64,000 nt of DNA from Oscillospiraceae bacterium (GTDB lineage Bacteria > Bacillota > Clostridia > Saccharofermentanales > Fastidiosipilaceae): positions 1 to 64,000 of the forward strand of contig JAQWFM010000004.1 of NCBI GenBank assembly GCA_028704415.1. Direction: 5' to 3'. How positions within the stretch are numbered: position 1 is the stretch's first letter; every line of letters begins with the position of its first letter. A model generated the notes under the pieces. It was not told the origin of the DNA. It was given only the letters and a program-made list of their open reading frames with translations, and ran no database searches. The translations under genes and the position numbers were made by a program. This document shows, piece by piece, positions 1-64,000 of the stretch.

Positions 1-47
1 CCAATAGACCGTTCAAACATCTCCACAAAGTTAAATACCGGCTCCAT
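1..47 (-). CDS. 5' end of a CDS running off the left edge (MEPVFNFVEMFERSI...), product unknown
   Basis: ATG (cat at 45-47) preceded by GGAGGGATCAAA on the minus strand; open to the window edge. Confidence 0.45.
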   Translation of the reverse strand, partial: MEPVFNFVEMFERSI

Positions 48-164
48 TTTGATCCCTCCATTTTTACTTTTTCCTTTGATCAGAATTATAGCCTTTTTCC
101 CTTTTTCACGGTTTTAGATAAAGAACCATCTGCTGAGAATGCTGTTTCGGTTGACTAACAGCCA

Positions 165-203
165 AAAAAAGGCCTCAAACCGATCGGTTTGAGGCCTTTC
201 TCC
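165..203 (-). terminator. Intrinsic terminator downstream of rodA
   Basis: Perfect stem AAAGGCCTCAAACC-GATC-GGTTTGAGGCCTTT followed on the minus strand by a T-run. Confidence 0.85.
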
Positions 204-221
204 GCAATAGCCCGCGGGCTG

Positions 222-1364
222 CTAGCGTTCCATGGTTAACTCAAGATTACGATTGACTGACAAGTTCATCAGGATGCCCAGCGACAAAAAATTGACCAGC
301 ATAGCCGTGCCGCCCTGACTCACAAAGGGCAGCGGGATACCGGTAACCGGCATCAGGCCAAGATTCATGCAGATATTTTCCACATAATGAAAGGCAAACA
401 CCGCTGCGATCCCCGCGGCCATATATTTATAGGCGGGCCGCTGCATCTTTGAAGCTAAATAGAAGGCCCGGATCAGGAAAACGGCCGCCAGCAAAATTAA
501 TAAGGAGGTACCTACCAGACCCATATATTCCCCTACGGCAGAAAAGATAAAGTCCGACTCCTGCACCGGCACATGGACATAATCCCCACTGCGGTTGCCG
601 CTGAGTCCCCCGGCCGCAATAGCCAATTTGGCCTGGGTCACATTATAGGTTGCGTCGGTATCGTAATTGGGATACAGGAAGGAGAGAATCCGGGTCTGCT
701 GATACGATTTTAAGGCAAAATTCCACAGCAGCGGTACAGATATGACGCCCGCGGAAATGATCAGGAACACATAGCGCAGCTTAATTCCCCAGATAAAAAT
801 CATCACCGCCGCCATGAAAACGACGACCATGCCTGTACCCAGATCATCTTCATACACCAGAATCAGGCCTAACTGCGGCAGCAACAGCAGCAAAAGGTAT
901 AAAACGCCCCTCTTCAGGCTGTACTTTTTGGTTTTCATCCGTTCCAGGACATAAGCCATGGCCATGCACAGGCCAATCTTACTCAGCTCAGACGGTTGAA
1001 AGCTGCCAATTCCCGGTAAAATCAGCCAGGCGTTGGACCCGGTTTTGGCCGCCAGCTCTGCCGAGCCAAACACCGGCAGCAGGGCCTGCATCAGCAGACT
1101 CAGGCCATACAGAAAAATGCCAACAGGATAAATAAAACTCTGCTCTAGTAAAGACAGCACGGCCAGCGCAATTAACCCCAGCAGAATCGAAATAGCCTGC
1201 GTCAGGATATTCCGGGGATATTGGCCGGGATACTGCAATTCCAACACCATATTTAAAACATAAAGGCCCTCGATGCAAAGCGCGAACACAGGAATAAGCA
1301 GCCAGTAATCCAGCACCTGAAAAAGTGATTTTCGGCGTTGTTGTTCCAGTCCTAGTTTTTCCAT
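222..1364 (-). CDS. rodA: FtsW/RodA/SpoVE family cell-shape protein (RodA-like)
   Basis: 380 aa polytopic; GIGSFQPSELSKIG, GLVGTSLLILLAA, TGIPLPFVSQGGTAMLVNF signatures of SEDS proteins. Confidence 0.9.
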   Translation of the reverse strand: MEKLGLEQQRRKSLFQVLDYWLLIPVFALCIEGLYVLNMVLELQYPGQYPRNILTQAISILLGLIALAVLSLLEQSFIYPVGIFLYGLSLLMQALLPVFGSAELAAKTGSNAWLILPGIGSFQPSELSKIGLCMAMAYVLERMKTKKYSLKRGVLYLLLLLLPQLGLILVYEDDLGTGMVVVFMAAVMIFIWGIKLRYVFLIISAGVISVPLLWNFALKSYQQTRILSFLYPNYDTDATYNVTQAKLAIAAGGLSGNRSGDYVHVPVQESDFIFSAVGEYMGLVGTSLLILLAAVFLIRAFYLASKMQRPAYKYMAAGIAAVFAFHYVENICMNLGLMPVTGIPLPFVSQGGTAMLVNFLSLGILMNLSVNRNLELTMER

Positions 1365-1376
1365 GCAGCTATCCTG

Positions 1377-2669
1377 TTAAGCCTGCGGGTCTGACGGTTT
1401 ATCAGCCGCCGCAGGTTCCCGGTCCGCGGTTTCGGTCCGGGCTTCGGTCTGGCCCTCCGCCACAGCTGCGTCAGCCGCGGCCTGCCGATGCAAAGCAGCT
1501 TCTGCCGCCAGGCGGGCTTCTTCCCGCAGCTTATCCAAACCGGGGTCCTGGCTCTCCGCAGCGACCGCGGGCTGAAACGCCTCAGGCGAACGGTCAGCTG
1601 CCGCCGCTTCAGCCGGATCAGCTTCGGACTGGTTCAGGGCCTGCTCCAGGTCTTCCTGCCGGTATGGCTTGGTATTGGTATCCCGCGCTGCCGTGCCCTG
1701 ATGAGCCGCGACATGCTCCTGGAAGGTCCGCTCATCTTCTTCATCCAGTTCATCTGCCGCCGTGGCTTTGAGTTTACCACCATCCGCCGCCTGACCCATC
1801 AGGACCGCCATTTCCTGGCGCCGCTGGTGGTGGCGGCTCAGGACATGGATCACGATCAGATACACCGCGCCAGCCAGAACCATCACCGCTGACAGCAGCA
1901 TAGAGACGCGGATACCGGTGCCATCAATATAGAGCGAATCGGTCCGGATACTCTCCACAAAGAAACGGACGAGGCCGTATAAGACCAGATACCAGGCGAA
2001 CGTTTCAAGTTTCAGGCGCGACCGCTTGCGTACATTCATCAGGATAATAAAAATCACCGTGTTAGCTAAAAATTCATAAAGAAAAGTGGGGTGTACCGGC
2101 TGGTTGGGATCAACGCCAGTCAGATTCACCGCGCTTAAATAGTCTCTGGTACCATTAGAATACATTCCCCAGGGTAAACTGGTATTGGTGCCAAAAGCTT
2201 CCTGATTAAAGAAATTGCCCCAGCGGCCGATCCCCTGGCCCAGGGCCAGATACGGCACAAAAAAGTCCAGCATTTTGGCAAAGGAAAGTTTTTTAATCCG
2301 GGTCATAATCAGCACGCCCAGGACGCCGCCTATCACGCCGCCGTAAAAGGCCAGGCCGCCGCGCCGGGTGTTGAAGATCTGCCAGAGGTCATCCTTAAAA
2401 TAGCTGAAATTAAAGATGACATAGTAGGCTCTGGCCCCCACAATCCCCAGTGGGATCGCAAGCAAAAAGATGTCCAGGATATCATCCTGCTTGAGGCTGT
2501 ACTTTTTGCTGTCATGCAAGGCCCAGAGAATTCCAATTAAGAAGGCTACGGCAATCAGCAGACCATACCAATACACCGCCACACTGCCAATGCTGAATAC
2601 CTCACGGTTAATGTTCAGGTTATCAATCCCCAAACCGGGAAAGCTGACGATATAATCCGGATCACTCAT
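1377..2669 (-). CDS. lgt: Prolipoprotein diacylglyceryl transferase with long C-terminal extension
   Basis: GRWGNFFNQEAFG, HPTFLYEFLAN, GLVRFFVESIRTDSL motifs; start placed at MSDPDYIV (ATG 2669) with GGGGTAAG upstream. Confidence 0.92.
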   Translation of the reverse strand: MSDPDYIVSFPGLGIDNLNINREVFSIGSVAVYWYGLLIAVAFLIGILWALHDSKKYSLKQDDILDIFLLAIPLGIVGARAYYVIFNFSYFKDDLWQIFNTRRGGLAFYGGVIGGVLGVLIMTRIKKLSFAKMLDFFVPYLALGQGIGRWGNFFNQEAFGTNTSLPWGMYSNGTRDYLSAVNLTGVDPNQPVHPTFLYEFLANTVIFIILMNVRKRSRLKLETFAWYLVLYGLVRFFVESIRTDSLYIDGTGIRVSMLLSAVMVLAGAVYLIVIHVLSRHHQRRQEMAVLMGQAADGGKLKATAADELDEEDERTFQEHVAAHQGTAARDTNTKPYRQEDLEQALNQSEADPAEAAAADRSPEAFQPAVAAESQDPGLDKLREEARLAAEAALHRQAAADAAVAEGQTEARTETADREPAAADKPSDPQA

Positions 2670-2673
2670 ATTC

Positions 2674-4035
2674 TTACCCCTTATGTAAGTAAACTCTTGC
2701 AGCCACATCCGGGCTGCTGACAAAACTCATGGCCTGAATCGTATCCTCCAGGTTGATGCGGCTGAATATGGATGCATAATCAAGTAAATCAATATTACGC
2801 ATCCGGGCCTTCAGCGCCCGGTCACAGCACTGATCCACCCGATCCAGCGACCGCAGGAACGCGCCGGCCAGCGCCCGGTTCAGGCTGTCAAACAGCAGCG
2901 GATCATATTGCTGTTGCAAAACAGCTGTGCTCAGGCCCTGCAAAACCCGCTCAGCTGCCCGCTCGGGTGTCGCGGTCTCCCCGCCCAGCATTAAGCAGGC
3001 AAAGGTCCGATCACAATTATACTCCACAAAGAATGATTCATTAATCAATCCTTCTGAATAAAGTGTCTGATACAGCGGCGAGGCCTCTCCCAGCAGGCTG
3101 TCAAAAAAAACCTGCCCGGCCATCTCATGCAAAGAGCGCGCACCGCCGTCCAAAGGGGTCTGACTATTAATCCGCGGATTTTTAAGCGCAATGGCAAAGC
3201 CCTCATTTTCCACGTCATCAAAGATCGTTGCTTCAGCCACCCGTACTGTGTCCGGCTCCGGCTGCATGATCGGTCTGCCGCCGCCTGTTACGGCCATCTG
3301 ACTGATCAGGTCAGCCAGCATATCCAGGATATCGCGGATCTCCGGTTCGGAAAAATCACCGGCAATCGCCAGGCTGAGGGCTGAAGGCTGGTAGAAAGCA
3401 GCTGCGACCGCCTTCAGATCCGCTTCCTTAATGTTCAGGACCGTTTCAGGGCTGCCCCATAAATCAGCCAGATTAGGCTGATGGTAAGCGTTGGACATGG
3501 CGGTTTTATACAAGCGATTATACGGATTATCCGCATACATATCAATTTCACAGAGGATAATATCCCGGACTGCCGCAATTTTAGTCAAGCTGATCTGCGG
3601 GTTGCAGACAGCCTGAAAATACTGTCTTAAGGCCAAAGCAAAGTTATCCACACAGGAAAAATAAAAAACCGTAGCCGCATAATCAGTGTAGGCGTTCGCT
3701 TCGACGCCCAGCGCGGACAGCTCCTGCTTTAACCCCCAGCCGGATTCAGGCTGCCGGCCAAAGACGGTGTACTCCATAAAGTGAGCCGTACCAGCCGGAA
3801 CACGGATCAGTTCTGCCGGGGAATCCGAACCGGTAAAGGACGGCTCGGGTGCGGCCGCATAAAAGGTCTGGTCCATCGCGCCGCAAGGGACCCCCAGATA
3901 CGCGCAGCGCTTATGGAAGCCCGGTTTCAGGATCACCGCCAGCGAAAAGCCGCTGGGATGCCGGTAGCTGTACATCATATTGTGGGACAATGAGTCCTTT
4001 TTTTCATTGCGGATAAAACCGTGATAGACACTCAT
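2674..4035 (-). CDS. M16 peptidase-like protein, YfmH-type (EF-P 5-aminopentanol modification-associated), degenerate zinc motif
   Basis: 453 aa; AGTAHFMEYTVFG corresponds to the HxxEH region, EIDMYADNPYNRLY, VEYNCDRTFACLMLGG; ATGA overlap with the upstream gene. Confidence 0.8.
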   Translation of the reverse strand: MSVYHGFIRNEKKDSLSHNMMYSYRHPSGFSLAVILKPGFHKRCAYLGVPCGAMDQTFYAAAPEPSFTGSDSPAELIRVPAGTAHFMEYTVFGRQPESGWGLKQELSALGVEANAYTDYAATVFYFSCVDNFALALRQYFQAVCNPQISLTKIAAVRDIILCEIDMYADNPYNRLYKTAMSNAYHQPNLADLWGSPETVLNIKEADLKAVAAAFYQPSALSLAIAGDFSEPEIRDILDMLADLISQMAVTGGGRPIMQPEPDTVRVAEATIFDDVENEGFAIALKNPRINSQTPLDGGARSLHEMAGQVFFDSLLGEASPLYQTLYSEGLINESFFVEYNCDRTFACLMLGGETATPERAAERVLQGLSTAVLQQQYDPLLFDSLNRALAGAFLRSLDRVDQCCDRALKARMRNIDLLDYASIFSRINLEDTIQAMSFVSSPDVAARVYLHKG

Positions 4036-6362
4036 GACGGTGACCTCTTGTCTGAATCCGGCAGGGCGGCGCTGGCGGGATCCGGCTGCAGCAGGAAGGT
4101 GACACCCAAAGTCAGCTGCCCGGCCAGCTGTTTGATCTCAGCTTTGCCGGTTTGATTGACTTCCGCAATTGCTTCAGCCAGGTCCCGGCGCAAACCAGAT
4201 AGCTGTTCATTAATCAGGAAATTCAGCAATAACTCCAGATCATCTGAAGCAAAAATCAACTCATTTTTGACCAGCCGCTTGGCTGACATAAACAATTCAT
4301 CCTCAAAGGAGCCTTGCTGCAGGCTGGCGACACAGGATTTTATGGTGTCCAGCGCCGCGGTCATCTGCCCCGGCGTGATCCCTGCCTGGATGATCAGCAA
4401 GCCCGGATACTTCCGCAGTGAAGAGGAGATATGGTAGGCATACGCGTGTTTTTCCCTCACCTGATCAAAAAGTAAGGAATGGGTTACGCCGCCCAGGATC
4501 TCATTCATAATATCTGCTGCTGCAGCGTCGGGGTCATAATAAGCGGGCAGGTCTCCGTAAATCAGCACCGCGCGAGGTTGTTCCACCTCTTTGAATTCCC
4601 GATACAGCCTGGGCGCCGGCAATTGATAGCGGCCGGGCAGCAGGCCCGGGCGTGGTACCAGCCGGTGGCGGCCGGCAGGAAAGCGGTGCAGATTAGCCAC
4701 GACAGCGTCAATCGTGTCCTGTCCCAGATCCCCCGCGGTATACACTTCTATTCTGGCCTGCTGCAGCAGTTCCTGCCAGGCCAGGGTTACCTGCTCCCGG
4801 GTCAGGCGGCTGATTTCTGCGGCGGATCCGTGGGAGCCCAGACCGGGGGCCTGTCCCTCCCAGAGCAGGCTGAGGGCCCGTTCCAGCGAATACAAGCCGG
4901 TATCCTGGCGGCGCGCCGCCAGTTCAGCTATCAGATTGCGCTTTTCCAATTCAAAGAAATCCTGCTGGAACAAACCGGCCTCATCCAGCAGCGGTTTGAT
5001 CAGCAGCATAAATAAGATATCCTGCAACTTGCGGAAAGGTTGACTCCCTTCCAAACCGCTCTTAACGCTTTCACCCGTAAAGGTCAGCGTCAGGAGATCC
5101 GTCTGCGCACTGATATGGCAGCTGATGCGGGAGCCGTAAAGTGACACGGTCTCTCTGACCAGATCTGCGTGAGTGGGATAGTCCTGGCCGGTTTGCAGCA
5201 AGCGGGCCAGCAAAGCGTAAGCTGCCGCTCTCGCCGGGGTGATCCGGTGCCGCACGATGATTTTAATCAAGGAAGTATTGAAGCGCCGGGAAGGCAAATG
5301 ATAATAAGGCATCCCGCCCCGGTCTTCAATCAGCTCCAGCCGTTCACAGCTGGCCTGATAGTCGCGGGCATTCTGGATATCCTCATGAATCTGCGTGGTC
5401 ATGGTCAAAAAGCTGGGGAAGGTTTCTTCCGGTCTCAGGAAAGACACAAAAAATACCTCAATCTCCTGATCATATAAGTCCATTTCATAACCCAGGATAA
5501 AGGTCTCCAGCAAGGGAACGGTATCAACTTTATTCACCGTCGGTCTGACCCCAATATTGGAAATACTGGGATATATGCGGCTGCCAACCCGGGTGCGGGT
5601 AGCATAGACCCCATAAGGCGGGCAAAACTGCAGGGGCGAAACCGCCACATTGGCAGTCGGCATGCCGGCGGTACGGCCCAGCGCATGTCCCCGGATGACC
5701 GGCCCGATCATACTGAAATCATGGCCCATCAGCCGTGACGCCGCTTCCACTTTACCCTGCTGCAGGAAATTTTTAATCCGCCGGGTGGAGACAGGCTCCG
5801 CTTCACTGCTCAGATCCCGCACAATTTCAACCTGAACACCCTTTTGCCGGCCCCACTCAGCTGCTACCCGGGGCGTGCCGCGGCGTTGATAACCAAAGCG
5901 AAAGTTTTCACCTATGACCAGGCAACGGACACCCAGGCCCTGGTAAAGGATATCGTTCAAAAAAGCTTCCGGGGACAGGCGGCGAAACGCGTCTGTGTAA
6001 TGCTGATCAACCACACGGCCGGCGCCCAGCTGCAGCAGCAGGGCGGCTTTGGAGGCCGGCTGCTGCAGTAACCCGTGATAATGTGTTTCCTTAAAATCAA
6101 AGTCTAGTTTTTGCGGCAAAATATCAAAGGAAAAAACCAGCGGCGTCAGCTGCAGCTGCGCGGCCAGGCACAGCATCCGGTCCAGCAAAACGCGGTGGCC
6201 GCGGTGCACCCCGTCAAAAAAGCCCAGAGCCGCCACGTACGGCCCCCCCTGACGGTAGCGCTCATACCAGGCAGAATCTTCCTGCAGCAGATCACCGGTG
6301 TAGATGGCCTCCTCCGGGCAATCCGCATTGCTTGCTCCATCAGTCAGTATTTGGTCAGTCAT
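4032..6362 (-). CDS. ribF: Fusion protein: bifunctional riboflavin kinase/FAD synthetase (RibF) N-terminal + M16 YfmF-like C-terminal
   Basis: Continuous ORF. RibF motifs [50 protein letters not shown]; from about nt 5336 down, an M16-like RRFNTSLIKIIVRH...YGSRISCHI...EILGGVTHSLLFDQVREKHAYAYHISSS. Confidence 0.85.
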   Translation of the reverse strand: MTDQILTDGASNADCPEEAIYTGDLLQEDSAWYERYRQGGPYVAALGFFDGVHRGHRVLLDRMLCLAAQLQLTPLVFSFDILPQKLDFDFKETHYHGLLQQPASKAALLLQLGAGRVVDQHYTDAFRRLSPEAFLNDILYQGLGVRCLVIGENFRFGYQRRGTPRVAAEWGRQKGVQVEIVRDLSSEAEPVSTRRIKNFLQQGKVEAASRLMGHDFSMIGPVIRGHALGRTAGMPTANVAVSPLQFCPPYGVYATRTRVGSRIYPSISNIGVRPTVNKVDTVPLLETFILGYEMDLYDQEIEVFFVSFLRPEETFPSFLTMTTQIHEDIQNARDYQASCERLELIEDRGGMPYYHLPSRRFNTSLIKIIVRHRITPARAAAYALLARLLQTGQDYPTHADLVRETVSLYGSRISCHISAQTDLLTLTFTGESVKSGLEGSQPFRKLQDILFMLLIKPLLDEAGLFQQDFFELEKRNLIAELAARRQDTGLYSLERALSLLWEGQAPGLGSHGSAAEISRLTREQVTLAWQELLQQARIEVYTAGDLGQDTIDAVVANLHRFPAGRHRLVPRPGLLPGRYQLPAPRLYREFKEVEQPRAVLIYGDLPAYYDPDAAAADIMNEILGGVTHSLLFDQVREKHAYAYHISSSLRKYPGLLIIQAGITPGQMTAALDTIKSCVASLQQGSFEDELFMSAKRLVKNELIFASDDLELLLNFLINEQLSGLRRDLAEAIAEVNQTGKAEIKQLAGQLTLGVTFLLQPDPASAALPDSDKRSPS

Positions 6363-7338
6363 CAAGATGAACGAACATCCTTTCTGCCGCCAGGACCTCC
6401 CGATTATCGGGTAACCGGCGGATATAAACAATCCCGCTCAGGCCCTCCGGTCCCACGGCACGATAGCGCTGGCGCGCCTGGCGGGGTAGCGCCAGCAATG
6501 GAGGGTCACTAGCCTGTTGGCCCTGATACGGTCTGCATGCCGGAGGCAAATCAAGGAACTGACCATACAGCAACCTGCGGGTGTCTTCTGCTGTTAATTT
6601 TACCACAGGGATATGTTTTAGGGCAGCTTCCGGCGGCAGCAGCAGCGCATCCAGACCGAGCTCCGGCTGACGGGCCGCTGCCGCTTCAAGCTGGGTCGGG
6701 GTCAGACTTTGGGCCAGGGTAAACGGGCCGGCCTGGGTTCTGGTCAGGCGGGTCGTATAAGCCGGATAACCAAAGCTTTGCGCCAGGTCATAGACCAGGG
6801 AGCGAATATAAGTCCCCTTACTGACCCGGAACGCCGCGGCCACCACCAATGGCGCCGCGGCATCTCCCTGCGGATCCAGCCAGGCGGCCAAAAAGGCCGC
6901 CTGCTTAACTTCAATCTGGCGCGGTTTGGGCAGGCGCGGCGGCTGGCTGCCGTTACGGGCATAGCTGTACAGCGGGCGGCCGTCAATTTTGACCGCCGAA
7001 TACAGCGGCGGCTGCTGGGTCTGCCAGCCCTGCAGTCCGGCAATCTGGCGGGCTAAATATTGCGCGTCCGCCGCGAGCCACTGCTGCAGCAGAGGTTCCG
7101 GGGGCGTTTTGATCTGATCGGTTTCGCCTTCGCGGTCAAGCGTGGTGGTAGAGCGGCCGACTCTGAACTCAACCCGGTAGGTTTTGTCATAGGCGTCCGT
7201 ATAGGGGATGGCGGCGGTAGCGCGGCCCAGAAATACCGGCAGCACCCCGTCTGCCAGCGGGTCCAGGGTCCCGCAGTGGCCGGCTTTTTTAATGCCATAC
7301 AGGCGGCGCAAAAACGCGACCGCCGCAAATGAGGTCAT
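6355..7338 (-). CDS. truB: tRNA pseudouridine(55) synthase TruB; conserved N-terminus extends upstream without a canonical start codon
   Basis: MTSFAAVAFLRRLYGIKKAGHCGTLDPLADGVLPV, GTYIRSLVYDLAQSFG; upstream in-frame codons encode GIIVCNKPEG. Confidence 0.9.
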   Translation of the reverse strand: MTSFAAVAFLRRLYGIKKAGHCGTLDPLADGVLPVFLGRATAAIPYTDAYDKTYRVEFRVGRSTTTLDREGETDQIKTPPEPLLQQWLAADAQYLARQIAGLQGWQTQQPPLYSAVKIDGRPLYSYARNGSQPPRLPKPRQIEVKQAAFLAAWLDPQGDAAAPLVVAAAFRVSKGTYIRSLVYDLAQSFGYPAYTTRLTRTQAGPFTLAQSLTPTQLEAAAARQPELGLDALLLPPEAALKHIPVVKLTAEDTRRLLYGQFLDLPPACRPYQGQQASDPPLLALPRQARQRYRAVGPEGLSGIVYIRRLPDNREVLAAERMFVHLDD

Positions 7339-7361
7339 GCCCTCTGGCTTATTGCAGACAA

Positions 7362-8423
7362 TTATGCCCCACGGCTTTCGAGCTGAGATAACACCTCACC
7401 TGCTTTCTGAATGACAGTCTGCCTGGCTTCAGACAATTGCTGGCCGTGCAGTGTAAAGCCTGAAGCTCTTAAGTGACCGCCCCCGCCAAACTGCTGCGCA
7501 AAGGCTGAGGCGTCAAAATGCTCCCCGCTTCTTACATTCCCGCGGATTTCGCCGTCTGTCATTTCACGCAGCAGCACCGCTACCTCTACGCCGTCGACAT
7601 CCCGCAGCATAGAAGCCAGACCTTCCAGATCGGTGTCTTCCCCGCCTATCTGCTGCATCAGGCTGTGCGGCAAGTCAGCAATAATCAGGCGACCGTCATA
7701 GTAAAACTCCGCCCGCTGCGCGGCTTCACCGGTATAACGCAGTTTGGCCGGCGTGATAATATCAAACAAACGGCCGGAAAGTTCATTGGTGTCAATGGGA
7801 TAGCGCATCAGAGTAGCCGCGGCTTCAAAGGTCCGGGCAGTGGTGGAAGAGAAGGAAAAGCGGCCGGTGTCCGTCATCAGCCCGGTCATCAGGCAGGTCG
7901 CGATCTCCAGATCCAGTAAATTCATACCCAGGCGGCTCTCCAGGTAATCAGCTAAAAACGCGATGATTTCACAAACCGCCGCGGCTTTAGTGTTAACTAA
8001 AGTTGTCGGGGCAGGCGGCAGTCTGGAGATATGATGGTCAATGATGATCTGTTGCGGGCAGGCCTCAAATAAGGCCTGCCGCGGGCCCAGACGGTCACCT
8101 GCCGCACAGTCAATGGCCAGCGCAATCTTTTGATGGTCCAGAATGGCCGGGCCGGCTCCGGTTTGATCCGGCTCATAGACCCGGATAAACTCACGGCCGG
8201 GCAGGAAGGACAATTTAGACGGCAGGGGTTCGCTGGTCAGGACCACCGCCCGCACCGAACACTGCTTTAATAGCTGCGCCAGGCCCAGGCCCGCGCCCAG
8301 GGCATCCCCGTCCGCATTAATGTGCGGGTAAATATAAACTGCTTGCTGTTGGTTCCTGCAGCTAAGCAGCCAATCCGTGATAGCCGCAAAAGACGGTAAA
8401 TATGCCTTATTTCCTTGTATCAC
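7362..8423 (-). CDS. nrnA: DHH/DHHA1 phosphoesterase, NrnA-like (nanoRNase/pAp phosphatase)
   Basis: YPHINADGDALGAGLGL, IIIDHHIS, GLMTDTGRFSFSST, FGGGGHLRASGF motifs; operon position between rbfA and truB. Confidence 0.9.
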   Translation of the reverse strand: MIQGNKAYLPSFAAITDWLLSCRNQQQAVYIYPHINADGDALGAGLGLAQLLKQCSVRAVVLTSEPLPSKLSFLPGREFIRVYEPDQTGAGPAILDHQKIALAIDCAAGDRLGPRQALFEACPQQIIIDHHISRLPPAPTTLVNTKAAAVCEIIAFLADYLESRLGMNLLDLEIATCLMTGLMTDTGRFSFSSTTARTFEAAATLMRYPIDTNELSGRLFDIITPAKLRYTGEAAQRAEFYYDGRLIIADLPHSLMQQIGGEDTDLEGLASMLRDVDGVEVAVLLREMTDGEIRGNVRSGEHFDASAFAQQFGGGGHLRASGFTLHGQQLSEARQTVIQKAGEVLSQLESRGA

Positions 8424-8458
8424 CTAAAACCCCATCCTAATCCGTCCCCATATCCGGT

Positions 8459-8887
8459 TCAGTTCAGGTCCCCGTCAGGTTCTGTCTTGTCCGCAGGCGG
8501 GACAGCCGTAGCAGCGGGGTCTGAAGTCCCGGGCACCTTAACCCGGCCCATCGCCTGATCAATCAGACGATTGAGGCGGAAAGCATGGTCAATCGAATCA
8601 TCTTCCTTAAAGTGCAGTTCCGGGACCACGCGCAAACGCATCCGCTTGCCAATTTCAGTTCTAAAGAAGCCCTGGGCTCTGGAGAGGGCCTGAAAACAGG
8701 CACGCTTTTCCTCCTCCGTTCCCATGACACTGATAAATACATTAGCATGGGAGAGATCCCCCGATACCTCAACCGCCGTAATACTGGTCAATTGAGGGAT
8801 GCGGGGATCCCTGACTTCATGCTGCAGCAGATCAGCTAATTCACGGCGAATTTCATCACCCACCCGTGCCGGTCTGTTATTGCTCAT
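8459..8887 (-). CDS. rbfA: Ribosome-binding factor A
   Basis: RVGDEIRRELADLLQHEVRDPRI...VSGDLSHANVFISVMG; operon context. Confidence 0.93.
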   Translation of the reverse strand: MSNNRPARVGDEIRRELADLLQHEVRDPRIPQLTSITAVEVSGDLSHANVFISVMGTEEEKRACFQALSRAQGFFRTEIGKRMRLRVVPELHFKEDDSIDHAFRLNRLIDQAMGRVKVPGTSDPAATAVPPADKTEPDGDLN

Positions 8888-11800
8888 TTAGCGCTCAACT
8901 TCTTTCATCTCATAGCACTCAATCACATCGCCAACTTTAATATCGTTAAAGTTTTCAATGGATATGCCGCATTCAAAGCCCTGAGCCACTTCTTTGACAT
9001 CATCTTTAAAGCGGCGCAGCGAGGCCAGTTTGCCTTCCATGACGACAATACCATTTCTGACCAGGCGGATATCTCCGTTCCGGACGACTTTGCCGTCCGT
9101 GACATACGCACCGCCAATAGTGCCGACGTTAGAGACCTTAAAGGTCTCACGAATCTCCACATGGCCCAGCACAGCTTCCTTGAACTCAGGCGCCAGCATA
9201 CCTTTAAGAGCCGCCTGGATATCGTCAATCGCATTGTAGATGACCCGGTAAAGGCGCACATCCACGCCGGTTTCCTTGGCCATTTCAGCGGCCGCGTTAG
9301 ACGGGCGCACGTTAAAGCCGATGACAATGGCGTTGCTCACGTCAGCCAGACGAATGTCTGACTCATTGATTGCGCCGACCGCACCGTGAATGACATTGAC
9401 CTTCACTTCAGCGTTCTGCAATTTTTGCAATGACTGAGTCACCGCCTCAACTGAACCCTGTACATCCGCCTTGATGATCAGATTCAGTTCCTTGATCTCA
9501 CCCTCAGACATCCGGGTAAACAGATTATCCAGGCTGAGCTTTTGGCGAACCCCCAGTGAATCCTCTCTGAGTTTATTGCGGCGGGTCTCTGCCAAATGCC
9601 TTGCCAGGGTCTGATCTTCCACCGCATAGAAGAGCTCTCCTGCGTCCGGCACCTCCGGCAGGCCCAGGACCTCAACGGGTACAGAGGGGCCGGCTTTTTT
9701 GACTTCATTCCCGCTGGCATCAGTCATCGCGCGGATATTGCCCACAATAGCGCCGGCAACAATTGTATCCGACAAATGCAGGGTCCCGCGCTGGACCAGC
9801 ATGGTCGCCACCGGTCCGCGGTTCTTGTCCAGCTTAGCTTCAATAATAATACCTTTGGCCTGGCGGTCCGGATCAGCTTTCAGATCCAGGATATCCGCGG
9901 TCAGCAGAACCATTTCAAGCAGATCCTTGACGCCTTCACCCGTTTTGGCGGAGACCGGTACCATGATGGTGCTGCCCCCCCAGTCTTCCGGAATGACGCC
10001 CTGCTCTGCCAGTTCCTGCTTGACCCGGTCCACATTGGCACCGGGCTTATCAATCTTATTAATAGCTACCACGATCTCCGTATTTGCCGCTTTAGCGTGG
10101 TGGATGGCCTCAATCGTCTGCGGCATCACGCCATCATCTGCGGCCACCACCAGGATAGCGATATCCGTGGCCTGGGCGCCGCGGGCACGCATGGTCGTAA
10201 AGGCCTCATGACCGGGCGTATCCAAAAAGGTAATTTTGCGGTCTCCAGCCCGGACCATATACGCGCCGATATGCTGGGTGATGCCGCCGGCTTCACCCTT
10301 AACGACAGAGGTCTTGCGGATATAATCCAGCAGGCTGGTTTTACCGTGGTCAACGTGACCCATGACTGCGACAACCGGCGGACGGGGCTTAAGTTTGGCC
10401 GGATCATCCTTGGAATCATCAAACAGCATCTCTTCATCAGAGACTTCTACCAATTTGTCCGTGCTGATATTAAACTCACCGGCTACCAAAGCGGCGGTAT
10501 CATAGTCAATCGCCTCATTCAGCGTCGCCATCACACCCAATTTCATCAGCTCTTTTATAACTTCAGCCGAAGTCTTTTTAATCGCCTCAGAGAACTGCTT
10601 AACGGTCAGCGCTTCCGGCAGTGTGACATGCGTCAGCACAGCTACCGCCGGTTTTTGACGCCGGCTTTGTTGATGCAGCCGCCCGCGCCGCGCCAGTCTC
10701 ATGACCTCATCATCCCGGTCCAGTCTGGGTTCAGCGTCCTTGCGGCCATGCGCGCGGCCGCTGCCCCGCTTGTTACGGTCAATAGCGTCCCGCTGGGAAA
10801 AATTGGCGCGGCCCTCAGGCGTGCTGCGGCCAAACAACTCCGGAGCCGCGTCCGTCTTTTTGCGAGCCGGAGCGCGTCTGGCATGCTGCGGGCGCTGATC
10901 TTCATCCTTGTCTTTATCCATGTAGCCGCCGCCGCCCGCGTTATAGGCGCGTGGGCCCGGCCGTCGGCCGGGCACGGCGGAAGGGCCGGCACCGGGCCCA
11001 CGGCGTTCCGCAGCCGAGGAGCCGGCAGGCCCGCGGTCTCTGGCCTCGGCCTGCCGCTGCTTGCGCTGGGCAAAGGCCTGAGCCGTAGCCGCCAGGGAAC
11101 TGGAGACACCATTATCCTTTTTTTGCAGGTCAAAAATATTGCCTACCTTACCGGGAGTCGGCGCCTGGCGCATGCTGTTAACCGGGCGGGCTTCCCGCGT
11201 CGGGCCCTGACCGCGATTAGGCGCATCCGGGCCGGGCTCACGGGATTTAGCCGAAGTTTTGGCGGCTGGCTGCCCCGCCTGCGGCTCTGCCGCTCTGCCG
11301 GTCGGGCGGACCGCCGCCGGGGCGGGCGTACGGCCGGTTTCAGGGCGCTGAGCACCGCGGCTGCGGCTGTCACTGCGGCCGCGGGGGGCACCACCGTCAG
11401 GCTGAGCGCCGCGAACCCGATTGTCCGGCTGACGGCGAGTTCCGGCGGTCTGACTGCCGCGGTTCAGCTGCGACAGATCCATCCGCCCCACTTTGCGAGG
11501 TTCAGGCGCGCTACCCAGACCACCGCTGGAGCGGCTTTCCGCCGCAGCCTGCGGTTCATCCGCTTTAGCCGTCGGCTGACCGGCAGCCGGTGCCTTCGCA
11601 GCGGCCTCAGCAACCGTCGGATTTTCCGCGGCAGCTGCCGCCGGTTCCCGGCGGTCTGTCTCAGGAGCCGGGGCTTTAGCGGCCGGCTCGGTCTGAGCCG
11701 GCGTGACCGTTGCCGCCGCGGGTTTATCTTCCGGAAGCACCGGTCTGGTCTCAGCTGCCGCTTCAGGCCGTTCCTGTGTGATTCTGCGGGGAGGGGTGAC

Positions 11801-12256
11801 TGTTTCTGCCGGCATGACGGCGGCCACTGCTGGCTGCCCTTTCTGCTCAGGCGACCCAGTTGCTGGCTCAACGCTGGCGGGCGCAGTTTCTGCCGGCGTT
11901 GCCTCAGAGTCGGTCTCATGCTCATCCGGAGCCTGCTGAGCGGGTCTGGCTTTTTTATGAGCTTTGACCACCTTAACGGTTCCGGTAATCTTTTTTCCTG
12001 ACACGCCCTGCATGGTAATCACCGGGCCGGCAGGATCTCCGACAGCTTCATCATCAACCGAAGCTGATTTGTCCTCAGCATCTTGCTTTTCCGGCGCGTC
12101 AGCCGACAGGCTGCCTGTTTCTTCCCCGGCCCTCTTACTATCCTGGGGCGCGGGGGTGGCATCCTGATGCAGATCGGGTTGATTGCTAAAACCTGCCTTC
12201 AGTCCGGACTCATCCATTTTTGTCATCTCTTCAGCTAGCTCCTCCGTTTTTGGCAC
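8888..12256 (-). CDS. infB: Translation initiation factor IF-2 with ~500-aa low-complexity N-terminus
   Basis: [54 protein letters not shown]-terminal IF2 domains. Confidence 0.97.
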
Positions 12257-12351
12257 TTAATATGCAGCGCCGCTTGGCAGCGATACACAGTCGTTATATT
12301 ATACCTTATATATTGTCAGTAGCTCAAGGCACAGACAGTATTTACACTTTT

Positions 12352-12693
12352 TCAGGCCAGATAACCCCGGATTCCTTTGGCAAAAGCCGGATCAGTCAAG
12401 GCCAGCACGGCCCGGGGCTTTCCGTGCCCAAACCGCGCATAGTCTGCCTTACTGCCGCAGCAGCAGCCACTGATCCCGGCAGTTGCGGCCAGCTTCAGCA
12501 CCTGGCGAAGCGTATTAGGGGAACAGTCCTCAGCCAGAATCACCAGGCAAACCTGTCCTTTTCGGATAGCCTTTTCAACTGCGTCGCTGCCCGTAAGCAG
12601 CTGACCCGCCCGGTAGGCCAGACCCAGCAAGCCCAGAATTTTACGGCGCTGCTGCGGATCGGTCACCGCTTCAAAGGGGTTTGTTGTTGTCAT
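12352..12693 (-). CDS. L7Ae-family ribosomal protein-like (YlxQ)
   Basis: GLLGLAYRAGQLLTGSDAVEKAIRKGQVCLVILAEDCSPNT; position between rnpM and infB. Confidence 0.85.
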   Translation of the reverse strand: MTTTNPFEAVTDPQQRRKILGLLGLAYRAGQLLTGSDAVEKAIRKGQVCLVILAEDCSPNTLRQVLKLAATAGISGCCCGSKADYARFGHGKPRAVLALTDPAFAKGIRGYLA

Positions 12694-13069
12694 CCTTTAC
12701 CACCCGCCTGACCTGCCGTCCATCTGGCAGCAGTATGGTGGTCTCACCCTTTGCCTGCCGCTGCTGGCGCAGTAATGTTGCCGCTTGCTCCTGCTGCCAG
12801 CGCAGGGCCTCTGCCATAGCCTGAGCCTTCAGATCATCCTTACCGGCCGGCTCCAAAGCTTTCAGCTCCAGCTGCTGCTCCAGGCGGCGGCCTTTCCACA
12901 AAGCCTCAACACAAGCCGGGTCCTTGCAGACATAAAAACCCCGGCCCGGCATTTTACCAATTGCATCCAGCCGGATTTCCCCGTCCTGACGGACTAAGCG
13001 CAGCAAATCCCGCTTATTCCGCATTTTTCGGCAAACTACGCACATGCGCTGTGGTACGCGCTTAGCCAT
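12671..13069 (-). CDS. rnpM: RNase P modulator RnpM (YlxR family, DUF448)
   Basis: RMCVVCRKMRNKRDLLRLVR...GRGFYVCKDPACVEALWK; operon position. Confidence 0.88.
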   Translation of the reverse strand: MAKRVPQRMCVVCRKMRNKRDLLRLVRQDGEIRLDAIGKMPGRGFYVCKDPACVEALWKGRRLEQQLELKALEPAGKDDLKAQAMAEALRWQQEQAATLLRQQRQAKGETTILLPDGRQVRRVVKDDNNKPL

Positions 13070-13146
13070 TTGACGTTCCCCCTGATTTCAGCCAATAATT
13101 ACGGTCATTTCAGCCCGGAACAGCTTAAGGCGCCGCTCCGCCAGCT

Positions 13147-14412
13147 TCAAGCCTGATCGGCGTCAGCCGGCGCTTCCGGCGCTTCCGGCGCTTTCGGCGT
13201 TTCCGGAGCTTCCGAAGCTTCCGAAGCCGCCGGTTCAGAAGCGGCAGCCGCCGCTGTATCCTCAGCCGCCACCGCAGCCTGATCTTCCTCCGCCGGTTCA
13301 GCCGGCTGGCGGTCTGGCGCGGTTTCTTCAGCAGCGGCCTCAAACACTTGCATAAACTCTGACTCAAACAATTCTCTATATTGTGATTCAGACTTTATAT
13401 CAATTTTCCAGCCCGTCAGCTTGGCGGCCAGACGGGCGTTCTGTCCTTCCTTGCCAATCGCCAGCGACAGCTGAGCGTCCGGCACAATGACTCTGGCAGA
13501 ACGATTTTCCTCATCCGCGTCCACTCGCACAACTTTAGCCGGGCTCAACGCGTTGCTGATAAAGTTTTCCAAAACCGGATCCCACTCAATAATATCAATC
13601 TTCTCGTTATTCAATTCTGTCATCACGGCCTGCACCCGGAGGCCATGCTGGCCCACGCAAGCCCCCAGCGCATCCACATCCGCGTCTCTTGACGCCACGG
13701 CAATTTTGGTCCTGGCCCCGGCCTCACGTGCCACGGAAATGATCTCCACCACACCATCCTTTATTTCAGGCACTTCCTGCTCAAAAAGCTTCCGTACCAT
13801 ATTGGGGTGAGATCTGGATATAAACACAACCGGGCGGCCGCGGCGGTCATCAACCTTCAGCACATAAAATTTCATCCGCTGATTAAAGTGGTACGACTCA
13901 GTTTTTACCTGCTCATGCCGGGTCAGAACCGCTTCGGCCCGGTCAATGTCAACAATAACTTCATTGCGGTCGCGCCGCTGAACCACGCCGGTGACCAATT
14001 CGCCAATCTTGGTGCTGAACTCATCCTGGATGCGGTCCCGTTCTGCCGTGGCCAGTTTTTGGACAATCACATTTTTGGCAGTCTGCGCGGCCAGCCGGCC
14101 AAAATCCTGAGGGGATAACTCAAACTCCAGCAAGTCCCCAATCTCAAAATCATCACTGATACCCTGAGCTTCCGCCAGGGAAATCTGCGAGTTGGGATCC
14201 TCTACCTCCTCCACGACCTCACGCATCATATAAACTTTCATGTCACCGGTCTCCCGGTTCACCTCCGCCCGGATATTGTCCGTGGTTTTAGCGTCAAACT
14301 CCCGCTTATATGAGGAAATCAAAGCCTCCTCTATGGCTTGATACAAAACCTCCGCATCAATCCCACGTTCCTTTTCAAGCTGTTGAATAGCTGCTATTAA
14401 CTCCGTATTCAT
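13147..14412 (-). CDS. nusA: Transcription termination/antitermination protein NusA
   Basis: S1/KH signatures: GVVQRRDRNEVIVDI, DALGACVGQHGLRVQAVMTELNNEKIDIIEW, AIGKEGQNARLAAKLTGWKIDI; start placed at MNTELIAA. Confidence 0.95.
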   Translation of the reverse strand: MNTELIAAIQQLEKERGIDAEVLYQAIEEALISSYKREFDAKTTDNIRAEVNRETGDMKVYMMREVVEEVEDPNSQISLAEAQGISDDFEIGDLLEFELSPQDFGRLAAQTAKNVIVQKLATAERDRIQDEFSTKIGELVTGVVQRRDRNEVIVDIDRAEAVLTRHEQVKTESYHFNQRMKFYVLKVDDRRGRPVVFISRSHPNMVRKLFEQEVPEIKDGVVEIISVAREAGARTKIAVASRDADVDALGACVGQHGLRVQAVMTELNNEKIDIIEWDPVLENFISNALSPAKVVRVDADEENRSARVIVPDAQLSLAIGKEGQNARLAAKLTGWKIDIKSESQYRELFESEFMQVFEAAAEETAPDRQPAEPAEEDQAAVAAEDTAAAAASEPAASEASEAPETPKAPEAPEAPADADQA

Positions 14413-14468
14413 GTTTTCTCCTTTCAACTACTGGAACCTGCAGCAGGCTCCGTTCAGGTTTGCTCTGT

Positions 14469-14936
14469 TTAAAAAACAATTATTCTTTTAATTTTAGCCA
14501 CGTCGGCCAGCGCGAAGCGCCGGTCCACGCCCTGCCCGGTCATAACCCGGACCCAGTCATCGCCGCCGTCAAGCAGCGTTGCGGTAAAACGCTTGACTCC
14601 GTCCACGGCCTTATACAAACTCACCTCAACCAGCTCATCCTTATGGCGTTTGAAATCAGCCGCCGTTTTCAGGGGCCGCTCCACCCCCGGCGAAGAAACC
14701 TCCAGATAATAAGCGCCCGGAAAAGAAAAGTCCGTATCCAGCAGCGGATCTACAGCCCGGCTGACTGTCTCACAGTCAGTCAGGCCGACCCCGCCCCGGC
14801 GGTCAATATAAAAGCGCAGAATCTTGCGCCCCGCTTCAGTTAAAAAGTCCGTATCGATCAGCTCATAGCCCAGTTGCTCAATTATGGGACGCGCCAGGTT
14901 GTCCGCCTCCCTGGCCAGACGACCGCCTGCTGCCAT
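14469..14936 (-). CDS. rimP: Ribosome maturation factor RimP
   Basis: LGYELIDTDFLTEAGRKILRFYIDRRGGVGLTDCETVSRAVDPLLD...YYLEVSSPGVERPLKT. Confidence 0.93.
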   Translation of the reverse strand: MAAGGRLAREADNLARPIIEQLGYELIDTDFLTEAGRKILRFYIDRRGGVGLTDCETVSRAVDPLLDTDFSFPGAYYLEVSSPGVERPLKTAADFKRHKDELVEVSLYKAVDGVKRFTATLLDGGDDWVRVMTGQGVDRRFALADVAKIKRIIVF

Positions 14937-14964
14937 CTTGTTCCTCCTGTAACCCTATCAAAAC

Positions 14965-14997
14965 GAAAGAGCGGACTTGCTGTAAGCCCACTCTTTC
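14965..14997 (-). promoter_or_regulatory. Leader hairpin upstream of rimP-nusA operon (possible attenuator)
   Basis: Minus strand GAAAGAGTGGGCTTACAGCAAGTCCGCTCTTTC followed by GTTTTG, 28 nt before the rimP start. Confidence 0.5.
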
Positions 14998-15325
14998 AAT
15001 AACACGCCATTACCACTTGTATTTTAACATATGATCCGCCGCCTCGCAAGCTGCTCAGCCGGCCTGAGCGCACGGGGCAGATTCAACCGGGACGCCCGGC
15101 TGGTAAGCTTAAGAGCAAGCGCCAAATTATCGTACAAAATCAACAATCCGGCCGTCTTTAGCTTGCTTTCCTTTAGCCGGGCTATTCATAATTGCTTTGG
15201 GATTATTTCAATATTTTTCATAAATTGCATGGGTTCCGTCACATATCCGCGTTTATCTTTACCCCTACATAAGCTACAATGTAGACAAGCTCTTTTGAGT
15301 AATACACTTGCAAGGAGACAGGCTT

Positions 15326-15745
15326 ATGATCAAAGTAATAATCGGACCCAAAGGCAGCGGAAAAACCAGCCGGCTAGTCAATGACCTGAATGCCCATGCA
15401 GAACGAGACAGCGACAATGTCATCTGCATAGAACGGAAGGCCAGACTAGACCGGCTGATTCATTATCGTGTACGTCTCGTTGATATTTCAGAATACCCCA
15501 CCCATGGATTCAGGGAATTGTTAAGCTTCATTAGTGGCCTGTGTGCCAAAGATTATGATATCACTCATATTTATATTGACAGCATTTATAAGGTGGCCGG
15601 TGAATCCGACCCGGAAGCCTTAGATAACTTTTTACAAGAGCTGGATCAATTCACGCAAGCCCACGATCTGACCGTCACTATTCTCCTAAGCGCTACTGAA
15701 AACGACATATCTGACACGGTTAGCCAATACGCTATTATGGTATAG
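15326..15745 (+). CDS. Small P-loop ATP-binding protein, conserved hypothetical
   Basis: MIKVIIGPKGSGKTSRLVNDLN Walker A; AAGGAGACAGGCTT ahead of ATG 15326. Confidence 0.7.
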   Translation: MIKVIIGPKGSGKTSRLVNDLNAHAERDSDNVICIERKARLDRLIHYRVRLVDISEYPTHGFRELLSFISGLCAKDYDITHIYIDSIYKVAGESDPEALDNFLQELDQFTQAHDLTVTILLSATENDISDTVSQYAIMV

Positions 15746-15793
15746 TAGTTACCGGTCAAAGACTTTAATAAACTGAAGTAAGGAGTCAAGCAT

Positions 15794-16198
15794 ATGTCAT
15801 GGGTAAAAGAATTTAAAGAGTTTATCATGCGGGGTAATGTCATTGACATGGCAGTTGGCGTGGTGGTAGGTTCAGCCTTCAGCGCTGTAGTCAATTCACT
15901 GGTCAGCGACATCATCATGCCAGTGATAGGTTTTGCTACCGCGGGCATTCAATTCAGTGACCTGAAGGTTATGCTGGGGGATGCCTCGATTAACTACGGT
16001 GTTTTCATTGAAACCATCATCAAATTCCTCATCATTGCCTTATGCATTTTCTTTGTCATCAAGGGAATTAACACCATGAGAGATAAACTGGACGCACGGC
16101 ACAAAAAGGCAGAGGAAGCTGCAGCGCAAGAGCCCGCGGCGCCGACGGAGGCTGAACTGCTGGCCTCTATCCTGGCTGAGCTTAAAGCCAAAAAGTGA
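15794..16198 (+). CDS. mscL: Large-conductance mechanosensitive channel MscL
   Basis: KEFKEFIMRGNVIDMAVGVVVGSAFSAVVNSLVSDIIMPVIG. Confidence 0.97.
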   Translation: MSWVKEFKEFIMRGNVIDMAVGVVVGSAFSAVVNSLVSDIIMPVIGFATAGIQFSDLKVMLGDASINYGVFIETIIKFLIIALCIFFVIKGINTMRDKLDARHKKAEEAAAQEPAAPTEAELLASILAELKAKK

Positions 16199-16244
16199 CC
16201 ACCGGATCCCTGAAGGGCCGGCAGACCATGAATCTTTCCAGCCA

Positions 16245-16274
16245 AGCCTGATCTTAATCGATCAGGCTTTTTAT
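16245..16274 (+). terminator. Intrinsic terminator after mscL
   Basis: AGCCTGATC-TTAATC-GATCAGGCT followed by TTTT. Confidence 0.85.
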
Positions 16275-16446
16275 ATAGCCCGCCGGTGACAGTAAGATAG
16301 CTGAAAATTTAGTTATTAACTGACTGTTTTAACACCACCTTTCATTTCTGCCGCTGGATCGCTTGTCAGGCCATGAGACCGGTGCTATTGTGAAGGACAG
16401 CCCTTAACTTTTAAGGGCGGCAAAGCCTGAAAGGAGTGGAATCAGC

Positions 16447-16977
16447 ATGCTAAGCATCATTGCTGTTATGGTTGAAAACCGTGCCGGCGTCCTGTCCCGG
16501 GTCAGTAATCTTTTTGCCCGCCGGGGTTTCAACATTTCCAGCTTGGCAGTCGGGGAAACTCAAAATCCGGAAATCAGCCGGATTACCTTGTCACTGGATG
16601 TCAGTACCGAGGAACTCGCCCAAATCGTCAAGCAACTGTACAAGCTGCCGGATGTCCTGATTGTCAGGAACCTGACTCATGAGCAATACTGTGCCAGAGA
16701 GTTTGTGTTTTTCAAGGTCAGCTGTGTCGCCAGCCAGCGGGGTGAAGTGATTAATCTGATTAATATTTTCCGCGGTCACATTGTAGACGTTTCAACCGAC
16801 AGCCTGACCTTTGAAGTCAGCGGTGCTGAAGATAAAATTGCAGCGCTGCGTCAGTTGTTAGACGAATACGGTATTTTGGAATTGGTCCGCACAGGCCAGA
16901 TCGCCATTGAACGGGGCAGTTCTTCATTTCTGGCCCCGCCTAAAGAGGATTCCCATACTGAGGAGGTATCTGAATAA
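16447..16977 (+). CDS. ilvN: Acetolactate synthase small (regulatory) subunit
   Basis: ACT domain: IIAVMVENRAGVLSRVSNLFARRGFNISSLAVGETQNPEISRITL. Confidence 0.95.
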   Translation: MLSIIAVMVENRAGVLSRVSNLFARRGFNISSLAVGETQNPEISRITLSLDVSTEELAQIVKQLYKLPDVLIVRNLTHEQYCAREFVFFKVSCVASQRGEVINLINIFRGHIVDVSTDSLTFEVSGAEDKIAALRQLLDEYGILELVRTGQIAIERGSSSFLAPPKEDSHTEEVSE

Positions 16978-17982
16978 ATGAAAAAGGTATACAAAGAAGC
17001 GGAATGCGCCACGGGGGCGCTGGACGGTAAAGTTATTGCCATCCTGGGTTATGGAAGCCAGGGCCACGCTCATGCTAAAAATCTGCATGACAGCGGCTAT
17101 GATGTTGTCGTAGGCCTTTATGAAGGATCTAAATCCCGCGCCAAAGCTGAAGCCGCCGGACTTAAAGTGCTGAACACCGCTGAAGCGGTAAAAGCGGCCG
17201 ATGTCATTATGGTCCTGCTGCCGGATGAAAAGCAAGCTTCTGTCTACAAGCAGGATATTGAACCCAATCTGACCGAAGGCAAGGCTTTGGCCTTTGCCCA
17301 CGGTTTTAACATTCACTACCAGTGCATCATTCCGCCGGAAAACGTAGATGTCTTCATGATTGCACCCAAAGGCCCCGGCCACACCGTGCGCAGTGAGTTT
17401 GAATTAGGCCACGGCGTTCCTTCCCTGTACGCGGTGTATCAGGACTATACCGGCCATGCCATGGATATTGCCCTGGCTTATGGCGCCGGGATTGGTTCCG
17501 CTCGCGCGGGCCTGCTGGGCACCACGTTCCGTGAAGAGACCGAGACAGATTTGTTTGGTGAACAAGCCGTCCTCTGCGGTGGTGTGGCCGAACTGATGAA
17601 AACTGGTTTTGAAGTATTGACCGAAGCCGGTTATGATCCGGAAAATGCTTATTACGAATGCATGCATGAAATGAAACTGATTGTTGACCTGGTTTATCAG
17701 GGCGGCCTGTCATTAATGCGCTATTCCATTTCCAATACGGCTGAATACGGTGACTACTGCAGCGGCCGCCGGGTGATTACTCCTGCAACCAAGGAAGCCA
17801 TGCGGGGGATTCTGAAAGATATTCAGGACGGCACCTTTGCTACGCAGTGGCTGCAGGAATGCCAGTCCGGTCAGATTACCCTCAAGGCTCGTCGTCGGCT
17901 GGAAAGTCAGCATCCGGTAGAGGTAGTGGGCAAGGAACTGCGCGGCCTGATGTCCTGGAATCACGCCATTGAGGTGGAGTAA
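16978..17982 (+). CDS. ilvC: Ketol-acid reductoisomerase
   Basis: [55 protein letters not shown]. Confidence 0.97.
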
Positions 17983-18025
17983 TTTCTTCTCCCCGTCGTC
18001 TATAGCTCCATAAAGCTTAAGCCGC

Positions 18026-18064
18026 AAAAATCCCCGGTTCAGAACCGAACCGGGGATTTTTTTG
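18026..18064 (+). terminator. Intrinsic terminator after ilvC
   Basis: AAAAATCCCCGGTTC...GAACCGGGGATTTTTTT. Confidence 0.9.
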
Positions 18065-18118
18065 TCTGCGCTGCGCTGCCGCAGCCCTGGGTTAGCTTCA
18101 GGCTGGAGACAGCAGGCC

Positions 18119-18463
18119 TCAGGCGTGTGGCTGCGTCGGTTTATTCTGTTTTGCTGTCCGCTGGGCTAAAGCTGCCTGATGCAGTTTTTTAAGCTCCGCG
18201 TCACTCATATGTTCCAGCCGGCTGGCTTCCCTGCGCTCTTCGGCGCTGCTGCCACAGCAGGCGCTGCTGCCGCCGGAGCAACCGGTGCAGCCGCCGCAGG
18301 ACAGATGGCCTGACTTACGGCCTTTCCATAAGCGCCAGACCACCAGAGCAACCAGTAAAGCTAATATGATCAGCACCACGACATCCGATCCATTCACGCC
18401 TGCCATAACTAACAGCCCTGCATTCATATTTTCCAGAGTAGCTAAACTTAAAGCCTCATACAT
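18119..18463 (-). CDS. FeoB-associated Cys-rich membrane protein
   Basis: Single TM (VVVLIILALLVALVVW) followed by SCGGCTGCSGGSSACCGSS; adjacent to feoB. Confidence 0.75.
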   Translation of the reverse strand: MYEALSLATLENMNAGLLVMAGVNGSDVVVLIILALLVALVVWRLWKGRKSGHLSCGGCTGCSGGSSACCGSSAEERREASRLEHMSDAELKKLHQAALAQRTAKQNKPTQPHA

Positions 18464-18595
18464 AATTCCGGCTTCCTTTCTGTCTTTGGCGGATAATCAT
18501 CGTCAGTCCCGGTGACTTCCTCACCTCTATATTGTAGTTACCTGCTTCTAACTAAGCTGTCAGATTGGTGACGGTTTACCGCCTTGGCTGAACCT

Positions 18596-18630
18596 AACAA
18601 GGCGTGTCCCTTTACAGGTCACGCCTTGTT
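18596..18630. terminator. Hairpin/terminator at the end of the feo transcript
   Basis: AACAAGGCGTG...CACGCCTTGTT inverted repeat; no immediate T-run. Confidence 0.5.
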
Positions 18631-18634
18631 GCCG

Positions 18635-18748
18635 TTATTTTTTCTTTTTAAAAAAACCAATAGTAATTCTGATACCGATAATAAACAGCACAGCCAAAAC
18701 CAGTAGAACGATAATGTCGGCAGTACCCAGGGTTAAGTTGGTTCTCAT
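18635..18748 (-). CDS. 37-aa single-TM peptide coupled to feoB (Cys-less FeoB-associated small membrane protein?)
   Basis: ATGA overlap with the feoB stop; translates as MRTNLTLGTADIIVLLVLAVLFIIGIRITIGFFKKKK*; not in the supplied ORF track. Confidence 0.6.
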   Translation of the reverse strand: MRTNLTLGTADIIVLLVLAVLFIIGIRITIGFFKKKK

Positions 18749-20907
18749 TTAGAATAGACTGCTCCTGCTACCGTTCCCAGCTTTTTCTGGTATGGATTGC
18801 GGCGGAAGAGGAGATAAAGCACACCGGCCAGCACAATGAAGGCTGCCACAGTGGCGGCAGAGAAGCCAATCTCACCCGTGAATAAGCCGCCAATCTGGTA
18901 AACCATCAAGGCCAGGCAGTAGGAGGCCACATTTTGGAAGAGGATGCCAAACCAGAAGAACTTCCGGTTGCCCATCTCACGTGCCAGGGTTGAAATAGCG
19001 GCCAGGCAGGGAGAGTCAAAGAGGTTGAAGTACAGGAAGGAAATGGCCGCCAGGCTGGTGGGGAAGAAAGCGGCAAACTGTGCGTGCATTGAAGAGGCAT
19101 ACTCCTCAACTTCGCCCAGACCGGACAGAACGCCCATGGTCGAGACAATGCCTTCCTTAGCGACAAAGCCGGACAGCGTTGAGGCCACGGCCTGCCAGGT
19201 GCCAAAGCCAACCGGGACAAAGATCCAGGCAATAGCGCCGCCAATGACCGCCAGGAAGCTGGCCTCTGTGTCCACCAGGCCAAAGACACCATCCTGGATA
19301 CCAAAGCTGCCCAGGAACCACATGACCACACAGCAGAGGAACAGGATCGTACCGGCTTTTTTCAGGAAAGCCCAGACGCGTTCCCATACATGCAGCAACA
19401 CGCCCTTAACAGACGGGATATGGTACTGCGGCAACTCCATAACAAACGGAGCGGGGTCACCGGCAAAGATTTTGAACTTCTTCATGATGACGCAGCTGAT
19501 AATTACCATGGCGATACCCGAAAAATACATCAGCGGAGCCATCCACCAGACCCCACCCATCAGGAAGCCGCCAATGACCGCAATAACCGGGAGTTTGGCG
19601 CCGCAGGGAATAAAGGTGGTGGTGATCATGGTCATGCGACGGTCTTTTTCATTTTCAATCGTACGAGAAGACATGATGGCCGGCACGCCGCAGCCGGAAG
19701 AGATCAGGAAAGGGATGAAACTTTTGCCGGACAAACCAAAGCGGCGGAAAATCCGGTCCATAATGAAAGCCACACGGGCCATATAGCCGCAGTCTTCCAA
19801 AATAGACAAGAACAGGAAGACGATAGCCATCTGCGGTGCAAAGCCGATCGGAGCGGCCAGGCCGCCGATAATACCGTCAACCACCAAAGAGTTGACCCAT
19901 TCGGCTGCCCCAATATTGGTCAGGAAGTTGCTGACGCCCGGCTGTATCCAGCCGCCAAATAAAGTATCATTGGTCCAGTCCGTCACGATTGTACCCAGGG
20001 AGGTGACGGAGACATAGTAGACCAGGAACATCACCAGCGCAAAAATCGGGAGAGCCAGCCAGCGGTTAGTCACCACTTTATCGATCCGGTCAGATGTGGA
20101 TAAATGTCCGGCGGACTTCTTTTTATAGCAGGCCTTCATGATCGTAGCAATGTAGACATACCGCTCATTGGTAATGATGCTTTCAGCGTCATCATCCATT
20201 TCTGACTCGGCAGCCTTAATGTCCTGTTCAATGTGATCCAGCGTAGCCTGCGGAATATTCAGCTGAGCCAGGACCTTTTCATCCCGTTCAAAGATTTTTA
20301 CGGCGTACCAGCGCTGCTGTTCTGCCGGCACCCCGTTTAATTCTGCCTCTTCAATATGCGCGATGGCGTGTTCCACCGGGCCGGAAAAGGTATGCAGCGG
20401 CAGCGGATGCGGTGATTGAGCGGCGGCCACGGCAGCCTGGGCTACTTCATTGATCCCCGTCCCTTTTAAAGCTGAAATCTCAATTATCGGGCAGCCTAAT
20501 TCACGGCTCAGTTCCTTGATGTTAATATGATCGCCATTCTTGCGAACCAGATCCACCATATTAATGGCAATCACAACCGGTATGCCCAGCTCCATCAGCT
20601 GAGTGGTTAAATACAGGTTGCGCTCCAGGTTAGTACCGTCAACAATGTTCAAAACAACATCAGGGCGCTCTGCGACCAGATAATTACGGGATACAACCTC
20701 TTCCAGCGTGTAGGGCGACAGAGAATAAATGCCCGGCAAATCCTCAATAATCACGTCATCATATTTTTTGAGTTTGCCTTCTTTTTTTTCAACTGTGACA
20801 CCCGGCCAGTTGCCAACATATTGGTTGGATCCAGTCAGCGCGTTAAACAAGGTGGTCTTGCCGCTGTTTGGGTTGCCTGCCAGGGCGATCTTAATTACCT
20901 TACCCAT
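18745..20907 (-). CDS. feoB: Ferrous iron transport protein B
   Basis: ALAGNPNSGKTTLFNALTGSNQYVGNWPGVTVEKKEG, DLPGIYSLSPYTLEE, ISSGCGVPAIMSSR. Confidence 0.97.
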   Translation of the reverse strand: MGKVIKIALAGNPNSGKTTLFNALTGSNQYVGNWPGVTVEKKEGKLKKYDDVIIEDLPGIYSLSPYTLEEVVSRNYLVAERPDVVLNIVDGTNLERNLYLTTQLMELGIPVVIAINMVDLVRKNGDHINIKELSRELGCPIIEISALKGTGINEVAQAAVAAAQSPHPLPLHTFSGPVEHAIAHIEEAELNGVPAEQQRWYAVKIFERDEKVLAQLNIPQATLDHIEQDIKAAESEMDDDAESIITNERYVYIATIMKACYKKKSAGHLSTSDRIDKVVTNRWLALPIFALVMFLVYYVSVTSLGTIVTDWTNDTLFGGWIQPGVSNFLTNIGAAEWVNSLVVDGIIGGLAAPIGFAPQMAIVFLFLSILEDCGYMARVAFIMDRIFRRFGLSGKSFIPFLISSGCGVPAIMSSRTIENEKDRRMTMITTTFIPCGAKLPVIAVIGGFLMGGVWWMAPLMYFSGIAMVIISCVIMKKFKIFAGDPAPFVMELPQYHIPSVKGVLLHVWERVWAFLKKAGTILFLCCVVMWFLGSFGIQDGVFGLVDTEASFLAVIGGAIAWIFVPVGFGTWQAVASTLSGFVAKEGIVSTMGVLSGLGEVEEYASSMHAQFAAFFPTSLAAISFLYFNLFDSPCLAAISTLAREMGNRKFFWFGILFQNVASYCLALMVYQIGGLFTGEIGFSAATVAAFIVLAGVLYLLFRRNPYQKKLGTVAGAVYSK

Positions 20908-20963
20908 GATTCCTCTCTCCTTTTAGTGTTGCTCTTTTTTGTGGAAAGTACATGCAGCAGCGG

Positions 20964-21191
20964 TCAGGCCACTTCAATGTTTTCTGCCTCATCCTTCCGG
21001 ATAGAAAGCTCATAGCCACGGACGGTTACCTCAATAGGATCTCCTAAAGGCGCAACTTTACGGACATAGATTTCCACCCCCTTGGTAATCCCCATATCCA
21101 TGATGCGGCGCTTTAGCGCGCCCTGGCCATGGAGTTTTACGACCGTGGCAGTTTCTCCGATTCCAGCCTGCTTGAGTGTCTTCATTTTCAC
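20964..21191 (-). CDS. feoA: Ferrous iron transport protein A (SH3-like)
   Basis: LKQAGIGETATVVKLHGQGALKRRIMDMGITKGVEIYVRKVAPLGDPIEVTVRGYELSIRKDEAENI. Confidence 0.9.
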   Translation of the reverse strand: MKMKTLKQAGIGETATVVKLHGQGALKRRIMDMGITKGVEIYVRKVAPLGDPIEVTVRGYELSIRKDEAENIEVA

Positions 21192-21236
21192 CCTCTCCTT
21201 TTTTGGCTCAGAAAATCAAGTTCTCCAAGTCAAACA

Positions 21237-21449
21237 TCAAATCATTATTTTGCCAGCCATTTCACGGCTGATAGCAACACGAGATTCCTTAACGTTAACG
21301 ATCAGATTACCTGCAATGGTGGATACGATAGTCACGTTGCCGCCGGCAACAAACCCCAGATCTTCTAAATGTTTTTTAACTTCAGGTGAACCACCGACTT
21401 TAAGAATAATGTTCTCATCACCCACATTTGCCAGAATTAGAGGCATCAT
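21237..21449 (-). CDS. Second FeoA-domain protein
   Basis: MMPLILANVGDENIILKVGGSPEVKKHLEDLGFVAGGNVTIVSTIAGNLIVNVKESRVAISREMAGKIMI. Confidence 0.88.
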   Translation of the reverse strand: MMPLILANVGDENIILKVGGSPEVKKHLEDLGFVAGGNVTIVSTIAGNLIVNVKESRVAISREMAGKIMI

Positions 21450-21513
21450 ATAAACTCCTTCTGCAGTGGCAGGGACCAGTCGCCCTGACTGCCCGGTTAG
21501 CACAGCCAAATAG

Positions 21514-21532
21514 TTAGCTTACGTTAACCGTT
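21514..21532. promoter_or_regulatory. Candidate DtxR/IdeR-family iron box upstream of the feo operon
   Basis: TTAGCTTACGTTAACCGTT resembles the left two-thirds of the DtxR/IdeR consensus TTAGGTTAGGCTAACCTAA. Confidence 0.35.
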
Positions 21533-21766
21533 ACTAATTTACCCCCGCTAACTCATATTGTCAACCAGCCAAAACAGCCAATTTAGCGGATAGCAATTAT
21601 TCCTGGCAAATCATCAGATTTAGCACACAATCAGGTCGTTTTTTTGCCGGATTAAGCATAACTGACCGGCTGCATTTTTTTAGCGGGCAGCCTACCTGTT
21701 CAGCCTGTCCTAAACAAGCTATCATTATAACCATGAGCACAGTAGGCATAAGGAGGAGCTGCATAT

Positions 21767-22372
21767 ATGAGTGATACCCGTGAGCAGGTCACGCAAAAAG
21801 TCATACTACTTTATATTGCTTCCAGTCTGCCAGGTCTGACCCAGGATGAACTGCTGCAGATTGCCCTGGGCACTATGTATATGGACTACTTTACTTTTTC
21901 AGAGCTTTACCGGCAGCTTTTAGCCAACGCTTTCCTGACTCAGGCCCAGCGCAAGGGCGAAACAGAGCGGGACAGCAATGGGCAGCCCATCTGGCGCTGT
22001 GATATTACCCCGCAGGGACAGCAGATTTTAGATTCGCTTTCCGGCACGTTACCGCTGCCGCTGCGGCACCACTTAAGTGAGACAGTCCGTCAGTACCGGC
22101 ATCAGCTGGCGGATGAAGCCAGCTGCCGGGCCAGTTATTTGCCGGACGAGCAGGGCCGATACAAAGTTCTGCTAACGCTGCAGGATAAGCAAGACGTACT
22201 CTTTGAACTGTCGGCCGTTGTGCCTGAAGAGCATCTGGCCCGGCAGATCACGGAGCGCTGGCAGCAACAGCATGAGGCCCTGTATCCGCGGCTGCTGCAG
22301 TTACTGCTGAACAATCAAGCCAATCCTGCGCCGCAGCCTGAGCTCCGGCCGGTGCCGCCCGCCGGTGACTAA
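21767..22372 (+). CDS. DUF4364 family protein
   Basis: VILLYIASSLPGLTQDELLQIALGTMYMDYFTFSELYRQLLANAFL...ITPQGQQILDSL pattern. Confidence 0.75.
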   Translation: MSDTREQVTQKVILLYIASSLPGLTQDELLQIALGTMYMDYFTFSELYRQLLANAFLTQAQRKGETERDSNGQPIWRCDITPQGQQILDSLSGTLPLPLRHHLSETVRQYRHQLADEASCRASYLPDEQGRYKVLLTLQDKQDVLFELSAVVPEEHLARQITERWQQQHEALYPRLLQLLLNNQANPAPQPELRPVPPAGD

Positions 22373-22407
22373 ACAGCCACAGTAGACCGCGGCAGGAGAC
22401 TCACAAA

Positions 22408-22441
22408 AAAACGGTGCTGCCCTGAAAAGGCAACACCGTTA
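22408..22441 (-). terminator. Intrinsic terminator after rubredoxin gene
   Basis: Minus strand AACGGTGTTGCC-TTTTCAG-GGCAGCACCGTTTTTTT. Confidence 0.75.
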
Positions 22442-22566
22442 ATCTGACTCAGGACTTTAATTGACTGACACCGTCTGTCCCTGCATATTGAGCGGCGCCC
22501 GGGGCACCAGCCCATATAATAGCGGATCAGACTTACTGTCATCAGGCAATTAGCTACCGGAGCGGT

Positions 22567-22728
22567 TTAGTCAACCGGGCTGAACTGATCTTTGCTGGCA
22601 CCGCACAGCGGGCAGGTCCAGTCTTCCGGTAAATCAGCAAAGGCGGTGCCGGCAGCAATATCATTATCCTCATCGCCTACTTCAGGGTCATAAATATAGC
22701 CGCACAGATCGCATACATACTTTTGCAT
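22567..22728 (-). CDS. Rubredoxin (53 aa)
   Basis: Translates as [53 protein letters not shown]; two CxxCG knuckles; absent from the supplied ORF track because of length. Confidence 0.95.
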
Positions 22729-22869
22729 AAGTTAATCCTCCCATCAAGTTACAGAAAGCTTTTACTTCCCATATATCTGTTATTATAAATCATTTCAACG
22801 CATGCAAATGTGTCCCCGGACACATTTCCCGGTGGTTACAGCGCCGGCGGCTCAGTCCGGGGCACGCAA

Positions 22870-23169
22870 TCACGCCAGTACCAGAGCCCGGCCCTGTCTG
22901 GCCAGGGTCTCTGACCGGCGATACAAAATCAGCTTACGGCCAATCTTAGCCACGACCTCGGCGCGGGTATCTCCGGCCAGACTTGCCGCCAGCTGAGCGG
23001 CGGTTTCCGGGGCGGAATCCAGCACTGAGAGCTTAATTAGTTCATGTGCTTCCAGATACTCATCCACATGTTGCACCAGATGAGCATTGTAGCCCTCTTT
23101 ACCAATCTGAAAAACCGGCTGCAAATTCACTGCCAGGCTTCTGAGTCTGGCTCTTTCTTTACTTGTCAT
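22870..23169 (-). CDS. yhbY: YhbY/CRM-domain RNA-binding protein
   Basis: LRSLAVNLQPVFQIGKEGYNAHLVQHVDEYLEAHELIKLSVL...IGRKLILYRRS. Confidence 0.92.
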   Translation of the reverse strand: MTSKERARLRSLAVNLQPVFQIGKEGYNAHLVQHVDEYLEAHELIKLSVLDSAPETAAQLAASLAGDTRAEVVAKIGRKLILYRRSETLARQGRALVLA

Positions 23170-23183
23170 AATTCATCCTTTCA

Positions 23184-24491
<1,308 letters not shown>

Positions 24492-24580
24492 CTAAAAAAG
24501 GCGCGGACAGGAGCTGCTGCACGTTTGCCGCAACCCGTGTCCGTACCCTGCTGTTAAAGGTAACTGGCTGATGTACCGTG

Positions 24581-24862
24581 TCAGGCCTGAGGATAAACGC
24601 TGACCTTGGTACGGGCTTTATCCAGACGCTCAAACTTAACATTGCCGGCCACCAGGGCAAAAAGGGTATCGTCTTTGCCTTTGCCGACATTTTCACCCGG
24701 ATGAATTTTGGTGCCGCGCTGGCGGACAATAATGCTGCCGGCCAGGACTGGCTGACCGTCTCCGCACTTGGTGCCCAGGCGCTTGCTCTGGGAATCACGG
24801 CCGTTTTTGGTGGAACCCAAACCTTTTTTATGCGCCAGTAACTGTAAATCAACTTTGAACAT
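24581..24862 (-). CDS. rpmA: 50S ribosomal protein L27 with cleavable N-terminal extension
   Basis: [30 protein letters not shown]. Confidence 0.97.
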
Positions 24863-24891
24863 GCTTCCGACCTCCCGGATATATTACCGTT

Positions 24892-25254
24892 TTAACGGTT
24901 TGACGGCTGCGCTTGCGTCTGCTCATCCTTCACGCTGACGTAGCGCTGACCGTAACTGAATTCAATCTGTTTGCAGCCCAGGGCCGCAACTGACATGATG
25001 GTGGCTGCCTGCGCCTGCTGCTGCCGTGATAAGGGCTCAGGGTCCGGCAGCTCAAGCATAATATCGCCCTCATGGATTGTGGTCAGCGGCTCTATGCCTG
25101 CCAGGTCCGTCAACGCTGCAATGCAGGTGGTCAGGACAGCAGTTACAGCCGCACAGATAATATCTTCACCATTAGGGGCATAACCAGCATGACCGCGGGC
25201 CTCAATGCGCCGGATCTGCTGCTGCTCATCCCGGGTCACGTCAACTTTTATCAC
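24892..25254 (-). CDS. prp: Ribosomal-processing cysteine protease Prp
   Basis: EARGHAGYAPNGEDIICAAVTAVLTT; located between rplU and rpmA. Confidence 0.94.
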   Translation of the reverse strand: MIKVDVTRDEQQQIRRIEARGHAGYAPNGEDIICAAVTAVLTTCIAALTDLAGIEPLTTIHEGDIMLELPDPEPLSRQQQAQAATIMSVAALGCKQIEFSYGQRYVSVKDEQTQAQPSNR

Positions 25255-25266
25255 CGTCAGCTCCGC

Positions 25267-25572
25267 TCAGGCAATGGTTTTAATAGCTACGCGGGTATAA
25301 GGCTGGCGATGGCCCTGTTTACGGCGATAGCCCTTTTTAGCCTTGTACTTAAAGATCACAATCTTTTTACCGCGGCCTTGCTTAACCACCTCAGCGGTAA
25401 CCTTAACGCCGGCGGTTTCACTGCCCACCTTAAGTCCGGACTCATCCGAAACAGCCAGCACCTGATCAAACTCAACCGTAGTGCCTGGCTCAGCCGCCAG
25501 CTTTTCAACCAGAATTTCATCACCCACAGCAACCTTGTACTGTTTGCCGCCGGTTATAATAATGGCGTACAT
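25267..25572 (-). CDS. rplU: 50S ribosomal protein L21
   Basis: [39 protein letters not shown]...[31 protein letters not shown]. Confidence 0.96.
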
Positions 25573-25604
25573 CTTTTGCATTACCTCCAAAATAAGACTC
25601 GCTG

Positions 25605-25675
25605 AAGCCCCAGGCTGCTGCCATTGCCTTTAGCAACAGGCAACATTAAAAGCCCGCTTCAAGCGGTTGCCGACC
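25605..25675 (-). promoter_or_regulatory. Candidate L21 (rplU) mRNA leader structure
   Basis: Minus-strand GGCAACCGCTTGAAGCGGGCTTTTAATGTTGCCTGTTGCTAAAGGCAA forms two adjacent hairpins (CCGCTTgaAGCGG and TTGCC...GGCAA) just upstream of rplU. Confidence 0.5.
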
Positions 25676-25701
25676 AATAGTATCATCCCGGCTCTTCAGC
25701 G

Positions 25702-26070
25702 TCAAGCCCGGACGATCTCATACCAGTAGCCGTCCGGATCTTCAATAAAGTACAGGCCCATCCGGGTATTTTCAAAACAGATGCAGCCCATAGCCTGATG
25801 TTTTTGATGCGCCGCTTCATAATCCGCAGTGGCCAGGCAGATATGGGATTCATTTTCGCCTAAATCATAAGGCCTGTCCTGGTGTTCCCGCAGCCAGGTT
25901 AATTCAATCTCATAGGCTCCGTTTTGATCCGTCATAAAAGCCAGCACAAAGCTGCCGTCCGCCGCGGCCTTGCGCCGGGCTACTTTCAGACCTAAAGCGT
26001 CCTGCAAAAAAGCTATGGACCGATCCAGATCCCTGACATTCAAGTTGGTATGTTTGATAACAAAGTCCAT
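25702..26070 (-). CDS. VOC-family glyoxalase (lactoylglutathione lyase-like)
   Basis: HTNLNVRDLDRSIAFLQDALGLKV...AYEIELTW...GLYFIEDPDGYWYEIV. Confidence 0.88.
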   Translation of the reverse strand: MDFVIKHTNLNVRDLDRSIAFLQDALGLKVARRKAAADGSFVLAFMTDQNGAYEIELTWLREHQDRPYDLGENESHICLATADYEAAHQKHQAMGCICFENTRMGLYFIEDPDGYWYEIVRA

Positions 26071-26095
26071 AAGGTTCTCCTCTTCTGCCTGACGG

Positions 26096-26863
26096 TCAAT
26101 TCAGGTCAAACGGCTCACCTGGTACAGTCATGCCCAGAACTTGCGGCGCCGGCCGCAGTGCCAGTTTTTTAAGTGACTCAGCCAGTAACTGCGGTAAATG
26201 CTCGCCCCCGTTTAAGTGCATGGGAATGAGGTAAGCGGTGGGAATTTCCCTGACAAACATGAGACAGCCACAGTCAGCCTTTTCTTCCAGTCTGGCATCC
26301 AAAGGGACAAACGCGGCTTTGACCGGCAGCGCATCCGTTTGGTCAGACGCCTGCAAATAGTGGTGGATCGCGGTAAGCTGCAACTGATAAGCGCTGCGCA
26401 CCTGCTGTGACGCCTCATCCTGCCAGTCCCAGTCATTCAGATCCCCCGCGTGAAAAAAGCTGCCGGCATCAGTTTGCAGCAAAAATGACACGCCGGCGTC
26501 AGTGGAGCCAAAGCAACGCAGATCCTTAAAACCCGGGACCGCCAGCGCGTCCCCGGACAAGTTACTGCCAGGATGCACAAAGTTGAAGCGGCGCCGGCGA
26601 TCAGCCAGTCTATCCGGGTTGATGTCCCTGCGGCACCCTTCATCCAGTATATAGGTGGTGATGACAGTATTGTCAAAATCCAGTATATCCTGATTCCAGT
26701 GGTCATAATGGTTGTGCGAAACAAAAAAGACCACTGGTTTGCCACTCAATTCAAACTCCGCAACCGCTTTGGCCGGATCTGTAAACAGATCAAAGATAAA
26801 GACAGCCTGCTCCAGTTCCACCACAAAACCGCTGTGATTCAGATAGATAATTTTTGCGCTCAT
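26096..26863 (-). CDS. MBL-fold metallo-hydrolase
   Basis: IIYLNHSGFVVELEQAVFIFD, VVFFVSHNHYDHWN, FFHAGDLNDWDW. Confidence 0.85.
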   Translation of the reverse strand: MSAKIIYLNHSGFVVELEQAVFIFDLFTDPAKAVAEFELSGKPVVFFVSHNHYDHWNQDILDFDNTVITTYILDEGCRRDINPDRLADRRRRFNFVHPGSNLSGDALAVPGFKDLRCFGSTDAGVSFLLQTDAGSFFHAGDLNDWDWQDEASQQVRSAYQLQLTAIHHYLQASDQTDALPVKAAFVPLDARLEEKADCGCLMFVREIPTAYLIPMHLNGGEHLPQLLAESLKKLALRPAPQVLGMTVPGEPFDLN

Positions 26864-26906
26864 GAACAGCTAATGCTCCTCCGCTCCTTAAAGCCGAAAA
26901 TTTTAT

Positions 26907-26921
26907 CCTTACCAGGTAAGG
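26907..26921. promoter_or_regulatory. 15-bp perfect palindrome upstream of the MBL gene (possible operator)
   Basis: CCTTACC-A-GGTAAGG, 44 bp ahead of the ATG. Confidence 0.35.
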
Positions 26922-27182
26922 TTTCCGCGGCCTGATTGATGGTATCGCTGCACTCATTTATCCTATTTCAGGGCGCCTTGCGCCTGACGCGGCGCGTTGC
27001 TCTGAAATAGTCAAAATCCGCAGTGTCAGCCAGGAGATACCCAATCTTAAGACCGAACGGATGACCGCCAAGCTTAAATTTTTAAGCTGAGCCGGTCGTA
27101 GCTGTTGTAGCTTAGCTATGATTTTATATGAGCAGCGGACAATAGTCCAGCACGTTAGCCTTTAAAGCCGCCGCCGGCAGAC

Positions 27183-27229
27183 AAAAAAAGCGGACAACCT
27201 GCCGGCAGACGCAGTCATCCGTTTTTTTA
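27183..27229 (-). terminator. Intrinsic terminator after ilvE
   Basis: Minus strand AAAAAAACGGA...CTGCCGGCAG...TCCGCTTTTTTT. Confidence 0.6.
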
Positions 27230-27295
27230 TCAGGCTAACCGGGGTAGCAGACTAACCGGGGCCAGGTTCAAATTAATGGACCAGCCCCCGGCCAA

Positions 27296-28369
27296 TCAGC
27301 TCAGTTGTCGCACCCAGTTTAGCTCATCGGGCAGTTCGCCGTACTGTATCCCTGTCATGGTGTCATACAGTTTTTGGCTGACCGGGCCAATCTGGCCATT
27401 ATTATAGGTAAAAACACGATCCTCATATGCCAGCTTGCCAACTGGAGAGATAACCGCGGCCGTACCAGAGCCAAAGACTTCATTAACCCGGCCCTGTTCC
27501 GATGCCTCAATCAGCTCCTTAATGGACAGGCGGCGTTCCTCCACCGCCATGCCCCAGTGTTTAGCTAACTCAATGACGGAGCGGCGGGTAATGCCGGGGA
27601 GAATACTGCCGTTGAGTGCGGGGGTCACCAGCTTGCCGTCAATGACAAAGAACACATTCATTGAGCCGACTTCTTCAATATAGGTCATGCTGATGCCGTC
27701 GAGCCACAGCACCTGATCATAACCCTTATCATGGGCGATTTCCTGCGACAGGATACTGGCGGCGTAGTTACCCGCGGTCTTGGCAAAGCCAGTCCCCCCG
27801 CGAACCGCGCGGACAAACTCATCTTCAATATAAATTGAAACCGGATCCAGGCCATGGGCATAATAGGCGCCGGAGGGCGACAGGATAATCAAAAATTTGA
27901 AGGTATCAGAGGATTTAACGCCTAAATGCGCTTCAGTCGCAATGATGAAAGGCCGAATATACAGGCTGGTGCCCGGGGTGGACGGGACCCAGTCCGCCTC
28001 CACTTCCAGCAGACGGTGCAGCCCGTCCATAACCTGGTTTACCGGCAGTTGCGGAATGCCCAGGCGGCGGGAGCTGTTGTTGATCCGTTCAAAGTTCAGC
28101 TCCGGCCTGAACAAATTGATACCGCCGTCAGCTCTGCGGTAGGCCTTCAGCCCCTCAAAGACGGACTGGCCATAATGCAGCACAATAGTGGACGGATCCA
28201 TCAGCAGCGGTGCGTAGGGCTCAACCCGCGGGTTAATCCACCCTTTACCTACCACATAATCCATAACAAACATGTGATCGGTAAAAATGCTGCCAAAGCC
28301 AAGCTTGGTTTCATCAGCCGGTTTAGCTTTCAGCTTGGTGCTCTGTATAAACGCAATGGGTGTGGACAT
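27296..28369 (-). CDS. ilvE: Branched-chain amino acid aminotransferase
   Basis: LHYGQSVFEGLKAYRRADGGINLFRPE, GGTGFAKTAGNYAASILSQEIAHDKGYDQVLWLDG, EVFGSGTAAVISPVG. Confidence 0.96.
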   Translation of the reverse strand: MSTPIAFIQSTKLKAKPADETKLGFGSIFTDHMFVMDYVVGKGWINPRVEPYAPLLMDPSTIVLHYGQSVFEGLKAYRRADGGINLFRPELNFERINNSSRRLGIPQLPVNQVMDGLHRLLEVEADWVPSTPGTSLYIRPFIIATEAHLGVKSSDTFKFLIILSPSGAYYAHGLDPVSIYIEDEFVRAVRGGTGFAKTAGNYAASILSQEIAHDKGYDQVLWLDGISMTYIEEVGSMNVFFVIDGKLVTPALNGSILPGITRRSVIELAKHWGMAVEERRLSIKELIEASEQGRVNEVFGSGTAAVISPVGKLAYEDRVFTYNNGQIGPVSQKLYDTMTGIQYGELPDELNWVRQLS

Positions 28370-28572
28370 GATTAGTTACCTCCTGTAACCTCCGCGGTTT
28401 CTTTTTAAACATATATATTAATACACATTATAGAACTTAATCGGCAAAGCAGCGCCGCCGATACCTGATTTATCCTAAAACTGTTTTAAGCATTAATATT
28501 TCTGTCCGTTTCTAAACCTTTTGGGCGCAGGACCAGCCAGGGATCCGCGGGCGCTGAGAGCTGCCCCGGAAA

Positions 28573-29757
28573 TTATGAAACCAGATAAGCCGCAAAGCCA
28601 TCGGTATACTCCACCTCACCTGAGTTTAGCACCCACAGCGCTTCGGCATGATCCAGTTTACTGAGCATTTGCTTTCCGTCTTCAATACTCATGTTGAATA
28701 AAGCAGTCGTCAATGAATCCGCCTCCCCCGAACTAGCGTCAATAATCGTAACGGATAGGTAACGGTTATCCGGAAACAGCGTTTGAGGATTAATAATGTG
28801 GTGATAGCGCTGGCCGTCTACCGTATAATAGCGCTCATATACGCCGCTGGTGACCACACTAACGCCGCTGACGCTGACCGCCTTAATATAGGTCTGGCCA
28901 TCTTCATCCGTCGGGTCCTTAATTCCGACCTTCCACGGCTCGCTCACACCGTCCCGGTAGCCTGCCGCCATCACATTGCCGCCCAGGCTCAGCAAAACAT
29001 TACTCATGCCCGCGCTGACCAGATCCTCCACCGCCCGCTCACAGGCCAGGCCCTTGGCCCCGCTGCCTACATCCAGGCTCATGTGTGCATCCGGCAGATA
29101 AACCGTTCCGGCCTCCCAGTCAATCTGGACCTGATTAATATCCGTATACTGATTGGCCGCGCTCAGCTCTGATTGCGTTGGCAGCGCAGCCGTGGCCGGG
29201 TCATCCAGTCCCGCTTCACGGTAATCATGCCAGATTTCCAATACCGGACCCAAGGCCATATTAACCTGGCCGCCACTTAAGCTGTTAGCCCGCAGGCACT
29301 GCCGCATCAAATCCAAAACCGGCTGGCTGACAGTAACCGGAACAATGCCGGCCTGATCGTTAATGGTTTTGATATTGCTGACCCCATCATAATTATTAAA
29401 GCTGTCGTAAAGCTCATGATAATCCGTTAAAAAGTCCTTTAAGCGATTAACATAGGCCGTAAACGTCGTCTCATCCGTCGCCAGACCGACAACGGTGGTG
29501 ACCGTGTCAAACACGCCTAAAAACTGAGCTTTATAACGGTACAACCCGGAGGCGGTGGCTGGATTGGCCGTTGACGCGGCGGCAGAGGCGTCCGAGCTGG
29601 CATCAGGTTCTGCGGTCGAAGTCACGGCCGGACTCAGGGTTTCCTGACTGGTAGCAGCCGCAGGCTGTTGCCGGCAACCGCTGAAGGCTAGCGAACATAA
29701 CAAACTGGCAGCAGCCAAAGCTGCCGCCAGTAAGCGTTGACCGGATTGACCCAACAT
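28573..29757 (-). CDS. apbE: FAD:protein FMN transferase (ApbE), lipoprotein
   Basis: Lipobox LAFSGC; FDTVTTVVGLA, DVGSGAKGLACERAV, VVTSGVYERYYTVDGQRYHHIINPQT. Confidence 0.93.
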   Translation of the reverse strand: MLGQSGQRLLAAALAAASLLCSLAFSGCRQQPAAATSQETLSPAVTSTAEPDASSDASAAASTANPATASGLYRYKAQFLGVFDTVTTVVGLATDETTFTAYVNRLKDFLTDYHELYDSFNNYDGVSNIKTINDQAGIVPVTVSQPVLDLMRQCLRANSLSGGQVNMALGPVLEIWHDYREAGLDDPATAALPTQSELSAANQYTDINQVQIDWEAGTVYLPDAHMSLDVGSGAKGLACERAVEDLVSAGMSNVLLSLGGNVMAAGYRDGVSEPWKVGIKDPTDEDGQTYIKAVSVSGVSVVTSGVYERYYTVDGQRYHHIINPQTLFPDNRYLSVTIIDASSGEADSLTTALFNMSIEDGKQMLSKLDHAEALWVLNSGEVEYTDGFAAYLVS

Positions 29758-29761
29758 GTCG

Positions 29762-30889
29762 TCAGGCCAGTTTTTTCAGGGCACTGAGGAAATCACCGAT
29801 ATGAATGGTGACACTGCTCAGCAGGTCGGCATCAGCCGCGGTTCCGTCTTCGGCCACAGCCAGTCCTGCTGCCTCAGCCGGGGTTTTGCCAACAATATAA
29901 TCCGCAAAGGCGCGGGCCTGGACGTCCCATTCACCCTTGGTAGCCTGAGCACTCATGCCGTAGTCTGTACCCAGGATATTCTTGGACTTAACCGCCTGTG
30001 TCGTATCTGTTACTAGTGTGCCGGTAGCGTCAAACTGCACCGGCGCTTTGCTGGCATCCAGCACCGCTGAGGTTATGACATCTTGATCATCAAGGCTGAC
30101 CGCAGCGTATGTGCTGTCAATTTCAGCTGTACCCTGTTCAGGCGCGTCGCTGTCTTCGCCAACGCTGACAGAGGACGCGGTCGTGGTGACCACCGCCAGC
30201 TTCAGGCTGTCGCCCGTACTGGCGCCCAGATCCTGAGCGTTATTGATAGCTTCTTCAACGGTGTTAATAATGCCGGAGATGCTGATCGTCACGGTAGACA
30301 AGGCGTCTACGCCGTCAGCGGCGCCATCCGCGTTCAGGCTGATGCCCTTGATTTCAGCTATGGTTTTACCGACGCAATAATCTTCCAGGGCCTGGACCTG
30401 CTCATCCCAGTTGATGCCATAATCAGCGCCAAGCTCCTTTTTAGTTTTCAACTCCGCTTTGACATCTGACGTAATCTTTCCGGTCTTGTCAAACGTCACT
30501 TTTGTTTGAGCGGCATCAATGCTGATGGCAGCAATTTTACCCTCCGCATCCACCAGGACCGCGACGACGGAGGAGTCAGCCTGTGCCAGCCCGTCCGCCT
30601 CATCTGTGGCGTCCGCAGAACTGGACAGGGACGTATCCACCGCTAAACCAGTCTTTAAAGCAGCTACAGTGTCATCAGAAATGGAACTGGTTTTGCTTTC
30701 ACTTTCTGCAGCGCTTGTGCCGGCAGTCTCACTGCCAGTGGTTTCCGAAGCAGCCGTGGCTGTAGTCACAGCGGCAGTCGTGGTGGTAGCAGCAGTCGTG
30801 CTGCTGCTGTCAGATGAGCAGGCCGCTAGCCCTGTCATCATCAGCGCGGCGGCAGTCAGGACGGCCAGCGTTTGACGTAAACGATTCAT
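29762..30889 (-). CDS. Two-repeat extracytoplasmic lipoprotein, FMN-binding-like, putative ApbE substrate
   Basis: Lipobox MMTGLAACSS; two tandem repeats sharing K-K/N-x-LG-DYG...DxQ-A-DY-VGKT-AE...DALSTVTISI / ADLLSSVTIHI; start placed at MNRLRQTL with GGAGGTAATT upstream. Confidence 0.7.
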   Translation of the reverse strand: MNRLRQTLAVLTAAALMMTGLAACSSDSSSTTAATTTTAAVTTATAASETTGSETAGTSAAESESKTSSISDDTVAALKTGLAVDTSLSSSADATDEADGLAQADSSVVAVLVDAEGKIAAISIDAAQTKVTFDKTGKITSDVKAELKTKKELGADYGINWDEQVQALEDYCVGKTIAEIKGISLNADGAADGVDALSTVTISISGIINTVEEAINNAQDLGASTGDSLKLAVVTTTASSVSVGEDSDAPEQGTAEIDSTYAAVSLDDQDVITSAVLDASKAPVQFDATGTLVTDTTQAVKSKNILGTDYGMSAQATKGEWDVQARAFADYIVGKTPAEAAGLAVAEDGTAADADLLSSVTIHIGDFLSALKKLA

Positions 30890-31028
30890 ATAATTACCTC
30901 CCATATAGCGGCCGCCTTCCAAATGTAGTGGGGAATCAGGCAACCGCGGACCATGTTTGCAAATAATCTGAGTGATAACAGATATTTGCGGTCTCTTTTC
31001 TCAGTATAACTGGCCAATCGCGCTTTTT

Positions 31029-31676
31029 CTAGCGTTTTGGCACATTTTCGCTATAAAGTTCACGATAGCCCGGCAAACGCCGCAAGGCTGGCATGATCAC
31101 CCGTAAAAGGCTGGCGGAAAGGATGCCGGTTGCCAAGCCAAAAATTAACAGATAGGGTAAAACCCACCACAGACTGACGCCTTGAAAGAACAGGCAAAGT
31201 ACGCCATACTGCCCCAGATTATGCGCTACCGCCCCCGCCGCACTAAGCAGCAGCCAGCTGCTGCGGCCGGGCAGTCGGGTCAGCAGCCACATCAGCAGGA
31301 CAGACAGCAGACCACCGCCCAAGCTCAGGCATGCGGCCATAAAACCGCGAGTCAGATAGGCAAAGAAAGCCTTCAACAGCGCCAGCAGCAAGGCTTCTTT
31401 GACCCCTACAAAAAAGAGCGTATACATGACCGCTATATTGGATAAGCCAATTTTCAACTTTCCTGGCACGGGTGATGGTATAGGCGGCAGTAAATCTTCA
31501 AACCAAGACAGAACAATACCCAAAGCCAGCAGCATGGCCACCATGGCCATCCGGTGCACGCCAGTTTTATCCAGGTACCTGGGTTGTCGCTGCCGGCGGC
31601 CGGGTGGTACAGACGGACGGGAATGCCCTGCCGGCTCCGCCGGCGGAATAGGTTTTGGCACCTGATCAGTTAACAA
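31029..31676 (-). CDS. Gx transporter family membrane protein (often annotated heptaprenyl diphosphate synthase component I)
   Basis: MAMVAMLLALGIVLSWFEDLLPPIPSPVPGKLKIGLSNIAVMYTLFFVGVKEALLLALLKAF; GGAGGTCGATA followed by TTG at 31676 proposed as start. Confidence 0.85.
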   Translation of the reverse strand: MLTDQVPKPIPPAEPAGHSRPSVPPGRRQRQPRYLDKTGVHRMAMVAMLLALGIVLSWFEDLLPPIPSPVPGKLKIGLSNIAVMYTLFFVGVKEALLLALLKAFFAYLTRGFMAACLSLGGGLLSVLLMWLLTRLPGRSSWLLLSAAGAVAHNLGQYGVLCLFFQGVSLWWVLPYLLIFGLATGILSASLLRVIMPALRRLPGYRELYSENVPKR

Positions 31677-32115
31677 TATCGACCTCCTCCTCCTCCGCTT
31701 TTTGCTCCACATCCACCCCGGCCGCCGCGCTTTCATCCGCCCGGCGCACATTAACCAGCATTTCATTAGGCAGGCAAGCGGCAAATTGCCCGGGCTGTGA
31801 TAATTTACCCGCATGCACACAGATCTGATCCGGGCAGTCTGACTCGATAAAAGCAAGACTGCCGTCTGCGTAGCGGTGCAAAATGACCGCGGGCCGCTGA
31901 GAATAACTAAAGTCTTGCTCATTATCTGAAATCAAGGGGATTGTGTCTATCAGTTGATTTTGATAGTACACATCGGCCACCAGCTGACCGGATCCGTCAG
32001 GGTCCTGGGAACGCCGGCTTTGCTGCCACCCAAGCAGGAGCAAAGCAACCGCTAAGATTGCCAGAATAATAATGATATCCCGCCGCCTGGCAAATACTCT
32101 GCCCTTTTTATTCAT
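31666..32115 (-). CDS. NusG domain II-containing membrane-anchored protein
   Basis: N-terminal TM; ADVYYQNQLIDTIPL...FIESDCPDQICVHAGKLSQPGQFAACLPNEMLV. Confidence 0.88.
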   Translation of the reverse strand: MNKKGRVFARRRDIIIILAILAVALLLLGWQQSRRSQDPDGSGQLVADVYYQNQLIDTIPLISDNEQDFSYSQRPAVILHRYADGSLAFIESDCPDQICVHAGKLSQPGQFAACLPNEMLVNVRRADESAAAGVDVEQKAEEEEVDIVN

Positions 32116-32388
32116 CCATACCTCCCGGCGCTGCTTTTACTGACTTGTCTCTATGTTTCTCCAGGTTATTTTAGCCTATTATGCTACCGCCTGCCGGTGG
32201 TCCGTCAAGCCACACGGCTTGAGTGTTGCTGCGTGCTGCCCCAGGTCAGGGAAAAAAGATAGCACCACGTAAATATTTTGTGAACAACTGATGACTTTTT
32301 TGGTTGTACCCAGCTGAATATTCCGATATGATGAAAGTGAATTACTTTCGCAGCTTACGCGTATAAACTGCGGAAACAGGAGGTCACA

Positions 32389-33834
32389 ATGGAGAGTTGT
32401 TTTAAACTGAAAGAAAACGGGACCAAAGTCAGCACAGAAATTATAGCTGGCTTAACGACATTTTTTGCTATGTCGTACATCGTCATTGTAAACCCCAATA
32501 TTTTGTCCCAGACAGGAATGGGATGGGGGGCAGTTTACCTGGCCACGATCATATCATCTGTGGTCGGTACACTCATTATGGGGCTTTACGCCAATGTGCC
32601 TTACGCGCAGGCACCTGGCATGGGGCTGAATGCCTTTTTCACTTACACGGTCTGCTTTACGCTGGGCTTTACCTGGCAGCAAGCGCTTTCCATGGTCTTT
32701 ATTTGCGGTTTGATCAATATTTTAATCACAGTTACTAAAGTCCGGAAAGCCATTATTAAATCAATTCCGCCTACCCTGCAGCACGCGATCAGCGGCGGTA
32801 TCGGTATTTTTATTGCATACATTGGTATGAAAAATGCCGGTCTGCTGTCATTTACCGCTGATCCCGGGACCTATTCAGTAGTAGGTGAATTTGACCCTGA
32901 GGCCGCCACAGTCGTGGTTAACGCCTCTATCGTACCAGCCTTGGTAGATTTCAATACCATGGGCGTATTGCTGGCCTTGATTGCTGTGGTCATCACTATT
33001 ATCCTCTTGATTCTGAATGTTAAGGGTGCCATCCTGATTGGCATCCTGGCCGCCACCGTCATAGGGATTCCCATGGGCGTCACCCATCTGACAGCCAATG
33101 ACACCTATCATATGGGTGAGGCATTTGCTGAGTTAGGCAGCACGTTTGGGGTTATCTTTACCAAGGCCGGCCTGGGCAGCCTGTTTGCAGATAATACTAA
33201 AATTCTGGTGGCCTTAATGACCATTTTCTCGTTCAGCCTGACCGATACGTTTGACACTATTGGTACCTTTATTGGTACCGGTCAGCGCAGCGGCATTTTC
33301 AGCGCGCAAGATGAAGCCGCTATGGAAAACAACCCGGGGGTATCCTCAAAGTTAGACCGCGCGCTGATCTCTGACTCGGTCGCTACCTCTATCGGCGCCA
33401 TATTTGGTACCTCCAACACCACAACCTATGTGGAGAGCGCCACCGGTATCGGAGCCGGCGGACGGACAGGCCTGACCTCCGTGGTTACCGCCATCTTATT
33501 CCTGCTGTGCATCCCGCTGGTCCCACTGGCCAGTGCCGTTCCTACGCAGGCCACCGCGGCAGCTTTGATTATTGTAGGCGTCATGATGTGCTCTTCCTTT
33601 AAGGAGATCAACTGGGAAGATTTGACTGAGGCAATACCGGCCTTTTTCACCGCTGTGGTAATGGGCTTTATGTACAGTATTACTACCGGTATCGCCTTTG
33701 GTTTTATCACCTACTGCCTGGTCGTGCTGGTTCGCCGCCTGTCCGGTAAAGATAAAACCACCCGCCTGCATCCAATTTTAATCGTGGCAACCTGTCTGTT
33801 TATCTTGAATTTTGTGCTCAACGCGCTGTTCTGA
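32389..33834 (+). CDS. NCS2 family purine/xanthine permease (AzgA/PbuG-like)
   Basis: EIIAGLTTFFAMSYIVIVNPNIL, YAQAPGMGLNAFFTYTV, FSLTDTFDTIGTFIGTG, GTSNTTTYVESATGIGAGGRTGLTSVV. Confidence 0.95.
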   Translation: MESCFKLKENGTKVSTEIIAGLTTFFAMSYIVIVNPNILSQTGMGWGAVYLATIISSVVGTLIMGLYANVPYAQAPGMGLNAFFTYTVCFTLGFTWQQALSMVFICGLINILITVTKVRKAIIKSIPPTLQHAISGGIGIFIAYIGMKNAGLLSFTADPGTYSVVGEFDPEAATVVVNASIVPALVDFNTMGVLLALIAVVITIILLILNVKGAILIGILAATVIGIPMGVTHLTANDTYHMGEAFAELGSTFGVIFTKAGLGSLFADNTKILVALMTIFSFSLTDTFDTIGTFIGTGQRSGIFSAQDEAAMENNPGVSSKLDRALISDSVATSIGAIFGTSNTTTYVESATGIGAGGRTGLTSVVTAILFLLCIPLVPLASAVPTQATAAALIIVGVMMCSSFKEINWEDLTEAIPAFFTAVVMGFMYSITTGIAFGFITYCLVVLVRRLSGKDKTTRLHPILIVATCLFILNFVLNALF

Positions 33835-33876
33835 GCAACCTCAGTTTTGGAATCCGGCGGCTTTCCTGGCCGCCCG

Positions 33877-33915
33877 ACACCTCTGGTTTCCTGTAACCAG
33901 AGGTGTTTTTTTTTG
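33877..33915 (+). terminator. Intrinsic terminator after the NCS2 permease
   Basis: ACACCTCTGGTT-TCCTGT-AACCAGAGGTGTTTTTTTTT. Confidence 0.92.
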
Positions 33916-33997
33916 CTTAAGTAGCCAGCCTCACCGCAGGCTGGGCCGGTTCATGTTAAGGTAAAGGCAGGCGAAATAAGCACGCCAAGAGGTATTT

Positions 33998-34966
33998 ATG
34001 CAAAAATTATTATTTTTAGGTGAGTTAAGTCCGGCCTTAAAGCAAAAACTGACTGCGGCGTTGCCGGAATGGCAGGTCAGTTTTCAGCAGGACCCGTCCG
34101 CTAAGGCGCCGGCGCAGCTGCTGGCTGAGGTAACCGCCCTGGCAGGCCAGGTCAGCGGCCCGTTCATAAAGGCAGCGCTGCCCGAGGCCCGGCAGCTGGG
34201 CTGGATCCAGTCCTGGAGCGCCGGCATTAATCATCTGCCCCTGCCGCTGCTGGCTCAGCATGGGATCCTGGTCAGCACGCAAAGCGGGATTCACGCGGCC
34301 TCTATTTCTGAAACCATCGTGGGCACTATGATAGCCATGGTACGGCAGTTTCAAACCTGCCAGCGCAAGCAGGCGGCCGGGGTCTGGCAGCAGGATGACC
34401 GGACCAGACTTAGCACCATACACGGAAAGCGTGTCGGTATTTTGGGCGCCGGGCATATTGGCCAGGAGACCGCCCGGCTGCTCAAGGCCTTTAACCTGGA
34501 GACCTGGGGGCTGCGCAGCCACCAGACTGCTACAGAGTGGATAGACCATGTGGTCACGCCGGCCACCGTGGATGCTTTACTGCGGGCCTGTGACTTTGTG
34601 GTTAATATCTTGCCGGCGACCCCTGAGACCAGAGGCTTTATGAACCGGGAGCGGTTCAGTCTCATGCGGCCGAAGAGCCGCTACATTTCAGTGGGCCGGG
34701 GCCAGACTACTGATACAGCCGCGCTGACTGAAGCGCTGCAAAGCGGCAAACTGGCGGCCGCCGCTCTGGATGTGACCGACCCTGAGCCCCTGCCAGCAGG
34801 ACACCCGCTATGGTATTTGCCGCAAGTTTTTTTGATGCCCCATCAAGCCGGTCTGTTTGACCAATATGATAACCAAGCGCTGACGGTTTTGATTGATAAT
34901 GCCCGCGCCTTTGCCCAAACCGGCCAGCCTGCAGTCAATTTAGCGGATTTAAAGCGCGGTTACTAA
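33998..34966 (+). CDS. D-2-hydroxyacid dehydrogenase (NAD-dependent)
   Basis: GKRVGILGAGHIGQETARLLKAF, PATPETRGFMNRERF, YISVGRGQTTDTAALTEALQSGKLAAAALDVTDPEPLPAGHPLW. Confidence 0.92.
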   Translation: MQKLLFLGELSPALKQKLTAALPEWQVSFQQDPSAKAPAQLLAEVTALAGQVSGPFIKAALPEARQLGWIQSWSAGINHLPLPLLAQHGILVSTQSGIHAASISETIVGTMIAMVRQFQTCQRKQAAGVWQQDDRTRLSTIHGKRVGILGAGHIGQETARLLKAFNLETWGLRSHQTATEWIDHVVTPATVDALLRACDFVVNILPATPETRGFMNRERFSLMRPKSRYISVGRGQTTDTAALTEALQSGKLAAAALDVTDPEPLPAGHPLWYLPQVFLMPHQAGLFDQYDNQALTVLIDNARAFAQTGQPAVNLADLKRGY

Positions 34967-35007
34967 AACGGCGGCAGGCTCAGACTGCCGCCAAACCATC
35001 CATAATA

Positions 35008-35673
35008 TCAGCTGATCTGCCGGTGAGCTAAGTCTACCGCCCGGTCAGTCGGCAGCAGATTCAGTTCACCACCGCCCAGATACGGCAGCAGTTGAGCCTT
35101 AGTCAGCAATAACGGCATCCGCGCGTGGATACTTTTGACAGGTTCAGCCGCGGCCTGAGTAAGAATCACAAATTGCCAGCCCGTATCAGCAGAGCCATGG
35201 TAAAGGCCGGCCAAATACAGTAATTCTTGCTGAGGCGCAAAGAAGCAATGGCCGGCGCCGGCGCGGCCGCGACCCGCGCCCGACTCCCATTCATAAAATC
35301 CGGTTGCCGGAACCGCGCAGCGGCGGGTCTTAAAATCAGCCGCAAAAAGCGGTTTTTGCGCCGCAGTCTCCGCCCTGGCATTAATCAGCAGCTGGCGTTT
35401 ACCCGTCAACAGATAACCCCATTTCATGAGGCAGGCAATATAGCTGCCGGGTTTAGCAGGCAGCGCGGCGTGGTCCTTGCCTGCCGGCATTGCGGTTGCA
35501 GTCGCTAAAGGCTGCGCTGCCGCCAGCAAGACCGGTGCCAGCATGCCCGGGCAAACATCCGCCTCCGGCAGGGCTTGAGCCGCTGGCGCACCAAATTGAC
35601 GACTGATATAGTTTCTTATGGCTTCCAGTTCGCTGAGATCGCGCTCCGTAAAAAGGGTGTAGCGTCCGCACAT
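35008..35673 (-). CDS. SOS response-associated peptidase (YedK/HMCES, SRAP family)
   Basis: MCGRYTLFTERD (Cys2), INARAETAAQKPLFAADFKTRRCAVPATGFYEWE, IHARMPLLL. Confidence 0.94.
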   Translation of the reverse strand: MCGRYTLFTERDLSELEAIRNYISRQFGAPAAQALPEADVCPGMLAPVLLAAAQPLATATAMPAGKDHAALPAKPGSYIACLMKWGYLLTGKRQLLINARAETAAQKPLFAADFKTRRCAVPATGFYEWESGAGRGRAGAGHCFFAPQQELLYLAGLYHGSADTGWQFVILTQAAAEPVKSIHARMPLLLTKAQLLPYLGGGELNLLPTDRAVDLAHRQIS

Positions 35674-35709
35674 GTCTCTATTCCCTCCGGTCTTTTCAAG
35701 GTCCCGGCT

Positions 35710-36351
35710 TTAAACCAATTGCTCCAGGCCGGCCCGGGCTTCAGGCGTCAAATCGTGCCGCCGCAGGTCTTGAATCAAGCCTGCCACCTCACCGTGAAAT
35801 ACCACGGCATCCCAGCCGCAAAGCTTGGCCCCTGAAGCATTGAGGGGCATATCATCTATAAACAGCGTTTCAGAGGGCAGCAAATGATAATACTGCACAA
35901 AAGCCTGGTAAATTTCCGGCTGTGGTTTCAGCAATCCCCAATCTGCGGAAACAAACTCACCCTCCATATACTGCAGCAAGGGCAGCATCCCTTGCCTGAA
36001 CACATGGTACATCCGGGAGGCATTAGTGAGGACATATAATTTGCAGCCGGCCTTTTTTAGTTGAGCCAGGAGCGTCTGCATACCCGGCTGCAAGGTCAAT
36101 TCCTGATGCCACTCCAACAGGCAGCGCCTGGCGGCGGGCCGCAGCGCCACCGGAATTCTGGGTTGAATCAAGCTCCAGGCTTGCTCCGGCATTAACTGGC
36201 CCCGGTCCATACTCACCCATTCTAATGACCGGAACAGCTCATTCCGTAAAATTCTGCGGTCCTCAGCGGCCGCGGCAAAACGACTGATATAGCTCTCCAC
36301 ATCGTATTTTATGAGAACGTTTCCCATATCAAAAACCAGATTTTGTATCAT
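35710..36351 (-). CDS. HAD-IA family hydrolase
   Basis: LVFDMGNVLIKYD, LYVLTNASR, LKPQPEIYQAF, LFIDDMPLNASGAKLCGWDAV. Confidence 0.9.
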   Translation of the reverse strand: MIQNLVFDMGNVLIKYDVESYISRFAAAAEDRRILRNELFRSLEWVSMDRGQLMPEQAWSLIQPRIPVALRPAARRCLLEWHQELTLQPGMQTLLAQLKKAGCKLYVLTNASRMYHVFRQGMLPLLQYMEGEFVSADWGLLKPQPEIYQAFVQYYHLLPSETLFIDDMPLNASGAKLCGWDAVVFHGEVAGLIQDLRRHDLTPEARAGLEQLV

Positions 36352-36660
36352 TTTACCTGATCTCCCCTCAGATTAACCGCAGCAGAATACAGCTGCTTAC
36401 GCTAGATTTAAACACAGGCCCTCCAAAGTAGCCAGCCCGAGTCTTGGCCTAATTGCCGCAGATCCCCGCCTGAAGCGGCGAAAATTCTGGTATAATCAGG
36501 TTGATTTAGCCGTTTTATATAAATTGTTACCCACAGATCATAAATTCTTTTAAAGGATCTTGCAAAGGCGCTAAGGCATGCTAGAATAGGCCAATTGTGA
36601 ACATCCAATGAGTAAACAGTCAAAATACGGTTAAGGCTTAGATTGAAGGGGATAACGCAC

Positions 36661-38667
36661 ATGACGTTAAAAGAGTTATTAATTGGAAAGCCGCTTAAAA
36701 GCAGCGATCTGAAATCAGAAAAACTATCCAGGCGCTGGGGCCTGCCAATTATGGCCAGCGACGCAGTTTCTTCTGTAGCCTACGCGGTTGAAGAAATCCT
36801 GCTGGTATTGGTTCCTATCTTAGGTTTGGGCGCATTTCATTATGTACCTTGGGTGGTCGTGGCTATTTTAAGTTTACTGATCATCCTGATCTTTTCTTAC
36901 GCTCAGATTATTCAACATTATCCCAATGGCGGCGGCGCTTATGTTGTTTCCCAGGAGAATCTGGGGGAAAAGCCAGCTTTGCTGGCCGCAGCTGCTCTGG
37001 TCGTGGATTATATCATGACCGTTGCCGTCAGTATTTCCGCAGCCTCCATGGCCATTTTGTCCGCTTTCCCTGAGCTAGACGGTTATCAGGTCTGGATTTC
37101 ACTGGGCTGCATCCTCTTGCTGACCTTAGGCAATCTGCGGGGAATGCGGGAGTCCGCTAAGCTTTTTGGCACCCCCACCTACTTATTTATTGTTTTAATG
37201 CTCCTGATGATAGTAGTCGGATTCATCCGTATGGCGACCGGCAATCTGGCTCCGATCATCTACTCCACCACTCAGACTATCCTGCCGCTGGCGGCCGCGC
37301 CCAGCGTCTTTGTGATTCTGAAAGCTTTTTCCTCAGGTTGTTCGGCCTTGACCGGTGTGGAAGCGGTCAGCAACGCGGTGCCAAGCTTTGAGGAACCGTC
37401 TCGTAAAAACGCCAAGCATGTTTTATATATGTTGGGGCTGGTGATTTTAGCCATTTTTGGCGGCACCACCATTTTAGCTACCCAACTTCAGGTTATGCCC
37501 ATAGATGAGATGACGGTTACGGCGCAGATGGCTAAGGCGATTTTTGGCAGCACCCCACTCTACTATTTGATTCAGGCTTTTACCGCGCTGATCCTGATCT
37601 TAGCAGCCAATACCGCCTACAATGGTTTGCCGACCTTACTGCATATCCTGGCGCAGGACAGTTATGTTCCCCGTCAATTTGAGCATAGGGGCGCTAAACT
37701 TAGTTTTTCAAATGGTATTTTGTTTATTTCGATTTGCGCCTCCCTGCTGGTAATTGCTTTTCAAAGCTCGCCTCACCGCTTAATCCCCATGTACTCAGTT
37801 GGGGTTTTCATCTCATTTACTCTGGCCCAGACTGGCATGCTCAAAAAGTGGCATCGCGAAAAGGAACGTGGCTGGCAGTATAAGTCTCTCATCAATGCGT
37901 TTGGCGGAGTGGTTACCGCTGTCGGCGCAGTCATTGTGTTCGTTTCCAAGTTTTTGGAAGGCGCCTGGATGCTGGCGATAGTCCTGCCGGGTCTGTTGAT
38001 CCTGATGCTGGCGATTAAAAACCACTATAATCGCGTCCATGAACAGTTAGCATTGCCCAGTCTCAGACCTTTTTACGAATATAAGGGGATTGTGCAGCGG
38101 CTGAATGCGGTTTCCGCGGCGGCCGAAAAAGCCAAGCTCCCTACGGTTAACGTCATCATTCTCATCCAGTCCATCAACAAAGCGACGCTTAAAGCCATCA
38201 ATTACGCGGTCAGTCTGACCCCGCATATTACAGCCGTGCATATTGCCAGTGAACCTGAGCATGCGCAAAAGCTGCAGGAGCAGTGGCAGCAGCTGGAAAT
38301 GCCTTTCCCGCTGGAAACTATTGATGCGCCTTACCGGGATATCATCACCCCCTTACGCCAATATGTGACTGAACGCGCAACCAAACTGGGGCATGGGCAA
38401 ACCTTATCCATCATTTTAATCAAGTATGTTGCCAGCCGCTGGTATGACCGGGTGCTGCATAACCAGACGACCTATTTTATGGAACATGCGCTAAGCCGCT
38501 ACAAAAATGTGGTCTCCATATTGGTTCCTTATCATTACAATTTGAAGGTGACCGAAGAAGAACGCGCCCTGAGAGAGCTGGAATATCGCCAGGAACTGCT
38601 TAAGGCAGCCGGTACCGAAGAAGATAGCAAAGAAAAGCCAGGCGGTCCCCCAGAGCCGGAGGCCTAG
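36661..38667 (+). CDS. APC-superfamily permease, KimA-like (potassium importer family)
   Basis: LSRRWGLPIMASDAVSSVAYAVEEILL, YPNGGGAYVVSQENLGEKPALLAAAALVVDYIMTVAVSISA; long soluble C-terminus. Confidence 0.8.
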   Translation: MTLKELLIGKPLKSSDLKSEKLSRRWGLPIMASDAVSSVAYAVEEILLVLVPILGLGAFHYVPWVVVAILSLLIILIFSYAQIIQHYPNGGGAYVVSQENLGEKPALLAAAALVVDYIMTVAVSISAASMAILSAFPELDGYQVWISLGCILLLTLGNLRGMRESAKLFGTPTYLFIVLMLLMIVVGFIRMATGNLAPIIYSTTQTILPLAAAPSVFVILKAFSSGCSALTGVEAVSNAVPSFEEPSRKNAKHVLYMLGLVILAIFGGTTILATQLQVMPIDEMTVTAQMAKAIFGSTPLYYLIQAFTALILILAANTAYNGLPTLLHILAQDSYVPRQFEHRGAKLSFSNGILFISICASLLVIAFQSSPHRLIPMYSVGVFISFTLAQTGMLKKWHREKERGWQYKSLINAFGGVVTAVGAVIVFVSKFLEGAWMLAIVLPGLLILMLAIKNHYNRVHEQLALPSLRPFYEYKGIVQRLNAVSAAAEKAKLPTVNVIILIQSINKATLKAINYAVSLTPHITAVHIASEPEHAQKLQEQWQQLEMPFPLETIDAPYRDIITPLRQYVTERATKLGHGQTLSIILIKYVASRWYDRVLHNQTTYFMEHALSRYKNVVSILVPYHYNLKVTEEERALRELEYRQELLKAAGTEEDSKEKPGGPPEPEA

Positions 38668-38752
38668 GGTTCAGGCTAAGCCTGCAGGTCACGATTCATG
38701 CTAATAACTTAATTATAATAAACAACTGTATTTAATAAGGCTATAAGGCGGT

Positions 38753-38781
38753 TGACAGCCGTCTGCTCCGGTGTTAAATTC
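38753..38781 (+). promoter_or_regulatory. Sigma-A-type promoter for the T-box-cstA transcript
   Basis: TTGACA - 17 nt - TAAATT. Confidence 0.65.
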
Positions 38782-38794
38782 GCGGCAACCCACC

Positions 38795-39115
38795 CAAAAG
38801 CGCAGATCTGGGCCACGGGTTTTACACCCACTGTTTGCAGAGAGCCGCCCCTGCTGAAACCGCGGTAACAGCCTGTAAAGCTTATCTCCCAGTCAGCTGT
38901 CTGACCTAAGCCTGGCCCCGGATTCCCCCGGGTCCGCCCCCTGGTTGTAAGTCGGATCGGTACCGCACCGTTATTGGCGGAGGGGTCAGCACCTGAAGCA
39001 AGCAGCTTCAAGCTGCTCTGACCCGGTTACTGAGAGGCCGTCTTGGGGCGGCAAACAGAGTGGTAACGCGGAGTGAACCTTCGTCTCTGATATAGGAGAC
39101 GGAGGTTTTTTTATT
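38795..39115 (+). promoter_or_regulatory. T-box leader upstream of the CstA-family transporter
   Basis: Stem I base GATCTGGG/CCCAGTC enclosing AGAGAGCCGCCCCTGCTGAAACCGCGG; T-box core AGAGTGGTAACGCGG (39057-39071); terminator AACCTTCGTCTC...GAGACGGAGGTTTTTTT (39076-39113). Confidence 0.75.
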
Positions 39116-39193
39116 TGCGCTTACCCCGACACAAAGCAAAGTCGCTGGTCCGGTGAGTTGGGGGAGGTTTGTGAAGAAAGGAAGTACTTAGCA

Positions 39194-40927
39194 ATGAACG
39201 GTATCGCAATTCTTTTAGTGGCCATCGTAGCTTTGGCTTGTGGTTACATCTTTTATGGCAGGTGGCTGGCTAAAAAGTGGGGCATTGACCCCCAGGCCAA
39301 AACACCTGCGGTCACCCAGGAGGACGGGCAGGATTATATTCCCACCCACCGGGCTGTGGTTTTTGCGCATCAGTTCAACGCGATTGCCGGAGCAGGTCCC
39401 ATTACAGGTCCGATTATTGCCGCGGTATTCGGCTGGGTCCCCGCGTTTTTGTGGATCGTGGTAGGTGGTATCTTTTTTGGAGCCGTCCAGGATTTTGGGG
39501 CGCTGTATGCCTCAGTGAAAAACGAAGGCAAGTCCATTGGCCTGATCATTGAAAAATATATCGGTCAGACGGGCCGCAAATTATTCCTGTCATTTTCCTG
39601 GATTTTCTCTTTACTGGTTATCGCCGCCTTTGGCGACATTGTGGCGTCAACATTCAGCGCCGCTCCGGACGGCGGTTGGTCTTTAGCAGCGGCGGTTACC
39701 CAATCTGCGACTACCAAGCCCAGCGCGGCGGCCGGCTCTATCTCCATGCTCTACATCCTGGGCGCGATCATTTATGGTTTTTATATGCGCTACCGCAAGC
39801 CTAAGCCTGCTGAAATGTTTGTTTCCGGGCTGCTGTTGTTTGTGCTCCTGATGGCCGGCGGCATGCTGCTGCCTATCTATCTGAATAAGATGGCCTGGCT
39901 GCTGATCATTTTTGCCTACATTTTTGCCGCTGCAGTGGTGCCCATGTGGGTGCTGATCCAGCCACGGGATTACCTGAGCATCTATCTGCTGGTCACCATG
40001 ATCCTGGTCGCCGTGTTTGGCATTTTTACGACCAATCCCAGCATGAACCTGAATGCGTTTAATGGGTTTGCCGTCAGCGGCAAGACGCTGTTCCCCACGC
40101 TGTTTGTGACCATCGCCTGCGGCGCCATATCTGGTTTCCACAGCCTGGTCTCCTCAGGTACGACCTCCAAGCAGGTCAAAAATGAAAAAGACATGCTCCC
40201 CATCAGCTATGGCGCCATGATGTGCGAAAGCTTACTGGCCGTCGTTGCGCTGGTGGTCGCCGGCGCGGCGGCAAGCGGCGGTACCTTGCCGGATGGCACA
40301 CCGTTCCTGATTTTTGCGGCCGGCGTCAGCGGCTTCTTTCAAAAATTAGGTATGTCTGAATATGTGGCCTCGGCCACCATTACCATGTGCCTGTCCGCCT
40401 TAGGCCTGACCACCCTGGATTCAGTAGCCCGGATCGGGCGGATGGCGCTGCAGGAATTGTTACTGGGTTCGGGGCAGACCGCGCCCAACCAGGCAGTAGC
40501 CTTTATCACCAATAAGTATGTCGCCACCGGCCTGACCCTGCTGTTTGGTTTTCTGCTTTCCTTAGGCGGATATAACAACATCTGGGCTTTGTTTGGCTCG
40601 GCCAACCAGTTGCTCGGCGCCCTGGTCCTGATCGCTCTGGCAGTCTTTCTTAAAGTCACCGGACGTAAAGGCTGGATGCTCTATGTACCCATGGCCTTCA
40701 TGCTGGTCGTTACCCTGAGCGCGCTGGTCATGGCCGTGGTCAATATATTTGGCAAGATGGCTGCCGGCAGCTTTGCTTTCCTGACCGATGGCCTGCAATT
40801 AATTGTCGCCGTACTTTTGGTGGTCCTGGCAGTCAATGTGGCTTTCCACGGTGTCCGGAAATTGCTGCAGGGTAAAGCCAATCCAGAGCAGCTGGCGGAT
40901 AAGCCGCTGAACTCTTCAGTCAAATAA
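39194..40927 (+). CDS. cstA: CstA family transporter (carbon starvation protein A, peptide/pyruvate-type)
   Basis: YGRWLAKKWGIDPQAKTPAVTQEDGQDYIPTHRAVVFAHQFNAIAGAGPITGPIIAAVFGWVPAFLWIVVGGIFFGAVQDFGALYASVKNEGKSI; FHSLVSSGTTSKQ. Confidence 0.95.
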   Translation: MNGIAILLVAIVALACGYIFYGRWLAKKWGIDPQAKTPAVTQEDGQDYIPTHRAVVFAHQFNAIAGAGPITGPIIAAVFGWVPAFLWIVVGGIFFGAVQDFGALYASVKNEGKSIGLIIEKYIGQTGRKLFLSFSWIFSLLVIAAFGDIVASTFSAAPDGGWSLAAAVTQSATTKPSAAAGSISMLYILGAIIYGFYMRYRKPKPAEMFVSGLLLFVLLMAGGMLLPIYLNKMAWLLIIFAYIFAAAVVPMWVLIQPRDYLSIYLLVTMILVAVFGIFTTNPSMNLNAFNGFAVSGKTLFPTLFVTIACGAISGFHSLVSSGTTSKQVKNEKDMLPISYGAMMCESLLAVVALVVAGAAASGGTLPDGTPFLIFAAGVSGFFQKLGMSEYVASATITMCLSALGLTTLDSVARIGRMALQELLLGSGQTAPNQAVAFITNKYVATGLTLLFGFLLSLGGYNNIWALFGSANQLLGALVLIALAVFLKVTGRKGWMLYVPMAFMLVVTLSALVMAVVNIFGKMAAGSFAFLTDGLQLIVAVLLVVLAVNVAFHGVRKLLQGKANPEQLADKPLNSSVK

Positions 40928-40948
40928 GTTTACCTGATTAGTCCTTTC

Positions 40949-41003
40949 AACTAACCTCGTCTCCTGCTGGCTGCAAGCCGGCAACCGGCGGGGTTAGTTT
41001 TTA
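40949..41003 (+). terminator. Terminator after cstA
   Basis: AACTAACC...GGTTAGTTTTTA. Confidence 0.6.
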
Positions 41004-41227
41004 TGTTGGCAGGCTGATATTGACCTTAAGCCTTGCCTCCCCCGCGCAGACTGCCTGGCCTGGCGCAACTCCGGCTGCAGCTGCAGCTTGCGTTTACTTT
41101 GTAGGGGAAACGTTGGCATTTGTAATATTTTATACGTGATATTTTATTGCATTTTTCAGAATTCGTGATAAAATGTATTTGTTCTAAAAAGAACAATAAA
41201 ATGATTCCTGGCTTTGAGGAGGTTTAT

Positions 41228-42397
41228 ATGGCACGTTTTACGTTACCTAGAGACATTTATTACGGACCAGGTGCAATTAATGACCTGGCAAAACTGACGG
41301 CTTATAAGCGAGCGATTATTGTTACCGGCGGACACTCCATGAAAAGAACCGGTTTCCTGGATAAGACTGAAGCCTGTTTAAAAAAAGCAGGTATGGAAAC
41401 CCTGATTTTGGACGGTGTTGAACCGGATCCTTCTATTGAAACGGTGTACCGCGGGGCAAAAATCATGGCTGAATTCAAGCCTGATTTGATTGTCGCCCTG
41501 GGCGGTGGTTCACCCCTGGATGCGGCTAAAGCCATGTGGGTATTTTACGAGCATCCTGAAAAAACCTTTGACGACATTAAGGATCCTTTCAGTCTGCCGC
41601 CCCTGCGCCAAAAGGCTCACTTTTTGGCCATTCCTTCCACCAGCGGCACGGCTTCTGAAGTCACGGCCTTTTCCGTCATTACCGATTATTCAACCAACAT
41701 CAAATATCCGTTAGCCGACTTTGAAATTACACCGGATATTGCCGTGCTGGATATGGATATCCCTCTGACCATGCCTCAGACCTTGACTGCCCATACCGGT
41801 ATAGACGCTTTAACGCATGCCTTGGAGGCTTTTGTGGCCTCCGCACGGTCGGATTTTTCGGATCCGCTGGCTCTGAAAGCAATCAGCGATATTTTTGATA
41901 ACCTGGTAGATTCTTATAATGGCAGTAAAGAAGCCCGCGGCAAGATGCATGTGGCCCAGTGTCTGGCCGGGATGGCCTTTTCTAACGCGCTGCTGGGAAT
42001 ATCCCACAGTCTGGCCCATAAGTCCGGCGCGGAGTTTCATATCACCCACGGTTGCTGCAACGCCATTTTGCTGCCGTCAGTCATCCAGTTTAACGCAGCA
42101 GTGGTGATGGACCGCTACGCTGAGGTCGCCCGTTATCTGGGTTTACCCGGCGGTACCAGCAAGCAGCTGACCGACAATCTGGTCGCGGCTATTCGCCGGC
42201 TTAATCAGCAGGTGGGTATCGCCCAGACCTTTAAAGAAAACGGCGTGACTGAAGAGCACTTTAAGGCAGTCGTTGACCGGATTGCGGAGAATGCGGTAGG
42301 TGATCCCTGCACGGCGTCCAACCCCCGCAAGGCTGAAAAAGCCGATATGAAAAAGATCCTGGAAGCAGCCTTCTATGGCAAAGAGATCTGCTACTAA
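41228..42397 (+). CDS. Iron-containing alcohol dehydrogenase
   Basis: FTLPRDIYYGPGAINDLAKL, LIVALGGGSPLDAAKAMWV, IPSTSGTASEVTAFSVITD, HTGIDALTHALEAFVA, HSLAHKSGAEFHITHGCCNAILLP. Confidence 0.93.
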   Translation: MARFTLPRDIYYGPGAINDLAKLTAYKRAIIVTGGHSMKRTGFLDKTEACLKKAGMETLILDGVEPDPSIETVYRGAKIMAEFKPDLIVALGGGSPLDAAKAMWVFYEHPEKTFDDIKDPFSLPPLRQKAHFLAIPSTSGTASEVTAFSVITDYSTNIKYPLADFEITPDIAVLDMDIPLTMPQTLTAHTGIDALTHALEAFVASARSDFSDPLALKAISDIFDNLVDSYNGSKEARGKMHVAQCLAGMAFSNALLGISHSLAHKSGAEFHITHGCCNAILLPSVIQFNAAVVMDRYAEVARYLGLPGGTSKQLTDNLVAAIRRLNQQVGIAQTFKENGVTEEHFKAVVDRIAENAVGDPCTASNPRKAEKADMKKILEAAFYGKEICY

Positions 42398-42461
42398 GTA
42401 AGGACTGCGTAAGGACTGCGGCTGACAGGACTAAGCACTGACCAAGCAACATCAAGCTCAT

Positions 42462-42500
42462 AAAACGCTCCGGGGCTCAGACAGCCGCGGAGCGTTTTTA
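42462..42500 (+). terminator. Terminator after the Fe-ADH gene
   Basis: AAAACGCTCCG...CGGAGCGTTTTT. Confidence 0.85.
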
Positions 42501-42544
42501 TACCGGTCGGCCGTCTGGTCAGGCAGGTCGGCCGTCAGGTCCGG

Positions 42545-42880
42545 TCAGCGCACCAGGCCATAGGGCCAGTCCATCAGGCCTCCAAAACTGACCGCATGGT
42601 CATAGCCCAGCTTATGCAGCACCCGGACCGCCTGTACGGCCCGGGCTCCGCTGAGACAATAAACCAGGATCTCAGCCTGCCGGTCCGGCAACTCTGCCGC
42701 CGCCCGGGCCTCCAGCTGATAGAGCGGGATCAGGCGTGCATGCTTAATATGGCCACTCTGGTATTCTGAGCCTTCCCGCACATCCAGAATAATCGCCTGG
42801 GGATTAGCCTTGATCCGCTCCTGGGCTTCAGCCGCCGTGAGTGTCTGCGATCCGGTCATGGTTTTAAAAAAATTGAACAT
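42545..42880 (-). CDS. Rhodanese-like domain protein
   Basis: IILDVREGSEYQSGHIKHARLIPL, active-site loop VYCLSGARAVQAVRVLHKLGYDHAVSFGGLMDWP. Confidence 0.92.
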   Translation of the reverse strand: MFNFFKTMTGSQTLTAAEAQERIKANPQAIILDVREGSEYQSGHIKHARLIPLYQLEARAAAELPDRQAEILVYCLSGARAVQAVRVLHKLGYDHAVSFGGLMDWPYGLVR

Positions 42881-43305
42881 AGTCTTACCCCTCATTTTTC
42901 TTTATGCCGCCAGCTGCACCCAGTTGACGGGGCTTAGGTGATCCCGGACGGGATCGGCGGATAGGCCGGCGGTGTAAGCGCCTTATATTATTTTATTCTA
43001 ATGTAGTAATATAAAAATTACCTCAGGATCTGTCAAGTCCACAGGATATAAAAAAGCAAACTTACCGTAAAATCCTGGTCCGCCAAGTAATTCAGGCGCC
43101 CTCCCCTCCTGGGTTGGCCGCCTTAGGGCAGCTATCCGCTCAGCCAAACCGCCAGGCGCAGGCGCCCTGACCCGTCTGGCAGGGTGATCTTTGCGGCTGC
43201 GCTGGCAAAGGCCGCCGGGCCTGCCCTCTTTACAGCAGCCGTCTTTGTCTATATGCTGTACAAAAAGATCTGCGCCAAGCAGTTTTAAAAGGATGTAAAC
43301 GTGTC

Positions 43306-43605
43306 ATGAATCAGGATGCCGATTATCTAGCCGGACTTTTAAAGGTACTGGCCAACGCCAACCGCCTGCAGTTGTTGTGCGGGCTCAGCCATCAGGAACT
43401 CAATGTCAGTCAGCTGGGCCTGTTGCTGCCTGAGCTGTCTCAGTCCGCTTTATCTCAGCATCTGGCTATTCTGAAAAAGCACGGCGTACTGACGTCCCGG
43501 AAAGACGGGCTGAAGGTCTATTACCAGATTGCCGACGACCGGATAGAAAAAGTAATCCGCGTATTGCAGGAAAATTATTGTCCGGATTCCCAGCTGCTGC
43601 TCTGA
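43306..43605 (+). CDS. ArsR-family regulator, candidate SqrR/BigR/YgaV-type thiol sensor
   Basis: LLKVLANANRLQLLCGLSHQELNVSQLGLLLPELSQSALSQHLAILKKHGVLTSRKDGLKVYYQI...ENYCP; Cys25 and Cys92. Confidence 0.88.
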   Translation: MNQDADYLAGLLKVLANANRLQLLCGLSHQELNVSQLGLLLPELSQSALSQHLAILKKHGVLTSRKDGLKVYYQIADDRIEKVIRVLQENYCPDSQLLL

Positions 43606-43773
43606 AGCTTAATCCGGAGAGCCCGCATTTCCGGCCGTCACTTCAGCGCGCGCTTACTTATCAGCAGATAAAATTTCATCATTATATTTTATTATTTCAT
43701 GTGGTTATACTACAAGCAGACCGCAGTCGCAGCGGCTGCGTTTTTTTATGTCCTATGAAAGAAGGCGCTCACA

Positions 43774-44697
43774 ATGCTGCATGATCTTATTATTATCGGA
43801 GCCGGTCCCGCCGGGGCCAGCGCGGCTATTTATGCCGCCAGCCGGGGCTTAGCGGTGCTTTTATTAGAACAGCAAGCCGTAGGCGGGCTGATTGGTCAGG
43901 TATCGACTGTAACGCACTACGCGGCTATAGAGACCCATGAAACCGGCGCCAGTTTTGCCACACGGCTGCAAGCGCAATTAGTGGCTGCCGGGGTTCAGGT
44001 TTGTCTGGAGCCGGTCCGGCAAGTTAGCTTGGCCGCTCCGCTCAAAACCGTTCAAACCACAGCCAACACTTATCAGGCGCGCGCAGTCATCCTGGCTAAC
44101 GGCAGCACGGCCAATCGTCTGGCCATCCCTGGCGCAGCTACGCTGGACGGTCATGGCATGAATCTGAACGCCGCCCGTGAGGGCCAGGCTTACGCCGGAC
44201 ACAACTTATATGTGGTGGGCGGCGCGGATGGCGCCATAAAAGAGGCGCTCTACCTGGCTCAGTTTGCGCATAAACTGGTCGTCATCCATTTTGAAGATCA
44301 GCTAAGCGCAATCCCGCAATTTACCCGGCCTTTGCTGCAGTTGCCCAATCTGGAACTGCGGCTGCATACGCGCCTCACCGCAGTGGAAGGCGAAACTGCC
44401 CTTTCCCGCCTGCATCTGACAGATGAGCATAGTGGGCAAAGCCAGTGGCGCGATGACCCCGGCGCCGGTGTGTTTGTGTACACTGGTTCCACGCCTAATA
44501 CTGCTTTGTATCCTGAGCTCAAGCTAGATAAAGGCTACATCCCGGTCAATGAAAAGATGGAAACGGCGCTGCCCGGGGTATATGCAGCCGGCGATATCCG
44601 GGTCAAGCAAGTCCGCCAAGTCGCAACTGCAGTAGCCGACGGCGCCATTGCGGGCATTAACGCGGCGGCATTTATCCAGTCAGGCGCTCCCGCCTGA
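43774..44697 (+). CDS. Thioredoxin reductase-like FAD/NAD(P) oxidoreductase lacking CxxC
   Basis: DLIIIGAGPAGASAAIYAASRGL, LYVVGGADGAIKEALYLAQFA, ALPGVYAAGDIRVKQVRQVATAVADGAIAGINAAAFI; no CxxC between the domains. Confidence 0.85.
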   Translation: MLHDLIIIGAGPAGASAAIYAASRGLAVLLLEQQAVGGLIGQVSTVTHYAAIETHETGASFATRLQAQLVAAGVQVCLEPVRQVSLAAPLKTVQTTANTYQARAVILANGSTANRLAIPGAATLDGHGMNLNAAREGQAYAGHNLYVVGGADGAIKEALYLAQFAHKLVVIHFEDQLSAIPQFTRPLLQLPNLELRLHTRLTAVEGETALSRLHLTDEHSGQSQWRDDPGAGVFVYTGSTPNTALYPELKLDKGYIPVNEKMETALPGVYAAGDIRVKQVRQVATAVADGAIAGINAAAFIQSGAPA

Positions 44698-44861
44698 ACG
44701 AGACGCGTAGCAAGAGCAAAATCATAGCGCCAGGGCCAACTGGGGGGCTCTGATCCCGCCCCGGCTCAAGCTGCCGGCTGACTGATGATTGCGGCTTGTC
44801 AGTGGCCGCTACTATCTTTATAATGTACCTTGTGTCCCGGCGCTCCCGGTGCAAGGTATAT

Positions 44862-44944
44862 GCGGCCGTGGTGAAATTGGCAGACACGCTGGATTTAGGT
44901 TCCAGTGAGCAATCGTGCAGGTTCAACTCCTGTCGGCCGCACCA
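44862..44944 (+). tRNA. tRNA-Leu (anticodon TAG), CCA encoded
   Basis: Acceptor GCGGCCG/CGGCCGC, A73, CCA; anticodon arm CTGGA-TTTAGGT-TCCAG; GGTTCAACTCC T-arm. Confidence 0.95.
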
Positions 44945-44951
44945 AGTTTGT

Positions 44952-44997
44952 CAGGTTGAAATGAATGCAGCATCGTATTTGTTTCAACCTGTTTTTT
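44952..44997 (+). terminator. Terminator after tRNA-Leu
   Basis: CAGGTTGAAA...TTTCAACCTGTTTTTT. Confidence 0.85.
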
Positions 44998-45178
44998 GTG
45001 TTTTACGCAGCCATACCAGGCGGTCAAAACGCCAGGGCTTGCTCTAAATCCAGCCATAAAAACCGCTTTGTTATTGCTTGTCAAACACATTTTACATGAT
45101 AAAAACGGGTAATATCAAAACCCTTTGATAGCGAGAACACCTTCCTCAATATATTTTGGGAAAGCAGGAGGGCACTAT

Positions 45179-45733
45179 ATGGAGATTGGAACACAAATAA
45201 GAAAGCTGCGAACAGAAATGAAGCTGTCGCAAGAGGAATTAGCAGCTAAAATATTTGTCTCCCGACAAACAATTTCAAATTGGGAAAATGACAAGAATTA
45301 TCCGGATTTAAACAGTTTGGTACTATTAAGTTCTCTGTTTAGTGTCTCTCTTGACATACTAATTAAGGGAGATCTTGAAAAAATGGAATGGGAAATCAAG
45401 CGAGAAGACTTGCATCGGTTTAAGCGTGATGGTGCAAATTTTACTGTGTTGTTTTTATGCATGATGGTCCTACCGGTTCCGCTGGTGAAATGGGGGATAT
45501 ATCGGAGCTGGAATATGGGCCCTGCTTGCAGCTATCACCTTACTTTATGCAAGATTAATTGAAAAAAAAAAGAGTATGATATTCAGACCTACAAAGAAAT
45601 TATTGCTTTTTATGAGGGGAAAAGCCTGGGTGAGATTGAAAAAAATCGTGAGTACGGCAAACATCCCTGTCAAAAAGTGCTGTTAGCAATCGCTGCGGGT
45701 TTACTGACACTCGCAGTTGCGGCCGTTATGTAG
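45179..45733 (+). pseudogene. XRE-family HTH regulator disrupted by two compensating frameshifts
   Basis: MEIGTQIRKLRTEMKLSQEELAAKIFVSRQTISNWENDKNYPD intact; +1 frame then carries GYIGAGIWALLAAITLLYARLIEKK; original frame resumes EYDIQTYKEIIAFYEGKSLGEIEKNREYGKHPCQKVLLAIAAGLLTLAVAAVM* after an A10 run. Confidence 0.75.
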
Positions 45734-45828
45734 TTTATAATGTAATCTCGCAAGTTACTTGCTTATGTCATTTAAAGCTAAGCAGAATTTTATAAAAGCT
45801 GCAGCTATTTGGGCCTAAGGACATAAGC

Positions 45829-45875
45829 TAAAGTCATGTAAAGGAATTTGAATCCATACATGACTTTTGTTTTAT
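45829..45875 (+). terminator. Terminator after the XRE gene
   Basis: AAAGTCATGTA...TACATGACTTTTGTTTT. Confidence 0.65.
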
Positions 45876-46157
45876 CTGTCAGGCGATTCCCGGTACTGAG
45901 CAGCCATCAGACCATTCTTTTCCAGCCGGAGTAAGAAAGGTTGTCAAGCTGCCAAGCTGAGACCTTGAATGAATCATACTGGCGCCTGAGCCCCTACCCT
46001 GGCCTTGGCTCACCGCGTGGCTAATGCCGGCAAAGGCTGGCGCATATGGCTTTTTTGCCGTTACTTGCCTAAAATGGCCTTGAGGGATTGAGCCCTCAGA
46101 CCTGAGTTGACGCAGGTAAAGCTTAACGCCGCATTATCTTCTGCAGGAGTAAAGTCC

Positions 46158-46631
46158 GTGTCCTTTGTGATCATTCATCAGGATATCACGCAACTGGCAG
46201 TTGACGCCATAGTTAACGCCGCTAACCCGGAACTGCTAAGGGGGGACGGTGTCTGTGGCGCCATCTTCAGAGCCGCCGGCGCAACAAAGCTCCAGGCCGC
46301 CTGCCAAAAGCTAGCCCCCATCCAAACAGGCCAGGCGGTCATAACGCCAGGCTTTAACTTGGCCGCCAAGTACATCATCCACGCGGTCGGGCCGGTCTAC
46401 CAGCGGCAGGATCCGGCCCAAAGCGCCAGACTGCTTCGCCTGGCCTATACCAATTCGCTGCGCTTAGCGGTGGAATATAAGTGTGCCAGTATAGCGTTTC
46501 CGCTCATATCCAGCGGGGTCTATGGCTATCCTGCGGCATTGGCTCAGCAGGTAGCCGCGGCTGCTATTCAAGCGTTTTTGCGGGAGCATGAGCTTGAGGT
46601 AACGCTGGTCTTGTTTGACCGGCAAACCTAG
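46158..46631 (+). CDS. Macro-domain protein (O-acetyl-ADP-ribose deacetylase-like), GTG start
   Basis: IIHQDITQLAVDAIVNAANPELLRGDGVCGAIFRAAG...TPGFNLAAKYIIHAVGPVY...IAFPLISSGVYGYP; CAGGAGTAAA before GTG 46158. Confidence 0.9.
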   Translation: MSFVIIHQDITQLAVDAIVNAANPELLRGDGVCGAIFRAAGATKLQAACQKLAPIQTGQAVITPGFNLAAKYIIHAVGPVYQRQDPAQSARLLRLAYTNSLRLAVEYKCASIAFPLISSGVYGYPAALAQQVAAAAIQAFLREHELEVTLVLFDRQT

Positions 46632-46746
46632 CCCGGGGCGCCAATATAGCGGTATGCTTACCTAAGCCACACTGACCTTTATGGGTTAGTGCAAAACACT
46701 AAACCAGATCAACTGCTATAGCATAATGATGAAGAGGTATACTAGT

Positions 46747-47172
46747 ATGACTACGGATTCGCCCATTAAGTTAAATTCGTTTACACTGGATTGTCTGCAG
46801 GCCCAGAAACTCGCTGCCTTTTACGCGCGCTTGCTGCAATGGGAGGTTGTGTACACAGACAATGACTATGCCGTGGCCGCGCCGCCCCGGACCGCCCTGG
46901 GCGCGTATCCGGGGCTGACCTTCCAGAGCAATCCGGATTATCTGGCGCCGGTCTGGCCGGAAACCGCTGACTGCCAGCAGCAAATGGCTCATCTGGATTT
47001 TGCGGTAGCCGATATGACGCTAGCGGTGCAGACCGCCCTAGACTGCGGGGCCAGGCTGGCACCGGTCCAGTTTTCAGACCAATGGACGGTCATGTTTGAC
47101 CCCAGCGGTCATCCCTTTTGCCTATGCTTACTGCCGCAGCTGTTTAACTCCGCGGATTTTGCCCTGCGCTAA
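46747..47172 (+). CDS. VOC/glyoxalase-like domain protein
   Basis: FTLDCLQAQKLAAFYARLLQWEVVYTDNDYAVAAPP...HLDFAVADMTLAVQTALDCGARLAPVQFSDQWTVMFDPSGHPFCLC. Confidence 0.82.
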   Translation: MTTDSPIKLNSFTLDCLQAQKLAAFYARLLQWEVVYTDNDYAVAAPPRTALGAYPGLTFQSNPDYLAPVWPETADCQQQMAHLDFAVADMTLAVQTALDCGARLAPVQFSDQWTVMFDPSGHPFCLCLLPQLFNSADFALR

Positions 47173-47337
47173 ACTGAGCAACGACGGTAGCCGCCAAGCC
47201 CGCAGATCAAAGACCTGAATCTTGGCTGCTGCCGTTACTTTTATATATGGTGGCATTGGGAACGTACATACTCCTGAGGATGATTAACGAACAACACATT
47301 TATGCTGTTTGCAATTCATTTTAAAGGGAGTTTTTTT

Positions 47338-47505
47338 ATGCCACAAACAAAATTTCAGGCATTCATTTTTAGCTTAATCATGGTTGGCGTAATGGCATGT
47401 CTGATGTGCCCCGCAATGAGTTTCGTGGCTACCCTGTTATTTAATGAGATCAATAAAAATTTCATAGCCATATGGCTGCAAACAGCTGCGCTGATCTTTC
47501 TATAG
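47338..47505 (+). CDS. Short DUF2798-like membrane protein, possibly truncated
   Basis: MPQTKFQAFIFSLIMVGVMACLMCPAMSFVATLLFNEINKNFIAIWLQTAALIFL* with AAAGGGAG upstream; ends before the second TM expected for the family. Confidence 0.45.
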   Translation: MPQTKFQAFIFSLIMVGVMACLMCPAMSFVATLLFNEINKNFIAIWLQTAALIFL

Positions 47506-47681
47506 ATCATTTGCCGTGAGATACAGCTGTCCGTTCAGGTTTTGTGGCATAATCTAGCTAACGCGAAGTGTCAGCCGCCGCGGCGGCCTGCCGTCAGACG
47601 GCAAGCGTCGTGGCAGACGCACCCAGTTTTGCTATCCCCCGTTTCCGGCTTGCCGCCGGTACCGTTACAAGGAGCAGTATT

Positions 47682-48536
47682 ATGTTTGAGCAGCTGACTA
47701 TTGCCCATCCCGCCCAAGCCATTAAGCTCCAGGATTTTGATCCTGATGAAACCCTGGAGCTCAGTAAGGAAACCGTCAAACCGCTGATGAAAGATCTGCG
47801 CAAGCGCTTTGCCCGCTGTCAGGAAAAGCTTTATGCCGCTAAAGACTATGCGCTTTTGCTGGTACTGCAGGGCATGGACTGCAGTGGTAAAGATGGTACC
47901 GTAAAAAAAGTCTTATATGGGATTAACCCTAATGGTTTTTACGTTCAGGCCTTTAAAGAGCCGACCCCCCTGGAATTAGGGCATGACTACTTATGGCGGG
48001 TACACCAAAAAGCACCAGCTAAAGGGCAGATTGGTATATTTAATCGCTCCTATTATGAGGACGTACTGGTGACCAGGGTCCACGGAACCATAGATGATGC
48101 CGTAGCCCAGCGCCGGTTTGCGGAAATTCGCAATTTTGAGCAATACCTGACGGACAATCATACGATCGTGCTAAAATTCTTTTTGCATATCTCTAAAGAC
48201 TTTCAAAAAGAAAAACTGGACGACCGGCTCACTCACCCAGATAAAAACTGGAAGTTTTCTGAGGCGGATTTACGGGAACGCCAATATTGGGAGCATTATC
48301 AGCGCTATTATGAAGATGTCCTGAATAACTGCAGCACCGCTAACGCACCCTGGTACATTGTGCCGGCGGATCGCCGCTGGTTCCGTAACTATATGATTTT
48401 GGACACAATTGTCACGGCACTGGAGGGGCTGGATTTGCACTACCCCACCTTGCAAGGCAATGTGGATAAACTGATTAAAGAGCTCAAGCACAGCGATAAA
48501 GCCAAGCCGCTGCCTAAAGCAGCTGACCAGGCTTAA
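47682..48536 (+). CDS. ppk2: Polyphosphate kinase 2 family protein
   Basis: YALLLVLQGMDCSGKDGTVKKVLYGINPNGFYVQAFKEPTPLELGHDYLWRVHQKAPAKGQIGIFNRSYYEDVLVTRVH. Confidence 0.95.
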   Translation: MFEQLTIAHPAQAIKLQDFDPDETLELSKETVKPLMKDLRKRFARCQEKLYAAKDYALLLVLQGMDCSGKDGTVKKVLYGINPNGFYVQAFKEPTPLELGHDYLWRVHQKAPAKGQIGIFNRSYYEDVLVTRVHGTIDDAVAQRRFAEIRNFEQYLTDNHTIVLKFFLHISKDFQKEKLDDRLTHPDKNWKFSEADLRERQYWEHYQRYYEDVLNNCSTANAPWYIVPADRRWFRNYMILDTIVTALEGLDLHYPTLQGNVDKLIKELKHSDKAKPLPKAADQA

Positions 48537-49402
48537 AGGTCAATGCCCAAAACTTGCTTGACCAGCAGGCCAATTCCAAAAGAAATACAGGCCACCCCCA
48601 GGCTGATCCCCACCATGGTGAGGAAGTTTTTCCGGAAGGGGCGGCCCTTAGCTACCGAAATGTAATAGTTGAAGGCGGCAATAATGAGTACGGCTAAAAG
48701 CAAAGTCAGGCACAAAGCTCCCAGATAAGCCGGAGCCGGCATTAGCAGAAACGGCAGGATCAAAATAGCCACAGTCAACAGATAGGCCGCCCCAGTGTAA
48801 AGGGCAGAACGCCTGGCATTTTTGTTGCCGGCTTCACGGGAAGACAGATAGCCTGAGGCGGTCATAGATAAGGTAGCGGATACACCGGTGATTAAGCCTG
48901 CCATAGCAATGACCTGGGTATTTTGCATGGCTAAGGTGTAACCGGCTAAGGCGCCGGTCAATTCAACCAGCGCGTCATTCATGCCCAAAACCATATCACC
49001 CACATAGTGCAGCCGCTCTTCATCCAGGATACTGATCAGCTTTTGTTCATGCTGTTCTTCCTCAGCTATAATTTGCTTTAGCTCGGGAAAGGTCTCCAGA
49101 TTAGCCTGGTAACAGGCAATCGTCTTATCCTCTCCTCCCTCCAGCCATTTAAGGGCAAAGGTGTAACCTAACACCCGCGCCAGCAGCCGATAACAGGTCA
49201 TTTTAAACCGGTTAAGCTGAATGGAGGAGCCGGTATGGGCTGCAAATACAGCCGCGTGCCGCTCCTCCTCCGCCGCAATTGCCAGCAGCGTGGCCCGATC
49301 TTGCTTGTGCTTGACTTGCCCGGCTACCGCCCGGTACAGGGCGGCGCCTTCCGCTTCAGCCCGCTGAATTTTGACCCAGTCTTTCCTATTGGTTTGCCGC
49401 AT
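48533..49402 (-). CDS. Ferritin-like diiron domain fused to VIT1/CCC1 transporter domain (MbfA-like)
   Basis: N-terminal AIAAEEERHAAVF / IIAEEEQHEQKLISIL; VIT1 core GDMVLGMNDALVELTGALAGYTLA...GLITGVSATLSMTASGYLSSR. Confidence 0.88.
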   Translation of the reverse strand: MRQTNRKDWVKIQRAEAEGAALYRAVAGQVKHKQDRATLLAIAAEEERHAAVFAAHTGSSIQLNRFKMTCYRLLARVLGYTFALKWLEGGEDKTIACYQANLETFPELKQIIAEEEQHEQKLISILDEERLHYVGDMVLGMNDALVELTGALAGYTLAMQNTQVIAMAGLITGVSATLSMTASGYLSSREAGNKNARRSALYTGAAYLLTVAILILPFLLMPAPAYLGALCLTLLLAVLIIAAFNYYISVAKGRPFRKNFLTMVGISLGVACISFGIGLLVKQVLGIDL

Positions 49403-49414
49403 ATCAGTCCATCC

Positions 49415-51853
49415 TTACAAGCGCAGACTAAAACTCCCCCACTCTTCAGTACTTGCGGTCAAAATGACCGGCGCTGAGCTTGGAGACTCAGTAGCGGTAC
49501 AGCTGACATAGGCTATCAGGTGACCGCCAAAGCTGCTGCGATATTGTGCCTGATAATCAGTATAGTCGGCCAAATCGCCATTTTCCAGTCCCAACAGCTT
49601 GCCAGGACCCGCAACACTGACGTGCACGCGGACCCGGCCTTCGGTCACTGGATTACCCAGCGCATCGCAAACCTGAACTTCCACTTGACAAATACCGTCA
49701 GACATAGCTGCTGATGGGCTTAGCGCCGTCTCCGGCTGCCACTTGGTCAGCTTCAGGCCAACCGCCGGACCACTGGTTTCCAGACGGTCAATCACCACAG
49801 CGGTATTTGAATCCTTAGCAAAAGCAGCGGCCTCCAGCGTGCCGGCCTGATAGTCTAACACCCAGGCAAGATACCCGATCTTGGGATCTGGCTTTGCAAG
49901 AGCCTCTAATTTGCGGCCATTTAGCGTCAGGCTAAGCTGAGACTGATTGGTAAAAGCATAGACCAGTACCTTTTGGCCGGGGCGGTAATTCCAACTGCGA
50001 CGGGGGCGGTAATCATGGGTGATGATTTCAGGGATCTGCTCCTCTGTAGCATCCCAGGCTCTGGTTAACAAGTGGAGCACCGGTTCTTTAGCCCAAAGGC
50101 TGTGCCTGAAATAGGCCGCGCCCTTTTTAAAGCCGGCCAGGGTCAGGAGACCCGCAGCGGAGCCATGCACCGGCCAACCGGGAGCTTCGCCCAGATAATC
50201 AATCCCGGTCCATAAAAACTGCCCCGCAACGTAGGGGCGCTGCTGATCAGCCTGCCAGGCTTCATAGCTGTGAGCGTTCTCACTGCCCACAAATGTTTTG
50301 TCCGGAAACCGCTGGTGATCCTGGTCATAAAACTGTTCTTTATAGTTATAACCTACTAAGCTGAAGGGCTCCAGGAAACCAACCTGGCTGGACAGCTCCG
50401 GGAAGGCGGCGGCAATGGTAGCCGGGCGGTAAGGATCCTCTTGCTGCACCAGCCTGGCCAGGTCGCTGGCTAAGGCTGCCAGGCGGCTGGCATTGGGGCG
50501 GTCCGGATTATACTGCCGTTCGGCTTCAGGTTTATTGGCATCATTGTTACCGGTCATACTCTGGAATTCCGGGTGGCAATAGGGATCATTAGGATAATCA
50601 ATTTCATTTCCCACGCTCCAGGCAATGACACTGGGGTGATTGCGGTCCCGCCGCACCCAGTCACGCACATCCCGGGCATGCCAGTCCGGATAAGCTTCAT
50701 AATAGCCCTGATGTTTAGGCGGATAGACATTATGTCCGGTGGACCATTTGTTTTTAGGGCCTTCCCATTCATCAAAGATTTCATCCATCACCAGGAAGCC
50801 CAGGCGGTCACACAATTCATAGAGTTGGGGCAGATGCGGATTGTGGCTCATCCGGATCGCGTTGCAGCCCAGGCTTTTCAAAGTTTCCAACCGGCGCAGC
50901 CAGACAGAGGGGTAGACTGCCGCCCCCAGACAGCCGGCATCGTGATGAACACAAACACCTTTTAACTTAGTGGGGTGACCGTTTAGCAGCAGGCCGCGGT
51001 CCGGACTAAACTCAAGGGTGCTTAAGCCTACCGTCAGCTGGGTTTGGCTTTGGAAGTCCGGGCTTTTAAGCTCCAGCGTCAAATCATACAGCCAGGGCGT
51101 TTGCGGCTGCCACAGCAGCGGCGCCTGCACGTCGCCCTTCAGGGTGATGGTCCTGGTTTCGCCGGCTGCCAGGGTAAACGAGCTCGTCACGGCTGAGCTG
51201 GCCCCGGTTTCAGGGCCGTCAGGCTGAGCTCCCCTGGGCTCGGGCTTAAGTAACGTATTCAGGCTGCAGGCCTGCTCCTGCTGGCTGAGATTGGCGACTT
51301 CGGCCTGAATGACATATTCAGCCTTAGCCGCGGAGACCTTTGTGCAGTGAAAATAGACGCCGTCATGTACCAGCTGCAGCAGGGGGCGAAGCAGAAGTTT
51401 GACCGGACGGTAAATCCCGGAACCGGTAAACCAGCGGGAATCCGCTATATCCTGATGATCAACCCGGACGCTGATCTCCAGGCTGCAGCCGGGGTCCACA
51501 AACGGCGAGATGTCATAGTACTGCGGGATATAGCCGTTGGGCCGCTGGCCCAGATAATAGCTGTTAACCCAGATCTGCGCGTTTTTGTAAATGCCCTCAA
51601 ATAGCAGACTGCAGCTTTGGGTTTTGGGATCAAAGTCCGGGCCGGGATTCAGCGTCAGGCGATACCAGCCGATACCGCCTTCAAGATAGCCGGTACCGCT
51701 GGAGCAGCTGCGGGAGAAGGGTTGGGTAACCGACCAATCGTGCGGCAGATCCACTTGCTCCCAGCTTTCATCCTTATACCATTTTTGCCAGGCGTCCGGG
51801 CAGTCACCTAAGTGAAAGCGCCAGCCTGAATTCAGATATTGTTCAGTTTCCAT
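49415..51853 (-). CDS. Glycoside hydrolase family 2 (beta-galactosidase/glucuronidase-like)
   Basis: WRFHLGD...DLPHDWSV, GVCVHHDAGCLGAAVY, NAIRMSHNPHLPQLYELCDRLGFLVMDEIFDEW, HPSVIAWSVGNEIDYP; start placed at METEQYLN. Confidence 0.93.
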   Translation of the reverse strand: METEQYLNSGWRFHLGDCPDAWQKWYKDESWEQVDLPHDWSVTQPFSRSCSSGTGYLEGGIGWYRLTLNPGPDFDPKTQSCSLLFEGIYKNAQIWVNSYYLGQRPNGYIPQYYDISPFVDPGCSLEISVRVDHQDIADSRWFTGSGIYRPVKLLLRPLLQLVHDGVYFHCTKVSAAKAEYVIQAEVANLSQQEQACSLNTLLKPEPRGAQPDGPETGASSAVTSSFTLAAGETRTITLKGDVQAPLLWQPQTPWLYDLTLELKSPDFQSQTQLTVGLSTLEFSPDRGLLLNGHPTKLKGVCVHHDAGCLGAAVYPSVWLRRLETLKSLGCNAIRMSHNPHLPQLYELCDRLGFLVMDEIFDEWEGPKNKWSTGHNVYPPKHQGYYEAYPDWHARDVRDWVRRDRNHPSVIAWSVGNEIDYPNDPYCHPEFQSMTGNNDANKPEAERQYNPDRPNASRLAALASDLARLVQQEDPYRPATIAAAFPELSSQVGFLEPFSLVGYNYKEQFYDQDHQRFPDKTFVGSENAHSYEAWQADQQRPYVAGQFLWTGIDYLGEAPGWPVHGSAAGLLTLAGFKKGAAYFRHSLWAKEPVLHLLTRAWDATEEQIPEIITHDYRPRRSWNYRPGQKVLVYAFTNQSQLSLTLNGRKLEALAKPDPKIGYLAWVLDYQAGTLEAAAFAKDSNTAVVIDRLETSGPAVGLKLTKWQPETALSPSAAMSDGICQVEVQVCDALGNPVTEGRVRVHVSVAGPGKLLGLENGDLADYTDYQAQYRSSFGGHLIAYVSCTATESPSSAPVILTASTEEWGSFSLRL

Positions 51854-51962
51854 CTTTCTATCCTTAATTATCATAAATGCCCGGCACCAAAGCTTGATGC
51901 CTGGCACTTTCTTGCCGGCAGACCATTATATTCAGCTGCCGCAAGTTGAACCTTTTAACCGG

Positions 51963-53600
51963 TTAACCTTCTGAGGCTTTCAGCTCATCCAGCTGCTTTT
52001 GGACCTCTGCCAGTACTGTATCATAGCCGGCTGAAGTCAGTGCCGCACGGAACTCTGCTACCGCAGCCTCCGGGTCTTCAAACTTGCCGTAAGCCAAAGA
52101 CGGGATGTACTGGTTGTAAACTTCGGTTAAGGCAGCAATTTCGGTCTGCACATTGGTGGCGTCAAAAGCGAATTTGGTCAGCGCGTAGTCGTGAGCTTTG
52201 CTGTCCAGTTCTTCATAAAGCTCCGCGGCTCCGTCGTAATTGCTGACCGGGGTCAGTTCATACTCATCCATACGGCCATACCAGAAGTTAGTATCCAGCG
52301 CATCCGTGGTGGCATCATAACCTTCCGGCCGGTCCAGTTCACCGTCATCGGTGACGACGTAATCTTCGCCCTCGATCCCGTAGTTGTGCAAGCGATACAG
52401 TGTTTCATCATTACGCAGCAGATCATACAGCATAAGCGCGCGCTCCGGATTAGCGGAAGAAGCGGCTACGGCCATAGCGCCATGGGTCTTGAGGTCGCGG
52501 GTCACGTTGTTGTTGTCTTCACCCCAGTAAAAATACTGCAGGTCAGAACCGGGCTGCTTTTCATCCATGATCGGGCGGGTGGTGGTGACATAGGTCTGAG
52601 TGTGGTGCTGATCCGCACCGGACGTACCCGCATACATCCCGTCCCGGGAATCGCCGGTATAGTTCAGTACATCTTCCCGCCAGTAACCGGCATCGCTCCA
52701 TTCTTTAAAGAGCTTGGCCGCTTCTACCAGGGTATCACCCTCCATATACGGTGACGTTACCGTATAGGGATCGTCGTTATTGTAGGTAAAAATGGCGGGA
52801 TCTACACCCAGGATCGTGGTGATCTCCAGGTTGGAGCCCAGGTAACCGCCCAGCAGGCCGCCGGTGTTGTTGGCGCCGCTGACATCCCAGGGAATGACGC
52901 CTTCTTTATTATCCACAATATACTGGAAGTACTCACCCAATTCTTCAAAATTGCTGACATCTTCCAGCCCGGCCTCTGCCGCCCAGTCCCCACGATAATA
53001 GATACCGTGATTGGTCCATTGGGTATACTGGTCTTCCGGGATAAACCAGATGCTGCCATCCAGCGTGCACAAATCCCAGTCTTCGCCGACGGCTTCATAG
53101 GTAGAAGGCGCATAGGCCTGCAGCATGGTATCATCCAAAGGCAGGAAAGCCCCTTTTTGCACTAACTGCCAGGCATAGAGCCAGTCTGTAGCCGTGCCGA
53201 CCAGGTCAATAGACCCGTCCCCGCTGGCCAGGGTCAGCTGATAATTTGTCTGCCAGTCCGTCCATTCAATGTACTGCAGTTGCAGTTCGGCGTTGATTTT
53301 TTCCTTGTAGATTTCGTTCTCAGCGGCAAGGGCTGCTTCCATGCGGCCGTTGCTGGGTTTGTTGCCCAGCACCAGCATGGTGATGGTCACAAATTTTGAG
53401 GTATCCACGTTGGCCGCAGTCATGTCACCTGAGGTTTCAGTACCGGCAGCGCTGCCGTCTCCCTCAGTCGCGGCTGTAGTCGCTTGGGTGGTAGTAGTAG
53501 TTGAACCGCCGCCGCAGGCAGCCAGGGGCAGTAGCATAGCCGCAGCCAAGCCCATGGTCAGAAGTCTCCTTTTCATTCTGAGCATTTGTTTATCCTCCAT
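51963..53600 (-). CDS. Extracellular solute-binding lipoprotein (sugar ABC transporter, LplA-like)
   Basis: Signal/lipobox LLPLAACGGG; next to two LplB/LplC-type permeases. Confidence 0.9.
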   Translation of the reverse strand: MEDKQMLRMKRRLLTMGLAAAMLLPLAACGGGSTTTTTQATTAATEGDGSAAGTETSGDMTAANVDTSKFVTITMLVLGNKPSNGRMEAALAAENEIYKEKINAELQLQYIEWTDWQTNYQLTLASGDGSIDLVGTATDWLYAWQLVQKGAFLPLDDTMLQAYAPSTYEAVGEDWDLCTLDGSIWFIPEDQYTQWTNHGIYYRGDWAAEAGLEDVSNFEELGEYFQYIVDNKEGVIPWDVSGANNTGGLLGGYLGSNLEITTILGVDPAIFTYNNDDPYTVTSPYMEGDTLVEAAKLFKEWSDAGYWREDVLNYTGDSRDGMYAGTSGADQHHTQTYVTTTRPIMDEKQPGSDLQYFYWGEDNNNVTRDLKTHGAMAVAASSANPERALMLYDLLRNDETLYRLHNYGIEGEDYVVTDDGELDRPEGYDATTDALDTNFWYGRMDEYELTPVSNYDGAAELYEELDSKAHDYALTKFAFDATNVQTEIAALTEVYNQYIPSLAYGKFEDPEAAVAEFRAALTSAGYDTVLAEVQKQLDELKASEG

Positions 53601-53684
53601 ATATTATTGACACTCAGCGCGATCGGGGATCACGCAGGAATCCATGATTATTGCCGGCGGTGCTGCTCCGGCGTTTGAGCTAAT

Positions 53685-54569
53685 TCAGCCTTTAACCGCA
53701 CCAATCGTCATGCCAGAAATAAAGTATTTTTGTACAAACGGATACAAGAATACGATAGGACCGGTGGCCAGCACTGCCGTAGCCATTTTCAGGGTATTGG
53801 AAGGCAGATTGCCAACCGTAACCTGAGCGCCGGCGGTGGATTGTTTAAGGTAGTTGGCCATATTGATAATCCGATAAAGAAAGTATTGCAGCGGATAGTA
53901 GCTTTTATTGGAAAGATATAACATGGCGTTATACCATTCATTCCAATAGGAAAGCGCCAGGAATAAGCCAACGGTAGCCAGGGCAGGTTTTAAAGTGGGC
54001 AGGATCAGTGACACAAAGATTCTGAAATCACCCGCGCCGTCTATTTTGCCCGATTCAGTTATTTCAAAAGGGATGGATTTAATAAAATTCTTCATCAAAA
54101 AAATCAGCCAGGGCGACATCAGCAACGGCAGGAAAACGGCCAGGTAATTGTCTTTCAGGTGCAGGTATTTTGTCATCCACAGGTAGGTTGGCGCCAGGCC
54201 GCCTGAAAACAGGGTGGTAAAATAGATGAAAAATGAGATCTTATTGCGTAGGAAGAAATCCCGCCGCTGTAAGGCGTAGCCGGTCATAGAGATCAGGAAC
54301 AGCCCGATAGAGGTGCCGCAAACCGTCAGGATAATGGTCAGTGCGTAGGAGCCCAAGAGCAACTTGGGGCTGGAGAAAGCTAATTTATATGCTTCAGTGG
54401 AAAACTGCCGCGGCAGGATCCACAAGCCTTTGGTGATAATCACTTCTTCTGATGAGAAGGAACCTGACACCATCATCAAAAACGGGATCAGACAAAAGAT
54501 AGCAAAAAGGCCGATAAAAATATAGGAAATGGTTTTGATGGCCACCATAGATGAATCATGTTGTTTCAT
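53685..54569 (-). CDS. Carbohydrate ABC transporter permease (LplC/MalG-like)
   Basis: LPLLMSPWLIFLMKNFIKSIPFEITESGKIDGAGDFRIFVSLILPTLKPALATVGLF (EAA-type loop). Confidence 0.93.
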   Translation of the reverse strand: MKQHDSSMVAIKTISYIFIGLFAIFCLIPFLMMVSGSFSSEEVIITKGLWILPRQFSTEAYKLAFSSPKLLLGSYALTIILTVCGTSIGLFLISMTGYALQRRDFFLRNKISFFIYFTTLFSGGLAPTYLWMTKYLHLKDNYLAVFLPLLMSPWLIFLMKNFIKSIPFEITESGKIDGAGDFRIFVSLILPTLKPALATVGLFLALSYWNEWYNAMLYLSNKSYYPLQYFLYRIINMANYLKQSTAGAQVTVGNLPSNTLKMATAVLATGPIVFLYPFVQKYFISGMTIGAVKG

Positions 54570-54580
54570 ACGAACCTCCC

Positions 54581-55543
54581 TTAAAACAATGCGTATTCCG
54601 GATCTATTTTTCTGACGACCGCGTTAGCTATATTGACAATAATGAAGCCAAAAATGGATTGGTATAAGCCGGCGGCAGTGGAATAAGGAAAGTTAAATTG
54701 GTTAATTAGTGTCCGGTAGACATACAGTTCAATGATGTCGGTCATAGGCTGCAGATTGGCATTGGCGGTGCCCACAATATTATAGAACAAGCCAAAGTTA
54801 CCCTTCATAATCCCGCCTAAGCTGAAGAGAATCAGGATGATGGCTGTAGATTTCAAGCTAGGCAATAGAATATAACGGATGACCTGAGCGCCATTAGCGC
54901 CGTCAATCCGGGCGGCTTCAATCAGGGACTGGTCAATGCCGCACAGCGCCGCAAAGTAAACAATCGACCCGTAGCCGGTAGACTGCCACAAATTAGCCAC
55001 TATAATGATGACCGGCCAAACGCCCGCTTTACTGTAAAAAGATATTGGGTCTTGTCCCAGATTTTTAAGCACGCCGTTGATAAAGCCATAGTCATAATTG
55101 AATAAGGCGTAAACCATAAAGCCCACCAGGACTGCTGAAATGAAATAAGGCAGAAACAGCAGGGTTTGCGATACCTTACGGAAAGTTTTGGACAAAATAC
55201 TGTTAAGCATCAAGGCAATGATGACCTGCAAAGCATTGCCCAAAAAGATAAAAGCCAAATTATACAGAACGGTATTGCGGGTTAATTGCCAAAGTTTACC
55301 AGAGTTAAAGAGGAATTCAAAATTCTTAAAGCCAACAAAGCGGCTGCCAAAAATTCCCTTATTGTAGTTAAAATCTGTAAAAGCGATATATGCGCCCGGC
55401 ATGGGAATGTAATTGAACACAATAAAGAATATAATTGCCGGCATGCACATCAAAATCAGGGTGCGGTTGCGGAGCAGTTTGGTGCCCAGTGTCACTTTAT
55501 GCACATTAAGCTGCAGCGTCACAGTCTTTGTTTTGGTTCTCAT
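54581..55543 (-). CDS. Sugar ABC transporter permease (LplB-like)
   Basis: YIPMPGAYIAFTDFNYNKGIFGSRFVGFKNFEF, ALCGIDQSLIEAARIDGANGAQVIRYILLPSLKSTAIILI. Confidence 0.93.
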   Translation of the reverse strand: MRTKTKTVTLQLNVHKVTLGTKLLRNRTLILMCMPAIIFFIVFNYIPMPGAYIAFTDFNYNKGIFGSRFVGFKNFEFLFNSGKLWQLTRNTVLYNLAFIFLGNALQVIIALMLNSILSKTFRKVSQTLLFLPYFISAVLVGFMVYALFNYDYGFINGVLKNLGQDPISFYSKAGVWPVIIIVANLWQSTGYGSIVYFAALCGIDQSLIEAARIDGANGAQVIRYILLPSLKSTAIILILFSLGGIMKGNFGLFYNIVGTANANLQPMTDIIELYVYRTLINQFNFPYSTAAGLYQSIFGFIIVNIANAVVRKIDPEYALF

Positions 55544-55579
55544 TCACATTAATCCCCTTCCCGGTCTTAACTCTGGCGA

Positions 55580-55593
55580 TGAAATCGGTTTCA
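55580..55593. promoter_or_regulatory. Candidate LacI-family operator 1
   Basis: TGAAATCGGTTTCA, near-palindrome ahead of the permease gene. Confidence 0.55.
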
Positions 55594-55692
55594 AGGCAAG
55601 CTAAAAAATAAAAGACAACTGTTTGGATAAAATAGCCTGGCTCACTGGCTCAATTTTAACTTGCTCAATCACCAGTTTGATCATTTAGCAAA

Positions 55693-55706
55693 TGATATCG
55701 GTTTCA
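55693..55706. promoter_or_regulatory. Candidate LacI-family operator 2
   Basis: TGATATCGGTTTCA, same core as operator 1, 113 bp away. Confidence 0.55.
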
Positions 55707-55866
55707 TCATTTGTTTTTAGTGTACTTTTACTATATTCATTGCTTTGCCGGCTGTCAATAGATGTTTCTGAACAAATGAGAGTAGGGCGTTTTGTGCATT
55801 ATGCTATGTTTACAGATCCATATTTATCGATATAGTCAGCACCTATCCAATGCACAAGGGATTTAA

Positions 55867-56913
55867 TTAAGGTGTGCGGTCACTGGCCGCGGCGGTGGAC
55901 TGACGAATTACCATTTGGGGAATCAGGTACTGTAAGTGTGGAGGATTTTGATCTTGAGCCGCCGCCAAAGCCAAGCTGATCAGCTGTTCGCCAAAAGCAG
56001 GATAGTCATAATCCATACTGGTCAAGCCCGGTTCTGCCAGCCTGGCCAGGTAGGTATTATCAAAACCCATGACGGACATGTCCTGAGGGATCCGCATGCC
56101 GTGATCTCTTAAGGCTTTATATACCCCCAGCGCTACAAAATCATTGACACAGACACAGGCCGTAGGCGGCTGCGGCATATATGCCCACAATTTAGTAAAG
56201 GCTTGATATCCGCCAGTCTCATCATAGTTGCTGTCTATGATATATTCTGGACAAACATACAGGTGATGCGCCTTGGCAAAACGAATAAAAGACTGGCGCA
56301 TGATCCAAGTTGAGCTGACATCCCAGCGGCCGCCTAAAAAGGCGATGCGCTGGTGCCCCAGTGCCATCAAATACTCCAGCGCAATCGCCAGGCTGCGCCG
56401 CTGATCTAAATTAATCCGCCAACAGTTTTCAACCCCATCCAGCTTACCGGTAGTAATAAACGGAATCCTTTGGCTGATGCGGCGGACCCGGTTGACATAA
56501 TCCGGATCACTGCAGCGGTCGTCCACCCGGCTGCCAATTTGAATAATAGCGTCCACCCTTTGTGCGTAAAGGTTTTCCAGACTGCGGTTTTCCAATTGTT
56601 TGTCATCCAGGAGATTACACAAAACCAGCGTATAACCCCGCCGCTGGGCGGCCAGCTCACACTCCACCACGACGGAGGCGTAAAACGGATTGCGGATGTC
56701 TGCCACCATCATGCCAATGATGTGCGTCCTGGTATCAATTAAACTACGCGCGGCAGCGTTAGGTTGAAAATGGTATTTTTTAATCACCTGTTCAACCACG
56801 GTCTTTTTGGCCGGGCTGACGCGCGCGCTATGGGTCAGCACCCGGGAAACCGTGGCGGGGGAAACACCAGCTTCCTTGGCGATTTCATAAATGGTTATGT
56901 CATCTTTGGCCAT
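55867..56913 (-). CDS. LacI-family transcriptional regulator
   Basis: TIYEIAKEAGVSPATVSRVLTHSARVSPAKKTVVEQVIKKYHFQPNAAARSL...IGMMVADIRNPFYASVV. Confidence 0.95.
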   Translation of the reverse strand: MAKDDITIYEIAKEAGVSPATVSRVLTHSARVSPAKKTVVEQVIKKYHFQPNAAARSLIDTRTHIIGMMVADIRNPFYASVVVECELAAQRRGYTLVLCNLLDDKQLENRSLENLYAQRVDAIIQIGSRVDDRCSDPDYVNRVRRISQRIPFITTGKLDGVENCWRINLDQRRSLAIALEYLMALGHQRIAFLGGRWDVSSTWIMRQSFIRFAKAHHLYVCPEYIIDSNYDETGGYQAFTKLWAYMPQPPTACVCVNDFVALGVYKALRDHGMRIPQDMSVMGFDNTYLARLAEPGLTSMDYDYPAFGEQLISLALAAAQDQNPPHLQYLIPQMVIRQSTAAASDRTP

Positions 56914-56924
56914 CCTGTATCCCT

Positions 56925-57584
56925 TCAGCTTTCCCGTGATTTCAAGACCACTAATTCGTCATCCTGCAGCAGCTGCGTATCCGGACTGAGGTTTGCCAAT
57001 ACGGCGCCCCCCCGGATAACGGCCAGAATATTCATGCCTTCCCGTTGTCGTAGTTTCAGCTTAACCAGGCTTTGGCCTATCCATTCCGGCAGTACTTTAG
57101 TTTCGATAATATCATAGGCGTCAGAGCGATGAACCGCTGCCATCAGGCCATTCGATACCAGGCCGTAGGCTAACTGCTCCCCCATTTCAAACTCCGGCAT
57201 CACCACCCGGTCAGTCCCGATAGACGTCAGAATAAATTTTTGGCGGCTGCCGTTGGCTTTGGCAATGACATAACGCACGCCCAGTTCCTTTAGAATCAGA
57301 ACTGTTTCACACGAGGCTTCAAAATCAGAGCTGAAAGCAATGATGACCACATCAAAAGCCTGAATGCCCAGGCGGTCCAGCACAGCCTTGTCCGAAGCGT
57401 CAGCCCGCACAACATGGGTGGTGAAGCTGACGGCTTCTCGCACCAGGTTTTCATCCTGATCACAAGCTAAAACAGTATAACCGTTGGCAAAAAGGGTTTC
57501 GGCCACACTCCGGCCAAACTTACCCAAGCCCAATACTGCAAACTGGGTCTGACGGTTAACGTTTATCTCCTGAGGCCAATTCAT
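56925..57584 (-). CDS. ktrA: K+ uptake regulatory subunit, TrkA/KtrA family (RCK)
   Basis: QFAVLGLGKFGRSVAETLFANGYTVLACDQDENLV; TrkA-C-like C-terminus. Confidence 0.93.
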   Translation of the reverse strand: MNWPQEINVNRQTQFAVLGLGKFGRSVAETLFANGYTVLACDQDENLVREAVSFTTHVVRADASDKAVLDRLGIQAFDVVIIAFSSDFEASCETVLILKELGVRYVIAKANGSRQKFILTSIGTDRVVMPEFEMGEQLAYGLVSNGLMAAVHRSDAYDIIETKVLPEWIGQSLVKLKLRQREGMNILAVIRGGAVLANLSPDTQLLQDDELVVLKSRES

Positions 57585-57595
57585 AGCTGATCCTC

Positions 57596-59008
57596 CTATC
57601 CAATCATTAAGGTTTCAGGGGGGTATTCGATCCGTTCATTGCGGCTGGCGGCATGCTGCGACAAGGCCATGACCAAAGCTATCGGGCCAATCCGGCCGAT
57701 GAACATATCTGCCAGGATAACCAGCCGGGCAGGCTGACCCAGCCTGGCGGTCAGCCCGGTCGTCATACCGACCGTCCCTAACGCAGAAGCGGTTTCATAT
57801 AGCAGATCCGGCAGGGCTTCACCCAAAAGGCCACGGCCTTCTGCCAGTATAATCAATGCAACCGAGATAAACCAGATGACGACTATCATGTGAATAACCG
57901 CTAAAGCCCGCATGAGCGTTTGATTTGGTATTGTCCGGCTTCCTACCTTAATCTGTCGGCGCCCGGATAAGGTACTGAACACGGCTAACCACACTACGGC
58001 TACGGTAACCGTCATAATGCCGCCAGCCGTACTGCCCGGGGCGCCGCCAATCAGCATGATGACACTGCTGATGATTTTGGTTGATCCATTCAAGCTGGCC
58101 TGTGGCAGGGAGGCAAAGCCGGCTGATCCGGATGATACCGCCTGAAAAAGCGAGGCCAGCCATTTTTGAGCCGGTGAAAATTGGCCAAGCGTCAGGTTAT
58201 GCTCTGCTTCAGTCAGGTAAAAAAGCAACGTGGCCATGACGATCATACCGCCTTGAGACCACAGCGCCAGCCTGGTTTGCAACCGCAGCGGCCGCCGGTA
58301 CCCCCGCCGGAAGTGCCTGATTTTTTGCCAGATATCCTGCCAGGCCATAAAGCCCAGTCCGCCGGCTTGCAGTAAGACCATCACCGTTAGATTCAAGGGG
58401 TAATGGCCCACGTAATTCTCCAAACTGCGATCCCCAATAATATCAACCCCGGCACTGCAAAAAGCAGACACCGCATGAAAGATACCGTAAAAGAAGGCCC
58501 GGCCTAAACTGACGCCCTCAACCGTAAAGATCACGGTCATGATCACCGCGGCCGCCCCCTCCATCAGGAGGGCAAAGCGCAGCACAAAGTTAACCAGCCG
58601 GACCAGGCCATGAAAATCGGTCAGGTTAAACACGGCTTGAATAGCCAGACGGTCATGGAAGGTAATCTTTTGGCGAAATTGGGCCAGAAAGTAGATGTAA
58701 TAGGTAATGATACTCAAGCCACCGACTTGAATCAACAGCAGCAGGATTAATTTACCCCAGACAGACCAGGTAGACGCTGCGGGAACCGTCATCAGGCCGG
58801 TGACACAAATAGCAGAGGCGGCAGTAAATAAGGCATCTGCAAACCTGACTTGCTGTCCGGAGGCATGGGACCAGGGCAGCGCCAACAGCACCGCTCCCAA
58901 AAGGATGAGCAGCATGAAGCTTAGCAAAATCAAGGCCAGCGGATGGGGGTGGCGGCGAGTCCACTTTAATCTGGAGAAAAAATCCGGCCCGGTTTTCAAC
59001 ATACACAA
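57596..59008 (-). CDS. ktrB: K+ transporter membrane subunit, TrkH/KtrB family
   Basis: FTAASAICVTGLMTVPAAS, FHAVSAFCSAGVDIIGD, QAVSSGSAGFASLP, IGGAPGSTAGGIMTVT, YETASALGTVGMTTGLT (four pore-loop repeats). Confidence 0.95.
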   Translation of the reverse strand: MCMLKTGPDFFSRLKWTRRHPHPLALILLSFMLLILLGAVLLALPWSHASGQQVRFADALFTAASAICVTGLMTVPAASTWSVWGKLILLLLIQVGGLSIITYYIYFLAQFRQKITFHDRLAIQAVFNLTDFHGLVRLVNFVLRFALLMEGAAAVIMTVIFTVEGVSLGRAFFYGIFHAVSAFCSAGVDIIGDRSLENYVGHYPLNLTVMVLLQAGGLGFMAWQDIWQKIRHFRRGYRRPLRLQTRLALWSQGGMIVMATLLFYLTEAEHNLTLGQFSPAQKWLASLFQAVSSGSAGFASLPQASLNGSTKIISSVIMLIGGAPGSTAGGIMTVTVAVVWLAVFSTLSGRRQIKVGSRTIPNQTLMRALAVIHMIVVIWFISVALIILAEGRGLLGEALPDLLYETASALGTVGMTTGLTARLGQPARLVILADMFIGRIGPIALVMALSQHAASRNERIEYPPETLMIG

Positions 59009-59128
59009 AAGCCCTCAGCATTACTAACACGATATTTGACCTTTATTATAGCAAAAATGCTGCGTGACCGGCTGGCGTGGGCAGCCTGATTGATTTACGC
59101 TACAATATATAAAGCTTGAGGTGAAACT

Positions 59129-60094
59129 ATGACGCTGCAGCAACTTAAATATGTGATTGAAATTGTCAATGCCGGCTCCATCAATGAAGCGGCACGGCGG
59201 CTTTTCATTACCCAGCCCAGCTTATCCGGGGCGGTAAAAGAACTGGAAAAAGAGTTAAACATCCGGATTTTTTCCCGTACGGCCCGCGGCATCACCCTGA
59301 CGGAAGAAGGCGCAGAGTTTTTAAGCTATGCCCGCCAGGTTATTGAACAGGCTGATTTGCTGGAGCAGCGTTATTTAAACAAAAAACCCCGGCGGCAGTT
59401 ATGCACCATTTCTACCCAGCATTATGCCTTTGCGGTCAATGCTTTTGTCCGTCTCATCCAGGATTGTGAGACAGACGAATATGAGTTCACTTTACGGGAG
59501 ACCCGGACCTATGAGATTATTGAAGATGTCCGCAACCTCCGCAGTGAAATCGGCGTGTTGTATCTGAGCCCGTTTAACCGGCAAGTCATCCTGAAATTAC
59601 TCAAGGAAAACCGGCTGCAGTTTCACCCGCTGTTTGAGGCGCAGCCCCATGTCTTTATCAGCCGGGAGCATCCGCTGGCTGACCGGACCAGGGTCAGTCT
59701 GGATGAATTAGCCCCCTACCCTTACCTGTCCTTTGAACAAGGCGAATATAATTCGTTTTATTTTTCCGAAGAACTGCTGAGCACGGCCGTACATCCCAAA
59801 GCCATCCATGTCACGGACCGGGCCACGCTGTTTAATCTGGTGATCGGCCTGCAGGGCTATACCATATCCAGCGGGGTGCTCAGTACGGATTTAAACGGGG
59901 ATAATATCATTTCTGTCCCCCTGCAGTCAGATGAAAAAATGCTGGTAGGCTACATTTTAGCGGACAAAATTCAACTAAGTACTGAAGCTAAATTGTACAT
60001 TAGCCAACTGCAAGACGTCATCCGCCAGGGCGGCTTGCCCCTGTGTGAACCCGACGCCAGGCTGACAGCTGTAGATAATGGAGGCAAAGCTTAA
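59129..60094 (+). CDS. LysR-family transcriptional regulator
   Basis: MTLQQLKYVIEIVNAGSINEAARRLFITQPSLSGAVKELEKELNIRIFSRTARGITLTEEGAEFL. Confidence 0.95.
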   Translation: MTLQQLKYVIEIVNAGSINEAARRLFITQPSLSGAVKELEKELNIRIFSRTARGITLTEEGAEFLSYARQVIEQADLLEQRYLNKKPRRQLCTISTQHYAFAVNAFVRLIQDCETDEYEFTLRETRTYEIIEDVRNLRSEIGVLYLSPFNRQVILKLLKENRLQFHPLFEAQPHVFISREHPLADRTRVSLDELAPYPYLSFEQGEYNSFYFSEELLSTAVHPKAIHVTDRATLFNLVIGLQGYTISSGVLSTDLNGDNIISVPLQSDEKMLVGYILADKIQLSTEAKLYISQLQDVIRQGGLPLCEPDARLTAVDNGGKA

Positions 60095-60096
60095 GT

Positions 60097-61077
60097 ATGA
60101 CCAGTCAACATCCGGGTCCGGCAGCTCAGTCCGGTCTTGTTTTAAGTTCAGCGCTGCTGACCCTGGAAGCAGAACCGCGGGGAGCTCAATTGCTTCAAAT
60201 CAGGCGGAAAACTGACGGCAGGTCGCTTTTATGGCCAGGCGGCAAAGCCCCCTGGCAGGAACGTTCGCCGCTTTTATTCCCTTTTACCGGCCGTTTAGCC
60301 GGCGGGACTTACCGCTGGCAGGGGCAGGCTTATCCCATGCCTCTGCATGGCTTTGCCAAAGATCTGGATTTTGACCTGCTGCCTTCGCCTCCGGATCAGC
60401 TGTGCTTCCAGCTGACCGACAGCGCGGCCACCAGAAGCAGCTATCCGTTCGCGTTCACTTTGCGGGTAAGCTATCAGTTGGCGGGAGGATCCCTTTTGAC
60501 CCGCATTGAAGTCAGCAATCCGCAAGCCCAGGGCGCCCTGATTTTTGCGCTTGGCGCTCATCCGGGGTTTATGCTGCCGCCTGGCAGTACCTTGGAGCAG
60601 TGGCAGCTATATCTGCCGCAGGCCTCAGCCAGTCAGACCGAGCAGATGCTAATCTCAGCTGACGGGCTTTGGTCTGGCCGCAAGCCCAGCCAGGTTTTGC
60701 CGGCGCGGCCGGGTTTGCCCGGCAGTGTAATCCCGTTAACTGAGAGCCTTTTTGACGTGGATGGGATCTTTTTATCCGGACAAGGTCAGCGCGTCCTGCT
60801 GGAGCCGCGAGATACATCGGTTTTCAGCTCGACCTCCGCCTTGCCTCAGCCCTGGCTGACCCTGGACTTTGAGGGTTTCCGCTACCTGGGCATCTGGCAG
60901 CCCGCAAGGTCCCACGCCCCTTTCCTGTGTTTAGAGCCCTGGAGCGCCATGTGCGGCCGAAATGAAACTCAGGAAGAGCTCAGCCGGATGCCGGACCGCT
61001 GCCGGCTGGAGCCCGGTCAAAAGGCAATTTTCAGCTGGCGGGCCAGCTGGCAAGAGGCCTGGCTGAAGCTCACTTAA
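60097..61077 (+). CDS. Aldose 1-epimerase family protein
   Basis: RSLLWPGGKAPWQERSPLLFPFTGRLAGGTYRWQGQAYPMPLHGFAKDLDF, FALGAHPGFMLPP, CLEPWSAMCG. Confidence 0.9.
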   Translation: MTSQHPGPAAQSGLVLSSALLTLEAEPRGAQLLQIRRKTDGRSLLWPGGKAPWQERSPLLFPFTGRLAGGTYRWQGQAYPMPLHGFAKDLDFDLLPSPPDQLCFQLTDSAATRSSYPFAFTLRVSYQLAGGSLLTRIEVSNPQAQGALIFALGAHPGFMLPPGSTLEQWQLYLPQASASQTEQMLISADGLWSGRKPSQVLPARPGLPGSVIPLTESLFDVDGIFLSGQGQRVLLEPRDTSVFSSTSALPQPWLTLDFEGFRYLGIWQPARSHAPFLCLEPWSAMCGRNETQEELSRMPDRCRLEPGQKAIFSWRASWQEAWLKLT

Positions 61078-61960
61078 GCCGCGCGGCCAGGAGCTGGTGC
61101 CAGATGATTTCCGGGCGGCTGCAGCAGCGGCCGCGGGCAGCCTGCAGCGCCAGGGGTCTGGCGCTGCGCATAGCGTAGGCCAGGACCTGCGGCAGGGAGA
61201 GCATGCCGCAGTCATTATCACTGTCGCCAAATACCGCCGTCTCCTGCAGCGCAATCCCTAAGTGCTTTGCCAGGATCTGCAGGGAGCGGCCTTTATCCGC
61301 CGCCGGGGGAATCAGATCCAGCCAGCCATTGGCGTAGGTCAGGCGGGCGCTTTCGCCCACCTGCCGGCGCCAGTCGGCCAGGATCAGATCCACGCGCCGG
61401 TCCGACAGGTCACCGGACAGCGGCATGGAGATTTTAAGCTTTTGATCGGGCACGGCCGCTAAATCCGGCACCGGTGCAATGTCAAACCCCACCACCTCCT
61501 GCATATACCACAGGATTGCTTCATCCCCTGCCTGGCAGTAGGCCTGCCGGACGCCCGACAGCACAATGTGCGGCTGCCTGCTGCTCTGGCACATCCGCGC
61601 GATGATCGACTGAGCGACCGAATCCGGAAAGCTGACCCAATCCAGCATCCGGCCATTGCAGTACAGTAAGGAACCGTTTTCCGCGATGTAGCTGATCTGA
61701 TCTGCCAGGCGGCCGAATAAGCGGCGCAGATTGGCATACTGTCTGCCGCTGGCGGCAACAAAGTCACCGCCACTTTCCAGCCAGCGGGCCAGCAGTTCCA
61801 GGTGCTGCGGCTCTATCGCCTGCGCCTGCGGCCGCAATAAGGTGCCGTCCAGGTCACTGGCCAGCAGCCGGATCGGCACCGGCCAGGCAGGCAGGCGGTC
61901 CTGCTGACTGCAGTCAGGGGCAGGCGACGGTCCTGGGGGGCTTCCGGGCAGCAGACTCAT
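61070..61960 (-). CDS. Cof-type HAD-IIB family hydrolase
   Basis: RLLASDLDGTLLRPQ, FVAASGRQYANLRRLF, YIAENGSLLY, DKGRSLQILAKHLGI, VFGDSDNDCGML. Confidence 0.92.
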   Translation of the reverse strand: MSLLPGSPPGPSPAPDCSQQDRLPAWPVPIRLLASDLDGTLLRPQAQAIEPQHLELLARWLESGGDFVAASGRQYANLRRLFGRLADQISYIAENGSLLYCNGRMLDWVSFPDSVAQSIIARMCQSSRQPHIVLSGVRQAYCQAGDEAILWYMQEVVGFDIAPVPDLAAVPDQKLKISMPLSGDLSDRRVDLILADWRRQVGESARLTYANGWLDLIPPAADKGRSLQILAKHLGIALQETAVFGDSDNDCGMLSLPQVLAYAMRSARPLALQAARGRCCSRPEIIWHQLLAARLK

Positions 61961-63942
61961 GGGCGTCGGAGCGTCCGGCTGTGCCGCGTGGCCGCCGATT
62001 CCTTAAGCCTGCCGCGGCGGTAGGCGTCAATCAGCTGCTGCAGATCGTGAATACGTTCTTCTAGCTCCCGGCCCTGGTCAGTATCTGCAATTCTGAGCCG
62101 CTGGGGCATCACCCGCACCACTTTGATCCGGGGCGTATAGCTGCCCATATCGCTCTCAATCTGGGTAAAATTGTAGTGCTCGGCCAGGGACAAGGTATGG
62201 GAATCAAAAATCAGGGTGTAGCCTGCTATACCGGTTTTGGGCTGGTAAGCTTTGGAGATGCCGCCGTCAATCACAAAAAGTTTACCGTTAGCCTTGACCG
62301 GCGATTCGCCATCTTTGATTTTGACCGGCACATGACCGTTTACGATATGGGAAACCGCCGGATCCAGGCCAAACTCCGCAAAGATCCGGTCGCAGATCTC
62401 CTCCTCCTGCGACAATTTATAATAAGGGTTAAAGACTTCTTTTTTTTGCTCCGGGTCATCCAGAAAATAGTTTTCAAAGGTAGCCATTTTGCTCTTGCCA
62501 AACATCGGCGAAGCCGCCCCGCACCACAGATACCACATAAAATCCTGGGCGTCGCGGCGGACCTGGCGGTCACGCACTTCATAGTAAGCCTGGGTGATGG
62601 TTTCGCCAATCACATCCAGCAGGGCCCGGCCGGAGACCTGGCGGCCGCCGAGATTAAGCTGCATAAAGCTGCCGTCCGGGTTCAGGGGGATGCAGCCGTG
62701 AAAGAGCAGGTTATGGTTGACGATTTTATAGGGCTGCCCGTGAGCATACAAAAAGGCGACATGACGCTGCAGCCGTTCGCTATGCAAAAATGAAGCCTCG
62801 ATGGCCTTCATCAGGTCTTCCTCACGGGAGGTGAGCGCCAGCGGATGCTCCGGGTCAATGGTGGGGAAGTTGGTATCTTTGAGGGGATAAGCCTTGCCCC
62901 CGCTCTCATAGACGCCGCGGTGAAAGTCCGTTTTAAGCAGGACATTGCGCTCATCCATCTGATATTCAGGGTGGCGCTGGATCAGCTGTCCCTCCAGCTT
63001 AAATAAAATGACCGCTATGGCTTTTTGCATCCGGGCAGCTGACTGCCGGTCGATGGAGTCATATAAATTGGTGTCCAGCTGATGTGTCGTAAAGCAGGCA
63101 CAGGGATCGTCACGGTAAGTCTCCTCCGCAAAGTCGGACAGCGCCCGCAGGTTTAACGCGTAGCCATCCTCCAGCGCGTCAATATTGGAGTAGCTCAGGG
63201 CGATGCGCAGCACCGAGCACATGCAGACCCGGGAGCCCGCGGCCGCCCCCATCCATTCCACGTCATGGTTGCCCCACTGGATGTCCACCCGGTCAAAATC
63301 AATCAGCTCCTCCATGATGGTGTGCGGGCCTTTGCCCCGGTCAAAGATGTCGCCAATGATATGCAGATAGTTGACGCAGATTTTTTGAATCAGCTCACAC
63401 AGCGACAGGATAAAGTCCTCACTGCTGCCGCTGTCAATGATAAAGGCGATGATCTGATTGACATAACGGTCCCGGTCAAAATCGCCGGTACCAATATAGA
63501 GCAGTTCATTAATCAGCGGCGCGTACTCCCGGGGCATCTTGCGGGTGACGTCCTCCCGCGCGTATTTGGCGGAGATATAGCGGCAAAGGTCTGTCAGGCG
63601 AATGATGGTTATCCTGGTCCATTCATTGCTGTCACGGCCGCTGTCATGCAGCAGGCTGAGGACCTTGTGCGGGTCATAGACCAGATTGGCCAGCTGATTT
63701 TGCTCTTGCTGGGGCAGGATATTGCCGTACAGTTCCCTGATTTTGGTGCGAATGTTGCCGGAAGCCGAGCGCATCAGGTGAATGAACGCGCCGTCTTCGC
63801 CATGCAGATCACTGAAAAAGTACTCCGTGCCTTTAGGCAGTTCATTCAGGGCTTGCAGGCGCAGGATCTCGCCCTGGGCCAGACGGATGTTGGGGTAGGC
63901 CCGGGCCAGCAGCCGCAGATACTTATCATTGGATTGGCTCAT
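61957..63942 (-). CDS. fbp: Fructose-1,6-bisphosphatase class III
   Basis: YFFSDLHGEDGAFIHLMRSASGNIRTKI, HIIGDIFDRGKGPHTIMEELIDFDRVDIQWGNHDVEWMGAAAG, HIVNGHVPVKIKDGESPVKANGKLFVIDGGISKAYQPKTGIAGYTLI. Confidence 0.97.
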   Translation of the reverse strand: MSQSNDKYLRLLARAYPNIRLAQGEILRLQALNELPKGTEYFFSDLHGEDGAFIHLMRSASGNIRTKIRELYGNILPQQEQNQLANLVYDPHKVLSLLHDSGRDSNEWTRITIIRLTDLCRYISAKYAREDVTRKMPREYAPLINELLYIGTGDFDRDRYVNQIIAFIIDSGSSEDFILSLCELIQKICVNYLHIIGDIFDRGKGPHTIMEELIDFDRVDIQWGNHDVEWMGAAAGSRVCMCSVLRIALSYSNIDALEDGYALNLRALSDFAEETYRDDPCACFTTHQLDTNLYDSIDRQSAARMQKAIAVILFKLEGQLIQRHPEYQMDERNVLLKTDFHRGVYESGGKAYPLKDTNFPTIDPEHPLALTSREEDLMKAIEASFLHSERLQRHVAFLYAHGQPYKIVNHNLLFHGCIPLNPDGSFMQLNLGGRQVSGRALLDVIGETITQAYYEVRDRQVRRDAQDFMWYLWCGAASPMFGKSKMATFENYFLDDPEQKKEVFNPYYKLSQEEEICDRIFAEFGLDPAVSHIVNGHVPVKIKDGESPVKANGKLFVIDGGISKAYQPKTGIAGYTLIFDSHTLSLAEHYNFTQIESDMGSYTPRIKVVRVMPQRLRIADTDQGRELEERIHDLQQLIDAYRRGRLKESAATRHSRTLRRP

Positions 63943-63959
63943 GATTAAGCAGCTCCTTT

Positions 63960-64000
63960 TTATTCATCCAGTTTCAGAACACTCATAAAAGCTTCCTGCG
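63960..64000 (-). CDS. C-terminal end of a gene running off the right edge (...QEAFMSVLKLDE*)
   Basis: Minus-strand frame ending in TAA (63960-63962), open to the window edge; frame choice is a guess. Confidence 0.35.
   Translation of the reverse strand, partial: QEAFMSVLKLDE

Follow-up and report, generated by a model that had tools for sequence, protein, structure and literature searches.

HlyU of Vibrio, SqrR of Rhodobacter and YgaV of E. coli are persulfide-responsive winged-helix repressors of the ArsR family that share one pair of cysteines, and in E. coli the ygaV gene has a rhodanese gene, ygaP, as its neighbor. A second described system, the YeiE-YeiH sulfite resistance locus of Enterobacteriaceae, consists of divergent genes for a LysR-type regulator and the YeiH transporter; in Salmonella, sulfite causes YeiE to activate yeiH, which confers sulfite resistance (PMC12880088). 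The locus described here has features of both. It lies in the window (the whole stretch of 64,000 nucleotides that was analysed) and comprises an arsR gene, a rhodanese gene and a gene for a flavoprotein resembling thioredoxin reductase (TrxR), which the original prediction had joined into a single sulfide/persulfide response module, 42545 to 44697, with the TrxR-like enzyme as its unusual effector. Judged from its sequence, the locus is probably two neighboring reactive-sulfur units and not one ArsR module. Its features are as follows.

42545 to 42880, minus strand: single-domain rhodanese with a CLSGAR loop (Pfam Rhodanese, 57 bits; ribosome-binding site GAGGGG before 42880)
42984 to 43013, no strand: predicted ArsR operator, TATATTATTTTATTCTAATGTAGTAATATA (matrix rank 1 in the window; palindrome in both species; exact arms unique in the genome)
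43008 to 43036, minus strand: rhodanese promoter, TTGACA-17-TATATT (11 of 12 consensus matches; kept in the sister species)
43229 to 43257, plus strand: possible arsR promoter, TTTACA-17-TATGCT (9 of 12 consensus matches, weak; kept in the sister species)
43306 to 43605, plus strand: arsR, a dithiol ArsR of the SqrR/HlyU/YgaV type with the pair C25 and C92 (Pfam and NCBIfam, PDB relatives, alignment)
43644 to 43711, plus strand: promoter element of the TrxR-like gene, 68 bp, with a -10 TATACT at 43706 to 43711 and TTATCAGCAGATAA at 43658 to 43671; common to LysR/YeiH-linked homologues
43722 to 43748, plus strand: terminator-like hairpin with a T run, at which the arsR transcript may end (1 match found, 1.0 expected from shuffles)
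43774 to 44697, plus strand: TrxR-like flavoprotein that lacks CxxC and whose NADPH motifs are altered (profile matches, clade alignment, model and fold search)

The arsR product has 99 amino acids and exactly two cysteines, C25 (in RLQLLCGL) and C92 (in ENYCP), 67 residues apart. Scores of 30.3 bits against Pfam HTH_5 (cut-off 22) and 75.3 against NCBIfam NF033788 (cut-off 55) place it in the winged-helix family. As had been predicted, the two cysteines are a pair of the sensing type: they align with the sensing pairs of HlyU, SqrR and E. coli YgaV (C31/C98, K-12 gene) at the alpha2 and alpha5 positions, and by our own arithmetic the chance that two randomly placed cysteines in 99 residues land on exactly this pair is about 1 in 4,850. 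HlyU is the nearest characterized relative (45% identity; blastp 1e-24), the similarity including a nearly identical recognition helix (LSQSALSQHLA), and among PDB entries phmmer matched HlyU (3jth) at 4.7e-19 and SqrR (13ct; 37% identity) at 3e-13. Alignment to SqrR, BigR and YgaV had been proposed as the check; it bore out the cysteine match for SqrR and YgaV, whereas BigR was compared by its NCBIfam profile and a PDB match rather than residue by residue, and the protein falls below the BigR equivalog cut-off (NF040642; 62.3 against 155 bits) even though the model aligns end to end. The signal in a tree of ArsR proteins was too low to place it. It is 33-45% identical to HlyU, SqrR and YgaV and is a clostridial newcomer among the known dithiol repressors of this type.

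Close relatives of this ArsR are sparsely distributed. The sister species, Oscillospiraceae bacterium HV4-5-C5C (L004 = L029), has an orthologue that is 97% identical; within the family of the window genome a close orthologue was found only there, and elsewhere in the order the best is 46% identical. A match at 1e-13 was found in 20 of 391 Clostridia. Of 16 close clostridial relatives, 14 retain both C25 and C92; more distant ArsR paralogues from that order and class have neither. The clostridial relatives (41-57% identity) have three main gene settings: an operon for a ferredoxin and an Fe-S membrane protein (L102, L104, L108, L109, L111, L114, L116, L117, L072), a rhodanese beside arsR (L107, L110, L112), and a CoA-disulfide reductase-rhodanese fusion (L113). 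The five dithiol relatives at L102, L107, L108, L110 and L112 mostly keep the cysteine pair and have the same 30-bp operator before their target operon; they differ from the window locus in targets and gene order, and none adjoins a TrxR-like gene.

Several of these settings are of interest in themselves. In the operon that recurs in L102, L104, L108, L109, L111 and L072, the dithiol ArsR is encoded together with a 2x[4Fe-4S] ferredoxin and an Fe-S membrane protein, and a 30-bp palindrome precedes the genes. At L113 (873-2815) the dithiol arsR gene lies immediately 5' of the fusion gene; on this short contig the 30-bp palindrome was not found. Genome G456 carries arsR in two identical copies (L103:4289-4579 and L104:3696-3986) amid transposase-like genes, and one of them retains only a remnant of its operon.

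The same two cysteines could serve to sense another oxidant or ligand, such as H2O2, heme or a soft metal. A disulfide has been reported for XfBigR and heme binding for YgaV and SqrR (PMC9774250), but HlyU responds to persulfide while H2O2 and GSSG have no such effect on it (PMC10509353), the predicted target here is a rhodanese gene, and relatives lie next to rhodaneses or the CoA-disulfide reductase-rhodanese fusion; we regard such a sensor as quite improbable. A persulfide-type ArsR, the reading that we prefer, is considered below together with its operator.

The rhodanese is divergent from arsR and single-domain, as predicted; an alternative start at 42895 is possible, and the ribosome-binding site fits 42880. 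Between the two genes the best 30-bp palindrome is that at 42984-43013, of the form TATATTA-N16-TAATATA, with 22 of 30 self-complementary positions here and likewise in the sister species; the two 7-bp arms occur together exactly only once in the genome, and the rhodanese -10 lies inside the palindrome. The Fe-S operons of ArsR relatives are preceded by palindromes of equal length, and a matrix built from four such operons of other Clostridia scores 30.3 bits at 42984, rank 1 in the 64 kb (next best 12.0), a score reached by none of 300 permuted matrices; in the sister species it scores 32.7 bits. Further strong sites were found in L106, L107, L110, L111, L112, L114, L116, L117 and L072, and in L107, L110 and L112 the palindrome stands 10-24 bp before the rhodanese that adjoins arsR. 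An operator 5' of a rhodanese, here and in those three loci, agrees with the sulfurtransferase or sulfur-transport targets of the dithiol ArsR class. The window operator fits the ATTC-N8-GAAT rule of SqrR and YgaV only in part (seven of eight positions, six of eight in the sister species), and the rhodanese is divergent rather than co-directional as in ygaV-ygaP.

Sites of this type were found neither 5' of arsR, where the best matrix score is -8.1 bits, nor 5' of the TrxR-like gene, where it is 9.7 against 30.3 bits. Of the two intergenic regions, ArsR binding is thus predicted for 42881-43305 only. An operator at the rhodanese and none before arsR or the TrxR-like gene lead us to infer that ArsR would repress the rhodanese and not the flavoprotein. 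Two further candidates were discarded: an ArsR-type site before the TrxR-like gene proposed from direct similarity (18 of 30 matches, equalled in 22 of 300 shuffles), and a wider ArsR regulon, since palindrome arms with two mismatches are no commoner than background (12 against 14 in the control).

As the original prediction had it, the flavoprotein gene follows arsR; the gap is 168 bp, and the upstream region of the flavoprotein gene resembles that of another gene group. In other Clostridia the TrxR-like gene adjoins a divergent LysR gene or a LysR-YeiH pair in 11 loci (L006, L008, L009, L010, L118, L120, L132, L133, L135, L136 and L138) and lies near yeiH in six (L007, L118, L120, L135, L136 and L138); it is thus accompanied by the gene pair of the enterobacterial locus, which in E. 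coli is without a TrxR-like gene. The linked LysR proteins match a selenium-associated LysR model best and YeiE well, all below cut-off (111-152 against 480 bits for the YeiE model NF040889), and are only 25-29% identical to YeiE. When the promoters are aligned ungapped on the -10, they have in common TTAT at about -48 and, further down, a block of the ATAATTTTA type. A matrix of 16 LysR/YeiH-type promoters, all from Clostridia outside this genus, gives 43644-43711, in register with the -10, the top score among 127,866 positions (24.1 against 7.8 bits); by the same matrix the yeiH promoter ranks first in its own locus both in the window genome (9.9 bits) and in the sister species (11.9 bits). 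Exact copies of the 14-mer TTATCAGCWGATWA are confined to the TrxR-like and yeiH promoters in both genomes, the pattern having been derived from those same two sites.

This element is A+T-rich, and 5 of 200 permuted matrices also select the region, at lower scores. Its signal is mostly in columns 31-50; columns 0-30 (the first 31, uninformative) alone rank the site 473rd. Direct similarity between the TrxR-like and yeiH promoters is moderate, with 13 of 2000 shuffles as good (76 of 2000 in the sister species). TTATC-N4-GATAA was rejected as a signal before the TrxR-like genes of other genera, as it has no exact occurrence outside this genus.

In the window genome LysR and YeiH are both present, at separate places: yeiH is on a different contig from the TrxR-like gene, and an orthologue of the linked LysR proteins (48% and 44% identical to those of L138 and L120) is encoded elsewhere, adjoining metNIQ-type genes; the promoter element was not found at this orthologue's own locus. 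In both species the LysR gene stands beside a methionine-type ABC transporter (MetI/MetQ-like; L152:2320-3207 and L180:4365-5822), and in the sister species it also adjoins a flavodoxin gene, whose product is a possible redox partner. The promoter comparison suggests that the flavoprotein is probably the effector of a separate, LysR-YeiH-like regulon adjoining the ArsR-rhodanese unit.

The hairpin at 43722-43748 keeps its stem in the sister species, and its folding energy is not exceptional. The TrxR-like -10 is just 5' of it, such that the hairpin would occupy about +4 to +30 of the TrxR-like leader. A functional hairpin in that leader was considered and dropped, as there is no folding-energy excess over shuffles.

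These results bear directly on the claim of one persulfide-response module, in which arsR and the TrxR-like gene would be co-transcribed or both controlled by ArsR and the flavoprotein would reduce polysulfide or the oxidized sensor. The gene order is identical in the sister species, all three genes have links to sulfur, and the short gap between arsR and the TrxR-like gene would permit read-through, so that co-transcription is possible; set against this, neither gene has an ArsR-type operator, the flavoprotein gene has its own conserved promoter element, the gene order is known from two species only, and TrxR-like homologues elsewhere are without an ArsR neighbor. We consider a single module improbable. 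What stands of the claim is the predicted ArsR control of the rhodanese, through a conserved and well-supported operator at its -10; the TrxR-like enzyme as effector of the ArsR module is not supported, its promoter element being common to LysR/YeiH-linked homologues and to the genome's own yeiH. The absence of an ArsR-type site before the TrxR-like gene, together with the LysR/YeiH-type element there, argues for two adjacent units. Operator and promoter comparisons found no shared control of the two; as both concern reactive sulfur, their adjacency may be meaningful.

The predicted enzyme is indeed unusual in sequence. It is 53-82% identical to the members of a clade that is rare among Clostridia (4 of 391 genomes; 10 of 345 in one order) and about 27-33% identical to thioredoxin reductases and AhpF. 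It has the fold and the FAD motifs of low-Mr TrxB (29-33% identity), from which it differs in having NAA for CxxC, GGADGA for GGGxxA and HFED for HRRD. CxxC is absent in all 21 clade members examined, which have no invariant cysteine, and its former site reads NAA in nearly all; across the clade GGADGAxKE replaces GGGxxAxE, and the HRR of HRRDxxRA reads HFE or HVE. The protein falls below the NCBIfam TrxR cut-off (TIGR01292; 228.6 against 343.45 bits), its structure model has the TrxR fold with uncertain domain orientation, and the genome has a normal TrxR gene at another locus (L121). With CxxC and the NADPH motifs, as defined in PMC5627308, both lost, thioredoxin reduction via CxxC and normal NADPH binding are not expected. 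E. coli AhpF, an NADH enzyme, likewise has Phe for the first Arg of HRR, and the TrxR-like protein may therefore use NADH. At L014 (404-3364) a homologue adjoins a gene whose product matches BaiCD, a bile acid Fe-S flavoenzyme, above cut-off.

A TrxR fold without CxxC is also that of the known TrxR-like ferredoxin/flavodoxin reductases (FNR; BcFNR1/FNR2 and YumC type; PMC10294844), and the flavodoxin gene beside the sister LysR gene would suit an ordinary member of this group. The protein is clearly nearer TrxR (168.8 bits) than any FNR of the fold (best 63.5 bits), and its whole clade has altered glycine and arginine motifs for NAD(P)H; an ordinary FNR thus seems unlikely to us, if a serious contender. 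We favor a TrxR-like FAD protein that probably hands electrons to a non-thiol acceptor.

Taken together, a persulfide-type ArsR acting on the rhodanese, and a flavoprotein under a LysR regulator that also controls yeiH, make up an explanation that we hold to be fairly likely on sequence grounds. In the scheme that we infer for the persulfide chemistry, the repression, the LysR control and the flavoprotein reaction, reduced ArsR would bind the palindrome and block the rhodanese promoter; persulfide or polysulfide would crosslink C25 to C92, ArsR would leave the operator, and the derepressed rhodanese would be made and would move or drain sulfane sulfur. The TrxR-like promoter would answer to the LysR-type regulator encoded elsewhere, which would also control yeiH, and the FAD protein, unable to reduce thioredoxin by the CxxC route, would pass electrons to its acceptor.

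The ArsR belongs to a known kind; the new part is the flavoprotein with its LysR/YeiH-type promoter. In the set of papers searched, nothing linked YeiH, thioredoxin reductase and Clostridia, and no enzyme partner of LysR/YeiH genes appeared. We tentatively propose, at somewhat less than even confidence, that the protein is the first of a family of its own, made up of thiol-less flavoproteins with the TrxR fold and changed NADPH motifs and serving in reactive-sulfur (sulfite) stress in Clostridia under a LysR-type element shared with YeiH, here beside a persulfide-sensor ArsR-rhodanese pair. The dithiol ArsR of persulfide-sensor type, with a definable 30-bp operator, is extended into anaerobic Clostridia; more surprising than the ArsR is a flavoenzyme clade tied to LysR/YeiH sulfite-resistance genes by gene order and a shared promoter element. 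If the proposal is true, the LysR-type promoter element would have stayed intact even where, as here, the genes for regulator, transporter and flavoprotein are dispersed, and the ArsR-rhodanese pair and the flavoprotein would form a two-signal sulfur island.
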